A stretch of 64,000 nucleotides of DNA, from NCBI GenBank assembly GCA_014239555.1, contig JAAZYR010000008.1:62001-126000 (forward strand), in the 5' to 3' direction. A program made the translations under genes and the position numbers. Shown here piece after piece: positions 1 through 64,000 of the stretch. Position 1 is the first letter of the stretch, and each line of letters begins with the position of its first letter. The notes under the pieces were generated by a model that had not been told where the DNA came from, did no database searches, and was given only the letters and a program-made list of their open reading frames with translations. The DNA comes from Acidimicrobiales bacterium. Its GTDB lineage: Bacteria > Actinomycetota > Acidimicrobiia > Acidimicrobiales > Poriferisodalaceae.

Positions 1-1041
1 TTAGAGCAAGACGAGGTGTATGTATTCACCCCCAAAGGTGATGTCCTAACCCTGGCTACACAAGCGACCTCAATCGATTTTGCTTATGCCATCCACACCG
101 ATATCGGAGACGCAACGATCGGCGCCAAGATAGATGGACGGCTTGTGCCTCTCGACCGTCAACTGCAATCGGGCGACACTGTCGAAGTCTTCACCTCGAA
201 AGTCGAAGGAGCCGGACCATCACGCGACTGGCTCCACATAGCGACCACACCCAAGGCCAGAAATAACATCAAACAATGGTTTGCGCGAACAGACCGCGAG
301 GAAATGCTTGACCTAGGGCGAGAGCAACTGGTCTCAGCTTTACACGACGAAGGCCTTCGAGCCCAGCTACTTATCGATAGCGACGAACTCCTCCAAGTAG
401 CTCAACAGTTCAACCGCAGCGATCTCGAGGTGCTTTTCGAAGCGATCGGAAAAGGCGACCTAAGTGCACCATCAGTAGCTAAACGTTTAACGGCCAACTT
501 ACGCGGAGCAGACAGCGACCAGCGTCTACCCGCAAAACCCGCGCAGGACCGCGGTTCTCGGCGGCGACGAACCAGCGGAGTGCATGTGGAGGGCTTGGGT
601 GACTCGCTGGTGCGTCTAGCTGGATGCTGCAATCCTGTTCCAGGTGACGAAATCCTTGGCTTCATCACTAAAGGGAGAGGAATCTCGGTACATCGCGATG
701 ATTGCACTAACGCCGGTGAATTAGTTAGCGCTTCTGGAGCACGACAAATTGAAGTTGACTGGGATACAGCTTTCAGCGGCCAGTTCCAGACCACGATCGA
801 AGCACGAGCCCTTGATCGAGACCGCCTATTAGCTGACGTGGTTTCTGTGATTTCAGACCACCACATGAGCATCTCGACTGCCCACACATTCACAAGTGAT
901 GATCAGGTGTCGGTCCTGCAATTCGAGGTCGAAGTGGGTGACTCAATCCTGCTAGAGCAGTTACTCGCTGCGGTAAGAAATATTGACGGCGTCTTTGATG
1001 CCCACCGAGTTGTCCCGAGCAGTGCAAGGCCCCCTTCCTGA
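1..1041 (+). CDS. relA: (p)ppGpp synthetase/hydrolase RelA/SpoT, C-terminal part (5' end outside window)
   Basis: This is the regulatory C-terminal half of a long RelA/SpoT-homologue, which makes and degrades the alarmone (p)ppGpp in the stringent response. The frame is open from base 1, so the catalytic N-terminal half lies upstream of the window. A TGS domain begins at once (VYVFTPKGD, bases 16-42). It is followed by a helical region, then the conserved-cysteine domain (LVRLAGCCNPVPGDEI, with the later HRDDC, about bases 607-710) and a C-terminal ACT domain (about 765-1020). These domains sense the ribosome and regulate the catalytic half. In Actinomycetota one bifunctional Rel usually does both reactions, but the catalytic residues cannot be checked here. 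hisS follows after 111 bases, in which I see no other gene. Confidence 0.95.
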   Translation, partial: LEQDEVYVFTPKGDVLTLATQATSIDFAYAIHTDIGDATIGAKIDGRLVPLDRQLQSGDTVEVFTSKVEGAGPSRDWLHIATTPKARNNIKQWFARTDREEMLDLGREQLVSALHDEGLRAQLLIDSDELLQVAQQFNRSDLEVLFEAIGKGDLSAPSVAKRLTANLRGADSDQRLPAKPAQDRGSRRRRTSGVHVEGLGDSLVRLAGCCNPVPGDEILGFITKGRGISVHRDDCTNAGELVSASGARQIEVDWDTAFSGQFQTTIEARALDRDRLLADVVSVISDHHMSISTAHTFTSDDQVSVLQFEVEVGDSILLEQLLAAVRNIDGVFDAHRVVPSSARPPS

Positions 1042-1152
1042 AGCTCAATCTAGATCTATAAGTGCCGGGGACTTTGTAGTCGAACCATCTACGATGGGAG
1101 GTTCATCGGGCAGCTATCTCATCGCACCCCTCGACGCTCCCCAGGAAGATCC

Positions 1153-2430
1153 ATGTCGAAGAAGGCAAATACCTTCCGAACTCCAATCGGAACACGAGAC
1201 CTCATGCCGTCGGAGTCTGCGCGTTGGGAGGCCGTTACCAACGTTTTTACCGGCGTCGCATCGCGTGCCGGATTTTCCTTGGTCGATACACCTATTTTTG
1301 AGGACACCGGAGTTTTCTCGCGAATCGGCGAAGGTACGGACGTCGTGGGTAAAGAGATGTACGAATTTCGCGACCGAAGCGATCGACCCATGGCGTTACG
1401 TCCCGAAGGAACTGCTGGCGTTTGTCGCGCCTTTGCCCAACACCGCCCTGCAGTGCCGTGGAAGGTGTACTACCGAGGCCCTTATTTTCGATATGAAGCA
1501 CCTCAAGCCGGAAGGTTTCGCCAGTTCCACCAATTCGGTATCGAAAGCATCGGATCTGACGACCCAGACATCGACGTTGAGGTGATCGCTCTCGCATCGG
1601 AAGTCTTACGAAGCGTTGGACTTCAACGCGTCCTTCTGGTCGTCAACTCCATGGGTGATCAAAACACCAGGAATCTCTATCAAGAAGCATTGAGTGGTTA
1701 CTTGATGGACAATTTGAATGAAATCGATGAGCAAGACAGAGACAAGGCAGCGTCGCACCCACTCCGAGTGCTTGACTCCAAACGATCAGCCACTCAGGCG
1801 ATTACGAACCATGCGCCTAAAATTGGTGAATACCTCAGCTCAGAAGCGGAACAACATTTCGATCGAGTCAAGGACGGGTTGGGTTCCCTGGGCATTCCGT
1901 TTGCAATCGAACCGAAGCTCGTCCGTGGTCTGGATTACTACACACACACCACTTTTGAGTTTCAGAGCTCAGCCCTCGAAACTGCCCAAAATACGGTTTG
2001 CGGGGGCGGCCGATACAACGGTTTGATTGAAGAACTTGGAGGACCTCCAACACCGGGAATTGGCTTCGGTATGGGAATCGAACGACTTCTCTTAGCATGC
2101 GACGCCGAGGAATCATTCCCCGCGCCGGGTTCGGACACCCAAGTGTGGCTAGTGGACGTCGCCGACGGCCGTTCGGCCCGCGACCTCACTCATCAACTAC
2201 GAAATCTCGGGATAGTGGCCGACCGAGCATTTGATGGTCGCTCCATGCGAAGTCAAATGCGCAGCGCCGACCGGTCCGGTGCTGAGATTGCGCTAATAAT
2301 TGGGGAGCAGGAATTAGCTGATCAGACCGTGGCAATACGAATGCTGCGTGACGAAGAAGCTGCACAGACGATTGTTCCGCGCGACGAAATCTTAAGAGAG
2401 GTCGAGCGCCTCCTTGGGCTTGACTCCTGA
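1153..2430 (+). CDS. hisS: Histidyl-tRNA synthetase
   Basis: Class II synthetase that charges tRNA-His; 425 residues is the usual bacterial length. Visible landmarks are motif 2 (YYRGPYFRYEAPQAGRFRQF, about residues 106-125), the histidine-binding HisA motif LVRGLDYYTHTTFE (256-269) and motif 3 GFGMGIERLLL (304-314). A C-terminal anticodon-binding domain follows. The ATG at 1153 is chosen because the family's N-terminal FRTPIGTRDLMP follows directly, and AGGAAG lies just upstream. It sits between relA and aspS, the common actinobacterial order. No T-box leader is visible ahead of it. Confidence 0.97.
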   Translation: MSKKANTFRTPIGTRDLMPSESARWEAVTNVFTGVASRAGFSLVDTPIFEDTGVFSRIGEGTDVVGKEMYEFRDRSDRPMALRPEGTAGVCRAFAQHRPAVPWKVYYRGPYFRYEAPQAGRFRQFHQFGIESIGSDDPDIDVEVIALASEVLRSVGLQRVLLVVNSMGDQNTRNLYQEALSGYLMDNLNEIDEQDRDKAASHPLRVLDSKRSATQAITNHAPKIGEYLSSEAEQHFDRVKDGLGSLGIPFAIEPKLVRGLDYYTHTTFEFQSSALETAQNTVCGGGRYNGLIEELGGPPTPGIGFGMGIERLLLACDAEESFPAPGSDTQVWLVDVADGRSARDLTHQLRNLGIVADRAFDGRSMRSQMRSADRSGAEIALIIGEQELADQTVAIRMLRDEEAAQTIVPRDEILREVERLLGLDS

Positions 2431-2458
2431 TCACGAGCTAAAGCTCGCGAGGTAGACC

Positions 2459-4201
2459 ATGGCAATGAGAACTGACTACTGCGGACGACTTTCCTCCGAT
2501 GACATCGGACGAACAGTAACGGTCTGCGGTTGGGTTTCGAAGCGGCGAGAGCACGGCGAGTATCTCGCATTCGTGGACTTACGAGATCGCACGGGAATCG
2601 TCCAATGCGTCGTTGACCATGCTCACGATATTCGAAGCGAATACGTCCTTGCAGTGACAGGAATTGTGCGCGAACGGCCGCCAGAAACTGTTAATCATGA
2701 ACTTGCAACAGGTGCGATAGAAATCGGCGAAGCCACCGTTGAGGTCCTGTCAGAAGCTGACCCCACTCCCTTTCAGCTCAGCGGCCGAGTGGAAGTAGAC
2801 GAAACAATTCGAATCCGGCATCGATACTTGGATCTGCGAACCGATCGGATGCAACGAAACCTCAGAAGCCGGGCCTTAGTGAATTCGGCTATTCGAAGAG
2901 CCATGGACGCACAAGAGTTTGTCGAAGTAGAGACACCCATGCTCATAGCTTCTACGCCCGAAGGGGCACGCGATTTCGTCGTTCCCAGCCGACTCAATCC
3001 GGGCACTTTTTATGCTCTTCCACAAAGTCCACAACTATTCAAACAACTATGCATGGTGGGAGGAATAGATCGCTATTACCAAATAGCGCGATGCATGAGA
3101 GACGAAGATCTTCGGGCCGACAGACAATTTGAATTCATTCAGTTGGATATGGAGATGAGTTTCGTCGACGGCCCAGGTGTGAGACGTGTCGTCTCTCAAG
3201 CTGTGGGTGAAGCTACCGAAGCCATAACTGGACAAAAGCCCGAAAATATTCCAGAAATCTCGTGGCTAGAGGCGATGAACCGATTCGGGTCCGACAAGCC
3301 AGATACTCGTTTCGGCCTCGAATTGGTCGATCTGACCGATGTCTTTTCTACAACGGACTTCAACGCATTCAAAGCCCCGTGCATTAAGGGAATAAAAGTT
3401 GAAGGCGGCAGCGACATCGGTCGTAACCAACTGGATCAATTGACTGACAAAGCGAAGACTTGGGGCGCCAAAGGCCTGGTTTGGATCAAGGTTGGAGCAT
3501 CGGGAGAGGTAATTTCTCCAGTCGCGAAGTTCATGAGTGAAACTGAGATAGCTGACCTCCTCACAACGTTCGAAGCTGTGGATGGTGACATCTGCTATCT
3601 CATCGCTGATGATTGGAAACGCGCCGTCCATGTGCTTGGGTTACTCCGGCTGGAACTAGGCAAACCTCCGGTAAATGAAGGAGGCCTTCACTTCCTCTGG
3701 GTAATCGATTTTCCGCTCTTCGAAGATGTCGATGACGCCGGCAACCCAGTCCCAGCCCACCATCCGTTCACCATGCCGCATCCAGATGATCTTGAATTAT
3801 TAGAAACAGTGGGCGAAGACCCGTCAGTGCTGCTTGATGTCCGATCACAGGCATACGACCTCGTGTTGAATGGCTGGGAATTAGGTTCTGGCAGTGTCCG
3901 TATCCACCGAAGAGACATCCAACAGCAAATATTTGATCTTCTCGGGATCAGCGAGGATGAATCTCAAAGGAAATTTGGATTCCTCCTAGACGCTTTTCGC
4001 TACGGAGCACCCCCGCATGCCGGTTTCGCTTTTGGAATTGACCGGCTCGTAGCGCTTTTAGTTGGCGAAGAGAACATTCGCGAGGTCATTGCCTTCCCAA
4101 AGAGTCAATCAGGTACGGATCCTTTGACCGATGCGCCAACCCCGATTGACGCTAAACAGCTAGACGAACTCGGTCTCAGGCTTTTGCCACCCGTGAGCTG
4201 A
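2459..4201 (+). CDS. aspS: Aspartyl-tRNA synthetase, bacterial type, probably non-discriminating
   Basis: 580-residue bacterial-type AspRS: an N-terminal OB-fold anticodon domain, the class II core, and a GAD insertion in the middle. Motif 2 reads YYQIARCMRDEDLRADRQ, and motif 3 appears near the end as GAPPHAGFAFGIDR. The anticodon-domain loop reads KRREHGEYLAF with His at residue 32. From family knowledge this histidine marks non-discriminating AspRS, whereas E. coli has Leu. Such enzymes also charge tRNA-Asn with Asp for repair by GatCAB, so that specificity is inferred. GAGGT five bases before the ATG at 2459 supports that start; an in-frame ATG at 2465 is a close alternative. Confidence 0.96.
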   Translation: MAMRTDYCGRLSSDDIGRTVTVCGWVSKRREHGEYLAFVDLRDRTGIVQCVVDHAHDIRSEYVLAVTGIVRERPPETVNHELATGAIEIGEATVEVLSEADPTPFQLSGRVEVDETIRIRHRYLDLRTDRMQRNLRSRALVNSAIRRAMDAQEFVEVETPMLIASTPEGARDFVVPSRLNPGTFYALPQSPQLFKQLCMVGGIDRYYQIARCMRDEDLRADRQFEFIQLDMEMSFVDGPGVRRVVSQAVGEATEAITGQKPENIPEISWLEAMNRFGSDKPDTRFGLELVDLTDVFSTTDFNAFKAPCIKGIKVEGGSDIGRNQLDQLTDKAKTWGAKGLVWIKVGASGEVISPVAKFMSETEIADLLTTFEAVDGDICYLIADDWKRAVHVLGLLRLELGKPPVNEGGLHFLWVIDFPLFEDVDDAGNPVPAHHPFTMPHPDDLELLETVGEDPSVLLDVRSQAYDLVLNGWELGSGSVRIHRRDIQQQIFDLLGISEDESQRKFGFLLDAFRYGAPPHAGFAFGIDRLVALLVGEENIREVIAFPKSQSGTDPLTDAPTPIDAKQLDELGLRLLPPVS

Positions 4202-4237
4202 CCTCCGGAGTGTTCTCCGCCCACTAGGTTCACTGTC

Positions 4238-5566
4238 GTGAGCGACCTCTTTGCGGCAGCGGCAGCCGAAGTCATGCAACGGCGAGCACCGCTAGCTGCT
4301 CGCCTTCGACCTCGCCGTCTCGACGACCTCGTGGGGCACGAAGAACTGTTGGGTCCGGGGGCGCCGCTGCGCACTCTCATAGAGGCGGATCGATTGACTT
4401 CCCTCATTTTGTGGGGTCCGCCAGGGTGCGGCAAGACAACCCTTGCCCGTCTAATTGCAAACCACACTGAAAAACAATTCGAGACATTGTCAGCGGTCTC
4501 TGCATCAGTAAAAGATGTGCGAGTAATCATTGAGGGCGCTCAACGACGGCTCGGAGAACAAAGTATCGGCACCATTTTGTTTCTCGACGAAGTCCACCGC
4601 TTTAATAAAGCGCAACAGGACGCTCTTTTACCTTCAGTAGAGGATGGATTACTCATCCTCATTGGTGCCACCACCGAAAATCCTTATTTCGAAGTCAATG
4701 CACCGTTGCTTTCGCGATCAAACCTATTCCGACTAAACGAATTAACGGATACAGCGATACGACAACTTCTCTTACGCGGAGTTAGCCATGAAGAAGCTTC
4801 GATAGCTGACGAAGCTGTTGATCACCTAACGAGTCGCGCTGATGGTGACGCGAGGCGTGCACTAACCGCTCTAGAAGTGGCGGTTGTTCTGGCAGGAGGG
4901 CAGGGCTCTCAAGTAGAACTCAACCATGCCGAACAGGCACTCGACGCGCGGGCGCACCGTTATGGGGACGACGACCACTACGACGTCGTGTCGGCCTTCA
5001 TCAAAAGCCTTCGAGGGTCCGATGTCGATGCGGCTCTCCACTGGTTGGCGCGCATGTTAGAGGCAGGAGAAGACGCGCGGTTCATCGCTCGGAGAATGGT
5101 TATTCTCGCTTCAGAGGACATCGGAATGGCCGATCCGACTTCTTTGCTGATCGCTGATGCCGCCGCCCACGCGGTTGAGTTTGTCGGCCTCCCTGAAGCT
5201 CAACTGAATTTGGCCCAAGCCGTGATTCACTTGGCTACAGCGCCCAAATCCAACGCTGCCCTCACAGCGATTTCTCGTGCCAGAGAAGACGTTCGGTCGG
5301 GCCGAGGACGGCAAGTCCCGATTCACTTGCGCGATGGCCATTACAGCGGAGCCCGAACTCTTGGGCATGGGGACGGCTATATCTATCCCCACCGGAGTAG
5401 TGATGGCTGGGTGGAGCAGCAATATCTTCCGGACGACTTGCTAGATGCGCGTTATTACGAACCGAGTGGAAATGGCCTCGAACGTGACATCGCGGGACGC
5501 AGAAAAGATAATCGCAAAGACCGTGTGTCCGTTGAAAGCGATACTCCAGAAGAAAGCGAGATCTAG
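4238..5566 (+). CDS. rarA: Replication-associated recombination protein A (AAA+ ATPase)
   Basis: RarA/MgsA-family AAA+ ATPase of 442 residues, which acts at stalled replication forks and single-stranded gaps. Walker A is [10 protein letters not shown] (about 59-68), Walker B is [10 protein letters not shown] (113-122), and sensor 1 follows in [11 protein letters not shown]. The C-terminal tetramerisation part is present ([15 protein letters not shown], then [10 protein letters not shown]). The GTG start at 4238 is followed by the typical SDLF opening. No strong ribosome-binding site is visible. The last about 40 residues are charged and less typical. It lies directly before two small membrane-protein genes and alaS, as in many Actinomycetota. 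Confidence 0.95.
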
Positions 5567-5568
5567 CG

Positions 5569-5922
5569 ATGACGGCGTGGGACTTAGTCGCAGTAGTTGT
5601 CACTGTGTGTGCGATCGTGACCATGACCGTCCTTTTGCTGGTGCTGTTCCAACTCGTCTCGGTGTTAAGAGAGCTTCGCTCTGCTGCAGACCGTCTCGCT
5701 GATGACGCCCTTCCAGCAGTCGATGGTTTACGCGAAACTGTCAACCATGCGGATATAGAACTCCAGCGACTCCAAGGAGTTATCGGCGCGGCAGAGGAGG
5801 TGTCTGAAAACCTTCGTTCTGCGGGACGACTGGCTTCGCGCATCGCCACCACTCCGGTTATCAAAGGTCGGGCGATACTGGCGGGAGTCAGATCTGGGAT
5901 CGGTCGACTGAAACGTAACTGA
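5569..5922 (+). CDS. DUF948-like small membrane protein
   Basis: 117-residue protein with one N-terminal transmembrane segment (about residues 6-28), then an amphipathic, probably coiled-coil region rich in Leu, Arg and Glu. This layout resembles the DUF948 family often found between rarA and alaS in Actinomycetota. The start is two bases after the rarA stop, so translation is probably coupled. No catalytic motif is visible and the function is unknown; the family assignment rests on layout and context. Confidence 0.7.
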   Translation: MTAWDLVAVVVTVCAIVTMTVLLLVLFQLVSVLRELRSAADRLADDALPAVDGLRETVNHADIELQRLQGVIGAAEEVSENLRSAGRLASRIATTPVIKGRAILAGVRSGIGRLKRN

Positions 5923-5976
5923 ATTTGATACCGACATGATTAGAGATCGAGTTCACTTCGTGGCAGTCTGTAGGGC

Positions 5977-6225
5977 GTGTTGAAACGACTGAGATGGTTG
6001 ATCCTTGGGGGAGTCTTTGGAGCCGGAGGCTCGGTCTGGGTGCGTCGGCGTGTCCAGGATTTGATTAAGCGATATGCCCCGGTCCGAGGAACTGCGACGG
6101 TGCTAGGAAGCGCCCGTCAAGTTAGCCGTGATTTGCGCGAAGCATGGGCCGACGGCCAGCGCGAAATGCGTGACACCGAGACCGAACTACGTAGAGACCG
6201 AATAAAGCTTTCTGATCGTAATTAA
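5977..6225 (+). CDS. Small membrane protein of unknown function
   Basis: 82-residue protein starting at a GTG (5977). A short N-terminal hydrophobic stretch (LRWLILGGVFGAGGSVWV) is followed by a highly charged tail. It sits between the DUF948-like gene and alaS on the same strand. I do not recognise a named family, though similar short proteins occur at this place in related Actinomycetota. The N-terminal segment could be a glycine-rich membrane anchor. The start is weakly supported because no clear ribosome-binding site is seen. Confidence 0.6.
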   Translation: MLKRLRWLILGGVFGAGGSVWVRRRVQDLIKRYAPVRGTATVLGSARQVSRDLREAWADGQREMRDTETELRRDRIKLSDRN

Positions 6226-6270
6226 GAAGGACTGAGTCCCTTCTACGAAGCCTCGCTACCATCTTGAACC

Positions 6271-8859
6271 ATGCAAGCAGGTGAATTGCGAGACGCGTTC
6301 TCAAACTTCTGGGCCGAGCGCGGACATCAGGTGCGCAACTCGGCCAGTCTCATCCCGCACGAACCATCTTTGTTATTCACGGTTGCGGGAATGGTGCCCT
6401 TCATGCCTTATTTCCTGGGGGAAGAGCAGCCACCTGCCTCTCGCATCTGCACCATCCAAAAGTGTGTACGCGCTGGAGGTAAGCACAACGACTTAGATGA
6501 CATTGGCAAGACCAATCGTCATTTCACTTTCTTTGAGATGATGGGAAACTTCAGCTTCGGTGATTATTTCAAGGCTGAAGCCATACCTTGGGCATGGGAA
6601 TTTGTTACCAAGGTTTTACATCTTGATGAGGAACGGCTCTGGGTCACCGTCCACGTAAGTGACGACGAAGCTGAAGATATCTGGCGCACTTCTGTAGGGC
6701 TTCCCGCTAACCGGATCCAGCGTTTAGATAAAGACAATTGGTGGGCCGCGGGTGACACCGGTCCATGTGGACCATGTAGCGAAATTTTCTACGACTTGGG
6801 ACCCGAATACGGCGATGACGGTGGCCCCGCAGAGGGAGGGGAAGACCGATTCATCGAAGTATGGAACCTCGTTTTCATGCAGTTTTCGAATGATGGTTCA
6901 GGGGAACTAAGTCCCTTACCCCAAACTGGTATTGATACTGGGGCAGGCTTAGAACGGCTTCTTGCTGTGCTGCAAGGGGTCGCCTCGGCATGGGATATAG
7001 ACCTGTTTGCACCATTGCTAGCTGAGGCTGAGCGAATAACGGGACTGGCTTACGGTGAAAACACTGACGCAGATGTTTCCATGCGCATCTTTGCTGATCA
7101 TGCGCGAGCTACAGCCCTCTTAATTAGCGATGGTGTTTTTCCATCTAACGAAGACCGCGGTTACGTACTACGTCGGATCATCCGCCGCGCCGTTCGACAT
7201 GCATGGGTACTCGGCGTCAACGACATCGTCATGCCAAGATTGGTTGAGGTCGTGGCTGAGGTCATGGGCGACCATTACCCGGACGTGCGTAAGAACCTCG
7301 AATTCATCAGGGATGTAGTTGGGCGAGAAGAAGAGCGGTTCCGTCGTACTCTCGCCACGGGCTCGCAAATCCTTGACGAAGCGGTAGCTGAAATGGATGA
7401 CGGAGATCCTCTGGATGGAAGGATCGCCTTTCAACTTCACGACACCTTTGGTTTTCCAGTAGAGGTCACCGAAGAAATTCTGCTCGAGCGAAGCCTGACC
7501 CTAGATAGAGAAGGCTTCGACATCGCAATGAACGAGCAGCGAAAAAGAGCGAGAGCGGCAAGGTCGGACGGCCCATCAGCAGCAAGCGAGGCCTATCGAG
7601 AAATTGTTGAACAGTTCGACTTGACGGAGTTCGTCCGAGATTCAGCTCGCGTTGACGAAGCCAGGGTTTTGTCAATAATTGAACTTGACGACGGCCACGT
7701 AGAAGTCTTTCTTGACAAGACGCCCTTCTACGCTGAGAGTGGCGGACAAGTAGGCGATGCGGGAACCATCACAACCGACACTGGCGCCATCGAAGTGCAT
7801 GACTGCACATTGGCATTGCCGGGACTTCACCGTCACATTGGTCGCCTTGTCACAGGCAGTGTTTCGAGGGGGTCGAAAGCATCGGCGGAGATCGATGACC
7901 AACGGCGGTCCGCAATAAGAAGAAATCACACTGGCACACATATTCTTCATTGGGCGTTGCGCGAAGTTTTAGGGGAACACGTCAAACAGGCGGGCTCTCT
8001 GGTTGCTCCGGACCGACTGCGTTTCGACTTCAGTCATTTCGAAGCTGTCACTCCATCGCAACTCTTGGAAATTGAAAACCTCGCAAATTCAGAACTTTTG
8101 ACCAACGCCAACTGTCGTCACTACGAGACGACCATGGAGCACGCTCAAGAAGTCGGGGCGATAGCGTTCTTCGGCGACAAATACGGAGACATGGTCAGAG
8201 TCCTTGAAGCGGGTCAGCACTCACTTGAGTTGTGCGGCGGAACCCATGTGAAAGCCCTCGGCGACATCGGACATCTCCGGGTCGTGTCTGAGAGCAGTAT
8301 TGGCTCTAATTTGCGGCGCATTGAAGCAGTGACAGGATCAGCCACCGTCGAACGTCTCCAACACAGTGAGACCACGCTTTCAGAACTCGGCGATTTACTT
8401 AACGCGTCGGCAGAAGAAGTAACAGAAGCGTTGCGACGTCGGCTTGGCGAAATAAAAGAACTTCGTAATCAAGTGAAGGCGCTCCAACAAGTTGCGGCCG
8501 GGGCCCGATCGGCAGAACTCGCGGACACCGCTAACAACGGTGTGGTGGTTGCTCGCGTGGATGGAGTCGAGAGCGATGAACTTCGTGACCTCACAACGGC
8601 CATTAGAGACCGCCCTGGAATTAGGGCTGTAGTGCTGGCAGGTGCCCCCGAAGGTGGTGGAGTGGCTCTTGTAGCTGCCGTGATTCCAGATGGCGAACTC
8701 AATGCGGCTGACCTAATTGACGAGGCAGCGAAAGCGATTCAAGGCGGCTTCGGTCGAAAAGGTAATCCCCCGTTGATAGTCGCAGGGGGAAAGAAAGTGG
8801 ATGGGATCGAAGAAGCCCTCGACCACGTTCGTGTAGCTGCCGGCCTTGAGGCAGGCTGA
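6271..8859 (+). CDS. alaS: Alanyl-tRNA synthetase
   Basis: 862 residues, complete class II AlaRS. The N-terminal catalytic core includes RICTIQKCVRAGGKHNDLDD and DTGPCGPCSEIFYD. The editing domain has the zinc-binding HTGTH motif (in RNHTGTHILHW) and the second half-site LCGGTHV. The C-terminal DHHA1-type domain ends in the glycine-rich GGFGRKGNPPLIVAGG stretch. It charges tRNA-Ala and clears mischarged Ser/Gly. The ATG at 6271 gives the family's usual beginning (ELRDAFSNFWAERGH). ruvX follows after eight bases, suggesting one transcript through aroE. Confidence 0.97.
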   Translation: MQAGELRDAFSNFWAERGHQVRNSASLIPHEPSLLFTVAGMVPFMPYFLGEEQPPASRICTIQKCVRAGGKHNDLDDIGKTNRHFTFFEMMGNFSFGDYFKAEAIPWAWEFVTKVLHLDEERLWVTVHVSDDEAEDIWRTSVGLPANRIQRLDKDNWWAAGDTGPCGPCSEIFYDLGPEYGDDGGPAEGGEDRFIEVWNLVFMQFSNDGSGELSPLPQTGIDTGAGLERLLAVLQGVASAWDIDLFAPLLAEAERITGLAYGENTDADVSMRIFADHARATALLISDGVFPSNEDRGYVLRRIIRRAVRHAWVLGVNDIVMPRLVEVVAEVMGDHYPDVRKNLEFIRDVVGREEERFRRTLATGSQILDEAVAEMDDGDPLDGRIAFQLHDTFGFPVEVTEEILLERSLTLDREGFDIAMNEQRKRARAARSDGPSAASEAYREIVEQFDLTEFVRDSARVDEARVLSIIELDDGHVEVFLDKTPFYAESGGQVGDAGTITTDTGAIEVHDCTLALPGLHRHIGRLVTGSVSRGSKASAEIDDQRRSAIRRNHTGTHILHWALREVLGEHVKQAGSLVAPDRLRFDFSHFEAVTPSQLLEIENLANSELLTNANCRHYETTMEHAQEVGAIAFFGDKYGDMVRVLEAGQHSLELCGGTHVKALGDIGHLRVVSESSIGSNLRRIEAVTGSATVERLQHSETTLSELGDLLNASAEEVTEALRRRLGEIKELRNQVKALQQVAAGARSAELADTANNGVVVARVDGVESDELRDLTTAIRDRPGIRAVVLAGAPEGGGVALVAAVIPDGELNAADLIDEAAKAIQGGFGRKGNPPLIVAGGKKVDGIEEALDHVRVAAGLEAG

Positions 8860-8867
8860 GTTTTTCC

Positions 8868-9278
8868 ATGAGAGCGGTCGGAATCGACCTCGGAGAGAAG
8901 CGCATCGGCGTAGCCGTTTCCGATAGTGACGGAAAGATTGCCACCCCATATGAAGTCTTGACGCGCTCCGGTAGCCGCGAACAAGACCACAGACACATCG
9001 CAGCTATCGTCGCTGACGTGGAGGCAGAAATTTTAATAGTTGGCCTGCCGCTGTCACTCGACGGCAGTGTCGGGAAGGCGGCTCAAGGTGCGCGCGGGGA
9101 AGCTCAACTGATCGAATCCTTGCTGTCGATCCCGGTCGAAATGCATGATGAACGATTCACTACGGTAGAGGCTGAGAGGGTGCTACAGGAACAGAACCTT
9201 GATGCTCCGAGCCGCCGGAAAGTGGTTGACAAGGTAGCTGCAGCAATCCTGTTGCAAGCGTGGTTGGACTGCCAATGA
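8868..9278 (+). CDS. ruvX: Putative Holliday junction resolvase / pre-16S rRNA nuclease (YqgF)
   Basis: 136-residue RNase H-fold nuclease of the RuvX/YqgF family. Motifs are VGIDLGEKRIGVAVSD at the N-terminus (first catalytic Asp), ILIVGLPLSLDGS in the middle, and HDERFTTVEAE followed by KVVDKVAAAILLQ, which carries the last acidic residue. In E. coli the homologue processes the 5' end of 16S rRNA; a role in recombination is also proposed. The alaS-ruvX-mltG-aroE order is conserved, and the gene overlaps mltG by four bases. Confidence 0.93.
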   Translation: MRAVGIDLGEKRIGVAVSDSDGKIATPYEVLTRSGSREQDHRHIAAIVADVEAEILIVGLPLSLDGSVGKAAQGARGEAQLIESLLSIPVEMHDERFTTVEAERVLQEQNLDAPSRRKVVDKVAAAILLQAWLDCQ

Positions 9279-10462
9279 GTCGCCAATCTGGGTTGCCAAT
9301 GCGCGGATTCCGACCGCCTCCTCCGCGTGAGCGGCGGGTCAGAAATTCCAACCCCGAAGGACGCGAGGGAGTTGACTTCGAGACCATCTTTGTGCGCAAA
9401 GGAAAGGGAACGACCCTTTCTGTCCTATTTCTGCTCGGTCTCATACTGATCGCGGCATGGGGAATAATGCGAACGGTTCAATGGGGAAAAGAGCAACTTG
9501 ACCCTTCAGGTGAACAAGGAGCGGCAATAAACCTCACGTTGCCTCCCGGGGTGAGTACAAGTGGAATTTCTAAGATTCTGGAGCAATACGACGTGATCCC
9601 CGATGCCCGAGCCTACGAATGGTACGTCCGACTCAAGGGCGGACCGTTGTTTCAAGCTGGCGATTACACCTTCCATACCAATTCAACGGTTTGGGAAGCA
9701 TTAGAGGTGCTGAAAGCTGGGCCCCGTTATGTGGAACAGAAAATCCAGATCCGAGTGACTATCCCTGAAGGTCTCACAGTTCGACAAATCATCCGCGAGA
9801 TTGATGAAGTCGAGGGCATGCCTTTCACTGGTGCTGAATTTGAAGACGAGCTACGCATGCAGCACATCGTCTCTAACTATGCGCCATCACCATCTGCGAT
9901 GCCTCCAGGAGCGCTAGAACCGTATGAAGGTTTGCTGTTCCCTGACACTTACTACTTGGGTCCAGAATCGACTCCCGAAGAACTCCTTACTCAGATGCTC
10001 ACCCGGTTCGACGAAGTTTTGACGAGGCTGGGATATGGGGCCGCTCCGCAAACCGTCGGTATGAGCGCCTATGAAACAGTGGTGTTAGCGAGTCTTATTG
10101 AACGCGAGGCTCGCGTCGGTAGTGAACGTGCGAAAATTTCACGGGTGATTCATAACCGTCTTGCCGCAGATTGGGCCTTGGGAATTGACGCCTCGATTGT
10201 TTATATGACGGGAAATACGCAGCTAACTCTCACCGATCTACAAACCGAATCGCCATACAACACCCGACTGACAAAAGGGCTTCCACCAACCCCGATTGCG
10301 GCAGCAGGTAAAGCTTCGTTGGAGGCCGCAATGGCACCGCTACCGGGGCAATGGATGTTTTACGTTCTTGCCGACGAAACCGGACGACATAGTTTTTCGG
10401 TGAGCAGCGAAGAATTTGAACGTGACAAAGCCAGGTGCCAGGAGCGAGGCTTGTGCGGATGA
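9275..10462 (+). CDS. mltG: Endolytic peptidoglycan transglycosylase MltG (YceG-like)
   Basis: 395-residue membrane-anchored lytic transglycosylase that cuts nascent glycan strands. A basic, proline-rich cytoplasmic N-terminus is followed by one transmembrane helix (about residues 46-66) and the YceG domain. The catalytic glutamate is probably E276 in LASLIEREARV, and the conserved SPYNTRLTKGLPPTPI stretch is present. The ATG at 9275 overlaps the ruvX stop as ATGA and is preferred. A GTG at 9260 in the same frame would add five residues. The stop overlaps the aroE start in the same way, so the three genes are probably translationally coupled. Confidence 0.93.
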   Translation: MSRQSGLPMRGFRPPPPRERRVRNSNPEGREGVDFETIFVRKGKGTTLSVLFLLGLILIAAWGIMRTVQWGKEQLDPSGEQGAAINLTLPPGVSTSGISKILEQYDVIPDARAYEWYVRLKGGPLFQAGDYTFHTNSTVWEALEVLKAGPRYVEQKIQIRVTIPEGLTVRQIIREIDEVEGMPFTGAEFEDELRMQHIVSNYAPSPSAMPPGALEPYEGLLFPDTYYLGPESTPEELLTQMLTRFDEVLTRLGYGAAPQTVGMSAYETVVLASLIEREARVGSERAKISRVIHNRLAADWALGIDASIVYMTGNTQLTLTDLQTESPYNTRLTKGLPPTPIAAAGKASLEAAMAPLPGQWMFYVLADETGRHSFSVSSEEFERDKARCQERGLCG

Positions 10463-11313
10463 TCACTAATGACACGCCGACCGGTACCACCAGAATCGCC
10501 GCGGTCATCGGCGATCCAGTGCGCCATTCGTTGAGCCCGCGTCTACATAACGCGGGTTTTGCGGCCCTGGGACTTGACTGGACCTACGTCGCATGCCCCG
10601 TCGCAGAAGGAGAAGCCGCCGAAGCTGTCGAAGCGATGCGGACCCTTGGCATCGAAGGAATGTCCGTCACGATGCCTCACAAAAAAAGTGTCGCCTCTGC
10701 CGTTGATGGTTTGTCGCCAACAGCCGCGAAGCTCGGAGCTGTGAACTGCATTACGCGTGACGGTGACCGGCTAGTGGGTGAAAACACCGATGGCATAGGG
10801 TTTGTCGACTCGCTGAGGTCCCAATTACAGATGGACCCTGACGGTCTTACCATCGTGATTGTCGGTGCCGGCGGTGCGGCGAGGTCGATCGCCTTAGCGA
10901 CAGCGGAGCATGGGGCAAAGGTAGGAGTATTGAACCGCACAGCTAAATCGGCCGAACAACTAGTTGAGATCGTTGGAGCCGCAAGCGCCGTGGTCCAAGA
11001 GGAAGCGATTCGCGATGCTGACCTAGTTGTCAACGCGACGTCGTTGGGGATGAATGAGGGTGACTCGCTCCCGTTCGACCTGAATTTCTTAAGTAAAGGT
11101 CAATCGCTAATCGACTTGATCTACGAACCTGAAAAAACAGCGCTTCTCGCTGAAGCCGAATCCCTCGGAGTTACAACACTGAATGGTGTGGCAATGCTTC
11201 TACACCAAGCGGGCGAGCAGTTCCGATTGTGGACAGGGTGCGAGCCGCCTTTGCAAGAAATGGCTCAAGCCGTAGGTCTTACCCTGCTGGGTGGGCAAGG
11301 CCACGCGAGCTGA
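10459..11313 (+). CDS. aroE: Shikimate 5-dehydrogenase
   Basis: 284-residue NADP-dependent enzyme that reduces 3-dehydroshikimate to shikimate. Shikimate-binding HSLSPRLHNAGF is near the N-terminus, catalytic Lys75 is in TMPHKKS, GENTDGIGF follows, and the NADP Rossmann motif is GAGGAARSIA with NRT. The ATG at 10459 overlaps the mltG stop as ATGA and is preferred over a longer reading from 10435. In many Actinomycetota aroC and aroK follow here. Instead there is a 102-base gap to aroB in which I see no gene. Confidence 0.95.
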   Translation: MITNDTPTGTTRIAAVIGDPVRHSLSPRLHNAGFAALGLDWTYVACPVAEGEAAEAVEAMRTLGIEGMSVTMPHKKSVASAVDGLSPTAAKLGAVNCITRDGDRLVGENTDGIGFVDSLRSQLQMDPDGLTIVIVGAGGAARSIALATAEHGAKVGVLNRTAKSAEQLVEIVGAASAVVQEEAIRDADLVVNATSLGMNEGDSLPFDLNFLSKGQSLIDLIYEPEKTALLAEAESLGVTTLNGVAMLLHQAGEQFRLWTGCEPPLQEMAQAVGLTLLGGQGHAS

Positions 11314-11415
11314 CGCCTCCCTCGATGAACCATTCAGGACTACTGCAGCACAGCTTCTGACACAACGCTGCTATTTCACTCTGTTCACGGCAACCAAGTC
11401 GGTACTCTTCGGTAT

Positions 11416-12414
11416 GTGATCCGTCTTGAGGTTCCCCTTGGCTCCCGGAGCTATCCGGTGATCGTTGGCGAAACAGCGCTTGAGCAGCTGGAGTCTCTGA
11501 TACCCGAGGACACCTCGCAAATTGCTCTGGTAACCCAAAAAGGCATCGAAGCACCAATAAATACGAGAATTGCGTCCACTACTCACTTCATACCCGACGG
11601 AGAAGAGGCGAAATCTCTTTCCGTGGTGGAAGAATTATGTTCTAACTTCGCACGGGAAGGTCTCACTCGCCGAGATTTAGTCGTCGGCGTCGGCGGTGGA
11701 GTAGTCACTGATGTCGCCGGTTTCGCCGCAGCGATCTACCACCGAGGCATACGAGTGATCCATATCCCCACAACATTGCTCGGCCAGATAGACGCAGCAA
11801 TAGGTGGAAAAACAGGGGTTAATCTGGACGAAGGCAAGAACTTGGTTGGCGCCTTTTGGCAACCGAGCGCAGTGATTTGCGATACCAACTTGCTGTCCTC
11901 GCTTCCTCCCCGAGAGTTTCGCTCTGGTATGGGCGAATTAGCCAAATACCACTTCTTGGGAGGAGAACAATTGGATGCTCTTCCGCTTGACGAGCGGATA
12001 GCTGCTTGTGTGCAAATAAAGGCGGATGTAGTTGCCGCGGACGAACGCGAGGGCGCTGGTCGCGCACTTCTGAACTATGGTCACACGCTCGCTCACGCCC
12101 TAGAAATCGAAGGCAAATTCGACCTTCGGCACGGAGAAGCAGTCGCCATCGGCATCGAATATGCGTCGTTAGTGGCCTATCAATTGGGCCGTATTGATGA
12201 ATCAAGACTGGCCGAGCACCAACGAGTATTAGAGGTATACGGGTTACCGCGTCACCTACCCGAAGGATGTGACGTCGACCGAATAATTGAGTTGTTTTCT
12301 CGGGATAAGAAAGCCATCAATGGTTTGACGTTTGTGCTCGACGGACCTGATGGTCTCGAAGTGGTAGCTAATGTGCCAGAAAAAGTGCTGAGAGAAGCCT
12401 TGACGCGTATGTGA
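11416..12414 (+). CDS. aroB: 3-Dehydroquinate synthase
   Basis: 332-residue enzyme that cyclises DAHP to 3-dehydroquinate, using NAD and a divalent metal. Characteristic stretches are GVGGGVVTDVAGFAAAIYHR, PTTLLGQIDAAIGGKTGVN, KNLVGAFWQPSAV, and the metal-binding NYGHTLAHALE and RHGEAVAIG. The GTG start at 11416 is followed by a typical short N-terminal strand. It is on the same strand as aroE upstream and aroQ downstream, so three shikimate steps lie together. aroK, often fused to or beside aroB, is absent. Confidence 0.96.
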   Translation: MIRLEVPLGSRSYPVIVGETALEQLESLIPEDTSQIALVTQKGIEAPINTRIASTTHFIPDGEEAKSLSVVEELCSNFAREGLTRRDLVVGVGGGVVTDVAGFAAAIYHRGIRVIHIPTTLLGQIDAAIGGKTGVNLDEGKNLVGAFWQPSAVICDTNLLSSLPPREFRSGMGELAKYHFLGGEQLDALPLDERIAACVQIKADVVAADEREGAGRALLNYGHTLAHALEIEGKFDLRHGEAVAIGIEYASLVAYQLGRIDESRLAEHQRVLEVYGLPRHLPEGCDVDRIIELFSRDKKAINGLTFVLDGPDGLEVVANVPEKVLREALTRM

Positions 12415-12451
12415 GGCTGCCATTCTTATCCAGGTCTGGCACCCTATTGAT

Positions 12452-12904
12452 GTGGCTCGACAAGTGATACTCCTCATCTCCGGACCCAATCTCAATCTCT
12501 TAGGGGATCGAGAACCGGAAATCTATGGAACTGACACCCTTCTCGATCACGTGGCTGCTGCTCGTCAGCGTGCCCAAGAAAAGGGATTTGACCTAGAACA
12601 TATTCAGAGCAACCACGAGGGTGATCTAATTGACGCCATCCATTCAGCGCGCAACCGCGCTGCGTCCATCGTGATTAACCCCGGAGCTCTCACTCACTAT
12701 TCTTGGGCGTTACATGACGCTCTCGCAGCCTACGAAGGTCCGATCGTCGAACTTCATATTTCCGACCCGAAACAGCGAGAACCATGGCGACACACCTCAG
12801 TGGTGGAACCGTTAGCGGTAGCAACGGTGGCAGGCAGGGGAGCAGCCGGCTACCCCGAGGCCATCGACATAGCGATCGACGCGTCACAGCCTCATGATTC
12901 GTGA
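12452..12904 (+). CDS. aroQ: 3-Dehydroquinate dehydratase, type II
   Basis: 150-residue type II dehydroquinase, which forms a dodecamer and removes water from 3-dehydroquinate. Family markers are SGPNLNLLGDREPEIYG at the N-terminus (with the catalytic Tyr), SNHEGDLIDAIH, INPGALTHYSWALHDAL and the C-terminal VELHISDPKQREPWRHTS. The GTG start at 12452 leaves almost no extra residues before the first beta strand. Its end overlaps the start of the downstream peptidase gene by 11 bases. Confidence 0.96.
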   Translation: MARQVILLISGPNLNLLGDREPEIYGTDTLLDHVAAARQRAQEKGFDLEHIQSNHEGDLIDAIHSARNRAASIVINPGALTHYSWALHDALAAYEGPIVELHISDPKQREPWRHTSVVEPLAVATVAGRGAAGYPEAIDIAIDASQPHDS

Positions 12905-13985
12905 CCTTCCGCCAATAGAGCGTGAGCACCGCCTCGCGCTTCTCCGCGGCTCAATGAGTGACCGTTCAATCGAGAGTTTCTTGACTTCGGATACGGTCAG
13001 TTTGAGATGGCTGAGCGGTTTTACCGGCTCGGCAGGGAAGCTCCTCATCGGTGAGGATTCCGCCTATTTACTGACCGATGGTCGGTACGCGGAACAAGCG
13101 GAAATAGAAACTCAGGGCACCGAAATCAAGGTTTGTATTGGAGGGATGAACGAACAGAACGCCCTAATCGCCAGCCATCTTGAGGAGTGTAAGACGGTAG
13201 CCCTTGAAGCTGATCGGATCAGCTGGATGGAGGCGGAAGAGCTTCGCGAGAGGATAAAACCAGAAGTTCTGCCGACTTCAGGAATCATCGCGAATCTTAG
13301 AAAATTCAAGGAGTCAGCAGAAATTGCTCGTATAGAGGCTGCGGCGACAATCGCAGATCAAGCCTTAGCCCAGTTGCGCCCCGAGTTAGGAAACCAGCCC
13401 ACAGAAATCGAATTCGCGCGAGCGCTCGACCACGCAATGCTGACCGGCGGAGCCGACGGGCTTTCATTTGAAACGATCTGCGCCAGCGGACCTAACGCAG
13501 CGCTACCCCACGCGAAACCCTCACACCGAGTCATCGCACCAGGTGATCTCGTCATCTTAGATTTTGGTGCGTTGGTTGACGGTTATCACTCGGACATGAC
13601 CCGAACGTTCATTATTGGTGATGGTGATGAACAATCGTGGGTGATGTTGGAGGCCGTAACCGATGCTCAAGAACTGGGATATCAATCAGTTCAGCCAGGA
13701 GCCACGGCATCCGAAGTTGACTCTGCGTGCAGATCACACCTCGAACTTTTGGGCCTAGCGGATCATTTTGTGCACGGAACTGGCCACGGGGTAGGCCTGG
13801 AAATTCATGAAGAGCCTTGGATCAATGCGCAGAGCGCGACGATTCTCGAAGAGGGTCAAGTAGTGACTGTCGAGCCCGGCGTGTACCGTCCCGGGTTCGG
13901 CGGTGTGCGTGTAGAGGACACTGTTTTGATCACTTCGTCAGGTGCTCGCCGACTTACTTCCGCCCCGAAAGATTCACTTGTTTGA
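12894..13985 (+). CDS. pepQ: Xaa-Pro aminopeptidase / dipeptidase (M24B)
   Basis: 363-residue metallopeptidase with a creatinase-like N-terminal domain and the pita-bread M24 fold. The five metal ligands are visible: two Asp in LDFGALVDGYHSDMTRTF, His in GTGHGVGLEIHEEP, Glu in VTVEPGVY and Glu in GVRVEDTV. It removes residues next to proline, but whether the substrate is a dipeptide or a longer peptide cannot be told from sequence. The gene overlaps aroQ and precedes efp; the same aroQ-pepQ-efp order occurs in mycobacteria. Confidence 0.93.
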   Translation: MIRDLPPIEREHRLALLRGSMSDRSIESFLTSDTVSLRWLSGFTGSAGKLLIGEDSAYLLTDGRYAEQAEIETQGTEIKVCIGGMNEQNALIASHLEECKTVALEADRISWMEAEELRERIKPEVLPTSGIIANLRKFKESAEIARIEAAATIADQALAQLRPELGNQPTEIEFARALDHAMLTGGADGLSFETICASGPNAALPHAKPSHRVIAPGDLVILDFGALVDGYHSDMTRTFIIGDGDEQSWVMLEAVTDAQELGYQSVQPGATASEVDSACRSHLELLGLADHFVHGTGHGVGLEIHEEPWINAQSATILEEGQVVTVEPGVYRPGFGGVRVEDTVLITSSGARRLTSAPKDSLV

Positions 13986-14029
13986 TTGGCTCGCCAACCG
14001 GCGACGCCCAAGAGCCTGAAAGAAAACGA

Positions 14030-14596
14030 ATGGCGATCTCCACATCGGACTTCAAGAATGGAATGGCAATCGATCTTGATGACGGACTGTTTCAGATATC
14101 TGAGTTCCAGCACGTAAAGCCCGGCAAGGGAGGCGCATTCGTTCGGACCACTCTGCGAAATGTTCGAACGGGAGCTGTTGTAGAACGAACCTTTCGCGCT
14201 GGAGAGAAGATGGAGCGAGCGGTCATCGATAAGCGCGAGATGCAATATCTCTACGCCGATGGCACCGACTTCGTGTTTATGGATAACGAAAGCTATGAAC
14301 AACTTCAGGTGGAAAGGAACCAACTCGGCACTACTCCCGACTACTTGGTGGAAGGTAACGCTGCAGTACTGCAGATGTATGGTGCGGAAATCGTGGGAGT
14401 AGACCTTCCCGCATCAGTGATACTCACCGTCAAACAAACCGAACCCGGGATCCAAGGAGACCGCGTCTCCGGTGCTCGGAAGGCTGCAACGATGGAGACG
14501 GGGGTAGTGGTTCAAGTCCCACTGTTTATCGAGATAGGTGAGCGCCTTAAGGTAGATACTCGCAACGGCGAGTACATCGAGAGAGCTAACGGGTGA
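14030..14596 (+). CDS. efp: Elongation factor P
   Basis: 188 residues, the normal EF-P length, with the KOW-like domain I and two OB domains. EF-P relieves ribosome stalling at proline runs. The tip loop reads KPGKGGAF with Lys33 at the position that is post-translationally modified in some bacteria. No modification gene is seen in the window. The ATG at 14030 is the right start: the frame stays open upstream to 13817, but that part lies inside the pepQ gene and does not look like EF-P. The stop overlaps the nusB start (GTGA). Confidence 0.96.
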   Translation: MAISTSDFKNGMAIDLDDGLFQISEFQHVKPGKGGAFVRTTLRNVRTGAVVERTFRAGEKMERAVIDKREMQYLYADGTDFVFMDNESYEQLQVERNQLGTTPDYLVEGNAAVLQMYGAEIVGVDLPASVILTVKQTEPGIQGDRVSGARKAATMETGVVVQVPLFIEIGERLKVDTRNGEYIERANG

Positions 14597-15012
14597 CTGA
14601 AGATCCATTTGCACCGCAACCGGCGGCGCAACGTCGAGAAGCTCGGGAGCGGGCGATCGAACTGCTCTACGAAGCGGAACTGCGAGCAGCACCCGCCGCC
14701 GAAATTCTTGAAGACCAGCTTGTGGCACTCGACCCCTTCGTTATTGAACTCGTACTAGGCGTGACGAGCAATGTTGAAGAGCTTGACGCTGAAATCGGTT
14801 CCTTACTGAAAAAGGAATGGTCACTCGACCGGCTTGGCATGCTAGACCTCTGGATTCTTCGCCTTGGAGTCCATGAATTACTCCGCCACGACGCACCTGT
14901 CGCTGTCGTTATAAATGAAGCCGTCGAACTGGGGAATAGGTTCGGCGCGACAGAGGAGAGCGGCCGCTTCATCAACGGCGTTCTTGGAGCCGCAGCGCGA
15001 CGTTTTGAGTGA
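14593..15012 (+). CDS. nusB: Transcription antitermination factor NusB
   Basis: 139-residue all-helical RNA-binding protein that with S10 binds boxA RNA and supports antitermination in rRNA operons. Typical features are RREARERAIELLYEAEL at the start and the C-terminal VINEAVELGNRFGATEE followed by FINGVLGAAAR. The GTG start at 14593 overlaps the efp stop by four bases, so it is probably co-translated with efp. A proline-rich N-terminal extension of about 12 residues is present. After the stop a 112-base leader precedes pyrR. Confidence 0.95.
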   Translation: MTEDPFAPQPAAQRREARERAIELLYEAELRAAPAAEILEDQLVALDPFVIELVLGVTSNVEELDAEIGSLLKKEWSLDRLGMLDLWILRLGVHELLRHDAPVAVVINEAVELGNRFGATEESGRFINGVLGAAARRFE

Positions 15013-15061
15013 GGTAATTCTCTTCGCTTTTTGGGTGATGGGATCGGCGCACGCGCGCGAC

Positions 15062-15067
15062 TAGGAT
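15062..15067 (+). promoter_or_regulatory. Possible -10 element of the pyr operon promoter
   Basis: TAGGAT fits the TANNNT form of a -10 hexamer and would start transcription near base 15073, just where the PyrR-binding hairpin begins. No convincing -35 element is seen at normal spacing, so this is a weak, context-based suggestion. Confidence 0.3.
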
Positions 15068-15072
15068 GCATG

Positions 15073-15113
15073 CCTGACCGTGAACTGAGTCCCGTGAGGC
15101 TCAAACGGACAGG
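15073..15113 (+). promoter_or_regulatory. PyrR-binding RNA hairpin in the pyr leader
   Basis: Bases 15088-15101 read AGTCCCGTGAGGCT. This matches every position of the PyrR-binding loop consensus ARUCCNGNGAGGYU known from pyr leaders. Around it a lower stem forms between 15073-15080 and 15106-15113 (CCTG-A-CCG with CGG-A-CAGG, one A-A mismatch), with a purine-rich internal loop, as in Bacillus binding loops. The 3' arm runs into the GGGAGG ribosome-binding site (15112-15117) of pyrR. PyrR with UMP bound here should therefore hide the site and block translation, as described for mycobacteria. Binding is inferred from the match. Confidence 0.88.
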
Positions 15114-15124
15114 GAGGAACAGGA

Positions 15125-15691
15125 GTGGCCGACCGAGAGCGCCGAATGACGCCCCCTTACGGGGGCGTTTTCTTTGCTCGAACTACCGTTCTCGATGCGG
15201 CACAAGTTGAGCGTGCTCTCACCCGCATTAGCCACGAAATCATTGAGCGCAACCAAGGTCTGGAAGATGTTGTGCTCGTTGCGCTGCAAACCGGCGGTGT
15301 AGAAATCGCTCAACTCATAGCACGCTCTCTGTTCCAGATCGATGGGGTGGACGTACCGATGGGGACGCTCGACGTAGCGCTGTATCGCGATGACATCGGC
15401 CTTCGGCCTGTTATGCCAGAAGCCGAGACAGACATCCCAGTAGACCTGTCAGCCAAGATCGTTGTTTTAGTTGACGATGTCCTGTTCACGGGGCGAACAA
15501 TCCGTGCTGCACTTGACGCCCTAACTGACTTCGGTCGTCCGCGCTCGGTGCAACTTGCTGTCGTCATTGACCGAGGCCACCGCGAACTACCCATCCGACC
15601 AGATTTCGTTGGAAAGAACCTCCCCACTCGCCGAGATGAAGTAGTAGATGTCAACCCTGAAGGAGTTTTGCTAGGAGAGATGCGCAAATGA
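15125..15691 (+). CDS. pyrR: pyr operon regulator PyrR / uracil phosphoribosyltransferase
   Basis: 188-residue phosphoribosyltransferase-fold protein that binds pyr mRNA in response to UMP and can have weak uracil phosphoribosyltransferase activity. The family opening TVLDAAQVERALTRISHEII and the PRPP loop VVLVDDVLFTGRT are clear. The GTG at 15125 has GGGAGG seven bases upstream and is preferred; an ATG at 15146 in frame is the alternative. No start codon lies between the internal terminator hairpin (15150-15175) and the conserved domain, so the coding sequence must run through that hairpin. The stop overlaps the pyrB start (ATGA). Confidence 0.95.
   Translation: MADRERRMTPPYGGVFFARTTVLDAAQVERALTRISHEIIERNQGLEDVVLVALQTGGVEIAQLIARSLFQIDGVDVPMGTLDVALYRDDIGLRPVMPEAETDIPVDLSAKIVVLVDDVLFTGRTIRAALDALTDFGRPRSVQLAVVIDRGHRELPIRPDFVGKNLPTRRDEVVDVNPEGVLLGEMRK
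15150..15175 (+). terminator. Intrinsic terminator hairpin inside the 5' coding region of pyrR
   Basis: CGCCCCC (15150-15156) pairs perfectly with GGGGGCG (15161-15167) around a TTAC loop and is followed by TTTTCTTT, a textbook Rho-independent terminator. It lies 36 bases after the PyrR hairpin and within codons 9-17 of pyrR. Ribosomes translating pyrR would be expected to open it. If PyrR blocks initiation the hairpin should be free to form and stop transcription of the operon. The structure is seen directly; its use as an attenuator is inferred. Confidence 0.7.
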
Positions 15692-16641
15692 GTAACCACC
15701 TAATCGATCTCAAGGATCTTGAAACCGATGAAATCAAAGAGTTGCTCTATCTCACGGACCGCTTCGTTGAAGTTTCGCAACGACCGATCCCGAAAGTTCC
15801 TGCTTTACGAGGGCGAACGATCGCGACGCTGTTTTTTGAGGATTCCACCCGGACTCGCATGTCCTTTGACCTTGCAGCAAACAGACTTTCGGCAGATGTC
15901 CTCGAGTTCCCAACCCACACTTCATCTCTCTCGAAAGGCGAATCGATCCTCGACACGGTCGAGACAATTCACTCGCTTGGGGTCGATGCCCTCATTATTC
16001 GGCATTATTCGAGCGGGCTGCCTAGAAAAATTGCTGATGAGGTAGGAGCGGCCCCATCGGTCATTAATGCCGGGGATGGATCTAACGCCCATCCAACTCA
16101 AGGGCTACTGGACGCGTACACCCTCTGCCAGCATTTTCATGGGTTGGCGGGGTCAGATGCGTCTTTGTCGGGGGTTCACATTGGCATCATCGGCGACGTT
16201 AAACACAGCCGCGTAGCGCGAAGCGATGTCCACGCATATACCTCACTGGGTGCAACTGTGACGTTGGTCGCTCCGAAGTCTTTGCAACCGTCCAATCCGG
16301 AAGATTGGCCTGTACAAATTTGCGAAGACCTTGATTCTGTTCTTCCCACGTTTGACGCTGTTGGCTTACTAAGAATCCAGAACGAGCGAATGGAAGAAGG
16401 GTTGGTTCCTTCAGTTGATGAGTACATCCAGAGATACGGGATGACGGAAGCCCGCGCAGCGGACCTACGGGACGAAGTGGTGATTATGCACCCAGGGCCC
16501 GTCAATCGCGGAATCGAAATCGCCGAAACAGTGCTCGATAACCGAAAAAATGTTTTGATTAAACAACAAGTCACAAACGGCGTGCCAGTGCGAATGGCTG
16601 TTCTATTCCGCCTCTTGGGTTCGGGGGTTGAGGTTGATTGA
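15688..16641 (+). CDS. pyrB: Aspartate carbamoyltransferase catalytic chain
   Basis: 317-residue ATCase catalytic subunit that joins carbamoyl phosphate to aspartate, the committed step of UMP synthesis. Motifs are FFEDSTRTRMSFDLAANRL (carbamoyl-phosphate site), the HPTQGLLDAYTL stretch and the C-terminal MHPGPVNRGIEI. No regulatory chain (pyrI) is present; control is probably through PyrR. The start overlaps the pyrR stop. In most Actinomycetota pyrC follows, but here a 63-base gap leads straight to carA. Confidence 0.96.
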   Translation: MSNHLIDLKDLETDEIKELLYLTDRFVEVSQRPIPKVPALRGRTIATLFFEDSTRTRMSFDLAANRLSADVLEFPTHTSSLSKGESILDTVETIHSLGVDALIIRHYSSGLPRKIADEVGAAPSVINAGDGSNAHPTQGLLDAYTLCQHFHGLAGSDASLSGVHIGIIGDVKHSRVARSDVHAYTSLGATVTLVAPKSLQPSNPEDWPVQICEDLDSVLPTFDAVGLLRIQNERMEEGLVPSVDEYIQRYGMTEARAADLRDEVVIMHPGPVNRGIEIAETVLDNRKNVLIKQQVTNGVPVRMAVLFRLLGSGVEVD

Positions 16642-16704
16642 CGGTTCTGGTTTAAGACCACAGCGCATGCAACGCCCCCCAGTATTGGACAGTCAGGTGA
16701 TCAG

Positions 16705-17793
16705 GTGAGTCAGGTTCGTGAAGGCGCACTGGTGTTAGCTGATGGAGCAGTGTTCGAAGGAGAATTAATCGGCGCTGAAGTTGAAGTCACTTCTGGAGAA
16801 GTGGTCTTTAACACAGTGCTTAGTGGCTACCAAGAAGTGATAACCGACCCGTCCTACGCCGGGCAGATCATCAATTTCACATATCCCCACATTGGCAATT
16901 ATGGGGTTTCCGCCCTTGATGTAGAAGCCCGCCAACCCTTTTGTCGAGGGGTCATAGTCCGCGAGTTGACGCGTCACCGGTCTAATTGGCGTAGCGAAGA
17001 CAATTTAGACAGTTATCTTCGCGACGAAGGCGTACCTGGGATCTCGGGGGTTGACACCCGCCGTCTCACCAGGCACGTGCGAAACCATGGGGCGATGCCT
17101 GGTGCCTTTGGTTTCTCTTCCGAGCAATCTCTCGCAATGGCAGCTAAATCTGAAGTTGGTACAGCCGGCGTGGACCTGGTTAGCAAAGTAACGACGCCCC
17201 AGGCATATTCCTTAGGCGACGGTCCTCGTCGAATTGTCGCCTACGACTTAGGTATCAAAAGATCCATGGTCGAGCAGCTAGCTGAGATCGCCACGGTCCA
17301 TGTAGTACCGGCTGACACAACCGCTGAACAAGTGCGCGCACTCGAACCCCACGGCGTCTTTCTTTCTAATGGCCCCGGCGATCCGACAATGGCGGGGCAA
17401 GTTACAGAAGCTCTCGGTGACCTCCTAGGGCACGTTCCGGTGTTTGGAATATGTCTAGGTCACCAAGTTCTTTCTCTTGCCCTCGGTGGTAAATCCTACA
17501 AAATGAAGTTCGGGCACCACGGAGGCAACGTCCCTGTCAGAAACGTTGATAGCGGGCGGATCGAAATCACAAGCCAGAACCACAATTTTGCAATTGAGTC
17601 CGGATCGGTGCCGGGAGTGACCGAGACCCACGTGTGTTTGAACGATGGCACCCTTGAGGGTTTGCGTTGTAACGACATCCCGGCCTTTAGCGTGCAGTAC
17701 CACCCTGAGGCCAGTCCGGGGCCACATGACTCCCGTTATTTGTTTCAACACTTCGCGGACCTAATGACTTCATTTCACGGAGGGACCAACTGA
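16705..17793 (+). CDS. carA: Carbamoyl-phosphate synthase small (glutaminase) chain
   Basis: 362 residues: an N-terminal CPSase small-chain domain ([28 protein letters not shown]) and a C-terminal class I glutamine amidotransferase. The nucleophile Cys250 lies in [12 protein letters not shown], and the His-Glu pair is in [15 protein letters not shown]. It supplies ammonia to CarB for carbamoyl phosphate used in pyrimidine and arginine synthesis. The GTG at 16705 is chosen because reading frames from nearby GTGs close at once. Its stop shares one base with the carB ATG. Confidence 0.96.
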
Positions 17794-20700
17794 TGCCGCG
17801 CCGTGACGACATCGAGAGCATTCTCATCATCGGTTCAGGGCCCATCGTTATTGGCCAGGCCTGCGAGTTCGACTACTCGGGTACTCAAGCGTGTCGCGTA
17901 TTACGCGACGAGGGATACCGCATCATCCTCGCGAACTCCAACCCCGCCACCATCATGACGGACCCAGAGTTCGCTGACGCTACCTACATTGAGCCACTCG
18001 AGCTCGATGTTCTTACCGCAATCATCGAACGCGAACGACCCGATGCCATTCTGCCTACCTTGGGAGGGCAAACGGCACTCAATCTCGCTACTGAGCTTTT
18101 GGAAGCTGGCGTTTTAGAGCAATACGAAGTCGAAATGATTGGGGCGAGTGGCGAAGCCATTGCCACCGCCGAAGACCGTGGTCTCTTTAGACGAGCCATG
18201 GAGGAAATCGGACTGAACTGCGCACAATCTGAAATTGCGCACACCATGGATGAAGCGATGGCCGCAGTCGATGAGATCGGCCTACCGGTCATCATTCGTC
18301 CCGCCTACATATTGGGCGGGAAAGGCACAGCATTTGCTTACACCATCGACGAATTTCAACGAGTAGCTGCCTTGGGGCTAGATGCCAGCCCGATATCGGA
18401 AATTTTGATTGAACAATCAATTAAAGGTTGGAAGGAATACGAGCTTGAAGTGATGAGGGACCACGCTGACAACTGCGTGGTGATCTGTTCCATCGAAAAT
18501 GTTGACGCAATGGGTGTTCACACTGGTGATTCGGTCACGGTTGCCCCGGCACAAACTCTTTCTGACGTTGAGTACCAGAAAATGCGAAATTCAGCGTTTG
18601 CGTGTATTCGCCGAGTGGGGGTGGAGACTGGTGGTTCCAATGTGCAATTCGCGGTACACCCAGAATCGGGCGAGCAAATTATCATCGAGATGAACCCACG
18701 CGTTAGCAGAAGCTCAGCGCTGGCCTCTAAAGCGACTGGATTCCCGATTGCGAAAATAGCGGCGCGACTCGCAGTGGGCTACTGCCTTGATGAGATCACC
18801 AACGACATCACCCAAAAAACTCCTGCCAGTTTCGAACCGACGATTGATTATGTGGTCACGAAAATCCCACGTTGGGCTTTCGAAAAGCTTCCCGGGGCTT
18901 CAGGAGTGCTTGGGCCGCAAATGCAATCCGTCGGTGAAGCCATGTCAATTGGAAGGACGTTCCCGGAAAGCCTCCAAAAAGGAATTCGATCACTGGAACA
19001 AGGTCGGTCTGGACTGAACGCAGACCCGGGCGAAAATGAATATTTTGGTCACGATCAAGAGGATCTTTTAACAGCTATATCCGTTCCGACACCGGACCGG
19101 TTGTTCCAGATCGCGGAACTCATGCGGCGCGGTGTATCACTCGACGAAATTCACTATGCATGCGAAATTGATCATTGGTTTCTCGATCAGATGCTCATGA
19201 TCGTCGAAGAACGCTTACATCTCGAACAGTCTTCACTGTCAGATCTCACCAAGTCAGAGTGGCGTCGAGCAAAGCAACTCGGCTTTTCAGATGCCCAACT
19301 CGGTTATCTACTCCAAGAGGATGAAATGGAGGTCCGAGCGTCTCGCATTAACAAAGGGGTCCGAACAACTTTCAAGACTGTTGACACTTGCGCTGCCGAG
19401 TTCGACGCTCTTACTCCCTACCACTACTCGACATATGAAGACGAAGATGAAATACGTCCCGGTAGTCGGCCACGGATGATGATCCTTGGATCGGGCCCAA
19501 ATCGAATTGGTCAAGGAATCGAGTTTGATTATTGCTGCGTGCATGCAAGCTTCGCTCTCGCTGAAGCTGGTTACGAGACGGTCATGGTTAACTGCAACCC
19601 GGAGACCGTTTCGACGGACTACGACACCTCTGATCGGCTTTATTTCGAACCGGTGACCCTCGAAGATGTTCTGAACATTGTTGAAGCCGAACAACCGGTC
19701 GGCATCATCGTTAGTCTCGGCGGTCAAACTCCGCTGAAGTTGGCATCGGCCCTGCCCTCAGAACTAGTCCGTGGAACTTCACCGGATTCCATTGATCTAG
19801 CTGAAGATCGCGAACGCTGGAATTCACTATGTGCGCAATTGGAGATTCCGCAACCGCCGGGCGGAACAGCCGTAACGTTCGACCAAGCGTCCGCGATTTG
19901 TGATCGAATCGGATTCCCGGCCTTGGTGCGACCCAGCTATGTCCTAGGTGGTCGCGCGATGACGATTGTCTACGGATTAGAGGAATTACAAACCGCTATG
20001 ACGGAGCTGGCTGCCTTCGGTGGTCTCGGTCGTGAGGGGGGGCTTTCAGCTGACCGCCCTGTGCTTATCGACCGATTCTTAGAGGATGCAACCGAAGTAG
20101 ATGTTGATTCGATTCGAGACATGACTGGCGCATTTGTTCTTGGAGGAATACTTGAACATGTGGAAGAAGCTGGGGTCCATTCGGGGGACAGTGCCTGCGC
20201 TATCCCGCCTCCGAACCTCTCCGAGGAAACACAAAAAGTAATCATTGAGTACACGAAACGCCTTGCTGACCGGCTCGATGTGGTTGGTCTGTTGAATGTT
20301 CAGTTCGCAGTCAAGCAAGGACAAGTGTTCGTGATCGAAGCGAACCCGCGAGCCTCACGGACTGTGCCTTTTGTCGCCAAAGCAACCGGGGTGCAACTCG
20401 CGAAAGTCGCTGCAAGAGTCATGGCGGGTGAAACCCTCGCAGAATTGCGCGCCTCAGGAGCGTTACCAAACGCCATCCGTGAAGGCCATGTCGCGGTCAA
20501 AGAGGCCGTGCTTCCTTTCCAACGCTTCCCCGATGTAGACACCGTCCTCGGACCAGAAATGCGATCCACCGGAGAGGTCATGGGAATCGACCGCACCTTC
20601 GGCTTGGCCTTTGCCAAAAGCCAGATTGCAGCAGGCGAGGGTCTACCTCTTGCTGGGACAATTTTTTTCTCGCTTGCAGATAGAGATAAAGATCAGGGAT

Positions 20701-21086
20701 TAGAAGCTGCCGAAGGATTTTTGGAACTCGGTTTCGAATTAGCTGCGACCTCAGGAACGGCAGAATTTTTGGAAAACCACGGCATCAAGGTGGAGACCGT
20801 GGTCGCGAAGCTAAGCGAGGAGGGACAAGAGATCAGTGCCGGGGTTGACGCGGTTGAACTCATCGGAGCCGGGCAAGTCAAGTTAGTCGTCAACACTCCA
20901 CGAGGACGGGGACCGCGCAGCGATGGTCATCGGATCCGCTTTGCATCCACGGCCCACAAGGTGCCGTGCCTCACGACGGTAGCCGCGGCTCGAGCAGCTG
21001 CGGTCGGGTTGAGAGAATGGATGTCGAATCCGTTAACCGTGCGACCACTTCAGGAGTTTCTAGACCCTGGGGTGTCAGCCATATGA
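17793..21086 (+). CDS. carB: Carbamoyl-phosphate synthase large chain
   Basis: 1097 residues, full length. The order is an N-terminal carboxyphosphate ATP-grasp half ([19 protein letters not shown] at the start), the oligomerisation region, a second ATP-grasp half ([19 protein letters not shown], from about residue 560) and a C-terminal MGS-like allosteric domain. Both halves keep the ATP-grasp signature ([20 protein letters not shown] and [20 protein letters not shown]). It makes carbamoyl phosphate from bicarbonate, ammonia from CarA and two ATP. It overlaps carA by one base and pyrD by four. Confidence 0.97.
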
Positions 21087-22006
21087 GGCAGTTGAACTGT
21101 TCTGTTCAGATCGGTTCGGTAGTACTTCCGAACCCTGTCATGACTGCATCTGGGACAGTGGGCCACGGAACTGAACTCGCGGCATATATAGATTTGTCCG
21201 AACTCGGTGCGGTAGTGGTGAAGTCACTTTCGGCGCAACCCTGGTCTGGGAACCCAGCGCCGCGAGTTCACGGCACCGCAGCCGGAATGATTAATGCAGT
21301 TGGCCTCCAAAACCCGGGCGTAGATAGTTGGATAGAGAATGACCTACCTGCATTAATCGACCGTGGAGCACGGGTTGTTGTGAGCATATGGGGGAGGAGC
21401 ATCGAAGAATATGCGGAGGCTGCAACTCGGCTAACAGGGCTCGACGGCATTGTCGCGGTTGAAGTGAATGTCAGTTGTCCAAATCTTGAAGAGAGAGGCG
21501 AGATGTTCTCTCACGCCCCAGACACCTGTAGATCCGCGATAGAGGCATCGTTAATTGCCGGATTGCCGCTGTGGGCCAAACTAAGTCCGAATGTCACCGA
21601 CATTGTTCCAATAGCGCAAGCCGCTCTCGATGGAGGAGCCGAAGCCCTCACTCTCACCAACACCGTTTTTGGGATGGTTATCGACCCTGAAACACGCCGT
21701 CCAGTTCTTGGCAATGGTGGAGGTGGACTGTCAGGACCCGCGATGCGTCCGGTTGCTCTGAGATCTGTCTTTGACGTCTACGCGGCTCTCGGACCAGTTC
21801 CCATCGTAGGAGTTGGAGGCGTGACAGCCGCCGAACACGTCGTGGAGTTCATGGCTGCAGGCGCGTCAGCCGTTCAGGTAGGAACCGCCCATTTCGCAGA
21901 CCCGAAAGCGTCAAAAAAAATTCTTCGCAGCTTTGAGCGTTGGTGTCAAAGACGAGACGTAACTTCCGTCCAATCTCTGACTGGAGCAGCCCATGAATCC
22001 ACCTGA
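21083..22006 (+). CDS. pyrD: Dihydroorotate dehydrogenase, class 1B-like
   Basis: 307-residue FMN enzyme that oxidises dihydroorotate to orotate. The catalytic cysteine is in [12 protein letters not shown], and the class 1 stretches [27 protein letters not shown] and [10 protein letters not shown] are clear. It lacks the N-terminal membrane helix of class 2. Class 1B enzymes normally pair with PyrK, an iron-sulfur/FAD subunit, but no pyrK is found here. The ATG at 21083 overlaps the carB stop (ATGA). The frame is open further upstream, but only inside carB. Confidence 0.93.
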
Positions 22007-22700
22007 GGTGACCGAGGGCGTACGTTCGCGCCTCGCCCTTGCCCTGGACATCGACGACCTAGTAGAAGCCGGGAGGCTTAGTAGACGAATGCTTCCTTGG
22101 TTTTCGGTGGCAAAAGTTGGGTTGGAGCTGTTCTCAGCTTCGGGCCCGGAAGCTGTAGGTACCTTTGTGGACCAAGGCTATGACGTCTTCCTTGACCTCA
22201 AGTTGCACGACATTCCAACAACTGTGGGGAAAGCTGCGCGGGTTCTAGGGAGCCTCGGTGTCTCCTACGTAACTGCTCACGCGTCGGGCGGAACACAGAT
22301 GCTCTCCGCAGCTGTAGATGGCCTGAATGAAGGCGCGTCCGCCGCGGGATTAACCCCGCCGATGGTTCTGGCGGTAACAATATTGACCTCCGACACAGAC
22401 GCGCCTAGCGGCCTTTTCGAGGAAAGGATTGGCTACGCGGTTAACGCTGACTGTGGAGGCGTTGTGTGTGCAGCGACCGAATTATCGCAACTATCGAGGC
22501 TCGCTCCCGAATTACTATCTGTCGTTCCAGGCATTAGACCCGAAGGAATTTCGTCGCATGATCAAGGGCGACCTGCCACACCATCCCAAGCCATTAGACA
22601 AGGAGCAGGACTCCTTGTCATCGGGAGAGCCGTGACAGGGTCAATTGATCCTGAAGACGCAGCCGCGGGCATTGCCGATGAAGTGGCTCGAACCATTTAA
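21993..22700 (+). CDS. pyrF: Orotidine 5'-phosphate decarboxylase
   Basis: 235 residues; makes UMP from OMP, the last step of the pathway. Catalytic DLKLHDIPTTV (the Asp-Lys-Asp array), AVTILTS, VPGIRPEG and the phosphate-binding GAGLLVIGRAVTGS are present. It overlaps the end of pyrD by 14 bases and closes the pyr operon. This is the compact bacterial form, not the longer mycobacterial-type form. mihF follows after 38 bases and could be on the same transcript. Confidence 0.95.
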   Translation: MNPPEVTEGVRSRLALALDIDDLVEAGRLSRRMLPWFSVAKVGLELFSASGPEAVGTFVDQGYDVFLDLKLHDIPTTVGKAARVLGSLGVSYVTAHASGGTQMLSAAVDGLNEGASAAGLTPPMVLAVTILTSDTDAPSGLFEERIGYAVNADCGGVVCAATELSQLSRLAPELLSVVPGIRPEGISSHDQGRPATPSQAIRQGAGLLVIGRAVTGSIDPEDAAAGIADEVARTI

Positions 22701-22738
22701 GGAAAGGTTTGGGCGCCTCGCCGTTAGACTCGCCCTCT

Positions 22739-23056
22739 ATGCCCAACCCGCCGAGCCTTTCACCGCAACAACGTGAAGCAGCCCTCGCGAAAGCGGCAGC
22801 GGCTCGTCGTATAAGAGCAGAGACAAAAGACCGACTGAAGTTGGGATTGGTGTCGTTCGACGAGTTACTTGAGTTAGCTGACGGAGATGAGCTTGTGGGC
22901 AAGATGAAGGCGCTGGCAGCGCTGGAGTCCATGCCGCGACTCGGAAAAGTGAAAGCTCGTCGGCTTATGAACGAAGTAGGTATCGCCGATAGTCGCAGAC
23001 TACGAGGCCTAGGTGAGAATCAAAGGAGTCAACTCCGCGCTTTCTTTGCGGGTTGA
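22739..23056 (+). CDS. mihF: Integration host factor, actinobacterial type (mIHF)
   Basis: 105-residue nucleoid protein, unrelated to E. coli IHF, that binds and bends DNA. The sequence matches the mycobacterial protein well by eye: SPQQREAALAKAAAARRIRA at the start, then DELVGKMKALAALESMP, the helix-two-turn-helix GKVKARRLMNEVGIA, and RRLRGLGENQR. The ATG at 22739 is chosen because homologues start at this point; a frame from 22709 would add ten poorly conserved residues. The mihF-gmk-rpoZ order is diagnostic of Actinomycetota. Confidence 0.93.
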   Translation: MPNPPSLSPQQREAALAKAAAARRIRAETKDRLKLGLVSFDELLELADGDELVGKMKALAALESMPRLGKVKARRLMNEVGIADSRRLRGLGENQRSQLRAFFAG

Positions 23057-23089
23057 CTACCGTCAGCGAGTTGTGAGGGTGCGGCCGCA

Positions 23090-23659
23090 GTGACCCAAAA
23101 CAGTGACCCAATCGTATTTGTCGTATGTGGCGCCGGCGGAGTCGGCAAAGGGACAATTGTCGCTGAGTTGGTGTCTCGCGACGACAGTCTGCACTTGAGT
23201 CGATCGTGGACAACTCGGGCCCAAAGATCCGGCGAAGCTGATGGCGCATACGTGTATGTGAGCGAAGAGCAGTTCGAGGCCCGCATAGCGGAAAACGGAT
23301 TTTACGAGTGGGCCGATTTCTTTGAACATCGATACGGAACACCGACACTTTCGGTTCCCACAGGTAGCGACTTACTCCTCGAGATCGATATTCAGGGAGC
23401 CGTCGCTGTGCGAGAACGCGAACCAGACGCGGTCGTGGTACTCATTTTGCCGCCGAATCGTTCAGAACAAGAGAGCAGAATGAGAATGCGAGGGGACGAT
23501 GAGAAAGACGTAGCTCAGCGTTTGGCTACTTCTGATGCTGAGGAAGCTGCCGGACGACAACTCGCGGATTTGGTGGTACTTAACGACGATTTTGTAACAG
23601 CCGTCGATTCTGTCGAATCGTTCATCGCTGAAGCTCGACAACACCGTTCTCACAGCTAA
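23090..23659 (+). CDS. gmk: Guanylate kinase
   Basis: 189-residue P-loop kinase that phosphorylates GMP to GDP. The P-loop reads CGAGGVGKGTIV in place of the usual GPSGVGKGT but keeps GVGKGT. LSRSWTTRAQRSGEADG carries the GMP-binding residues, and LLEIDIQGA the Walker B-like strand. The GTG start at 23090 gives a short, typical N-terminus. It lies between mihF and rpoZ as in mycobacteria. Confidence 0.94.
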   Translation: MTQNSDPIVFVVCGAGGVGKGTIVAELVSRDDSLHLSRSWTTRAQRSGEADGAYVYVSEEQFEARIAENGFYEWADFFEHRYGTPTLSVPTGSDLLLEIDIQGAVAVREREPDAVVVLILPPNRSEQESRMRMRGDDEKDVAQRLATSDAEEAAGRQLADLVVLNDDFVTAVDSVESFIAEARQHRSHS

Positions 23660-23755
23660 AAGGTCGCGATAGCGCCATCGCTGTTCGAGTGCCGGAGGCC
23701 GCTGGTAGCATTGGAGGTCCGTTCGGATTGCTTGGAACTTGCAGAGGTAGAGCAG

Positions 23756-24091
23756 ATGTCTGATGAACAAGACACAATGATTAGCCCCGGCCTAGAGGCT
23801 CTGCTGGAGAAAGTGGATTCGAAGTTCACTCTCGTGAGCTTGGCAGCAAAAAGATCTCGTCAACTCATCTCCTACGACCTCGGACTAGGCGAAGGCGGAG
23901 GCAGCGAAGTACCTCCGCAGGTAACGAGCACTGCACGTAAACCATTGTCGATGGCGTTCGAAGAAATTCATGCCGACAAGATTGGGTACGAACGCTTCGA
24001 TCCCGAAGAACGGGCACGCGTCGAAGCTGAAGCATTAGCTCAGGCTGAGGCTGACGCAGCCGCGCTTGCAGCCGTGCGCGACGAAGAGTAG
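23756..24091 (+). CDS. rpoZ: RNA polymerase omega subunit
   Basis: 111-residue omega subunit, which helps the assembly of beta-prime in RNA polymerase. The conserved core is LLEKVDSKFTLVSLAAKRSR followed by KPLSMAFEEIHADKI. Between them lies a glycine-rich linker, and the C-terminus is an Ala/Glu-rich helix, both longer than in E. coli but usual for Actinomycetota. The ATG at 23756 has GAGGT seven bases upstream, which decides it over the upstream in-frame start at 23711. Confidence 0.92.
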   Translation: MSDEQDTMISPGLEALLEKVDSKFTLVSLAAKRSRQLISYDLGLGEGGGSEVPPQVTSTARKPLSMAFEEIHADKIGYERFDPEERARVEAEALAQAEADAAALAAVRDEE

Positions 24092-24106
24092 GTCAAGGTT
24101 AAACCG

Positions 24107-25291
24107 ATGCTGGCCAATCGCCGCATCGTCCTGGGGGTAACCGGGGGAATTGCCGCCTACAAGGCGGTTCTTCTGTGTCGCATGCTTATGGATGCCGGGG
24201 CATACGTGATCCCGGTCATGACGGAGAGCGCCCAACGATTTGTGGGCCGGGCTACCTTCGACGCGTTGGCATCGGAACCGACCCGGACCTCGATCTTTGA
24301 CGACCCGGACCCCATTCCACACACGACACTTGGACAGACCGCTGATCTCATAGTTGTCGCCCCCGCCACCGCACGTTGTATCGGGAGCTACGCGAACGGA
24401 ATATCCGACGATCTGCTTACCGCCACTCTTATCGCCACCAAAGCGCCAGTTGTGGTTTGTCCCGCTATGCATACCGAGATGTGGGAACACCCTGCTGTGC
24501 AAGACAACTTGACAACGCTAGAAGCGCGAGGTGTGCACCTAGTAGCTCCAGACGAAGGACGTCTCGCGGGGGGTGACTCAGGAACTGGTCGCCTTGCGGC
24601 ACCCGAAGTAATTTATGAGGCCATCGAAGCTGTCCTGTCTGGTGGAGACTTCCAGGGGCGAACTGTCGTAGTCACGGCCGGAGGTACGCGAGAAGCGATC
24701 GACCCTGTTCGCTACGTCGGTAACCGTTCGACAGGAAAACAGGGCTACGCAATAGCAGAGGCAGCTAGTGCTCGCGGAGCGCACGTCACCTTAATATCAA
24801 CAGTTTCAGCGGCATCTCCCAGCGGGGTTGAAGTTGTTCGTGTGGAGTCTGCTGCCCAAATGCACGCTGCTGTTCTTGAGCGGTCCGATGCCGACGTCAT
24901 CGTCATGACAGCTGCCGTCGCAGACTTTCGGCCGGTAGGAGTAGCGGAGTCGAAGATAAAGAAGGACACCGGACCGCCAAAGTTGGAGTTGGAATCGACT
25001 CCTGACATTCTCGCGGAGTTAGGCGCTGAGAAAAAGGCAGGCCAGGTGATTGTTGGGTTCGCCGCCGAGACTGAAGATTTGGTATCTCACGCCCAGAGCA
25101 AGCTTGAGCGTAAAAATGTTGACGTCATAGTTGCCAACGATGTTTCGGCACCTCAAGTCGGTTTCGCCCATGACACAAACGAAGTGACGATATTTGTTTC
25201 CGACGGATGTCAGCGTCATGTGTCGCTTAGATCTAAACGGCAAATTGCGGAAGAAGTGCTGAACACCGTGGCTCAAATACTTGTTGGGTGA
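24107..25291 (+). CDS. coaBC: Bifunctional phosphopantothenoylcysteine decarboxylase / phosphopantothenate-cysteine ligase
   Basis: 394-residue fusion acting in coenzyme A synthesis. The CoaC half (about 1-180) is a flavoprotein with GGIAAYKAV, CPAMHTEMW and the substrate-clamp GTGRLAAP. The CoaB half (about 185-394) has TVVVTAGGTREAIDPVRYVG, RSTGKQG, MTAAVADFRP and KIKK. The His in PAMHTEMW, where many bacteria have Asn, is usual in Actinomycetota. The gene follows rpoZ and precedes metK in the conserved order. Confidence 0.95.
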   Translation: MLANRRIVLGVTGGIAAYKAVLLCRMLMDAGAYVIPVMTESAQRFVGRATFDALASEPTRTSIFDDPDPIPHTTLGQTADLIVVAPATARCIGSYANGISDDLLTATLIATKAPVVVCPAMHTEMWEHPAVQDNLTTLEARGVHLVAPDEGRLAGGDSGTGRLAAPEVIYEAIEAVLSGGDFQGRTVVVTAGGTREAIDPVRYVGNRSTGKQGYAIAEAASARGAHVTLISTVSAASPSGVEVVRVESAAQMHAAVLERSDADVIVMTAAVADFRPVGVAESKIKKDTGPPKLELESTPDILAELGAEKKAGQVIVGFAAETEDLVSHAQSKLERKNVDVIVANDVSAPQVGFAHDTNEVTIFVSDGCQRHVSLRSKRQIAEEVLNTVAQILVG

Positions 25292-25362
25292 AGTGAGATA
25301 CCTATTGGGGGTCTTTGTCGCCTAGCCTTAGGCCGTTCTGTCGAGTAATCAGGAGAGACGGC

Positions 25363-26565
25363 GTGAGTCGATGGACTTTCACCTCGGAGTCGGTGACCGA
25401 AGGTCACCCTGACAAGATGGCTGATCAGATTTCTGATGCCATCCTCGATGCGATGCTCGAGCAAGATTCGGAGAGCCGAGTCGCATGCGAGACCATGGTT
25501 ACCACTGGGTTGGTGGTTGTCGCAGGAGAAATCACCACCAGCGGTTTCGTTGACATTCCTTCAGTTGTTCGGGAAACCATTAACAGCATCGGCTACGACC
25601 GAGACTCATTGGACTTCAACGGAAGTACATGCGGAGTTATGGTGACGCTCGACGATCAATCCCCAGATATTGCTCAAGGAGTAAACAACTCCGAAGAAGT
25701 GCGTAGTGGACGGGCAGGTGAGGAAGACGAACTTGATCGTCAAGGAGCCGGAGACCAAGGAATGATGTTCGGTTACGCATGCCGCGAGACCGAGGCATTG
25801 ATGCCCCTCCCCATTCATGTTGCACATCGAATGGCAGAACAGCTAACTGAAGCTCGCAAATCAGGGCAAGTTCCCTATCTGCGTCCTGATGGCAAAACAC
25901 AAGTCTCGTTTGATTATGAGGACGGCCGACCGGTCAGATTAAAAACCGTTCTAGTTTCGACGCAGCACAACCCTGGTATTGATCGCGACGGCATGATTCG
26001 TCCGGACTTAATTGAACACGTCATTCGACCGGCCGTACCAGCCGAGTTCGCTGATGATGACTTTGAAGTATTTGTTAACCCGACAGGAAATTTTGTAGTC
26101 GGAGGACCAGTTGGCGATTGTGGCCTCACTGGTCGAAAAATTATCGTGGATACTTACGGAGGCTATGCCCGACATGGAGGTGGCGCCTTCTCAGGAAAGG
26201 ACCCATCCAAAGTGGACCGGTCCGCCGCTTACGCGACCCGCTGGGTCGCGAAAAATTTAGTTGCGGCAGGCGTCGCTGATCGATGTGAGGTCCAGGTTGC
26301 CTATGCGATTGGCGTCGCCCGACCGATCTCCGTTCTAGTGGAAACATTCGGCACTGAGAAGGTGGATCAGGATCGGATAAGCGGGGCAATAAACGAAGTA
26401 TTCGACCTCAGACCAGCTGCCATTGTGAGAGACCTTGACCTTCGACGACCCATCTTTCAACCCACAGCCGCATATGGCCACTTTGGCCGTGATGCATCGG
26501 ATGACTTCTTTACATGGGAACGAACTGACCGAGTAGAAGATTTACGTTCGGCTCTCGGCATATAG
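25363..26565 (+). CDS. metK: S-adenosylmethionine synthetase
   Basis: 400 residues; makes SAM from methionine and ATP. The N-terminal [13 protein letters not shown] (ATP/metal site), [10 protein letters not shown], and [20 protein letters not shown] are the family signatures. The GTG at 25363 with AGGAGA seven bases before it is preferred: it gives the standard N-terminus, while a frame from 25315 would add 16 unrelated residues. The 71-base gap before it is too short for a SAM riboswitch and shows none. Confidence 0.96.
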
Positions 26566-26613
26566 AGCTGCTTCCAGGTAGCTGGTGTCCCACCCTTCGA
26601 GCAGAGTTTCGTT

Positions 26614-28347
26614 GTGTCCCTGGTAGTTCGTGTTCTTCCTGATGAGCCCGCTGTAGACAGGGATTTTGACTACCTCTTACCCGACAGCCTTCTAGGCGTA
26701 CCTAATTGCCCCCCGATCAAGGTCGGAACAGTTGTCCGCGTGGATTTACGCGGTCGCAGGATACGTGGCTGGATAACTGCCGTCGATGTAAACCCACCGA
26801 AGGGGGTCGACCTAAGCACAGTCAAGAAGGTAAGTAGCTGTGGTCCACCTGCCACGGTCGTTGATTTGGCTAGTTGGGCTAGCGATCAATGGATGGGTAG
26901 CCGTGTGCATTTCCTTCGCACCGCCACTCACGATCGGGTGGTGCCATCAATTCCAGACTCAACGATTAGCCCACCAACGGTGGTACCAAATGAGAATCTC
27001 TCCCAAGAAGCTTTTCGCCGTCGAGGTGCTGTGGTCCGAACCCCCCCTAACAGTGATGATTTCTCTTTAGCGGTTGCCGCTGCCTCCCACGGACGTGCTT
27101 TGATCCTCACACCAACTCTCGCCCGAGCACAGAGGCTTGCAGTTGCGATGAGAAGGGCCGGGATTGACGTAGCAGTTGTTCCCCGAGATTGGGAGGCGTC
27201 GGCTGCGGGAACCATCACCATTGGAACAAGATCCGCCGCATGGGCTCCAATAGAGGACCTTGAGGCGGTCCTAGTTCTTGACGAACACGATGAGTCATAT
27301 CAACAAGAATCTGCACCCACCTGGCACGCTCGAGACGTGGCTCTCGAACGTGCCAAACGCGATGGAGCCAGATGGGTTATAGCGTCGCCGACCCCATCGC
27401 TTGAAGCGCTTACTTGTGGGGCTCCGTTACTGACGCCTGACCGCGCCATCGAAAGATCTGGATGGTCCATTCTGGAGGTTGTTGATCTTCGTAACGAGCC
27501 ACCGATGGCGGGATCATGGTGCTCGGAAACGCTCTCTCGAGCACTAAGAGATAATCGGAAGGTCGTGTGCGTTCTCAACCGAAAAGGTCGCGCCCGGTTT
27601 GCATATTGTGATCAATGCGGCGAACTAGCGCGATCGGAAATCACCGGCAAGCCGTTGGGTTTGGACGGAAAACGTCTTGTCCATCCCGTTGATGGCGATG
27701 ACAGACCTGCGGTATGCCAATCTTGTACTTCAACAAAGTTTCGTCGAGTGAAACTTGGGGTCACCGGGGTCGCAGAAGAATTGGCGCGCATTGCGCGCCG
27801 ACCGGTCGAAGAAGTCACTTCGGACACCGACTTAGTAGCTTCAGAAGCCGATTTATATGTGGGCACCGAAGCTGTGCTTCACAGAGTTGATAAAGCAGAT
27901 GTTGTGGTCTTCCTTGATTTTGATCAAGAACTACTTGCTCCCCGATACCGAGCTGCAGAACAAGCGATGTCGTTGCTCGTTCAGGCGTCTCGGATGGTCG
28001 GCCGGCGTGAAGATGGTGGGAGAGTCCTCATTCAAACTCGAATACCTCAACACCCGGTATTAGAAGCTGCTCGAACTGCAGATCCTGGCTCATTGGCACG
28101 TACAGAGCTTGGTATGCGTCGTGAGCTACAGCAGCCACCTGAAACGAATTGGGCAATAGTGTCAGGCGCAGCGGCACCCGAATTTATTCGACGTATGGGA
28201 ACCCCGAATGAACTCGAAATCTTAGGTCCGAGCAACGACCAGTGGCGTATTCGAAGCAATGACCGAGAACAGATGGTTGCAATCTTGAAGGCGGTGGATC
28301 GTCCACCCGGCAGATTACGCATCGAGATTAATCCGCTGAGAGCCTGA
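26614..28347 (+). CDS. priA: PriA-like primosomal protein, degenerate helicase
   Basis: 577 residues, shorter than E. coli PriA (732). An N-terminal DNA-binding domain (DEPAVDRDFDYLLP) is recognisable, and the Walker B-like strand reads VLVLDEHDES. The Walker A region, where helicases have GKT, reads SLAVAAASHGRALILTPT with no lysine-containing P-loop. The zinc region keeps only CDQC and CQSC instead of eight cysteines. Actinobacterial PriA is known to be degenerate in this way, so it probably acts as a replisome-loading platform without unwinding. The GTG start at 26614 fits the N-terminal domain. Confidence 0.85.
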   Translation: MSLVVRVLPDEPAVDRDFDYLLPDSLLGVPNCPPIKVGTVVRVDLRGRRIRGWITAVDVNPPKGVDLSTVKKVSSCGPPATVVDLASWASDQWMGSRVHFLRTATHDRVVPSIPDSTISPPTVVPNENLSQEAFRRRGAVVRTPPNSDDFSLAVAAASHGRALILTPTLARAQRLAVAMRRAGIDVAVVPRDWEASAAGTITIGTRSAAWAPIEDLEAVLVLDEHDESYQQESAPTWHARDVALERAKRDGARWVIASPTPSLEALTCGAPLLTPDRAIERSGWSILEVVDLRNEPPMAGSWCSETLSRALRDNRKVVCVLNRKGRARFAYCDQCGELARSEITGKPLGLDGKRLVHPVDGDDRPAVCQSCTSTKFRRVKLGVTGVAEELARIARRPVEEVTSDTDLVASEADLYVGTEAVLHRVDKADVVVFLDFDQELLAPRYRAAEQAMSLLVQASRMVGRREDGGRVLIQTRIPQHPVLEAARTADPGSLARTELGMRRELQQPPETNWAIVSGAAAPEFIRRMGTPNELEILGPSNDQWRIRSNDREQMVAILKAVDRPPGRLRIEINPLRA

Positions 28348-28376
28348 TCGGCAGACCCCGATACCCTGTGATCATC

Positions 28377-28904
28377 ATGAGCTACCAGATCCGAGTTTTG
28401 GGTGACCCGGTCCTTCGTCAAGAAGCCGTCTCAATCGAAAATATTGACGGGCGCATTGTCCAAATGGCCACAGACATGGTGCCAGCCATGTACCAGGCAG
28501 AAGGTATCGGGCTGGCTGCTCCCCAGGTGGGAATCCAAAAACGGCTTTTCGTATACGACATCGGTGAGGGACCGCAGACCCTCATCAATCCTGAGATTAT
28601 CGACTCTGACGGCGAATGGGCATTCGAAGAAGGCTGCTTGTCCGTACCCGGAATGTCTTTTGAAATTGTTCGACCGAAGCAAGTTCATTTAGTCGGCCGA
28701 GACCTAGAAGGCAACGAAATTTCGATAGAAGCCGACGAATTGTTGGCGCGTTTGTTTCAACATGAACTCGACCATCTTGAAGGGGTCTTGCTCGTAGACC
28801 ATTTAGATCGCGATCAGCGCAAAGCCGCTCTCAGTCGTTGGCGTGAGATTCAGTCTCTCAGAGACGATGGTGAGGCAGGTGCTGGCGGGCTTTCGTTACC
28901 GTGA
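28377..28904 (+). CDS. def: Peptide deformylase
   Basis: 175-residue metalloenzyme that removes the formyl group from new proteins. All three motifs are present: GIGLAAPQVG, EGCLSVP and the metal-binding FQHELDHLEG. The ATG at 28377 gives the usual short N-terminus; a GTG at 28368 would add three residues. It overlaps fmt by four bases (GTGA), so the enzyme that adds the formyl group to Met-tRNA and the one that removes it are coupled. Confidence 0.96.
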   Translation: MSYQIRVLGDPVLRQEAVSIENIDGRIVQMATDMVPAMYQAEGIGLAAPQVGIQKRLFVYDIGEGPQTLINPEIIDSDGEWAFEEGCLSVPGMSFEIVRPKQVHLVGRDLEGNEISIEADELLARLFQHELDHLEGVLLVDHLDRDQRKAALSRWREIQSLRDDGEAGAGGLSLP

Positions 28905-29794
28905 CTGAACGGCTACCACCTCCGCCTGAACACCCTCGTTCGGTGGTCTATTTTGGTAGCCCCGCAGATGCAGTCCCTGCCCTGGTTGCTTTGGTGGAAG
29001 CCGGGTTCGAAGTCCCCTTAGTAATAACGATGCCTGACCGCCGCCGAGGTCGAAGGGCGGCACCGTCCCCGACACCTGTCAAAGAAGCAGCGTTAGAACT
29101 GGGAATAGCAGTATCCGATCAAATCTCTGACGCGCTCACGGTAGACGCGGACTGTGGTGTGGTCGTTGCATACGGCGAATTGATTGATACCAAAGTGCTG
29201 TCGCTGCTTCCGATGATTAACGTTCATTTTTCTTTGCTCCCTCGATGGCGCGGGGCAGCACCGGTAGAGCGAGCTTTACTTGCGGGAGACAAAAAAACAG
29301 GTGTCTGCGTCATGGGTCTCGAGCCTGAGCTTGATACCGGTCCTTTGTACCGCCAATGTGAAATGAATATAAACCCAACGGTCACCGCGACGGAACTTCG
29401 AGCTGAGCTGGCGTCTCTCGGAGCACGCGAACTAGTCGCGGCCCTACGAGATGGGCTTCGTGACCCGGTTACTCAAGAGGGCGAGGTGAGCGTCGCTAAG
29501 AAGATCCATCGAGCGGATTTGAAACTCGACTGGACCCGTGCCGCTACAGAGTTGGACCGGGTGGTTCGAGTGGGTGGTGCTTGGACCTTCGCTGGCTCCA
29601 CTGTGCTCAAGGTGCACGAAACGTGTCCCGTTGAGGGAACTGCAATTCCCGGGAAACTAAACGGCGACCTCGTGGGAACGGGAGACGGCTTGTTGCGCTT
29701 GCTCATTGTCCAACCTGAAGGAAAGTCCCGGTTGAAAGCGACAGCGTGGATCAATGGCGCTCGACTCGGACCTGACACGCAGCTAGGAACGTGA
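28901..29794 (+). CDS. fmt: Methionyl-tRNA formyltransferase
   Basis: 297 residues; formylates initiator Met-tRNA with 10-formyl-tetrahydrofolate. The catalytic region NVHFSLLPRWRGAAPVERA and the following LEPELDTGPLY carry the Asn, His and Asp of the formyltransferase site. The C-terminal beta-barrel domain for tRNA binding is present but slightly short. The GTG start overlaps def and the stop overlaps rsmB, so def-fmt-rsmB form one translational unit. Confidence 0.95.
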   Translation: MTERLPPPPEHPRSVVYFGSPADAVPALVALVEAGFEVPLVITMPDRRRGRRAAPSPTPVKEAALELGIAVSDQISDALTVDADCGVVVAYGELIDTKVLSLLPMINVHFSLLPRWRGAAPVERALLAGDKKTGVCVMGLEPELDTGPLYRQCEMNINPTVTATELRAELASLGARELVAALRDGLRDPVTQEGEVSVAKKIHRADLKLDWTRAATELDRVVRVGGAWTFAGSTVLKVHETCPVEGTAIPGKLNGDLVGTGDGLLRLLIVQPEGKSRLKATAWINGARLGPDTQLGT

Positions 29795-30918
29795 AGAAAT
29801 TGAATAGCCGGCAGGTGGCCGTTCAAGTCTTGATCGAGATAGAAAACGGTGCTCGTGCGAACGACAGCCTCGCTTCAAACTTAGCGTCCTCGGGAAGAGA
29901 CCTCAGTAGACGTGATCGCGCGTTTGTCACCGAGTTAGTCCAGGGAACGACTCGTATGCGTCGAGCCATTGACTATGTGGTGCAACCCTTTCTTCAAAGA
30001 AAGCTGGACCCTGATGTTCGCGCAGCGCTGCGCATGGGAACTCATCAGCTGTTACATCTGGGAACTCCTCCCCATGCTGCGGTAAATGACACGGTCGATG
30101 TCGCGCCGCGAAGAGCGAGCGGTTTAGTCAACGCTGTACTTCGCAAGGTCTCCACCGCCAACCCGCAATGGCCCAACGAAGCGGTTCAACATAGCTACCC
30201 AGATTGGATATGGGACCTCTTCATCAACACATGGGGTCAAGATGGAAGAGCATCACTTATTGCTATGAACTCACCTGAGCGGCCTGTCGCTCGGCCCGAT
30301 GGGTATATACAGGGACAGGCATCACGGTGGGTTAGCGACGAGGTCGACGCTGCATCGACCAAAGGGGGCTCCATGGTCGACCTCTGTGCCGCTCCCGGAG
30401 GCAAAACGACCGCTCTTGGGTCGCAGTGGTCATCGCTGTACGCCAACGAAATAGATCCCACGCGGGCGAAGAATTTACAAGAAACGATCAGCCGTCTCCG
30501 GCCGGGAGCTGCCGTCGTAGTAGGCGATGGGACTCGGGCACCGTTCGTTGATAGTTGTGTAGACGCTGTACTTGTGGACGCGCCGTGCAGCGGGCTAGGC
30601 GCTTTAGGGCGACGCAGCGACGCGCGATGGCAAATTTCAGAAAAGGCAATTAGCCGACTGGCTTTGATCCAAGGAGCATTGCTAGGCGAAGCATTTCGAC
30701 TACTTCGCCCCGGAGGCATCTTGAGTTACAGCGTGTGTACCGTAACCCAAGAAGAAACCATCAATGTGCCTAAGGATTTCGAGGCATCGCATCCCGAATT
30801 GGCGAATCTTGCTTTGACAGCACCCCATTGGCGACCGCATCACCAAGGAGGGATTGTTCTCCCTCACGACTACGGGACCGATGGGATGGCCATATTTCAG
30901 TGGAAACGTCAACCATGA
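29791..30918 (+). CDS. rsmB: 16S rRNA (cytosine-967-C5)-methyltransferase
   Basis: 375 residues: an N-terminal NusB-like RNA-binding domain (DRAFVTELVQGTTRMRRAID) and a C-terminal SAM-dependent RsmB/Sun domain. The SAM site is VDLCAAPGGKTTALG. The two working cysteines are in DAPCSGLG and YSVCTVTQEET. The GTG at 29791 overlaps the fmt stop. In mycobacteria rpe and ribD come next, but here an accessory block of hydrolase genes follows instead. Confidence 0.94.
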   Translation: MKKLNSRQVAVQVLIEIENGARANDSLASNLASSGRDLSRRDRAFVTELVQGTTRMRRAIDYVVQPFLQRKLDPDVRAALRMGTHQLLHLGTPPHAAVNDTVDVAPRRASGLVNAVLRKVSTANPQWPNEAVQHSYPDWIWDLFINTWGQDGRASLIAMNSPERPVARPDGYIQGQASRWVSDEVDAASTKGGSMVDLCAAPGGKTTALGSQWSSLYANEIDPTRAKNLQETISRLRPGAAVVVGDGTRAPFVDSCVDAVLVDAPCSGLGALGRRSDARWQISEKAISRLALIQGALLGEAFRLLRPGGILSYSVCTVTQEETINVPKDFEASHPELANLALTAPHWRPHHQGGIVLPHDYGTDGMAIFQWKRQP

Positions 30919-30928
30919 GGAATAAATA

Positions 30929-31507
30929 ATGCGGATTGGTCTAATTTCAGACACACATATACCCGAGGCGGGCCCAGAACTTTGGCCTCAGGCTTACGCC
31001 GCGTTCGACAAATGCGACGCCATCCTCCATGCCGGTGACATTTATGACATTTCAGTAATCGAAAATCTTCATCGGATAGCGCCGACATGGGCGGCAAGGG
31101 GGAACGGTGATGACGGGTCTTCAGGCCGACTCGTTCAGCCTGATCATCCCCAGTTGTCCTCCGCGTGGATTCGCGAATTTGGGGGAGTCAGCGTTGGATT
31201 GACTCACCACATGCCAATACCTGAGTTGCCGACCTACGGAGTTCGAGATGCCATTATTCGCCACTTCGATGGGGCCGACCTCGACGTTGTTGTCTATGGC
31301 GACACCCACGTTGAGCACATCACAACTATCGACAATGTCCTATGCGTGAATCCTGGGTCACCAACGTTTCCGCACAACCTTTCGGTTCAATTAGGCACCG
31401 TTGGCTTTCTCGATATCACCGATGGGAACGTAGAGGCCTCGGTTTGGCGACTCACCGAGGATGACATCGAACCCTTTGACTGGGACACCTGGGGGCGCCC
31501 ATGGTGA
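30929..31507 (+). CDS. YfcE/MJ0936-type metallophosphoesterase
   Basis: 192-residue calcineurin-like phosphoesterase. The metal-ligand motifs appear in order: SDTHIPE, HAGDIYD, RGNGDDG, LTHHMP and GDTHVEH, ending with CVNPGSPTFP. Such enzymes hydrolyse phosphodiesters in vitro; the physiological substrate is unknown. GAGG upstream of the ATG supports the start. The start is ten bases after rsmB, so it may ride on the same transcript. Confidence 0.85.
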   Translation: MRIGLISDTHIPEAGPELWPQAYAAFDKCDAILHAGDIYDISVIENLHRIAPTWAARGNGDDGSSGRLVQPDHPQLSSAWIREFGGVSVGLTHHMPIPELPTYGVRDAIIRHFDGADLDVVVYGDTHVEHITTIDNVLCVNPGSPTFPHNLSVQLGTVGFLDITDGNVEASVWRLTEDDIEPFDWDTWGRPW

Positions 31508-31560
31508 AGGTTGACTAGCGTCGTAGATGTTTCTGTTGTCCTACAAAGGGAAGTAAAGCG

Positions 31561-32562
31561 ATGGACAAGACGGCATGGTTAGCTAGCACCATTGAGGAAC
31601 CGGTGGACGCACTAGAAGAGATTGTCGATCCCCATCATCATTTGTGGGATTTCCCCACTGGGACTTATCTTTTACCCGAGTTACATGAAGACACTGGTTC
31701 TGGTCACAACGTCACCCAGACAGTGTTTGTCGAGTGCGGGGCTGGGTACAAAGATCAAGGACCTGATTATCTTCGGCCGGTAGGCGAAGTGGAGTTTGTG
31801 AACGAACAAGCGAATCTTTCGGCGGAGCAAGACGGAGCGGAAATTGCTGCGATCGTGGGATTCGCTGATCTAACGCGAGGAGAGGCCGTAGCAGAGGTGT
31901 TGGCTGCTCAAGACGCCGCAGGTGGAGGGAGATTTCGGGGCATTCGTCACGCCAACGCATGGGATCTAAGCGACGAGATTCGTGCATCGCACACCAAACC
32001 CCCTCCCGGGTTGTTGGGCCACGACGACTTTCGCGCCGGATTCGCGACACTGGGTCAGATGGGGTTTAGTTTCGACGCATGGATGTTTCATCCTCAGGTA
32101 AAAGAGTTAGTGGAGTTGGTAGCCGCGGTTCCAGACACTCCTGTTGTGCTCGACCACATAGGAGGTCCGTTAGGTATCGGACCATATGAGGGAGCTCGCG
32201 ATGCGGTCCGATCGACGCTGCGCCCCGCTCTTGAAGCACTTGCACAACATGAACATGTCGTAGTCAAAGTCGGGGGAATAGGCATGAGCATTTATGGGGC
32301 TGGTCTCAATCGCCTGCCCGAGGCCCCGACTTCGGAACATGTCGCAAATGTGTGGAGCGAGGACATAAGGCATTGCGTCGACACTTTTGGGCCAGAACGG
32401 TGCATGTTCGAAAGTAACTTCCCTGTAGATAAACAGGGCTGTTCGTACACGGTGCTCTTCAACGCTTTCCAACGGATCGCCGACGAGGCCGGATGGAGCG
32501 CTTCGGAGCGAGGTCAGCTTTTTTCAGGAACGGCTCGCCGTTTTTACCGTATAAACCCTTAG
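31561..32562 (+). CDS. TIM-barrel amidohydrolase (COG3618 type)
   Basis: 333-residue amidohydrolase of the PF04909 superfamily, like lactone and dicarboxylate hydrolases. The metal-binding N-terminal motif VDPHHHLWDFPTGTY, the mid-chain VVLDHIGGPLG and the C-terminal MFESNFPVDKQG with the catalytic Asp are all present. AAGGGAAG about eight bases before the ATG supports the start. The substrate is not identifiable. It lies with a GNAT gene downstream at a five-base gap. Confidence 0.85.
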   Translation: MDKTAWLASTIEEPVDALEEIVDPHHHLWDFPTGTYLLPELHEDTGSGHNVTQTVFVECGAGYKDQGPDYLRPVGEVEFVNEQANLSAEQDGAEIAAIVGFADLTRGEAVAEVLAAQDAAGGGRFRGIRHANAWDLSDEIRASHTKPPPGLLGHDDFRAGFATLGQMGFSFDAWMFHPQVKELVELVAAVPDTPVVLDHIGGPLGIGPYEGARDAVRSTLRPALEALAQHEHVVVKVGGIGMSIYGAGLNRLPEAPTSEHVANVWSEDIRHCVDTFGPERCMFESNFPVDKQGCSYTVLFNAFQRIADEAGWSASERGQLFSGTARRFYRINP

Positions 32563-32566
32563 GGAA

Positions 32567-33142
32567 ATGCCTGCTCCGCGGATAGAGACACCACGGCTCC
32601 TACTTCGCCATTGGTGTCAAGAAGATCGGGAACCTTTCGCTCAAATGAACAGCGACAGCGAGGTGATGAGGTATTTTCCGCAGACCTTAGATCGCGTCCA
32701 GAGCGATCTATTCGCAGAGGTCATACAAATTGGACTCGAAGAACGAGATCACGGTTTATGGGCAGTGGAACTGAGAAATGACAGATCTTTAGAGCCGGCA
32801 CCTTTCATCGGATTTGTGGGCTTATCGGTGCCAACCTGGAATGCTTCGTTCACGCCATGTATCGAGATCGGGTGGAGACTCAATCGCCCATTTTGGGGAC
32901 ATGGATTTGCAACCGAGGCTGCGAAACACGTTCTTCGTTATGGATTTCAGGTATTAAAGCTAGGTGAGGTGCTGTCGTTTACGTCTCTGCCCAACGTTCG
33001 GTCCATGGCGGTAATGGAGCGCCTCGGAATGACACGCGACATAACGGAAGATTTCGATCACCCTAAAGTCGAAACCAATAATGAATTGTGTCGACATGCC
33101 CTTTATCGAATCAGCGATAAGAAATGGGCAAACTCGAATTGA
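32567..33142 (+). CDS. GNAT-family N-acetyltransferase (RimJ/RimL-like)
   Basis: 191-residue acetyltransferase. The opening IETPRLLLRHWCQEDREPF is typical of RimJ/RimL-like GNATs, and the acetyl-CoA-binding region is WRLNRPFWGHGFATEAAKHV. LPNVRSMAVMERLGM is the usual C-terminal helix. The acceptor could be a protein N-terminus or a small amine. It is four bases after the amidohydrolase gene and convergent with the lactonase-like gene. Confidence 0.88.
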   Translation: MPAPRIETPRLLLRHWCQEDREPFAQMNSDSEVMRYFPQTLDRVQSDLFAEVIQIGLEERDHGLWAVELRNDRSLEPAPFIGFVGLSVPTWNASFTPCIEIGWRLNRPFWGHGFATEAAKHVLRYGFQVLKLGEVLSFTSLPNVRSMAVMERLGMTRDITEDFDHPKVETNNELCRHALYRISDKKWANSN

Positions 33143-33153
33143 GTCGCGTCGAC

Positions 33154-33924
33154 CTACGTCAAACCCTTTGAGGAACGATCAAGATCGGCCCACTGTGCCT
33201 CGTCGTGCCCGAATAAAAGCCTGCAACCCTGCTCATCGCGCAAAGCCTTGAGATAACCCATTGAACTCAATTGCATCTCATGATCAAAGCCGAACGGGGG
33301 CAATAACATCTTTTCGAGAACATCTTCCCAGTAGACACAATCGCCGGTCAAGATGACGGGCCCGCTGGCTAAATTTACTCTCAGAGATTGATGACCAGCA
33401 GTGTGGCCTGGAGTTGGCAGACATAAAACTGATCCATCGCCGAAGACGTCATGCTGACCTTCGATTTGCAACACATCGTGCCCTAAATCAAAATCATCTG
33501 GTTTATAGACCTCGTATTCGATCAGCTTCGGATGATGGCCTGATTGCCACTCAGAGCGCTGCACGATGATCTGAGCGTTTGGTACCAGCGCGGTTCCACC
33601 ACAGTGATCAAAATGAAGGTGGCTGAACACGATCTTGTCAACCGAAGAAGGATCTACATCAACAGTTTCGAGTCGGGCTGAGACAACGTCGTTGTTGTCG
33701 AAACGCGATTCGAACTGACGCGCCATCAACGGATATCGTGCGGCGACACCATCAACTAAATCAGTGTGAAGTCCCGTATCGAAAAGAAGCGTTTGTCCAC
33801 TGGGATGCACCACCAACCAGCTAGGAATTGGCAGATCAACGTTGCCGTTGAGACCAGCAACCACGGATGAGGCTGCGGTGGAAAGCCATCCGCATTCGAG
33901 TGGAACTAGTCGCAGTTGAGTCAT
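33154..33924 (-). CDS. Metallo-beta-lactamase-fold hydrolase, N-acyl homoserine lactonase-like
   Basis: 256 residues. The zinc site is complete: SHLHFDHCGG (His102, His104, Asp106, His107), His173 in TPGHTAGHQS, Asp194 in LTGDCVYW and a late His in LLFGHDEAQW. The layout resembles AiiA/AttM quorum-quenching lactonases, but the same fold hydrolyses many esters and lactones, so the substrate is open. It is on the minus strand, after the amidase gene with which it may be co-transcribed. Confidence 0.85.
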   Translation of the reverse strand: MTQLRLVPLECGWLSTAASSVVAGLNGNVDLPIPSWLVVHPSGQTLLFDTGLHTDLVDGVAARYPLMARQFESRFDNNDVVSARLETVDVDPSSVDKIVFSHLHFDHCGGTALVPNAQIIVQRSEWQSGHHPKLIEYEVYKPDDFDLGHDVLQIEGQHDVFGDGSVLCLPTPGHTAGHQSLRVNLASGPVILTGDCVYWEDVLEKMLLPPFGFDHEMQLSSMGYLKALRDEQGCRLLFGHDEAQWADLDRSSKGLT

Positions 33925-33970
33925 CTCAAAACGTTAGCTTCGCTGGAGCCCCAGGTGTCGGCGTTCTTTG

Positions 33971-35386
33971 CTACCTATCTTCTCGCGCCCAGAGTTGGTC
34001 AGTTAATCGGCCGCAACGCCCCTGGATTACTTCCAGTGCGTCGCAGATCGTGTCTTCTCGATAACGCTGACCGACGATTTGGACTGCCGCTGGCCGATCT
34101 TCGACGAGATCCATTGCTATGACTCCGGCGGGCAAGCCTAGATAATTGATCCCCATGGAGTAAGCAGAAGCTTCTAGGAAGTCTTTACAGGCATCGAAGC
34201 TTTGAAGGTCGTAGTCCCAATCGTAAAGACGGTTCATGTAGAACGGTGTAATTACCAGTGGGTGCTCAACCAAAAAGAGATTCCACTCGCGCATCATGCG
34301 AGTGCGGTCCCCGGAGCCCTGGATATATCCATCTAAATCAAGCAGTTCGCCCATTTGAAAGAAATATTCAAAGGTCGTCTGGATATCCGTGCTCCCGTAC
34401 TCGTCAACCTGCGGTTTAAGTGCTGTATTCATTTCGGTAGTTAATGTTCGGAACCAATCTCTGAAAGGTTCCTGAATCGATGGGGTTTTCACTTCGACGA
34501 CACGGTATCCAGCGTCGGTTAACGCCTCGGCGGCTCGATCGATCAGTTCAAGGATTCCATCGTGTATCGGGTACCCACAGGGATCTTTAGTTACGGCCAC
34601 TGAGATCGGTTCGCGGACCTCAGGTCCTCGCCACGGAATAGGTGGACATAGAGGATCTCGCGGGTCCGGTGTAATCATGACTTCGGTGGCAATCGATAAG
34701 TCGCTTGCGTCGCGAGCCATGATGCCTTGCACCGATATCACCTGAGACAAAGGGCTGCGTTCTGCGGGAGCGGTTGAGTTAAATACAGGGACTCGATTGC
34801 TCGTGGGTTTCACTGTTGTGATGCCGTTGGCCAGTGCGGGGTATCTAAGTGACCCACCGATGTCGTTTCCGTGATGTAACGGTCCGAAGCCTGCAGCTGC
34901 GGCAGATCCGCCCCCACCTGAAGATCCGCCTGGAGAGGCGTCTTCGTCCCAAGGGTTAAAGGTGCGTCCCCTCAGCGGGTTCACCGTCGTTCCGCGCATG
35001 GAAAACTCGGGGACGTTTGTGCGCCCAACAATGATTGCACCCGCATGGCGGAGATTGCGGACCAGCGGAGCGTCCTCTGATGCAATCAAATCCGCGAACG
35101 CGGGAACACCATTCGGAGTTGCCTGACCAGCGACGTCAATGTTTTCCTTGATCGTTACAGGTACGCCGTGCAAAGGACCTATTGGAGCTCCATCAGCCAA
35201 AGCAGCGTCGGCTTCGGCGGCAGCCGTCAGCGCCTGCTCAGGAAATTCAACGGTAATCGCATTTAGCTCTGGGTTTTTTTCTGCAATTCGGCCGAGAACT
35301 GCTTCGACAATCTCCGTTGCTGAGAATTCTTTCTTTTGAATTCCATGGACGATTTCTCGCGCACTTAAGCGCCATAACTCGCTCAT
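33971..35386 (-). CDS. Amidase-signature family amidase
   Basis: 471-residue amidase-signature hydrolase. The Ser-Ser-Lys catalytic triad can be placed: Lys80 in VTIKENIDV, Ser155 in PGGSSGGGG and the nucleophile Ser179 in NDIGGSLRYPA. Length and glycine-rich signature are normal. Substrates of such amidases range from fatty amides to aryl amides. It is not GatA-like in context, since no gatB or gatC is nearby. Eight bases separate it from the upstream crotonase gene, so they probably form one operon. Confidence 0.9.
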   Translation of the reverse strand: MSELWRLSAREIVHGIQKKEFSATEIVEAVLGRIAEKNPELNAITVEFPEQALTAAAEADAALADGAPIGPLHGVPVTIKENIDVAGQATPNGVPAFADLIASEDAPLVRNLRHAGAIIVGRTNVPEFSMRGTTVNPLRGRTFNPWDEDASPGGSSGGGGSAAAAGFGPLHHGNDIGGSLRYPALANGITTVKPTSNRVPVFNSTAPAERSPLSQVISVQGIMARDASDLSIATEVMITPDPRDPLCPPIPWRGPEVREPISVAVTKDPCGYPIHDGILELIDRAAEALTDAGYRVVEVKTPSIQEPFRDWFRTLTTEMNTALKPQVDEYGSTDIQTTFEYFFQMGELLDLDGYIQGSGDRTRMMREWNLFLVEHPLVITPFYMNRLYDWDYDLQSFDACKDFLEASAYSMGINYLGLPAGVIAMDLVEDRPAAVQIVGQRYREDTICDALEVIQGRCGRLTDQLWAREDR

Positions 35387-35394
35387 TTTGCCTC

Positions 35395-36240
35395 CTAAAA
35401 TCCATCTCGAAACGGACGATGATTCGGAAATTCGGCATCTCGATTCTCGGTGCTAGCAGTGAAGGCTTCGGCCATGTCGTCAGTATCGAACATGGCTGCA
35501 TTCCAAGTCGCAATATATTCAAGTCCGTCGGCGACGGAATGATCTCGACCGTAGTTAAGTGTTTGTTTGGTTCCCCAGATAGCCATGGGGCTCTTCGATG
35601 CGATTAGGCCAGCTGTTTCAAATACTGCAGTGAGCATCTCGTCGTGATCAGCGTATATTTCGTTTACGAAACCACGTTCTTTGGCCTCAGCTGCGGCCAT
35701 GTTGCGTCCCGTGTAAGCGAGTTCTCGAACGACACCCTCTGGCACCAGCTTTGGCATTCTTTGAAGAGTTCCGACGTCTGCCGTCATGCCGATGTTGATC
35801 TCGTGGATACAGAAGAAGGCGTCCTCGGTTGCGTATCGCAGGTCCGTAGCGGAAACCATATCGATTCCTCCGCCGATGCATGCACCCTGAATAGCAGTCA
35901 AGACAGGAAGGCGACTTTCTTCCAAACAGCTGAATGTACGCTGCAGCTTTAATGCAGTCGAACGAAAAGCTGCTCTTTGACGGCTGCCGTGTTGTGAGTG
36001 TTCTTGTCCGCTCACAATATTGTTTCCGGCGAAAACGCTTAAGTCCATTCCAGAGCAGAAGTGTCTACCTTCCGCAGAAAGGACGATGGCTCTCGCGTCG
36101 CCACCAGCTGATAGCTCATCAATAATCTCTGGCAGTTCTTGCCAAAATTCAGGAATCATCGAGTTTGCGCGCTCGGGCCGAGTCATCCGCACATGCGCTA
36201 CGTGATTACTGGTTTCAACGTTGAAGCAGGTATAAGTCAC
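35395..36240 (-). CDS. Enoyl-CoA hydratase/isomerase, dienoyl-CoA isomerase-like
   Basis: 281-residue crotonase-fold protein. The oxyanion-hole stretches HFCSGMDLS and IQGACIGGGIDMV are present. Residues Asp127, Glu147 (IHEINIG) and Asp155 (TADVGTLQR) fit the catalytic acids of delta3,5-delta2,4-dienoyl-CoA isomerase (ECH1 type), not the two glutamates of a hydratase. This assignment is from motif memory. Such an enzyme helps in beta-oxidation of unsaturated acids with double bonds at odd positions. It is the first gene of the minus-strand group 36240-33154. Confidence 0.85.
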   Translation of the reverse strand: MTYTCFNVETSNHVAHVRMTRPERANSMIPEFWQELPEIIDELSAGGDARAIVLSAEGRHFCSGMDLSVFAGNNIVSGQEHSQHGSRQRAAFRSTALKLQRTFSCLEESRLPVLTAIQGACIGGGIDMVSATDLRYATEDAFFCIHEINIGMTADVGTLQRMPKLVPEGVVRELAYTGRNMAAAEAKERGFVNEIYADHDEMLTAVFETAGLIASKSPMAIWGTKQTLNYGRDHSVADGLEYIATWNAAMFDTDDMAEAFTASTENRDAEFPNHRPFRDGF

Positions 36241-36298
36241 ACAGCGACCCTAGATCGCAGACGGGCATCATGCGACCTCTAGGAAGCTGTGACTTGGG

Positions 36299-36703
36299 TC
36301 AGCCCGACAACACAACGCCCAGCACCAAGGCTGCCAGAGCGGCGAGAAGGGCTAGCCCAGCACTGGCACCTCGTATCGATGCCTTATCGGTGGACTGATG
36401 TAGCCATGCGCCAAACCCGGAAAGTGCTACCAGAAGCATCTTGATTCCCAGCAGCGCATTCCAGCTTGCGGTAGTGCTCGGTAGGGACACCATGTTCCAA
36501 ATTCCGGTGAAGACGGCGAGACCAAAAAATGGCCACGCAATACGCCCGAACGCTCTGGCGATACTCGGTAGTGCTTCAGGGTGCGAACGACGAAGAGCAG
36601 GGACTAAAGCACCAACGACAATTTGTCCTCCAACCCAAACGCAGATAGATAGGACGTGAAGAAATACGCGAACAGTTTCGACGTCGAATGAAACATCGCG
36701 CAT
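36299..36703 (-). CDS. CopD-like four-helix membrane protein
   Basis: 134 residues with four predicted transmembrane segments. The first contains FLHVLSICVWVGGQIVVGAL, resembling the CopD/DUF-type integral membrane family whose histidines may bind heme or copper. The third helix carries GIKMLLVALSGFGAW. No partner copper genes are nearby, so a role in copper handling is only a possibility. It stands alone between an amidohydrolase and the crotonase gene on the same strand. Confidence 0.7.
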   Translation of the reverse strand: MRDVSFDVETVRVFLHVLSICVWVGGQIVVGALVPALRRSHPEALPSIARAFGRIAWPFFGLAVFTGIWNMVSLPSTTASWNALLGIKMLLVALSGFGAWLHQSTDKASIRGASAGLALLAALAALVLGVVLSG

Positions 36704-36770
36704 GATGACCCCTCGTGTTTCACGGGTTCGTGTAGCCCGCGTCTCAGATCCTAGAAGACAGCCCCTCGGA

Positions 36771-37928
36771 TTAGGAGTTCAGAAGACTTGCCATGTTGTC
36801 GGCATAAAATTTCCCAAGCACTTCTTCTGGCATCCCATCTAAAGAAGCTTCAAATCTTCCTAGCGGGTTCCTGCCGCCCTCGATATGGGGGTAGTCGGAA
36901 GAAAACATATAAAGGTCAGGGTTTGACTCTCGAATCATCGCCCCGACGTCCTCAAACGGGTACGGGGTGAAAGCCATCTGGCGCGTGATTAGTTCTGAAG
37001 GGGCTGAACTTAAGGCAGCAAGATCTGGCTCTGACCGCTTCCAAATTTGCGCCACGAGATCTAAGCGGCGAAGAAGCGAGGGCACCCATCCGGCACCTAG
37101 CTCGATAACTCCTCCACGAAGTTCAGGGTGCCGTTCGAGTACACCATCCAAAACCAATGCGCCTACAAAGGTTTCGGCTGCGTGGTGGAGCGCAATCATG
37201 TCCTTTCCGCGCACGTTCTCGCCACCCCCTAACCAGTCAGTCGGCACTGGTCGACCGGTGTCCATCCACTCGGGTTTGATCTGGAGAGGGTTACCTCCGA
37301 CGTGGAGCAGAAACGGAATTTTTGCTTCAGCTATTCGGGCCCACACGGGATCGAGGTCATTGTGTCCTGGTGACCTTCCACCTGCCGGGCGGTGGGGGAC
37401 CCAGATAGCACCAAGGCCAAGTGAAATAGCAAATTCCAGTTCCTTCAAGCTGGCCGCTGGGTCGTCTAGCGGAAGTAGCGCCACTCCAATGAGGCGGGAA
37501 TCGTCTGCGCAGAACTCGGCCATTGCTCTGTTATGTGCGCGAGCAGTGCCGTAACGAACCTCTAGATCGGATGTGGGATCAAAAGCAACAGGAGCGCTGA
37601 AAGTAGAGAAAACAAATTGTTGCTGGAATCCGAGCAGATCGAGAGCGGTGCCGCGTTCGTGTCTATTGAATGCTCCGAGAGCGAGGTACCCCTTCGGTCC
37701 AGCAATGAGGTCGTCCCCGAGAGCAACCAGTTCCGCCACTTTTTCTGGGGAATGTGCACCTGTACGTGCTGCCTCTTGCCAGGAATCGCTACTCCTTGCT
37801 CCAGCGTCGAAGTCAATTTGTGGGATGCGATCGCGTAGTCCGGGGTCCGCGTGAGCGGTGAGGAAATCAGGTAACTCCATGAGGTGACTGTCGGCGTCAA
37901 AGTATGTGCGTTCTCGTGCGTAGGCCAT
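36771..37928 (-). CDS. Amidohydrolase family 2 protein (ACMSD-like fold)
   Basis: 385-residue PF04909 amidohydrolase. The N-terminal YFDADSHLMELPDF gives the first metal ligands, and MFSSDYPHIEGGRNP near the C-terminus the catalytic Asp, as in related decarboxylases and hydrolases. The substrate is unknown. The ATG at 37928 is chosen because the family pattern begins right after it. A longer frame from 38042 would run into the divergent mogA gene. It is common in actinobacterial catabolic gene sets. Confidence 0.85.
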   Translation of the reverse strand: MAYARERTYFDADSHLMELPDFLTAHADPGLRDRIPQIDFDAGARSSDSWQEAARTGAHSPEKVAELVALGDDLIAGPKGYLALGAFNRHERGTALDLLGFQQQFVFSTFSAPVAFDPTSDLEVRYGTARAHNRAMAEFCADDSRLIGVALLPLDDPAASLKELEFAISLGLGAIWVPHRPAGGRSPGHNDLDPVWARIAEAKIPFLLHVGGNPLQIKPEWMDTGRPVPTDWLGGGENVRGKDMIALHHAAETFVGALVLDGVLERHPELRGGVIELGAGWVPSLLRRLDLVAQIWKRSEPDLAALSSAPSELITRQMAFTPYPFEDVGAMIRESNPDLYMFSSDYPHIEGGRNPLGRFEASLDGMPEEVLGKFYADNMASLLNS

Positions 37929-37991
37929 GTCACGAAGGTAGTTGCCCGACGCACCCGGATGCTTAAGAAGCCTTGGCGGTAGTCTCCGGAT

Positions 37992-38522
37992 ATGACTCAC
38001 CGCGCAAATACTGACGAGTCTTCGAGTGACTCTGATGACCATCCCGTTTCTGAGAGCAACTTGTTAGCCAAGGTGCTGACGGTTTCCGATGGTGTGATGA
38101 GCGGCTCGCGTGAGGACAAAAGCGGCGAAGCGTTGGTCTTGAGTCTCTCGGCTGGTGGTTTCAATGTGGTGGAGCATCGCGCCGTGGCTGATGGGGTTGA
38201 GAATGTTGCGACAAGTCTTTCTGAAATGACCAAAGACTTCGCAGGGCTGATCATCACTACTGGCGGTACCGGATTTACTGAACGTGACCTCACTCCCGAA
38301 GGGACTCTGCAAGTGCTTGAAAGACAGGCACCAGGTATCGCCGAAGCCATGAGGTTGGTTAATCCGTTAGGGCGCCTATCGCGCGGAGTGGCGGGAATCG
38401 TCGGCAGGTCAATCATCCTTAACACCCCTGGCTCCACCGTTGGTTGTGTCGAGTGCTTCAACGCTGTCGCCGATGTCATACCCCACGCTTTACGGCTTCT
38501 TCATGGGGAACGGTTGCATTAA
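37992..38522 (+). CDS. mogA: Molybdopterin adenylyltransferase (MogA/MoaB family)
   Basis: 176-residue MogA/MoaB-fold protein that activates molybdopterin with AMP for molybdenum insertion. The family motif TTGGTGFTERDLTPEGT and the GVAGIVGRSIILNTPGS stretch are clear. An N-terminal tail of about 25 polar residues precedes the first strand, so a later start is possible but no better codon is evident. The stop is two bases before the ribD start, which is unusual company; co-transcription with the riboflavin genes is likely. No other molybdenum-cofactor gene is in the window. Confidence 0.88.
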   Translation: MTHRANTDESSSDSDDHPVSESNLLAKVLTVSDGVMSGSREDKSGEALVLSLSAGGFNVVEHRAVADGVENVATSLSEMTKDFAGLIITTGGTGFTERDLTPEGTLQVLERQAPGIAEAMRLVNPLGRLSRGVAGIVGRSIILNTPGSTVGCVECFNAVADVIPHALRLLHGERLH

Positions 38523-38524
38523 CA

Positions 38525-39529
38525 GTGACGACTTCTTCCCATCCCGCCGATGAGGCCCTGATGGACAGGGCTATGGCGAACGCGAATTCTGTGCGAGGAA
38601 CTACAGCACCAAACCCTTGGGTAGGTGCGGTCCTTCTGAGCAAAGATGGAGAAGTATTCGATGGCGCAACTCGCCCCGTAGGGGGCGCGCACGCAGAACG
38701 GAGCGCTCTTGAAGCGGCGGGCCAAGCGGCGCATGGAGCAACACTGGCTACGACACTCGAGCCGTGTTGCCATATTGGTCGAACAGAGCCCTGTGTTGAT
38801 CACATAATCGAAGCTGGAGTTGCTCGCGTCCTGATAGGCGTTAGTGATCCAGATCCTCGCGTTGCAGGCGGTGGCATACGTGCTTTACGCGACTCAGGGA
38901 TCGAAGTAGTAGAGGGGGTGCAAGAGGCCCCGGTCACGGCTCAACTTGAGCCCTATCTGCATCATCGGCGTACAGGTAGACCTTGGGTGGTGCTAAAGAT
39001 GGCACTTACCCTTGATGGCCGAACAGCTGCGCCCGATGGTTCGTCCCAATGGATAACCAGTGAAGAAGCTCGACTTGACGGCCACGCTCTAAGAGCCCGA
39101 TGCGACGCGATTCTAGTGGGAGCCGGAACTGTGAGATCCGACGATCCCTCGCTCACCGTACGAGACGTCCCCGGCACTGACCCTCAACGGATTGTCTTAG
39201 GTCAAATTCCCGCTGATGCAGCAGTTCACCCCTGCTGGGAGATGCATGGCGAGTTGAAAGTACTGCTCGAACAGATGGGGGAGGCGGGCGTTGTGGATCT
39301 CTTGGTTGAAGGCGGAGCCAACGTCGCTGCGGAGTTCCATCGCCAGGGAATAGTTAACGAATACGTCTTGTACCTAGCTCCGGCGCTTATGGGTGGCGAT
39401 GACGGTCGACCTGTGTTCGTTGACTCAGGCTCTGCGACAATGTCTGAGCTATGGCGCGGCGAACTTCGCGACATTCGCAAAGTGGGAGTTGATCTTCGGA
39501 TAGAACTTCGACCGATAAGAGGAGACTGA
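38525..39529 (+). CDS. ribD: Riboflavin biosynthesis deaminase/reductase
   Basis: 334-residue bifunctional enzyme. The deaminase half has the zinc site GGAHAERSAL and LEPCCHIGRTEPC. The reductase half has LKMALTLDGRTAAPDGSSQW and the late LLVEGGANVA. It converts the GTP cyclohydrolase product to the ribityl-amino-uracil phosphate. The GTG at 38525, two bases after mogA, is preferred, since the longer frame from 38444 lies within mogA. The reductase domain is somewhat short in its middle but keeps the core motifs. Confidence 0.93.
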   Translation: MTTSSHPADEALMDRAMANANSVRGTTAPNPWVGAVLLSKDGEVFDGATRPVGGAHAERSALEAAGQAAHGATLATTLEPCCHIGRTEPCVDHIIEAGVARVLIGVSDPDPRVAGGGIRALRDSGIEVVEGVQEAPVTAQLEPYLHHRRTGRPWVVLKMALTLDGRTAAPDGSSQWITSEEARLDGHALRARCDAILVGAGTVRSDDPSLTVRDVPGTDPQRIVLGQIPADAAVHPCWEMHGELKVLLEQMGEAGVVDLLVEGGANVAAEFHRQGIVNEYVLYLAPALMGGDDGRPVFVDSGSATMSELWRGELRDIRKVGVDLRIELRPIRGD

Positions 39530-40104
39530 TGTTTACGGGACTGATAGAGGAGATGGGCTCTTTCGTAAGCAGCGACGGCGAAAGATTTCGATTTGCCGCA
39601 AATCAAGTTCTCGCAGACACCACCGTCGATGATTCGATAGCAGTCAATGGTTGCTGTCTAACAGTTGTGGCCTTGGGAGACCACTGGTGGGAAGCTGACG
39701 TCGTAACAGAAACCGCCCAACGAACTTCGCTTGGTCAACTAACTCCTGGAGACCCCGTCAATTTCGAACGAGCAGTTAGATATTCCGACCGTTTAGGTGG
39801 TCACATGGTCCAAGGCCACGTAGATGGCCTTGGAACTGTGGTCACTCCGGGCCCAGATTTGCGGATTCGAACTTCAGAAGGGTTGGACAAGTACTTAGTG
39901 GAAAAAGGCTCTATTACGGTCGATGGAGTTAGTTTGACGTGCTTCGATGTGAACGAAAACTGCTTTTCGGTGGCGCTCATTCCACACACTCTCGCTGTCA
40001 CGACTCTCGGATCGTACCGAGTGGGCGATAGCGTAAACCTAGAAGTTGACGTAATCGCCAAGTATGTGGAGCGGCTCCTGGCGCCCCACAATGGAGATAA
40101 CTAG
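39529..40104 (+). CDS. ribE: Riboflavin synthase, alpha chain
   Basis: 191-residue enzyme made of two similar beta-barrels. The N-terminal barrel opens MFTGLIEEMG and has VNGCCLTVV and GHMVQGHVDG; the second barrel repeats the pattern with VDGVSLTCF and ends in IPHTLAVTTLG. It dismutates lumazine to riboflavin. The ATG shares one base with the ribD stop. The partner lumazine synthase gene ribH, normally close by, is not in the window. Confidence 0.95.
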   Translation: MFTGLIEEMGSFVSSDGERFRFAANQVLADTTVDDSIAVNGCCLTVVALGDHWWEADVVTETAQRTSLGQLTPGDPVNFERAVRYSDRLGGHMVQGHVDGLGTVVTPGPDLRIRTSEGLDKYLVEKGSITVDGVSLTCFDVNENCFSVALIPHTLAVTTLGSYRVGDSVNLEVDVIAKYVERLLAPHNGDN

Positions 40105-40131
40105 TCACAATGCCTGGAAAAATTCACAACG

Positions 40132-41397
40132 ATGAATAAGCCAAATTCGAAGAACCAGATGTCGGGTGACCCCGAATCACCGCTCGCAGCGGTTGAAGAT
40201 GCGATCGCCGCAATCGGACGTGGCGAAATCGTGGTCGTTGTCGACGACGAGGATCGGGAGAACGAAGGTGACCTCATCATGGCGGCGGAACACGCGACGC
40301 CAGAAGACATAGCGTTCTTCGTTCGCTACACGTCGGGAGTTCTGTGCGCGCCGATGACGGGGGAGCGCTTGACCGAACTAGCGCTACCGCTGATGGTCGC
40401 TGTTAACACTGAACCGATGCGGACCGCGTACACCATCACTGTGGATGCCGCTGAGGGAACCACTACTGGTATTTCGGCAGCCGACCGGTCACGCACTCTG
40501 AACTTACTTTCCTCTCCCGACAGCGAGCCACATGATTTTGTTCGACCGGGCCATGTTCTCCCCCTCCGGTACCGACCTGGTGGAGTACTCAAGAGAGCCG
40601 GACATACCGAAGCGGCAGTCGATCTCTCTCGCCTTGCTGGGTGTGAGCCAGCAGGAGTTCTAGCAGAAGTTGTCAACGACGACGGCTCCATGGCTCGACT
40701 ACCTCAGCTAATAAAATTTTGTGAAGAACATGACCTGTTGCTTATATCGATTGCCGACTTGATCCGTTACAGGCGAGCAAATGAAAGGCTCGTAGACCCA
40801 ATTGCGCAGGCGCGCATTCCAACTATCTATGGAGAATTCACAGGGCATGTATTCCGCGACTTCGACGGTACGGAACACCTTGCGCTGGTCTACGGGCAGA
40901 TTATGGGATCAGAGCCCATACTGGTGCGGGTACATAGCGAATGTTTAACAGGAGACATCCTGGCTTCCATGCGCTGTGATTGCGGTGGTCAGTTACATAC
41001 GGCTCTCGAAGCCATCGCCAAGGAGCGGGCTGGTGTTCTCGTTTATCTTCGTGGGCATGAAGGTCGAGGCATCGGAATTGGACACAAGATAGCGGCGTAT
41101 TCGCTCCAGGATGAAGGACACGACACCGTTGACGCGAACCTGGAACTCGGGTTGCCGGTCGACAGTCGAGAATATGGCATCGGCGCTCAAATTCTTGTTG
41201 AACTTGGGGTCACCAAAATGCGCCTCATGACTAATAACCCCGACAAGATTGGTGGACTTGCCGGGTATGGCCTCGAAATTGTTGAGCGCGTTCCTACGAC
41301 GACACGCGCCAACCCAGAGAACTTGGCCTATCTCCGAACAAAACAAATGCGGTTGGGGCATCTCATTGACGGTCTTGACGATGCCGCCGCCGATTGA
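40132..41397 (+). CDS. ribBA: 3,4-Dihydroxy-2-butanone-4-phosphate synthase / GTP cyclohydrolase II
   Basis: 421-residue fusion that supplies both precursors of riboflavin. The RibB half has [16 protein letters not shown] and [16 protein letters not shown]. The RibA half has the zinc cysteines in [31 protein letters not shown], and [13 protein letters not shown]. Both active sites look intact. An N-terminal tail of about 20 polar residues precedes the RibB fold. After it comes a 101-base gap to hisG, where ribH would be expected in relatives. Confidence 0.95.
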
Positions 41398-41498
41398 CCG
41401 AAAACGGCTTCAATCTTGAACTCAATTTGCTGATGTAGAAATCTTCGAATTGTAAATTGACCAAGGGTTCGCCCGCCCTGAACGGTACGGTCAACAAC

Positions 41499-42374
41499 AT
41501 GCTGAAACTCGTGCTCCCGAAGGGCTCTCTCGAAACAGCGACGATGCAGCTTTTCGACGACGCTGACCTGACCGTGCGTAGAAGCAGCGAAGTTGACTAC
41601 CGAGCGACCATTGATGACCCGCGCGTTGATGAAGTGAGGATCCTTCGCCCCCAAGAAATCCCTACCTATGTGGCCGATGGGTTGTTTGACGTAGGGATAG
41701 CTGGCAGGGACTGGATTGAAGAAACTAGTAGCGACGTAGTTTCACTTGGGCAGATGAGGTACTCAAAAGCGACAGCTAGGCCAGTCAGGATTGTGTTAGC
41801 AGTGCCAGCCGACAGCGCCTATGAATCGATCTCTGATCTACCCCAGGGTGTTCGTATTTCAAGCGAATACCCCGAGTTAACGAACCGGTACTTCGCAGCG
41901 GCGGGAATCGAAGCTGATATCCGACTTAGCTACGGCGCGACTGAAGCCAAAGCACCCGACATAGTTGATGCAGTGGTCGATCTAACTGAAACCGGCAGCG
42001 CGCTCAAAGCAGCAGGGCTCAAAATAATTGACGAAATTTTGATCAGCTACACCGAAATCTTCGCGAACAATCAATCCTATGCCGATCCCGAAAAACGCAA
42101 AGCAATGGAGCAAATCAAGACTCTTTTAGATGGAGTTTTAGACGCCCGCGGTCGAGTTTTGATGAAGTTAAACGTTGGGGCCACGGAACTAGATCGGGTG
42201 ATAAGCGTCCTACCGTCGATGAAGGCTCCCACTGTCAACGAGTTGTGGGGAGGAGGGGGTTTCGCCGTCGAGACCGTGGTAAATAAAAGCGATATCAACA
42301 TCCTTATTCCAGAGCTTCTTGATCTTGGAGCAACGGACGTAATTGAGATCCCGATATCTAAAATTGTGCCGTAG
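41499..42374 (+). CDS. hisG: ATP phosphoribosyltransferase, long form
   Basis: 291 residues; first step of histidine synthesis, joining ATP and PRPP. The start LKLVLPKGSLE, the GLFDVGIAGRDW stretch and the PRPP-binding VDAVVDLTETGSAL are family marks. The extra C-terminal 75 or so residues form the PII-like domain that binds histidine, so this is the long, feedback-inhibited form that needs no HisZ. The ATG at 41499 is chosen since homologues begin there; the frame is open 14 codons further up. hisE, often beside it in Actinomycetota, is absent. Confidence 0.94.
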   Translation: MLKLVLPKGSLETATMQLFDDADLTVRRSSEVDYRATIDDPRVDEVRILRPQEIPTYVADGLFDVGIAGRDWIEETSSDVVSLGQMRYSKATARPVRIVLAVPADSAYESISDLPQGVRISSEYPELTNRYFAAAGIEADIRLSYGATEAKAPDIVDAVVDLTETGSALKAAGLKIIDEILISYTEIFANNQSYADPEKRKAMEQIKTLLDGVLDARGRVLMKLNVGATELDRVISVLPSMKAPTVNELWGGGGFAVETVVNKSDINILIPELLDLGATDVIEIPISKIVP

Positions 42375-42388
42375 CGCCCACAGCGTAT

Positions 42389-42799
42389 TTACTCGTCGGA
42401 GTCGCCGAGCACTTCATTTTGAACCTCAACGAAAGCAAGCCTGATTTGGTGCAGCGCCGCCGCCAAAGTCTGATGTTCAGGAAGTTGATCACCGAGTTGC
42501 TCCACCAAAACACCCATAGCGTCAATTGGTAGACGAGCCTCTTCCAGGTTGGGTGGATCTACGCGAAGATGCAAAGCTGCTAATTCGAAGAGACCGATGA
42601 CATGGTTAGCGACGATTTGGCCGGCTGGTACAGACAGCAACTGTTCTTGTGCTTCTCGAAGCTGTTGTTCCATGGCAGCTGATGTCTCGGGATCAATGTC
42701 TGCTTCTCCGTTGAAATCAGGAGCTGGATTGGCGGGTGGTGCGTCACCTGCATCTCTCGAGATTTCGTGCTCGCCTGAAGGAGTCCAGAAACTGCTCAT
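42389..42799 (-). CDS. DUF1844-like acidic protein next to infC
   Basis: 136 residues, acidic, without signal peptide or membrane helices. The N-terminal half is low-complexity. The C-terminal half is helical: VIGLFELAALHLRVDP, then PIDAMGVLVEQLGDQLPE and LHQIRLAFVEVQNEV. This resembles DUF1844 proteins, which in Actinomycetota are commonly encoded beside infC; function unknown. The ATG at 42799 has GAGAGAG upstream; an upstream frame to 42859 looks unlike protein. It is divergent from infC and convergent with hisG. Confidence 0.72.
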   Translation of the reverse strand: MSSFWTPSGEHEISRDAGDAPPANPAPDFNGEADIDPETSAAMEQQLREAQEQLLSVPAGQIVANHVIGLFELAALHLRVDPPNLEEARLPIDAMGVLVEQLGDQLPEHQTLAAALHQIRLAFVEVQNEVLGDSDE

Positions 42800-42989
42800 A
42801 TTCTCTCTCTCATAGGTTCTCGGCTCTAGGTTGCGGGGGTCCGCCTGTGCGAATAGCACCCTTATCCTGCTACCCTACGCCCTCAACAATAGATATAAGC
42901 GGGGTCCGCCCCCACCGTTCCACTGCGAGGTGCGTTTCGGTCACTGTCGGTCTGTCCAGCACCACAATTGCTGGGTAGCCGTTATGTGA

Positions 42990-43013
42990 GGCGGGCACCA
43001 AACTGTGTCCGCC
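42990..43013 (+). promoter_or_regulatory. Stable hairpin in the infC leader
   Basis: GGCGGGCAC (42990-42998) pairs with GTGTCCGCC (43005-43013), nine pairs with one G-T, around loop CAAACT. TTTCGTCATTT follows, so it could act as a weak terminator or attenuator. It lies about 70 bases before infC. Regulation by IF3 or L20 of this operon is known in other bacteria; a role here is only inferred. Confidence 0.45.
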
Positions 43014-43023
43014 TTTCGTCATT

Positions 43024-43041
43024 TGATGGGAGGTGCCATCA
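43024..43041 (+). promoter_or_regulatory. Second hairpin in the infC leader
   Basis: TGATGG (43024-43029) and CCATCA (43036-43041) form a perfect six-pair stem around GAGGTG. Just downstream GGAC (43045-43048) can pair with GTCC (43058-43061). With the hairpin at 42990 this makes a chain of three structures before infC, more than chance would suggest for so short a leader. Confidence 0.4.
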
Positions 43042-43081
43042 GATGGACTAGGAGAACGTCCTTGGTTAAGCGAGTAAGGCC

Positions 43082-43648
43082 ATAGCACGCCCAGACGAAG
43101 GCGACGCCAGAATCAATGAACAGATTCGGGCGCGGGAAGTTCGGTTGGTCGCCCCTGACGGCGAACAGATCGGCATTAAACCCTTGCCAGAAGCACTGGA
43201 CATTGCACGTGAACTTGATCTTGATTTAGTGGAAGTAGCGGCCGAGGCCAATCCTCCAGTTTGTCGAATCATGGACTACGGCAAGTTCAAGTATGAGACA
43301 TCTCAAAGGGCGAAGGAGTCACGGAAAAAGGCCAGTTCAGTCTCCCTCAAGGAGATGAAATATCGGCCGAAAATCGGACAGGGCGATTTCAACACTAAAA
43401 CCGCCAAAGTAGAGAAGTTTCTCTCTGACGGACACAAGGTAAAGATCACCATTATGTTCCGAGGCCGAGAGGTCTTCCATCCTGAACTTGGTCGAGAAAT
43501 TCTCGAAAGAGTCGCAGAAAATGTGGAAACAGTGGGAAAAGTTGATCAATTCCCAAAGCTTGACGGTCGCAACATGACCATGGTTTTGAGCCCTGATAGG
43601 GCCGCAAAGCAGCGCCGTAAAGATGCAGAGGTCAGTCCTAGCGAGTAA
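43082..43648 (+). CDS. infC: Translation initiation factor IF-3 (non-standard start codon)
   Basis: IF3 keeps the 30S subunit free and checks the start codon. The protein has the N-terminal RINEQIRAREVRLVAPDGEQ, DLDLVEVAAEANPPVCRIMD, the linker helix, and the C-terminal domain with VKITIMFRGRE and LDGRNMTMVLSP. The frame is open back to a TAA at 43067, yet between that stop and the conserved RINEQIR there is no ATG, GTG or TTG. ATA at 43082 or ATC at 43112 (GAAGG ten bases before it) are the likely starts; 43082 is used here. IF3 genes often use such rare codons for self-regulation. A TTG at 43145 would cut off conserved residues. Confidence 0.85.
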   Translation: MARPDEGDARINEQIRAREVRLVAPDGEQIGIKPLPEALDIARELDLDLVEVAAEANPPVCRIMDYGKFKYETSQRAKESRKKASSVSLKEMKYRPKIGQGDFNTKTAKVEKFLSDGHKVKITIMFRGREVFHPELGREILERVAENVETVGKVDQFPKLDGRNMTMVLSPDRAAKQRRKDAEVSPSE

Positions 43649-43650
43649 CC

Positions 43651-43666
43651 GATCTGAGAACAGATC
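43651..43666 (+). other. Small hairpin between infC and rpmI
   Basis: GATCTG and CAGATC form a perfect six-pair stem with an AGAA loop two bases after the infC stop. No T-run follows, so it is more likely an mRNA processing or stability element than a terminator. A TCGAA/TTCGA stem at 43701-43715 directly precedes the rpmI ribosome-binding site. Confidence 0.35.
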
Positions 43667-43727
43667 CAGAAAAATTTAGAAGAAATACGTCCCTCCCACC
43701 TCGAACCCCCTTCGATAAGGAGTTGTT

Positions 43728-43922
43728 ATGCCCAAGATGAAGACACACAGTGGAGCGAAGAAGAGATTCAAAACGACTGGCTCCGGTAAATTGGTTCGCC
43801 GCAAGCAAGGTCGTAACCACATCCTTGAGAAGAAATCGGCAAAGCGAAAACGTCGACTCGCCTTGGAAGGCGACATAAGCAAGGCCGACCGTCCACGCAT
43901 CAACAAGATGCTGGGTAAGTGA
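43728..43922 (+). CDS. rpmI: 50S ribosomal protein L35
   Basis: 64-residue basic protein of the large ribosomal subunit. The sequence opens [20 protein letters not shown] and continues with the [11 protein letters not shown] stretch typical of L35. TAAGGAG five bases before the ATG is an almost ideal ribosome-binding site. It lies between infC and rplT in the universal order. Confidence 0.97.
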
Positions 43923-43949
43923 ACTAGGACCTGTAGAGGAGATAGAAAA

Positions 43950-44312
43950 GTGGCACGAGTAAAACGTTCTGTCGCAGGTCGCAAAAGCCGCAAAGCGACC
44001 TTGGAAAAAGCTAAGGGTTATTACGGCAACAAGAGCCGTTCCTTTAGAGCAGCTAATGAGCAAGTTATGCATAGCGGCAACTATGCGTTTAGGGACCGCC
44101 GAGCCCGCAAAGGTGAATTCCGTCGTCTTTGGATTCAACGGATCAATGCTGGCGCTCGACAAAACGGTACGAGCTACAGCAAATTGGTTAATGGACTCAA
44201 TGCTGCGGGCATTCAAGTAGATCGAAAAATTTTGGCCGACATGGCTGTCAACGACCCCGAGGCATTCAGCGCTGTTGTGGAAAGAGCTGAGTCGGCCCGT
44301 CAAGCAAGCTGA
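43950..44312 (+). CDS. rplT: 50S ribosomal protein L20
   Basis: 120-residue L20, needed early in 50S assembly, and a known translational repressor of its own operon in other bacteria. It starts with GTG at 43950 ([14 protein letters not shown]) after a GAGGAGAT site. The [20 protein letters not shown] and [16 protein letters not shown] stretches are standard. Its TGA stop may overlap a CTG start of the next gene. Confidence 0.97.
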
Positions 44313-44356
44313 CTCTTTCCTCTCGATCTCAAAGGCTTAAGCGCCTTCGACGGTTA

Positions 44357-45085
44357 GTGCGCGATAGGCGCTATCGCGACGTCGAAGGTTTGGTCGTTAT
44401 CGAAGGTCCGCGTCCACTCAGAACAGCATTCGAAATTGGTGTCGACCTCCAAGAAGTGTTCTATCGACCTGATCAAGAGCAAATTTCGGTCTCGGTTGAG
44501 GCTGCTGATGCAAACTTCTACGAAGTTGACGCCGAAACACTCGATGAGATTGCTGACAGCAGTTCTCCGCAAGGGGTGCTCGCCATCGCCAAAGTCGAGG
44601 AGACTGCCGTCGACGATATAGCTGCAATGCAACGCGTTGTGGTGATTGATTCCGTTCAAGACCCAGGCAACGTCGGCGCGATTGTTCGTACTGCAGCAGC
44701 AGCCCAATTTGATGCCGTCATAACGGCGCCTGGAACCGCTGACTTGTGGAGTCCTAGGGCTATTAGAGCGAGCGCAGGCACTCTTTTCGCACTTAATGTG
44801 GCCAGGCGAGTCGACCTAGGGTCAACCCTTGACTTGTTGCGTGAAGCAGGACATGTGATCTTCGCCACCGACTCTGACGGTTCGGTCAGCATCAATGACA
44901 TCGACGTGGCGGAACGGATGACTCTCATGTTGGGCAGCGAAGCTCACGGAGTTTCTAAGGCAGTGGGGGCTCGTACGGATGCCATGATCAGGGTGCCGAT
45001 GGGCCCATTTGTTGAATCCCTAAATGTTGCAGTGGCCGCTGGAATAGTGATGTACAGGATGCAACAGGAAGCGCCAGATGAATAA
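44357..45085 (+). CDS. SpoU/TrmH-family RNA 2'-O-methyltransferase (true start probably upstream)
   Basis: SPOUT-class methyltransferase: motif 1 SVQDPGNVGAIVRTA, motif 2 LMLGSEAHGVSKA, motif 3 IRVPMGPFVESLNVAVAAG. The same gene sits after rplT in mycobacteria (TsnR-like), where it is thought to modify rRNA. From the GTG at 44357 it has 242 residues. However, the frame stays open back to 44291, and the extra residues (RSQRLKRLRRLVRDRRYRD) look like the family's usual N-terminus. No ATG, GTG or TTG lies there; a CTG at 44309 overlapping the rplT stop is a candidate, giving 258 residues. Confidence 0.88.
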   Translation: MRDRRYRDVEGLVVIEGPRPLRTAFEIGVDLQEVFYRPDQEQISVSVEAADANFYEVDAETLDEIADSSSPQGVLAIAKVEETAVDDIAAMQRVVVIDSVQDPGNVGAIVRTAAAAQFDAVITAPGTADLWSPRAIRASAGTLFALNVARRVDLGSTLDLLREAGHVIFATDSDGSVSINDIDVAERMTLMLGSEAHGVSKAVGARTDAMIRVPMGPFVESLNVAVAAGIVMYRMQQEAPDE

Positions 45086-45139
45086 TCTGTTCGCTTATGG
45101 GTTTCTAGTACGCGCCCAGCTAGCCGTATCCTTCTGATT

Positions 45140-46210
45140 GTGAGTGTCCACGACCAGATTGCCGAAGCTCAAGCCGCCGCCGTCGCAAGTATTGACCAGG
45201 CGGATGATCTTGAAATTTTGAAGGACCTTGAGGGAAGCCTTTTTGGTAAGAAATCGCAGTTGGGCGGTCTCAAACGTTTGATGGGTGAAGTTGCACCGGA
45301 AGAACGAGCTGGTATTGGACAGGCCTTGAACGAGGCGCAGCGGATCGTCCGAGAAGCGCACGCTGTTGCAAAGGAACGATTCTTATTAGTTACTCGACGA
45401 GCGGAACTTGAGACCGAACGGCTTGATTTAAGCGAATCAGTTGATGCCACTGCCCGAGGTCATCTCCACCTCGTGACACAGACAATGGAGCGTTTGGAGG
45501 ATGTGTTTGTGGGTATGGGTTTCACCGTCTCGGAAGGTCCACAAGCGGAAACAGATTGGTACAACTTTGAGGCCTTAAATCTCCCAGCCGCGCACCCAGC
45601 AAGGTCCATGTTTGACACCTTGTATTTAGATCTCGGCGACCGAACAGAAATAGGTGACGGTGAAGGTGGCGAAGCGACAAACATCTTGCTTCGAACGCAC
45701 ACTTCCCCAGTTCAAATTCGCGTTATGGAAACACTTCCTCCACCCATCTACACCGTGTGTCCCGGTCGAGTGTTCCGAAGAGATACTGCCGACGCCAGTC
45801 ATATGCCTGTGTTCCATCAAATCGAAGGTTTAGTGGTCGACCACGGCATCAGTTTGGCCGATTTGGCTGGGACTCTGAATGAGTTCACCGCCGCATACTT
45901 TGGCGGCGCGATTCGTAGCCGGTTACGCCCTTCGTACTTCCCCTTTACCGAGCCGAGCGCAGAATTCGACATCACGTGCGTGATCTGCGAGGGAGATGGA
46001 TGTCAAACCTGTCAACGAACCGGTTGGATTGAACTCGGCGGATGTGGAATGGTTCACCCAAATGTCTTGAGAAACTGCGGCATCGACAGCGAAGAATGGA
46101 CCGGATTCGCGTTTGGTTTTGGTATCGATCGTTTGGCCCTAATGAGGTACGGCATTAACGATCTACGAGACATGTACACAAACGATGTTCGCTTTCTTAG
46201 GCAATTTTAG
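45140..46210 (+). CDS. pheS: Phenylalanyl-tRNA synthetase alpha chain
   Basis: 356 residues: an N-terminal coiled-coil arm and the class II catalytic core. HTSPVQIRVME, PGRVFRRDTADASHMPVFHQ (motif 2), and GFAFGFGIDRLALM (motif 3) are present. A cysteine-rich insert CVICEGDGCQTC near residue 280 is known from many bacterial PheS. The GTG at 45140 is the only start fitting the coiled-coil. pheT follows after 11 bases. No T-box or leader-peptide attenuator is apparent in the 54-base gap upstream. Confidence 0.95.
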   Translation: MSVHDQIAEAQAAAVASIDQADDLEILKDLEGSLFGKKSQLGGLKRLMGEVAPEERAGIGQALNEAQRIVREAHAVAKERFLLVTRRAELETERLDLSESVDATARGHLHLVTQTMERLEDVFVGMGFTVSEGPQAETDWYNFEALNLPAAHPARSMFDTLYLDLGDRTEIGDGEGGEATNILLRTHTSPVQIRVMETLPPPIYTVCPGRVFRRDTADASHMPVFHQIEGLVVDHGISLADLAGTLNEFTAAYFGGAIRSRLRPSYFPFTEPSAEFDITCVICEGDGCQTCQRTGWIELGGCGMVHPNVLRNCGIDSEEWTGFAFGFGIDRLALMRYGINDLRDMYTNDVRFLRQF

Positions 46211-46221
46211 GGGGGCTTGAG

Positions 46222-48594
46222 ATGAAAGTTCTTCTGTCCTGGTTACGCGAATTCGCACCCATCGAGGGTGACCCGCTCGACTTAGCCGAACATCTGAGCG
46301 ACCTTGGCATGGCAGTAGAGGAGACGCGAATCCTCGAACCGCTCAATGGCGTGGTGGTGGCGAGAGTCGCGAACCTTAGGCAACATCCCGAGGCAGATCG
46401 GATCCAGTTGGTCGATGTCGAAACTCAGGGTGGGGAGCAACTGCAAGTCTGTTGTGGTGCCTTCAATATGGCGGTTGGCGACTTAATTCCTTTCGCGACT
46501 ATCGGAACCGTAATGCCCGATGGCATGGAGATTTCGCAGAGGAAAATGCGAGGTGAATTGTCGAATGGCATGTGCTGTTCCGCTTCAGAACTTGGTTTGG
46601 GTTCTGATCACGATGGCATCATGATTCTTCCCAACGAACTCGAACTAGGCGCCTCCCTAATGGAGCAATTGGGCCTAGCGGGAGATGTGCTCTGGGATCT
46701 TGAAATCAACCCCAATCGCCCAGACGCGATGTCGATTGCGGGCGTGGCTCGTGATCTGGCCGCGAGACTTGAGGTTCCATTTTCAATTCCTGAATGGGTA
46801 ACTCCCGGTACTGACGACTTGGAGAATGGGGCGGCGACAATACAAATCCACGACGGGTCACTGTGCCCAAGGTTCTGTGCGCGAGTGATTCGCAATGTCA
46901 CGGTGGGTGAATCGCCGTTATGGATGCAGATGAGGCTCAGTTTGTTAGGTATGCGACCGATAAATTCGGTTGTCGACGTGTCGAACTACGTCATGCTCGA
47001 ACTGGGAACCCCGAACCACACATACGATCTTTCTTTGGTTCCCGAAGGGCATATAGGTGTTCGTAGAGCCCTACATGGAGAAACGATCACGACCCTTGAC
47101 AGCCATGAAAGGGAATTAGCGGAGGGTGATGGGTTGATTGTCGACAGCGACGACCAACCAATAGGCATCGCTGGCGTTATGGGAGGTGCAAGTACGGAAA
47201 TTTCTTCCAGTACTAAGGCCGTGCTTTTGGAACTTGCAAGTTGGCAAGCAGAATCGATAGCGCGAACCTCTCAGCGATTGGGTCTTCGGTCAGAAGCGTC
47301 GGCTCGATTCGAGCGTGGGACCGACTGGGATATCAACGCCCTTGCAGTAGAGCGATTTTGTTATCTGCTAAATGAGGTCACCCCTGACGGTGTCGAAGTA
47401 GTCGGAGAAGTGATCGACGTTGAAGGAGTTCTTCCTGAACGAATTTCCGTTCCGGTGCGCTCATCTCGCATCAGCATGCTCCTAGGAAGACCTTTCGAAG
47501 CTCAACAGATCAGCGCTCTTTTAGAACCCATCGGATTCGCTGTCGAAGAGACCGACGACGTTGACATTCAATCCGTCACTATTCCCTCGTTTCGTCCTGA
47601 TACCGAAACTGAGACAGATATAGCCGAGGAAATAGCGCGTCATTATGGTTATGGGAATCTTGGGACCAGTGTTCCGCGTTCACCCGACGCGGGACATCTA
47701 ACTCCCCAGCAGAAAATCCGTCGAGTTGTGCGACAAGTGATGGTCGGAGCAGGTCTGGCTGAGGCAATGCCTAATCCCTTTATAGCTCCCGATGAGATTC
47801 TTAAAGCGAGCCTACAAATTAACGAACCAGTGCAATTACTGAACCCTCTCGCAGTCGAAGAGTCGGTCCTGAGACCTTCTCTTCTGCCGGGTTTACTGAC
47901 GGCCGTCTCATACAACTATTCTCATCGCAATAGGGGAGTGGGACTGTTCGAAACTGGGGCCGTGTTCGGAGTATCTCCCGATACAGCGCCCTTGCCGGCA
48001 GAACATGAGCATCTAGCGGCTCTACTTGGTGGACGTGATGCGTTTGCCGCAATCAGCTTGATGGAAGATCTTGCATCGGCATTACATCTCCATTTTGAGT
48101 TGTCCAATACGGATGACCTTCCGGGTGTGCATCCAACCCGAGGTGCACGCGTATCGGTCGCTCAACTGGAGGTTGGAGTGGTTGGAGAAGTTGACCCTGA
48201 GGTTTTACGACGCTACGAGATTGATGAACGATGCGCGTGGCTCGATCTCCGACTTGATCTAATTACTGAAGCAGCGATTGCGGTCGGTGACATGTCATAC
48301 CAGCAGGTATCCACATATCCATCTAGTGATGTAGACCTAGCTTTTCTTGTCGGTGACTCGGTGCAGGCTTCTGCTATTGAAAAGACATTGAGCGAAGCCG
48401 CTGGCAAAGAACTTCAAGGGTTGGCGCTTTTCGACGTATTCCGCAGTAGTCAGCTAGAGAGCGGCTCGCGCTCCCTAGCGTTTTCGTTACGCCTTCAAGC
48501 GGCCGACCGAACCCTCACAGACGAAGAAGTTGGTGTTGTTCGCCAGCGCTGTATAGACGCAGTGGAATCATCACATTCGGCGTCTCTGCGCTGA
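46222..48594 (+). CDS. pheT: Phenylalanyl-tRNA synthetase beta chain
   Basis: 790 residues, full length. The order is an N-terminal domain (MKVLLSWLREFAPIEGDP), a tRNA-binding OB-fold (about 40-150; LRQHPEADRIQLVDV), B3/B4 editing domain, B5, the core domain, and the C-terminal FDX-ACB domain (YPSSDVDLAFLVGD to the end). It pairs with PheS as a heterotetramer to charge tRNA-Phe and to remove Tyr. GGGGGG before the ATG serves as ribosome-binding site. Confidence 0.96.
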   Translation: MKVLLSWLREFAPIEGDPLDLAEHLSDLGMAVEETRILEPLNGVVVARVANLRQHPEADRIQLVDVETQGGEQLQVCCGAFNMAVGDLIPFATIGTVMPDGMEISQRKMRGELSNGMCCSASELGLGSDHDGIMILPNELELGASLMEQLGLAGDVLWDLEINPNRPDAMSIAGVARDLAARLEVPFSIPEWVTPGTDDLENGAATIQIHDGSLCPRFCARVIRNVTVGESPLWMQMRLSLLGMRPINSVVDVSNYVMLELGTPNHTYDLSLVPEGHIGVRRALHGETITTLDSHERELAEGDGLIVDSDDQPIGIAGVMGGASTEISSSTKAVLLELASWQAESIARTSQRLGLRSEASARFERGTDWDINALAVERFCYLLNEVTPDGVEVVGEVIDVEGVLPERISVPVRSSRISMLLGRPFEAQQISALLEPIGFAVEETDDVDIQSVTIPSFRPDTETETDIAEEIARHYGYGNLGTSVPRSPDAGHLTPQQKIRRVVRQVMVGAGLAEAMPNPFIAPDEILKASLQINEPVQLLNPLAVEESVLRPSLLPGLLTAVSYNYSHRNRGVGLFETGAVFGVSPDTAPLPAEHEHLAALLGGRDAFAAISLMEDLASALHLHFELSNTDDLPGVHPTRGARVSVAQLEVGVVGEVDPEVLRRYEIDERCAWLDLRLDLITEAAIAVGDMSYQQVSTYPSSDVDLAFLVGDSVQASAIEKTLSEAAGKELQGLALFDVFRSSQLESGSRSLAFSLRLQAADRTLTDEEVGVVRQRCIDAVESSHSASLR

Positions 48595-48609
48595 GATCAA
48601 TTTTTGATC
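48595..48609. terminator. Possible bidirectional terminator between pheT and the convergent gene
   Basis: GATCAA-TTT-TTGATC forms a six-pair palindrome exactly between the stop of pheT and the end of the minus-strand dehydrogenase gene, overlapping that stop. It is AT-rich and weak as an intrinsic terminator, but its place between converging genes fits. Confidence 0.3.
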
Positions 48610-49525
48610 AATACCCGAGGGTCACATCCACTGGACCCAACAACGGTAACCCAGCGATGTAACGCCGAACGTTCGCCGTGACTCTCTCAGCGAGCAAGGG
48701 GAGACCCATCTCGGGTGTGTTTCCGATGTGGGGCGTGATGATGCAATTATCGAGCGACCACAAGGCATGCCCGTCTGGAAGAGGTTCAGGATCGGTCACG
48801 TCAAGTGCCGCTCCGCCGATGGAACCGCTTTGCAACGCGTCCACTAGGTCTGAAGTCACGATGTGCCTGCCCCGCGCGACATTGATCACCCAAGCATTTG
48901 AGGGAAGCAACGCAAGTTCGTTCTCGGCGATGATGCCCGAGGTTTCAGGGGTCAGGGCGAGGGCTAGAACTAGCAAATCAGTATTTGGAAGAACGTCGTG
49001 CAGGTGATGTGACCCGACGACCTGGTTTGCGCCTTCCATGGGAAGTATTTGGTTGCGAACAACGGTCACATCGCAATGGAATGGAGAGAGAAGAGGTAGC
49101 AGTTCTTCGGTTATTCCTCCCCCTCCTAGAATCGTGACCTTCGCGTCAAGCAAGTTTTGACCCTCCGGTGTTAACCACCTCTCAGCTCGAGCAAAGGTGC
49201 CGAGTCCTCTGAAGCCCGCTAAAGCCAGCATCAGTGCGTGTTCGGCTACTGGTGCCGCATAAACACCTTTGCCGCAGGTCCAGTCGAGGTTTGGTCGAGC
49301 CCGGAGCATGTCGAGGAACGGTTCGATACCCGCGTATGGAAGTTGCACCCAATGAATATTGGGGTTCGCGTCGAGCATAGGTGGAAGGAGATCGGCGCGA
49401 GCTGGTTCGGCCCAAATCAATCCCTCGGCGACGTCCGGATCAACGAGTTGACCGCCGCCGGCCCGCACAGCAGCAACTAACGCTTCGCGTCGCGAACATT
49501 CAGGTTCCACAGCAATTTTGGCCAT
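48608..49525 (-). CDS. D-isomer-specific 2-hydroxyacid dehydrogenase family protein
   Basis: 305-residue NAD-dependent dehydrogenase. The C-terminal NAD-binding domain shows VTILGGGGITEELLPLL (a glycine-rich loop slightly off the usual GxGxxG), INVARGRHI with the catalytic Arg, LDVTDPEPLPDGH with the Glu, and TPHIGN with the His. The divergent N-terminal domain leaves the substrate unclear; hydroxypyruvate or glyoxylate reductase-like activity is possible. It is the last gene of the minus-strand group that begins with the SDR at 50802. Confidence 0.85.
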   Translation of the reverse strand: MAKIAVEPECSRREALVAAVRAGGGQLVDPDVAEGLIWAEPARADLLPPMLDANPNIHWVQLPYAGIEPFLDMLRARPNLDWTCGKGVYAAPVAEHALMLALAGFRGLGTFARAERWLTPEGQNLLDAKVTILGGGGITEELLPLLSPFHCDVTVVRNQILPMEGANQVVGSHHLHDVLPNTDLLVLALALTPETSGIIAENELALLPSNAWVINVARGRHIVTSDLVDALQSGSIGGAALDVTDPEPLPDGHALWSLDNCIITPHIGNTPEMGLPLLAERVTANVRRYIAGLPLLGPVDVTLGY

Positions 49526-49573
49526 ATTGATGAAACTAGACGGTCGTGCTGTCTTCGCATGACTCTAGATACA

Positions 49574-49966
49574 TCATTCTCCGGCGTAAGTTCCAAAACT
49601 CCACACGTTTCCTTCGGGGTCAACTGCTGAGAAACCCCGGGATCCATAACCCTCATCAGTCAACCCTCTTATGATGTCGGCACCAGCTTCAACGGCGCGG
49701 TCGTAGAGGGCGTCGGGCTCGTCGGTGACAACGTAGACACTGGATGGCCCGCCGGGTAGTTCAAGATGAGATGGATCGCCCGGTATCTGATCACCAAGCA
49801 TCACGCCACCACCCCTTGGCCATCGAAGTTCAGCATGAAGCACACCCTCACCGCCTTCATTGGCTACAAAAAAATGTTCGCGAAAGCCGAAAGCGGTTAC
49901 GAGAAAGTCGATAACGAGTCGAGAGTTCTTGCATCGAATCGTTGGCCAGACGACTGGATTGTCCAT
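49574..49966 (-). CDS. VOC/glyoxalase-fold protein
   Basis: 130-residue vicinal-oxygen-chelate protein with two beta-alpha-beta-beta-beta units: the first opens WPTIRCKNSRLVIDFLVTAF, and the second ends GYGSRGFSAVDPEGNVWSFG. The final pattern RGFSAVDPEGNVWSFGTY is typical of glyoxalase/bleomycin-resistance-like proteins. The usual first metal ligand (His) is not obvious, so it may bind instead of catalyse. It lies 11 bases after the SDR gene on the same strand. Confidence 0.8.
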   Translation of the reverse strand: MDNPVVWPTIRCKNSRLVIDFLVTAFGFREHFFVANEGGEGVLHAELRWPRGGGVMLGDQIPGDPSHLELPGGPSSVYVVTDEPDALYDRAVEAGADIIRGLTDEGYGSRGFSAVDPEGNVWSFGTYAGE

Positions 49967-49977
49967 AGTGGAGCCCC

Positions 49978-50802
49978 CTAGGCGCGACTGTCGGCGATCA
50001 GCCCGCCATCGGGGAAAATAATTTCTCCTGTCACGAAACTTGCTTCGTCGCTGCAGAGATACAGGCAGGCGTTCGCTATGTCCGATGGCTCACCAAGTCG
50101 ACGCAGAGGCGTTTCTTTCTCGCGTGCTTCTACCCACTTTTCGTTGCTAGTTGCAGCGCCGCTCATAGAAGTCTTTATATAACCGGGACCAACGGCGTTC
50201 ACTCGTATGCCGTGCCGCGCAAGTTCGATCGCTCCGCACTTGGTGAGCATCCACACCCCGGCTTTAGAGACGCAATAATCGGAGGCACCCATCAGGGCTG
50301 TCTTTGCCGCGACTGATGCAATATTCACAATCGCACCGCCCCCCGATTCAGCCATTCGTTTGGCTACAAACTGATTGGTAAGCATGACGCCTGTGAGATT
50401 CACATCTATCACTCGTTGCCATGAAGCCAGTTGTTTATCAATAAGCATCATGTCGTGCCGGTCAAAACGATCAGCGGTTTTTTGTTCATCTGCTTCGCGA
50501 CTCACATAGTCGGCATGAGATATGCCAGCCGCAGCTACACATGCGTCGATGGTCCCGAAAGCATCAACTGCAGCCGAAGCCATCGCTTCCACCTCTTGGG
50601 GAACTGAAGTGTCGACTTCCACAGGGATCGAATCAACACCGAGAGCTGCAACTTGACTTGATACGGAACGGGCACGTTCCATATTTAGATCTGCTACGAC
50701 AACGCGCGCGCCCTCTTGGGCGAAGCGCAGACAGCAGCCCATCCCGATTCCTGAGGCTCCCCCCGTAACAAGAACTACCTTCCCATCCATACGTGCAGCC
50801 AT
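49978..50802 (-). CDS. Short-chain dehydrogenase/reductase
   Basis: 274-residue classical SDR. The cofactor motif is LVTGGASGIGMG (residues 11-22), with Asp38 at the end of beta-2 favouring NAD(H). NAG is replaced by AAG at about 91-93. The catalytic Ser163, Tyr176 and Lys180 (SDYCVSKAG) are in place. Compared with typical SDRs there is an insert of about 20 charged residues around 100-125. GGGAGG just upstream of the ATG is a strong ribosome-binding site. It is divergent from the MerB-like selenoprotein gene. Confidence 0.9.
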   Translation of the reverse strand: MAARMDGKVVLVTGGASGIGMGCCLRFAQEGARVVVADLNMERARSVSSQVAALGVDSIPVEVDTSVPQEVEAMASAAVDAFGTIDACVAAAGISHADYVSREADEQKTADRFDRHDMMLIDKQLASWQRVIDVNLTGVMLTNQFVAKRMAESGGGAIVNIASVAAKTALMGASDYCVSKAGVWMLTKCGAIELARHGIRVNAVGPGYIKTSMSGAATSNEKWVEAREKETPLRRLGEPSDIANACLYLCSDEASFVTGEIIFPDGGLIADSRA

Positions 50803-50896
50803 TGATTCCCTCCCCGGTTTCTGAGGACAGCGTAGAGATCTAAACCGAGACGTGCCTATGGCAGTCTGGAGTAGATCTCTATTGGAAGAATGAAGT

Positions 50897-51580
50897 GTGG
50901 CTGCAGTGGGACCTGAGCTTGATCTGACCTACTGGACGATCATGCGAGAGATGGTTGCAACCGGAGTCGCTCCGCATTACGCGGAATTAGCTCCCCAACT
51001 TGGGATCTCTCCATCTGAATCGTTACGGCGGATAGAGCGGATCATGGAGTTAACACCTGGTTGGATGCATCCAGGTACCGACTACATCGCTTCATTCCCG
51101 CCTTTCAATAACCAGCCGACTCCATACCGAGTAGCAGTTGACGGGCGACAACGTTGGTTTGCCCAATGTGGTTTCGAGGCATTGGCGTGCTCCTGGTTTT
51201 TCCCGGGAAAGGTCGTGCATATTGACGCTCCGTGTCTGCTAGGTGATTCGCCGCTGCATCTCGAAATGCGGGACGGAGAGTTGCTTTTGGCGGAACCTGA
51301 AACTGTAGTCGGATACACCCGAAGTCGGCTGGGGATGGAGGAACCCAATCAACCGTTTCGGTGAGGCGGCATGAATTTGTTCAGGTCTGAACAACACGCA
51401 CGAAATTGGAATGAATGGAATGAGGAACTTTGCTGGACTCTTCACCCAGTCGTCTGGTGGGTTGAGACTTTCGGAATGTCCATATTCCGCAATCGTGCTC
51501 GACCGGACTTTATGACATGGCTCGCAGGGGAGGAAGGCGCCGAAGCTATGACGCAACTTCGCGCACGGGTATCGGGATAG
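50897..51580 (+). CDS. MerB (alkylmercury lyase)-like protein, predicted selenoprotein with in-frame UGA
   Basis: Read straight through, this frame encodes 227 residues with TGA at codon 156 (51362-51364). The layout is MerB-like: an N-terminal winged helix (HYAELAPQLGISPSESLRRI), PTPYRVAVDGRQRW, a cysteine at 91 in AQCGFEALAC, then VHIDAPCLLGD. After the TGA comes MNLFRSEQHARNW, like the C-terminal MerB region. By ungapped comparison from memory, C91 matches MerB Cys96 and the TGA matches catalytic Cys159; Asp99 is Glu94 here. A SECIS-like hairpin follows at the right distance, so selenocysteine is predicted. GTG at 50897 is preceded by GGAAG and an upstream in-frame stop. No mer genes are nearby, so the substrate is unknown. 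Conventional reading would give two proteins (155 and 69 residues) or a pseudogene. Confidence 0.8.
51377..51394 (+). promoter_or_regulatory. Bacterial SECIS-like hairpin for UGA decoding
   Basis: TTGTTCA (51377-51383) and TGAACAA (51388-51394) form a perfect seven-pair stem with loop GGTC. The loop begins 19 bases after the TGA at 51362-51364. Bacterial SECIS elements need a stem-loop close behind UGA with G in the first loop positions. From memory the E. coli fdhF element has AGGUCU at its tip, about 18 bases after UGA, the same bases as here. The bulged U of the E. coli element is not evident. Binding by SelB is inferred. Confidence 0.78.
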
Positions 51581-53983
51581 TTATTCGAGTACTCCTGCTA
51601 TTACTAGTTCGGCGATTTGGTCTGCGTCGTACCCCAACATCTCGCTGAGAATTTCAAAGTTGTGTTCACCCCAAAGAGGTCCTGCACGTTCCGGTGTTCC
51701 GTCGCTGCGCGAGAGACGGAAACCGTACTGTTCAACCCAACTGGAGCCGTACACTTCGTGAGGCACCTCGACAAAGTGATTGCGGTGAAGCAATTGAGGG
51801 TCCACAGCAACTTCGGGGCTGTTCTGAACCCGGTGTGATGGAACCCCATTTGCCTGCAGGAGGTGGGTAGCTATGTCTGGGTCCTGTGCGACGCACCAGT
51901 CAGCAAGTAGTTGATTTAGCTCTTCTTCCCGATCAAGACGCTCGGTCAAAGTCAGATCAGCGAGATCTTCTCGTCCCAAGGTATGAGCAAGTGCCGCCCA
52001 CTGGTCGTCGCTCTCGCAGGCAATTGCCACCCATTGATCTTCGGTGATTTCTCCGCAGCGATAAACCGAATGCGGTGCTCGCCAACGATCAGCATTACCC
52101 ATACGAGTTTGAGCGAATCCATTGACTTGTTGATCAAGGATTGCTTCCGTCAAGAAATGTATTCCTCCTTCTGCTTGTGAGAAATCAAGGACCGTTCCTT
52201 CGCCGGTCCGCTCCCTATGGTCTAGTGCTGCTATGAGGAGAGCTGCGGTAAGTCGAGGAGACGTCGCATCCGTGTAAGCAAGAAACGGACCAGCCGGAAG
52301 CCGATCAGCCCACCCAGTTAATTCGTAATAACCGCCAGTGGCTGCACCCATATTTCCGAATCCAGGTATTGGTGATAACGGACCGGTTTGCCCAAATAGG
52401 GTGGTGGAGCAGATGATCAAACGTGGGTTGACCTCTAAGAGATCTGCTGGGCTTAAACCCATTCTGTCGAGCACTCCCGCTGAAAAGGCGTTGATCGCGA
52501 TGTCCGATTGAGCGGCTAAATCCAAAACGACTTGCCGCGCCTCAGGAGCCTTGAGGTTAATTTGTAGGCTCTCCTTGTTCGCGTTGATGGAATGCCATTG
52601 CTGACTGTTCTCCAAGCCATCAGGATCTTCGGGATCTCTGGTCAAACCTGAAGTTCTAACTTGGTCCGGTCGGGTTTGGGATTCGATCCGAACGACGCGT
52701 GCCCCGTAGTAGCCCAGCATTCGGGTCGCGAATGGACCTGCATATACCCAGGTGAAGTCAAGAACGGTCAGGCCCTCGAACGGTTTTCGAGGAGCAGAGG
52801 TCTGAGCTGGGGAGGCCGTAACTTTACGGTTTTCGGCAAGTACCTCGGCGGTGTGTTCCCCCAGCTTGGGAGGCTTGTCAAGACGTCGCAACTGGGTGGG
52901 AGACCCATGCGCCCAGGGGCCGGGGAATTTCACCGTCCCCTCAACGTCATCCATATCGATTTCATCCCAAAAGGCTCGCTCAGCATAGTGAGGTGTGTTC
53001 AGAACATCTGCTGGCGTGATAACTGGGACCAATAACAATTTGTCTCGCTGGGCCATCTCGAACAGGTCCGTTTTTGAATGGGGAGCCAGAGCATTGGCTA
53101 GACATGCGGCGGTTCGTTCGGTAATCGACGCAACATCTTCCAACTCGCGTCCGCCGAGTAAGTCCGTCCAGTCGATTCCATACAGGTCGTCGTCTAGATG
53201 GCCCTCGCTCCTTACCCACTCAAGTAGCCGATTTGTAAACGAACCAACCAGTACACCCGGTAGAAATGTGATCGTCACGTGCCCATCGGCGCACTCGTAG
53301 ACGAAACGAAATTCGAGTATTCCCTGTAATTGGAATCCGCCTCCAGTTCGCTGCGCGGGAGGGTTGTCGCATAGGGCAGGCGCTAACCAGCCTTGCGCAG
53401 TGAGAATCATTGCTTCTTGAGCAGATACGTCTACATGTTGGCCGACTCCGCTTTGTCTGCGATCGGCCAGGGCGATCAATGCGGCGCACGCGGCTTCTGA
53501 GGCGGCATTCACCCAAACTTGGGGAGCTGAAATTCTTACGGGCGCGCGATCTTTGTAGCCGTTTAACGACATTGGACCCGCCGCAGCGTTCAAGGTGAGA
53601 TCGGTACCGACCCATTCTGACTTCGGGCCATCTTCTCCGAAATTACTCATCGAGACCGTGACTAAAGATGGGTTCAGGGCTCGAAGTTCTGAGAGGTCAA
53701 CGTCTATTGCCCCACACTCAATCAACACATCAGCCGTTAGAGCTAAATTTCTTAACGTGGTGAGATCGTCCACGATCACCGAGCGTTTGCCCCGGTTATA
53801 GGCCCAATGTTGAAGTGAACGTTCCGGGTCCGCTTTGTTGCCTGCAAATGGAGGAAGGTGGCGTGAGCGTTGCCCTCTAGGAGGTTCAACTGCAATCACA
53901 TCTGCACCTAACTGCGCAAGCAGTAGACCAGCGAAATGCCCTCGATCATCAGTTAGATCGAGTACACGATAAGCCGACAGCAT
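51581..53983 (-). CDS. Double-domain class III CoA-transferase (CaiB/BaiF), paralogue 1
   Basis: 800 residues made of two CaiB/BaiF domains in tandem (about 1-390 and 405-800). Domain 1 has the family start VLDLTDDRGHFAGLLLAQLG, HWAYNRGKRSV and HVDVSAQEAM. Domain 2 begins FEGLTVLDFTWVYAGPFATR, with GYYELTGWADRLPAGP and a likely catalytic Asp in LAYTDATSPR. Such enzymes move CoA between carboxylic acids; domain 1 may have lost the catalytic Asp (GPMSLNGYKDR). The ATG at 53983 follows GGGGGA; a frame from 54283 would overlap the divergent carboxylase gene. It is convergent and flush with the selenoprotein gene. Confidence 0.88.
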   Translation of the reverse strand: MLSAYRVLDLTDDRGHFAGLLLAQLGADVIAVEPPRGQRSRHLPPFAGNKADPERSLQHWAYNRGKRSVIVDDLTTLRNLALTADVLIECGAIDVDLSELRALNPSLVTVSMSNFGEDGPKSEWVGTDLTLNAAAGPMSLNGYKDRAPVRISAPQVWVNAASEAACAALIALADRRQSGVGQHVDVSAQEAMILTAQGWLAPALCDNPPAQRTGGGFQLQGILEFRFVYECADGHVTITFLPGVLVGSFTNRLLEWVRSEGHLDDDLYGIDWTDLLGGRELEDVASITERTAACLANALAPHSKTDLFEMAQRDKLLLVPVITPADVLNTPHYAERAFWDEIDMDDVEGTVKFPGPWAHGSPTQLRRLDKPPKLGEHTAEVLAENRKVTASPAQTSAPRKPFEGLTVLDFTWVYAGPFATRMLGYYGARVVRIESQTRPDQVRTSGLTRDPEDPDGLENSQQWHSINANKESLQINLKAPEARQVVLDLAAQSDIAINAFSAGVLDRMGLSPADLLEVNPRLIICSTTLFGQTGPLSPIPGFGNMGAATGGYYELTGWADRLPAGPFLAYTDATSPRLTAALLIAALDHRERTGEGTVLDFSQAEGGIHFLTEAILDQQVNGFAQTRMGNADRWRAPHSVYRCGEITEDQWVAIACESDDQWAALAHTLGREDLADLTLTERLDREEELNQLLADWCVAQDPDIATHLLQANGVPSHRVQNSPEVAVDPQLLHRNHFVEVPHEVYGSSWVEQYGFRLSRSDGTPERAGPLWGEHNFEILSEMLGYDADQIAELVIAGVLE

Positions 53984-54084
53984 TGTTCCCCCTGCCCGTC
54001 GGTTCTCATCATAGAGAACATGGGAGCGGGCTTTAGCGGAGATCGTCAGAACATGATGAACTATCGGCTTAACCCGAGGATCCC

Positions 54085-55653
54085 ATGAGCGAAGATAACG
54101 AAGAAGCCTTACCAGACCCTGTAGCCGATCTTTATGAGCGGCAGCGGCGTATTCGCGAAGAGATGGGCGGAGCTGAGCGAGTTGCGCAGATGCGAGCTGA
54201 CGGAACTCCAACGATTCGCGACCATATCGACGGGTTGCTCGATGAAGGGACTTTTCGCGAGTTGGGCACCCACAGCCGCTCAATGCGCCTGGAAGACCGC
54301 CACAACACCCCAGGCGATGGGAAGGTCGGCGGTGAAGGAGAAATTGAGGGGAGATCAGTAGCTATCGGTGGAGATGACATCACGGTAAAGAAGGGCTCGA
54401 GCGCGATTGTCGGAAGTCGCCGCCTTCATCGTCTTTACGAACGGGCGATTGAACGAGGTATGCCTTACGTCTATGTCGGAGAAACCGGGGGTGGGCGAAT
54501 TCCCGACCTTATCGGCGCAGAGGGAATCGCTGAGGTAGCGCCGGATCCAGAGCTAGCGCGAAGAAGGCGTCAAATACCGATGGCGACGGTCATCGTGGGG
54601 CAAAGTTTTGGAGGGTCCTCATTCCAGTCGGCATTCTCGGACTTTGTTGTCCAAGTTCGAGGGTCGGTCCTGGCGGTTACATCGCCCCGAGTTTTCGAGA
54701 TTGCTACCGGCGAAATCATCGGATTTGAAGAGCTAGGTGGTGTGGATGTTCATTCACGGATCACCGGCCAAATCGATCTCGGCGTCGAAACATTCGAAGA
54801 AAGCTATCTGGCCGTTCGCCGCTGGCTTTCCTACCTACCTCCCAACGCTTGGACACCAGCGCCTAGAAGCGAAACTAGGGCCGATCTAGAACCAGACGCA
54901 TCTCTTGCGGCGATGGTGCCAGCGAAACGAACTCGCGGATATGACATGCGTAGATTTAGCGCAGCCCTTTGCGACCCCGGCTCCTTTATGGAGTTGCAGC
55001 CCGGATACGCCCGGAATCTCACCACAGGTCTCGGCAAACTCGATGGTTTCTCAGTCGGGATCATTGGGAACAATCCGATGTTCAACGCTGGTGTTTTGGA
55101 CCCGGAGTCTTGCCGCAAGGCGATCCGATTGATGTGTCTGTGTGACGCATTCAATCTCCCTGTCATCTTCTTGATGGACGTACCAGGATTCATGGTCGGT
55201 AAGGCAGTTGAGCATGATCGGATTTTGGCTCTTGCGATTCGCTTCGTGGAAGCCTTGGGTAACATGTCGACCCCCACATTGACTGTTGTTCTTCGAAAAG
55301 GCTTCGGGCTGGCGTACCCAGCTATGAACGGATCCGGTCTGGGATCATCAGGTCTTTATTCTTGGCCAGGCGCCGAAATTGGTTTCATGGACCCCCAAGT
55401 TGGGGTCAATGTTGCGTACTCGGCTCGTCTCGACCAAATGGACCCAACGGAAGCAGAAATTGAGCGCGACCAGATGATTGCTGATATTTCGTTAGCGACT
55501 TCACCGTATGAGGCTGCTGGGACGCTCCGTATCGATGAAGTGATCGATCCTGCGGACACAAGACGGGTGTTAGTGAACGATCTCCGACAACTTGAAGGTC
55601 GTCGCGTTCCCGCACCAGAAGAACGACCGTTGAGCTACTGGCCCACAGTCTGA
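54085..55653 (+). CDS. Acyl-CoA carboxylase carboxyltransferase subunit
   Basis: 522-residue carboxyltransferase (PF01039) like the beta chains of propionyl-, methylcrotonyl- or geranyl-CoA carboxylases. Two crotonase-like halves are visible: GETGGGRIPDLIGAEGIAEV and GQSFGGSSFQSAF in the first, FLMDVPGFMVGKAVEHDRI and VVLRKGFGLAYPAMNGSG in the second. No biotin carboxylase or biotin carrier gene is in the window, so the partner must be elsewhere. It is divergent from a CoA-transferase gene and followed at 24 bases by a PhyH gene. Confidence 0.88.
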   Translation: MSEDNEEALPDPVADLYERQRRIREEMGGAERVAQMRADGTPTIRDHIDGLLDEGTFRELGTHSRSMRLEDRHNTPGDGKVGGEGEIEGRSVAIGGDDITVKKGSSAIVGSRRLHRLYERAIERGMPYVYVGETGGGRIPDLIGAEGIAEVAPDPELARRRRQIPMATVIVGQSFGGSSFQSAFSDFVVQVRGSVLAVTSPRVFEIATGEIIGFEELGGVDVHSRITGQIDLGVETFEESYLAVRRWLSYLPPNAWTPAPRSETRADLEPDASLAAMVPAKRTRGYDMRRFSAALCDPGSFMELQPGYARNLTTGLGKLDGFSVGIIGNNPMFNAGVLDPESCRKAIRLMCLCDAFNLPVIFLMDVPGFMVGKAVEHDRILALAIRFVEALGNMSTPTLTVVLRKGFGLAYPAMNGSGLGSSGLYSWPGAEIGFMDPQVGVNVAYSARLDQMDPTEAEIERDQMIADISLATSPYEAAGTLRIDEVIDPADTRRVLVNDLRQLEGRRVPAPEERPLSYWPTV

Positions 55654-55677
55654 CGAGGCGAGGTTAGAGTCGCGCAA

Positions 55678-56496
55678 ATGGACTATTACGTCACTGAAGA
55701 ACAACGTGAAGCTTGTGCCAGAGATGGCGCGGTCCCGCTCCGCGGTGTCGTTGACGGCGATTGGTTAAAGGTCCTGGAGGCAGGAATCGAGCGAGATATC
55801 AACGAACCGGGCCCATTTGTGCACGGCTACGTCCCGGACAACGGAATTGGACGATTCCACGGGAACATTCGAATGTGGGAAAACGATTCCGAGATGGGAA
55901 GGTTCTGCACTAACGGGCCTCTCATCTCCCTAGCGGCCCAGTTTTTTCAGTCGTCAAAGGTCAACCTGTTTTATGACCAGCTTTTTGTTAAAGAACCGGG
56001 GACAGAGAATCGGACTCGTTGGCACAACGACTTGCCCTATTGGCCGCTAAGAGGTGCTCAAGTTATGTCGTTCTGGGTTGCCTTAGATGCAGTCACCATC
56101 GAAAGTGGCGGGCTCGAATTCGTGAGGGGCTCACACCTTTGGGACATCTGGTATCAGCCGGAGACCTTTGGAAAAACCTCTGGCCATGGTGAGTATGAGC
56201 GGAACCCCGACTACATCGACATACCTGACATCGAAGCGACTCGCGATGACTACGAAATCATTACCTGGGATCTCGAACCTGGTGATGTCTACGCATTCCA
56301 TGCGATGACGGTTCACGGAGCCGGAGGCAATTTACGTTCTGATGTGCGCCGTCGCGGCTACACCGTTCGATACTGCGGAGATGATGCGGTATATGACTCT
56401 CGTAAGGGGACCCAAGGTCATCTTCGATCGGATCAACATAGCGATGGCGACTCACTTGATAGCGATCAATTCCCCTTGGTGTGGGAATCGAACTGA
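55678..56496 (+). CDS. PhyH-family Fe(II)/2-oxoglutarate dioxygenase 1
   Basis: 272-residue phytanoyl-CoA dioxygenase-like protein. The iron ligands are His116 and Asp118 in RWHNDLPYWPL and probably His213 in MTVHGAGGN, with a 2-oxoglutarate-binding Arg in RRRGYTVRY. The Asp rules out a halogenase of the SyrB2 type. The YWPL context is typical for this subfamily; the substrate may be an acyl-CoA, given the CoA-transferase neighbours. It is convergent with the second double CaiB gene. Confidence 0.88.
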   Translation: MDYYVTEEQREACARDGAVPLRGVVDGDWLKVLEAGIERDINEPGPFVHGYVPDNGIGRFHGNIRMWENDSEMGRFCTNGPLISLAAQFFQSSKVNLFYDQLFVKEPGTENRTRWHNDLPYWPLRGAQVMSFWVALDAVTIESGGLEFVRGSHLWDIWYQPETFGKTSGHGEYERNPDYIDIPDIEATRDDYEIITWDLEPGDVYAFHAMTVHGAGGNLRSDVRRRGYTVRYCGDDAVYDSRKGTQGHLRSDQHSDGDSLDSDQFPLVWESN

Positions 56497-56506
56497 TTCT
56501 TCATCG

Positions 56507-58918
56507 CTACTCAAGTACCTCAGAAGCAGCGAGATCGGCAATTTTGTCAACTGAATAGCCCAATAATTCGCTGAGTACTTCGAAGTTGTCTTCCCCCAAA
56601 CAGGGCCCTCCCCGTGTCAGTACTGCCGGGGTTCGGGACATTTTTGTTCTGCACGAATGAGTCCACATCGACCCAGCGTGACTCTGTGGGACCTGGATTT
56701 GGTGCTGTCGGTGTCTCAGTTGAGGGTCGGAGTTAGTCCCAGCCGCGTCGTGGACCGGGTACGCGGCAACTCCTGCGTTTTGGAGTTCCTCAGCAGCGGA
56801 ATCGTTATCTCGCGCCGAACTCCATGCAGTCACTGCCTCATCAATCAGAGCGCGCTGCTCGCGACGCTCCAACTGGTTGATACCTGTAAGGCTATCGAGG
56901 CCAATTATTGCGGCTAACGCGGGCCAACTCTCGTCCGAACACGCGATCGCCACCCAAGAATCTTCATCTCGGGAGGAGAACGCACCATGGGGGAACATAT
57001 GGGGGTCATCGTTGCCCTGCCGCTGAATGGTTCGCCCATTGACGCTTTGATCCAATATGGCTGGGGCTAGGTAATGGAGTGCGCACTCAGTTTGCGACAA
57101 GTCGATATGTTCCCCTTTTCTGGTTGTTTTTCGGTTCTCTAACGCCGCCATCAAGCTCGCGACAACGATCCGTGGCGCTAAGAAATCCGTGTAAGGGCCA
57201 TACGGTCCCGCAGGCGGTCGATCAGACCAGCCCGTTAACTCGTAATAGCCAGCAATCGCGGCAGCCATGAACCCATACCCAGCGAGACGGGAGTGAGGAC
57301 CTGTCTGCCCAAGTAGTGAACTGGAGAGCATTATCAGCCCTGGGTTGATTTCCGATAGGACGTCGTAGCCGTACCCCAAACGACTCATCGCGCCTGGAGC
57401 AAATGACTCCGTAACAATGTCAGCCCATCGGACGAGGTCGAACACGATTTCCTGGGACTCAGGTTTGCTCAAATCGAGGCTGAGACTGCGTTTTCCGGCG
57501 TTGTAGACGCCGTACCCAACACTGTTGTCGGGGTGAGGGTCTTCGTTAACGAAGGGGTTGACCGTTCGCATGGTGTCGGGTCGACTTGCTGTTTCAACCT
57601 TGACTACATCAGCGCCGTAATCGCTGAGTATCCGCACCGCAGAGGGCGTTGCAATCACCCACGAGAACTCGACGACCTTCAACCCTTCGAGCGGTAACGA
57701 GTCTTTAGCTGATGGCTTCGCATCGAACTTAGGTTTTCGGTCGACAGCGACCGTTTCGTTGTGTTCACCCAGCTTGGGTGGTGAGCCTCTGAAATCGGTG
57801 GAGGTGTTTCGAAACTTCACCAATGCGCTCGGGTGCTGAGCGGTGTTTCCATTTTCTAACGGTTGGAGATCCCAAAAGTTTCGAGCATTGAGATGTTGGT
57901 AGTCCACCAGGTCGGCGATCGTCATCGAAGGGGTGATAAGTAGATTTCGGCTTAGGGCTGCCTCCCAGAGTTGAGCTTTCGATTTCGTTGCGAGAAACTT
58001 GCCATAGGTCTCAAACGCTGCAACGAGAACACTGAAACTCACTTCCCCCGCAAATAGCTGCACGCCAATGTTGTCCCAGTCGATAGCGAGAAGGTTTTCA
58101 TTAGCGGCCCCTTCGTCGTTGAGCCACTCGGTCAGGCGACGCGAAAATGGCGCAAACGCGACACCAGGCAAAATGACACAAATTGTGTATCCATCGCTAC
58201 ATGGAAACAACAAAGGAATATCCATGCCGCCCAGGCTTATTCCTCCGGCGATCCGGTCCGCTGCCAATGCATTTTCCATTGGAGCAACATTCTGAGGAAA
58301 GCCAATCGTGACCGACTCTTGGGCCGAAACGTCAATGTGCTGGCCAACGCCGCTTCGGTCCCGCTCTTGCAGCGCAATCAGGCTTGCTGCCGCCGCATCG
58401 GCGGAAGCGTGCAAAAAGCTGTGCGGTAAGCCGATGCGAAGGGGAGCTCTATCTGCGTCGCCACTGGCGTACATGAATGCACTACCAGCTACCGCTGTGA
58501 GGTCAGTCCCAAGCCAACGTGATCTCGGCCCCTCTGATCCGTAGGGTGTAATAGAAGCATGAATGAGGCCCGAATTAATTTCAGCTAGGTCCGCGTACGA
58601 CAGGCCAAGCGACGAGAGATAACCCGGGTGGCAGTCTTCGAAGAGGATGTCAGCACTGGCGACTAGGGCGCGGAACTTGTCGCGATCTTTAGACGACTCA
58701 ACATTTAGAGTCAGAGAATGCTTTCCTCTGTTATATGCCCAATGAGTAAGACTGGCGTCTAAGTCGGGTTCATCGTCAACAAATGGACCCATATGTCGTG
58801 TAGCTACGCCAACTGTGGGTTCAACGGCTATTACCTCTGCTCCCAGATGCACCAGAATGTGACCAGCGAACTGACTTATGCCTCCGCAGAGATCAACTAC
58901 TCGAATGTGCTCTAACAC
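56507..58918 (-). CDS. Double-domain class III CoA-transferase (CaiB/BaiF), paralogue 2
   Basis: 803 residues with the same two-domain layout as the gene at 51581-53983 and clearly related to it: AYNRGKHSLTLNV, HIDVSAQESV, then a second domain from LEGLKVVEFSWVIATPSAVR with GYYELTGWSDRPPAGP and YGPYTDFLAPRIV. Both end in a similar tail (LGEDNFEVLSELLGYS). The probable catalytic Asp of domain 2 is in YTDFLAP. The GTG start at 58918 follows a run of G. Two such fusions around a carboxyltransferase and a dioxygenase suggest activation of related acids. Confidence 0.88.
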   Translation of the reverse strand: MLEHIRVVDLCGGISQFAGHILVHLGAEVIAVEPTVGVATRHMGPFVDDEPDLDASLTHWAYNRGKHSLTLNVESSKDRDKFRALVASADILFEDCHPGYLSSLGLSYADLAEINSGLIHASITPYGSEGPRSRWLGTDLTAVAGSAFMYASGDADRAPLRIGLPHSFLHASADAAAASLIALQERDRSGVGQHIDVSAQESVTIGFPQNVAPMENALAADRIAGGISLGGMDIPLLFPCSDGYTICVILPGVAFAPFSRRLTEWLNDEGAANENLLAIDWDNIGVQLFAGEVSFSVLVAAFETYGKFLATKSKAQLWEAALSRNLLITPSMTIADLVDYQHLNARNFWDLQPLENGNTAQHPSALVKFRNTSTDFRGSPPKLGEHNETVAVDRKPKFDAKPSAKDSLPLEGLKVVEFSWVIATPSAVRILSDYGADVVKVETASRPDTMRTVNPFVNEDPHPDNSVGYGVYNAGKRSLSLDLSKPESQEIVFDLVRWADIVTESFAPGAMSRLGYGYDVLSEINPGLIMLSSSLLGQTGPHSRLAGYGFMAAAIAGYYELTGWSDRPPAGPYGPYTDFLAPRIVVASLMAALENRKTTRKGEHIDLSQTECALHYLAPAILDQSVNGRTIQRQGNDDPHMFPHGAFSSRDEDSWVAIACSDESWPALAAIIGLDSLTGINQLERREQRALIDEAVTAWSSARDNDSAAEELQNAGVAAYPVHDAAGTNSDPQLRHRQHQIQVPQSHAGSMWTHSCRTKMSRTPAVLTRGGPCLGEDNFEVLSELLGYSVDKIADLAASEVLE

Positions 58919-58995
58919 TTAGCCCCCTCGTTGAATACGAGAGCTTAGAGCGGGGAAATTATTGCCGGGACATTCCGACCTTGTTCCCAGTGGTC

Positions 58996-60213
58996 TCAGG
59001 AGAGCTTCATTCGTAAAGGCTGTTGGATCGACGAAATAACTGTCCCTTCGATTGGCGGCACGAACCCGACTGGTTCGAAAGTCCGGTATCTCCCGAGTAA
59101 AGCCTTGAGAGCCAAGCGGGTCTCAAGGCGCGCTAGGTGAGCTCCCAGGCAGTGATGCAGGCCCCATCCAAAGGTCAAATGCGGATTCGGATCGCGGTCC
59201 AACTTCAGGCGGCCTGGTTCATCGAAAACATCGGGGTCGTGGTTGGCGGCTGCCACACAAAGCAAGACGTTGTCGTCCACAGCGAGCGCTTGCCCACCTC
59301 GCTCATGGGCAACCGCTACCTTTCGGTACATGCTTCGCGTGGGTCCGAGGACCCGAAGAAGTTCCTCAAGAGCGGTATCTAATTCTCGAACTCGTAGTTC
59401 TTCGATCAGGTCAGGGCGAGTAGCCAACAAGCCCATTGTGTTCATGAGCAAAGAAGTCGTGGTTTCGTGACCTGCGAACAGAATGAGAGTGCATGCCCCG
59501 ACCAACTCAAGGTCAGATAGTTGATCGCCGGCACCACTTACTAATGCAGTCATCAGAGTTTCTGAGGGTTCAATACGTTCGCGGTCAATTAGGCGCTGAA
59601 AAAAATCACTGAACTCTCCAGCCGCCGCAGTGGCTTGTTCTGGCGCCGTGGTGTGAGGGTCGGTTGCAAACACAATGGTCGCCAAATCATCCGACCAACC
59701 TTGAAAACGATCTCTGTCGCTGGCCTCCACGCCGAGGACTGCCGCAATTGCCCACGCTGGCAATGGACCAGCGAAGTCCTCCCGGACGTCAATTACATCA
59801 CCTAACCCGTCAACGATTTCGTCGACCACTTGAGAAACCATCTCCTCAAGCGTCGCGACTCGCCTAGGCGTAAACACGTTGCGCATAGGGTCTCGAAGAT
59901 GAGTGTGTAAAGGCGGATCGCGAAAAACCATCCACCCACCCAATAGTTCTACAACCTTGGCGAAGCTCAAAGGACGGTGCGCAGCGACCCGCTCCAAAGG
60001 TGTGACCCGATCGGCCGAAAGCAGATGCCCTTCGCGGAAGGCCTCGCTGAGCTCCGTGTGACCAAGCACGACCCATGCGCGGTGAGCATCGCTCCATTGC
60101 ACTGGTCCCCCGTCGCGATAACGAGACCAATAGCTATGCGGGTCATCAATACTCGCCGGGTCGTTCAGATCTATGTCCGTCACCGCTCTTGACGGTAGCT
60201 GGAAGCGCGTCAC
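58996..60213 (-). CDS. Cytochrome P450
   Basis: 405-residue soluble bacterial P450. The I-helix is LFAGHETTTS (about 246-255), the K-helix ExxR is Glu284-Arg287 (LEELLRVL), and the heme loop is TFGWGLHHCLGAHLA with Cys355 as the iron ligand. Length and class fit a three-component system fed by ferredoxin, but no ferredoxin gene is nearby. It hydroxylates an unknown substrate. GTG at 60213 is the start, divergent from the second PhyH gene. Confidence 0.93.
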   Translation of the reverse strand: MTRFQLPSRAVTDIDLNDPASIDDPHSYWSRYRDGGPVQWSDAHRAWVVLGHTELSEAFREGHLLSADRVTPLERVAAHRPLSFAKVVELLGGWMVFRDPPLHTHLRDPMRNVFTPRRVATLEEMVSQVVDEIVDGLGDVIDVREDFAGPLPAWAIAAVLGVEASDRDRFQGWSDDLATIVFATDPHTTAPEQATAAAGEFSDFFQRLIDRERIEPSETLMTALVSGAGDQLSDLELVGACTLILFAGHETTTSLLMNTMGLLATRPDLIEELRVRELDTALEELLRVLGPTRSMYRKVAVAHERGGQALAVDDNVLLCVAAANHDPDVFDEPGRLKLDRDPNPHLTFGWGLHHCLGAHLARLETRLALKALLGRYRTFEPVGFVPPIEGTVISSIQQPLRMKLS

Positions 60214-60242
60214 CTATGCCGATCAGCGAATAACCTCATGAC

Positions 60243-61076
60243 ATGGGAAAGGTTTTTACCGAAGAGCAAATCAGGCAATACGAGGCCGACGGGTGGGTGT
60301 CTCCAGTCGACCTTCTCACCTCAGAGCAAGCTGATAAGTGTCGAAACCAACTAGAGGCCTGGGAGTTGCTTCGTGGCGGTTCCATACCCACGCACGAACG
60401 GTCGGGGTCACACATCTTGTTCCCGTGGATTGATCAACTGATGCGCGCTGAGAGAATCTTGGATGCAGTTGAGGATCTGATCGGCCCAAACATTCTCTGT
60501 TGGAACTCAGTGTTCTGGATAAAAGAAGCGCAAAGCTCTAGCTACGTGGGCTGGCATCAAGATCTCCAATATTGGGGCTTGTCTAATTCTGATGTGGTGT
60601 CGATCTGGATAGCACTCTCGAACGCGAGCGAGGATGCAGGCTGTATGAACGTAATTCCTGGCAGTCACAAGGAGACCATTGAGCACGCCGAAACCTACGC
60701 GAAGAACAATCTCCTGAGTCGAGGCCAAGAACTTGAGATCGACATTTCGCAACGTGAAACGGTTCCAATGGCGCTGAAAGCCGGACAGGTTTCGTTCCAC
60801 AACGTTCGAACGGCTCATGGGTCGGGACCAAACAAAACGAATGACCGACGAATTGGGCTGTCCTTTCACTACATGCCACCACACACCGAACAAACACTTA
60901 GCGAGTGGGATTGTGCCTCGTTAGTGCGTGGCACAGATCAATACGGACATTTTGAGCATTGCCCCCAGCCCTCGGCTGACTTAGAGGCAAATGCCGTGGA
61001 CTTTCATAAACGTGCCTCTGATGCCATGAGAGAAATCATTTACAAAGGCTCGAGCACTGACAGGCGAACCCTGTAG
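60243..61076 (+). CDS. PhyH-family Fe(II)/2-oxoglutarate dioxygenase 2
   Basis: 277 residues. The iron site is His105 and Asp107 in GWHQDLQYWGL and probably His192 in RTAHGSGPN, with Arg202 or Arg203 in NDRRIGLSFHY for 2-oxoglutarate. MNVIPGSHKE is the usual strand between them. It belongs to a different PhyH branch from the protein at 55678. The start is 29 bases from the divergent P450 start, so the two may share control. A VOC gene follows after a few bases. Confidence 0.9.
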   Translation: MGKVFTEEQIRQYEADGWVSPVDLLTSEQADKCRNQLEAWELLRGGSIPTHERSGSHILFPWIDQLMRAERILDAVEDLIGPNILCWNSVFWIKEAQSSSYVGWHQDLQYWGLSNSDVVSIWIALSNASEDAGCMNVIPGSHKETIEHAETYAKNNLLSRGQELEIDISQRETVPMALKAGQVSFHNVRTAHGSGPNKTNDRRIGLSFHYMPPHTEQTLSEWDCASLVRGTDQYGHFEHCPQPSADLEANAVDFHKRASDAMREIIYKGSSTDRRTL

Positions 61077-61085
61077 GTATTGGTG

Positions 61086-61487
61086 ATGCTTGACCTTCAT
61101 CACATTCATATCTTCGCTTCAGATGCATCCGTCACCGTTGAGTGGTGGGAAAGAAATCTCGGGGCAGTAGTGAGCCACGACGGTGATTTCGGTGGCTCCC
61201 GAAACATCTTCATGAAAGTCGGGCAGGGGCGCCTCAACATTTATGACCAACGACCGCGCGGTGATTCCACCGGTGCCTACCACCACATAGGAATACGGGT
61301 AGAAAATCTCAAAGATTTGCGAGACCGGATGGCGTCCAACGGAGTTGAGTTCAGATCCGACATTAGAGAGTTCGGTAATTGGCGCTACTTAATGTGCGCC
61401 GCCCCTGACCAGGTTCTGTTGGAGCTCTTTGAAATCGACATTGACGATATGCCGGCAAATCTCGCTGAATTCTTCAATCTCGGCTAA
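61086..61487 (+). CDS. VOC/glyoxalase-like protein
   Basis: 133-residue vicinal-oxygen-chelate protein. It starts LDLHHIHIFASD with the likely metal His. GAYHHIGIRVENL gives the second unit's His, and LLELFEI the closing Glu, so the metal site looks complete, as in glyoxalase I or extradiol-type proteins. ATG 61086 is chosen; TTG 61080 and GTG 61083 are in frame just before. It forms a tight plus-strand run with the PhyH gene upstream and DUF3237 downstream. Confidence 0.82.
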   Translation: MLDLHHIHIFASDASVTVEWWERNLGAVVSHDGDFGGSRNIFMKVGQGRLNIYDQRPRGDSTGAYHHIGIRVENLKDLRDRMASNGVEFRSDIREFGNWRYLMCAAPDQVLLELFEIDIDDMPANLAEFFNLG

Positions 61488-61498
61488 TGGGACCATGA

Positions 61499-61948
61499 AT
61501 GTGTCAGGCTTGCGCTATGGCAACTGAACATCTTGAGGTAGAACACCTCTTTACGTTGGATCTACAGGTCGCAGAAGGGGTACAAGTTGTAAAGGGTGGG
61601 CCCCACGGCACTCGCATAATTGCCGAGGTTCTGGGTGGTTCCTTTACCGGCGAACGAATGAGCGGGCGCGTGGTATCTCCCGGTGGTGACTGGGTGACTG
61701 CCCGAAGCGATCGAAGCCTCCAACTTGACGTTCGGCTGACTTTAATAACTGACGACGATGCAGTCATCTTGATGCAGTACAAAGGCATAGGAGACCCCAA
61801 TCTCGGAGTTGCTCGATCGGCCCCTCAATTTGAAACCGGTGATGATCGCTACGGTTGGATCAACAACGTTCAGGGAGTCGGGGTAGGAAGATTGCATCCC
61901 GGAGGCGGCGTTACTTACGAAGTTTACGCGCTTACCCAAATGCCTTAA
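61499..61948 (+). CDS. DUF3237-like protein
   Basis: 149-residue beta-barrel-type protein. The stretch GGPHGTRIIAEVLGGSFTGE followed by SGRVVSPGGDWVTARSD is typical of DUF3237, whose function is not known. It is often found in aromatic or steroid catabolic clusters. The N-terminus holds CQAC; an alternative ATG at 61517 would remove it. The end overlaps the convergent transporter gene by four bases. Confidence 0.8.
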   Translation: MCQACAMATEHLEVEHLFTLDLQVAEGVQVVKGGPHGTRIIAEVLGGSFTGERMSGRVVSPGGDWVTARSDRSLQLDVRLTLITDDDAVILMQYKGIGDPNLGVARSAPQFETGDDRYGWINNVQGVGVGRLHPGGGVTYEVYALTQMP

Positions 61949-63198
61949 CGGCGAGAGACCATCCAAACAGTTGGCTGAGATAAGAAGGAACGAGCGACTA
62001 TTTCAGATGGTGTGCCATCGCCAAGTCGCCAAAGCGGAAGAACGGCGAGAGTTGCGGCCGACGACACAAGGATCGCTGCAACTATGGCGACGGTGTAAGA
62101 GCCAGTGGCATCGATTACTGCCCCAGCGCTGATTGGCCCGATGAGAGCACCGACACCAGCCGAGGTGTATTGAACTCCGAGAATGCCACCTAAACCCTCC
62201 AGACCGAAGATGCCTGCTGATGCAACTGGACTTAGCGCGACGAACCCCCCGTAGCCCACGCCCAACAAAGCGGCGAAGAGAAGCAGCAGAAAGTAGTTGG
62301 ACCCGGCGACAAGCCAAACTGCGTATGAAATGGGTTGGATACCGAAGGACATGATGACCAACGGCAGCACGCCAAAGCGCATCCCAAGGACGCCGAGCCC
62401 AAGTCGACCAATAACGCTGCCCAACCCGAGCGAAGTGATGAGGAACGCGGCAGTGCTGGACGCAATACCTTGCTCCTTGGCGTATTGCACCAAGAAGACA
62501 AAGGGAACAAACAAGGCAACTGACATCAAGAACCCAGCGAAGTAGAGGCGCCAAAATTCGGATCTTCGCACTGCTTGTCTTGCCGCCAAGATGCTTGCTG
62601 CGACTGAAGCGGGAGGGGTAGGAGGCCTAAAGCAAGCTAACGCCACGACCCCGTACACGATTACGCTGCCAATCCCCATCAACTCAAAAGCATTGCGCCA
62701 TCCTGCAGTTCGGATGAGCCACTCTGCTACGGGAACCAAGATCAGAGTCCCAAGCCCAATGCCTACAGTGTTAATACCCAGAGCGACGGTCCGATGTTTC
62801 TCGAACCACGCACCGGTCGCAACGCTGAGCGGAACTAGGTAGCAACCAATTCCCAAACCGACGCCGAGCCCATAGACCACAATGCCAGTAACCAGCGACT
62901 CGACCTGAGCGGTGAACCACAATCCTCCACCCATTAGGAACGCGCCGAGAGCGACGAGCCGGCGAGCGCCGAAACGATCGGCTAAAGGACCAGCGACGAT
63001 TCCAACCGCGAAAAACAGAAATGTTGTAACCGAAAAGAACGCAGCGATACCAGATAGGCCAGCGTCGAATTCATTAGCCATTTGTTCCAAAGCAGTTGCG
63101 AAGGCGTAGAAGACCCCAAATGTCCACGTGTTAATCGCGCAACCTGCGAATGCGACGACCCAGCCCCGGCCACTATCTAGCTGGTGCGTGCCGGACAT
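61945..63198 (-). CDS. Major facilitator superfamily transporter (oxalate/formate antiporter-like)
   Basis: 417-residue inner-membrane protein with 12 predicted helices. The motif between helices 2 and 3, GPLADRFGARRLVALGAFLM, is the MFS signature, and a related one (GRLGLGVLGMRFG) follows in the second half. It resembles monocarboxylate or oxalate:formate transporters, so it may import a carboxylic acid used by the neighbouring CoA-transferases. ATG 63198 is preferred over GTG 63216 in the same frame. It is divergent from the PPOX gene. Confidence 0.88.
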   Translation of the reverse strand: MSGTHQLDSGRGWVVAFAGCAINTWTFGVFYAFATALEQMANEFDAGLSGIAAFFSVTTFLFFAVGIVAGPLADRFGARRLVALGAFLMGGGLWFTAQVESLVTGIVVYGLGVGLGIGCYLVPLSVATGAWFEKHRTVALGINTVGIGLGTLILVPVAEWLIRTAGWRNAFELMGIGSVIVYGVVALACFRPPTPPASVAASILAARQAVRRSEFWRLYFAGFLMSVALFVPFVFLVQYAKEQGIASSTAAFLITSLGLGSVIGRLGLGVLGMRFGVLPLVIMSFGIQPISYAVWLVAGSNYFLLLLFAALLGVGYGGFVALSPVASAGIFGLEGLGGILGVQYTSAGVGALIGPISAGAVIDATGSYTVAIVAAILVSSAATLAVLPLWRLGDGTPSEIVARSFLSQPTVWMVSRR

Positions 63199-63256
63199 CG
63201 AATCACCATAGGGCACTATTTAATATTTGAGATGGTGTTCGTGACAGGATGACGAG

Positions 63257-63664
63257 ATGGAAATAGAAAAGGGACTCGACTACGTGCGTGATAACTCGCG
63301 AGCCGTTCTGGCTACGCGAAGTAGAGACGGAGCCCCGCAAATGTCGCCGGTGACCCTGGCGGTGGTTCACGACACGATCGTTATGAGTACTCGCGAGACG
63401 GCCATCAAGACATTAAACATACGACGTGACCCGATTGCGTGGCTCTGTGTGTTCCCTGACAAGTGGTTGGGTCGATGGGTCCAATTGCAATGCAGGGCTG
63501 AGGTGGTAAGCCTGCCTGAGGCGATCGACCATCTTGTCGACTACTACCGGACCTTAAGTGGAGAACACCCCGATTGGAACGACTACAAGCGTGCAATGAA
63601 CGAAGATAAGAGATGTGTCGTGCAGTTCGAGATCGAAACGGCTGGACCGGACTTCCACGGTTAA
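63257..63664 (+). CDS. PPOX-class F420-dependent or flavin-binding protein
   Basis: 135-residue split-barrel protein of the pyridoxamine-phosphate-oxidase superfamily. The pattern SRAVLATRSRDGAPQMSPVT, then IVMSTRETAIKTLNIRRDP, is typical of actinobacterial F420-dependent members; the end CVVQFEIETAGPDF fits too. The substrate is unknown. F420 binding is inferred from family only. A flavoprotein gene begins seven bases after its stop. Confidence 0.8.
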   Translation: MEIEKGLDYVRDNSRAVLATRSRDGAPQMSPVTLAVVHDTIVMSTRETAIKTLNIRRDPIAWLCVFPDKWLGRWVQLQCRAEVVSLPEAIDHLVDYYRTLSGEHPDWNDYKRAMNEDKRCVVQFEIETAGPDFHG

Positions 63665-63670
63665 CGGAAC

Positions 63671-64000
63671 ATGAATAAAAAGGCCAGTAGCGACTACTTA
63701 GTCGTTGGTGCAGGTGCCATGGGCATGGCATTCACCGATGTTCTGATGACGGAAACCGATGCAACCGTCACCATCGTTGATCGACGCTCTCACCCTGGTG
63801 GTCACTGGAATGATTCCTACCCATTCGTTCGACTTCACCAACCCTCGTCGTTCTACGGGGTTAATTCGCGAGATCTGGGAAACGACACTAAAGACTTCGT
63901 GGGTGGTAACGCGGGTTTATACGAACTTGCGTCGGGGACCGAGGTGGTCGCTTACTTCGATCAAGTGATGTATCAACAGTTCTTGCCGACCGGTCGAGTC
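63671..64000 (+). CDS. FAD/NAD(P)-binding oxidoreductase, N-terminal part (runs off the window)
   Basis: The ATG at 63671 opens a frame that stays open to the last base (110 codons). It begins DYLVVGAGAMGMAFTDVL, a Rossmann dinucleotide-binding motif, followed by VTIVDRRSHPGGHWNDSYPF, the second part of the FAD site. LHQPSSFYGVNSRDLG then follows. This resembles flavin monooxygenase-like or NAD(P)-binding oxidoreductases; the rest is outside the window, so the type cannot be fixed. Confidence 0.82.
   Translation, partial: MNKKASSDYLVVGAGAMGMAFTDVLMTETDATVTIVDRRSHPGGHWNDSYPFVRLHQPSSFYGVNSRDLGNDTKDFVGGNAGLYELASGTEVVAYFDQVMYQQFLPTGRV

Follow-up and report, generated by a model that had tools for sequence, protein, structure and literature searches.

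A MerB-like gene with an in-frame TGA at a catalytic-cysteine position, predicted to encode a selenoprotein in an Acidimicrobiales genome

A MerB-like gene divided by a single TGA

The window (the whole stretch of 64,000 nucleotides analyzed here) carries on its forward strand a MerB-like gene (positions 50897 to 51580; GTG start and TAG stop) that is predicted to encode a protein of 227 residues with selenocysteine (Sec) at residue 156. In the ORF listing, a single frame contains two ORFs, at positions 50897 to 51364 (155 amino acids) and 51371 to 51580 (69 amino acids), and the sole stop between them is the TGA of codon 156 (positions 51362 to 51364, forward strand), followed by two Gly codons; the residues around the predicted Sec are R155-U156-G157. 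The GTG at position 50897 is the first start downstream of an in-frame TGA at positions 50891 to 50893, and the genuine stop is the TAG at positions 51578 to 51580. An earlier note on this DNA had described two same-frame stretches split by one TGA and two Gly codons, in agreement with the ORF listing, and had read both halves as one MerB-like protein, which is upheld by a match to Pfam family PF03243 that spans the TGA (residues 71 to 177). Other TGA-split frames in the window appear to represent adjacent genes or spurious frames whose stops are ordinary.

The read-through product matched PF03243 with an E value of 1.5e-16 and a score of 61 bits, above the gathering cutoff of 27, as did all of its aligned relatives (57/57). 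A PDB sequence search with the window protein matched MerB2, and the profile of the 57 relatives found MerB chains, in which Cys96, Asp99, Cys117, and Cys159 correspond to Cys91 (codon TGT, positions 51167 to 51169), Glu94 (positions 51176 to 51178), Cys113 (positions 51233 to 51235), and residue 156, respectively, all encoded on the forward strand. The earlier note had placed the TGA on Cys159 by ungapped comparison, and Cys91 on Cys96, and the profile alignment to solved MerB chains gave the same two assignments. The AlphaFold model of the window protein, built with Cys substituted for Sec, had a pLDDT of 94.9 and a pTM of 0.91, its least certain part being the Sec-bearing loop (residues 141 to 160; pLDDT of 75 to 80). 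The 11 PDB structures matched at an E value of ≤0.001 were all MerB or MerB2 (TM scores, 0.47 to 0.69), and identity to tested MerB across the structure match was ~17%. Among 128 distinct homologues, catalytic positions 96, 159, and 99 were C/U, C/U, and D/E in every case (128/128).

Some relatives depart from this layout elsewhere in the protein. Three Sec forms (L111 to L113) have Trp in place of the Cys117-equivalent cysteine, and in genus g4 (L027 and L029 to L038) the Sec MerB domain is joined to a C-terminal extension of ~147 residues with no Pfam match.

The neighbors of the gene are pheS, pheT, and genes for a hydroxyacid dehydrogenase, a glyoxalase-like protein, an SDR, a CaiB-type CoA transferase, a carboxyl transferase, and PhyH. 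No mer genes were found among these neighbors and no conserved operon was seen, only lineage-level synteny with general metabolic genes. The host genome contained no second MerB and no canonical MerA above the cutoff, the paralogues that were detected scoring 311 bits against the required 454. These negative results and the metabolic neighborhood speak against a straightforward part in mercury resistance.

The downstream hairpin and the selenocysteine machinery

A SECIS-like hairpin, TTGTTCA-GGTC-TGAACAA (positions 51377 to 51394, forward strand; loop at positions 51384 to 51387), begins 15 nucleotides past the T of the TGA and consists of a 7-bp stem with the loop GGTC (GGUC in RNA). In most relatives the corresponding hairpin is CTCTTCC-GGTC-GGAAGAG. 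Because no Rfam family matched the hairpin, covariation and codon use served as the tests for it. In 25 diverse sequences, 94.9% of cells were paired, compared with 43 to 62% when the partner was slid, double-sided changes occurred in 5 of the 7 stem pairs, and the covariation score was reached by none of 500 shuffles. The loop GGTC was present in 97 of the 102 distinct Sec forms and in none of the 26 Cys forms. Likewise, at least 6 stem pairs were formed in 97/102 distinct Sec forms, whereas 3/26 Cys forms had 6 pairs and 0/26 had 7.

The stem and loop also fix the choice among synonymous codons: Arg was encoded by CGG or AGG in 56 of 58 cases inside the hairpin versus 34% elsewhere, and Ser was encoded by TCG or TCT in 56 of 56 cases versus 43% elsewhere. 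In locus L177, Leu and Glu are both altered (CFRSEAH) and the stem pair is retained. For the window gene alone, 0.8% of synonymous-codon draws yielded 7 pairs together with this loop, and the single-sequence fold of its hairpin was unexceptional (z, −0.86). The Escherichia coli fdhF SECIS, the query sequence of which was confirmed, shares with the window hairpin the core CAGGTCTG and the same GGUC loop, with GGTC lying at +21 to +24 from the UGA in fdhF and at +22 to +25 in the window. However, the window hairpin differs from it in stem sequence and length and shows no lower stem. Taken together, the pairing, covariation, loop, codon use, and likeness to fdhF support the reading of this hairpin as a SECIS and putative SelB target.

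The earlier note had called for a search for the Sec machinery in the same genome, and all four components were present. The host genome, from a marine actinobacterium (2.7 Mb, 95.6% complete), contains a tRNA-Sec scoring 65.5 bits, above the cutoff, which ARAGORN also calls, adjoining selB and selA genes on contig C68, and selD. The selD frame itself contains an in-frame TGA (L018, positions 1531 to 1533) in the context HGAGUACKL, and the host SelD is therefore probably a selenoprotein. Among related genomes with the Sec form, selA was found in 25/26, the exception (G100) being 78% complete. This co-occurrence partly reflects shared ancestry, since every genome of the same family has selA, but SelB was also found in all 17 Sec-form genomes tested across lineages.

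Distribution of the Sec forms

A TGA at the same codon was present in 23 genomes of the same family and order that have a full or nearly full copy, including the window's own genome, and the relatives in this set were 46 to 75% identical to the window protein. Invariant in their alignment were position 156, M159, N160, F162, R163, E165, and A168, as well as W188, F192, F197, R200, R202, and W208. The gene has the conserved TGA with conserved residues on both sides by which a selenoprotein is recognized. The conserved TGA was seen further at 40 loci in named genomes and in samples of three phyla.

The 128 distinct homologues comprised 64 with Cys96 and Sec159, 38 with Sec at both positions, and 26 with Cys at both, counts that describe what was fetched and are not a census. 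Named holders were Acidimicrobiia and other Actinomycetota, genomes labeled "Deltaproteobacteria," Dehalococcoidia (Chloroflexota), and Rokubacteria. Homologues with Cys at the TGA codon, which the earlier note had named as supporting evidence, were the 26 Cys/Cys forms, all of them more distant; close homologues ending before codon 156, which would have spoken against its prediction, did not appear, and the close ones keep the TGA there. A quick tree, built on 91 rows, placed the window protein in a clade of 38 rows with a support of 99. Sec was at position 159 in 38/38 of these rows, with double Sec in 14, and no Cys form at 159 was found in this clade. The states on the tree require ~6 changes at position 159 and ~7 at position 96, many inner branches being weak. 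In the phylum of G530, the best-scoring first 22 loci were double-Sec forms, and the next-ranked were Cys/Cys. Two distant homologues (L148 and L186) have a TGA at 159 with a poor or different hairpin and may have real stops or another form of SECIS.

Double-Sec genes, with TGA at both catalytic Cys codons, were found at L040, L068, L069, L071, L072, L075, L076, L078, L085, L089, L091 to L093, L146, and L159 to L180, and each TGA has its own hairpin. Downstream of the TGA that replaces the Cys96 codon lies a separate 6-bp stem, GCTGGC/GCTGGC, at +14 to +30, with a loop containing G-T. All 6 pairs of this stem were present in 35 of 38 double-Sec genes compared with 13 of 90 Cys91 forms; covariation is uninformative here, as the pairs hardly vary. 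A separate Chloroflexota clade (L136, L139, and L145) also has Sec at both positions (VYAAUAIDAIAV ... URxSVFFWSEEHAR), with the stem variant CTTCT-GGTC-AGAAG. Double-Sec forms would be unusual among selenoenzymes.

Predicted function and relation to known MerB-like proteins

The fold family, the codon position, the Sec machinery, and the conserved TGA with its hairpin are established by sequence evidence, and Sec is almost certainly incorporated at codon 156. Since the GGUC-loop hairpin follows 15 nucleotides later, we propose that SelB and Sec-tRNA-Sec read this TGA. MerB uses Cys96, Cys159, and Asp99: one Cys binds Hg, the other gives a proton to Asp99, and Asp99 then protonates the leaving group (PMC4525700). 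In the window protein, Sec156 would stand in place of MerB Cys159 and work with Cys91 (Cys96 in MerB) and Glu94 (Asp99). At neutral pH, a selenol exists mostly as the deprotonated selenolate. If the protein works as MerB does, this selenolate and Cys91 would together hold the metal atom of an organometal, of which methylmercury is the most likely. Glu94 would pass on the proton that frees the alkyl group, after which the metal would be taken away by small thiols or by a partner. That all 128 homologues retain C/U, C/U, and D/E at these positions favors the same kind of chemistry as that of MerB. A MerB-fold selenoprotein acting in this manner is the best explanation as a whole and a likely one. 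That the C/U/E site carries out metal or organometal chemistry is, by analogy with MerB, nearly as probable; whether methylmercury or another organomercurial would be the main substrate is an evenly balanced question. Organomercury cleavage is the likeliest function that the analogy predicts.

The main competing reading, which we hold to be a substantial possibility short of the favored one, is that the MerB-fold selenoprotein has another job, such as binding or splitting other organometals or organometalloids, thiol/selenol redox, or metal storage. Such a role would fit a gene with no mer operon around it in a genome lacking canonical MerA, the general metabolic neighbors that are shared within the lineage only, and the low identity to tested MerB, and it has a precedent in the SAO system, where a MerB-like Sec protein belongs to another proposed organometal pathway (PMC13188914). 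On the other hand, the three catalytic positions of MerB are kept throughout the homologues, and MerB without MerA is known among ordinary MerB carriers, where it is regarded as a puzzle (PMC8261052). That the TGA is an ordinary stop, leaving a pseudogene, a truncated 155-residue protein, or a sequencing error, is very improbable. A mechanical reading alone does yield two ORFs, and two same-genus copies (L043 and L044) are frameshifted, through assembly error or decay. However, this reading is already contradicted by conservation: the TGA occupies the same codon in ~100 distinct genes, residues after it are conserved, nucleotide changes are mostly at third positions both before and after it (pairwise dS being saturated), and it is accompanied by the covarying hairpin and full Sec machinery. 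The assembly error that the earlier note had considered is excluded, because independent genomes carry the same TGA. Decoding of the UGA by a tRNA other than tRNA-Sec (e.g., as Trp or by general TGA recoding) has a negligible probability, as no point in its support was found, the TGA in this gene family is confined to positions at which homologues have Cys, other genes in the window end normally at TGA, and tRNA-Sec is present.

Sec at mercury-holding residues would, if true, make the MerB-fold selenoprotein a natural selenium-mercury enzyme. Ordinary gene calling cuts such proteins at the TGA, and surveys of merB that demand Cys159 (PMC11308531) would discard them, so counts of MerB capacity in the ocean and in soils may be too low. 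Tentatively, and with somewhat less confidence than in the substrate, we suggest that a large undescribed MerB branch, with Sec at 159 or at both 96 and 159, cleaves organomercury or other organometals without MerA in marine, soil, and groundwater bacteria, and so accounts for a share of methylmercury demethylation in the environment that is missed by such surveys. One active site occurs naturally in C/C, C/U, and U/U versions, the third catalytic position being acidic throughout, and the chemical advantage of selenium is therefore directly testable.

Canonical MerB (NF033555 and NF009710; PDB 3F0O among others) and MerB2 (5C17) have a fold in common with the window protein, in which the positions of MerB Cys96, Cys117, and Cys159 are C91, C113, and U156. 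The window protein differs from canonical MerB in having Sec at 159 and Glu for Asp at 99, both conservative replacements, and thus shows Cys91, Glu94, and Sec156 instead of the canonical Cys96/Asp99/Cys159 signature. It scores below the cutoffs of the canonical models (17.1 versus 200 bits for NF033555 and 21.5 versus 193 bits for NF009710), and its gene, unlike canonical merB, is not surrounded by a mer operon.

The MerB superfamily already has one Sec-containing member in the review literature, SaoL (NF040728; motif CU) (PMC9312934 and PMC13188914), which PMC13188914 attributes to Haft and Gwadz 2023. In the literature searched, which comprised sources other than the two primary papers by Haft and colleagues, nothing relevant on Sec MerB outside SaoL was found. 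NCBIfam as of June 2026 had no model for a family of the window protein's own, the SaoL and MerB models matching it weakly, and a search of Chloroflexota for a true SaoL for comparison gave none above the cutoff. The NF040728 model is 159 positions long, and extrapolation puts MerB Cys159 at about position 160, which suggests that the Sec of SaoL may lie at or next to MerB Cys159. SaoL and the window protein both belong to the MerB superfamily with a predicted Sec and are related in sequence (21.6 bits; E value, 1.7e-4), but this score is far below the SaoL cutoff of 140 bits. SaoL has the motif CU and one Sec, whereas the window protein has R-U-G without CU and its relatives have up to two Sec residues; SaoL is part of the SAO gene set, whereas no SAO genes lie beside the window gene. 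The earlier note, which knew of no described Sec form of this family, therefore needs amending with respect to SaoL, although the window protein falls outside the SaoL model. Since SaoL precedes it and it neither matches that model nor has the CU motif, the window protein is a new Sec variant of the MerB superfamily rather than its first Sec form.
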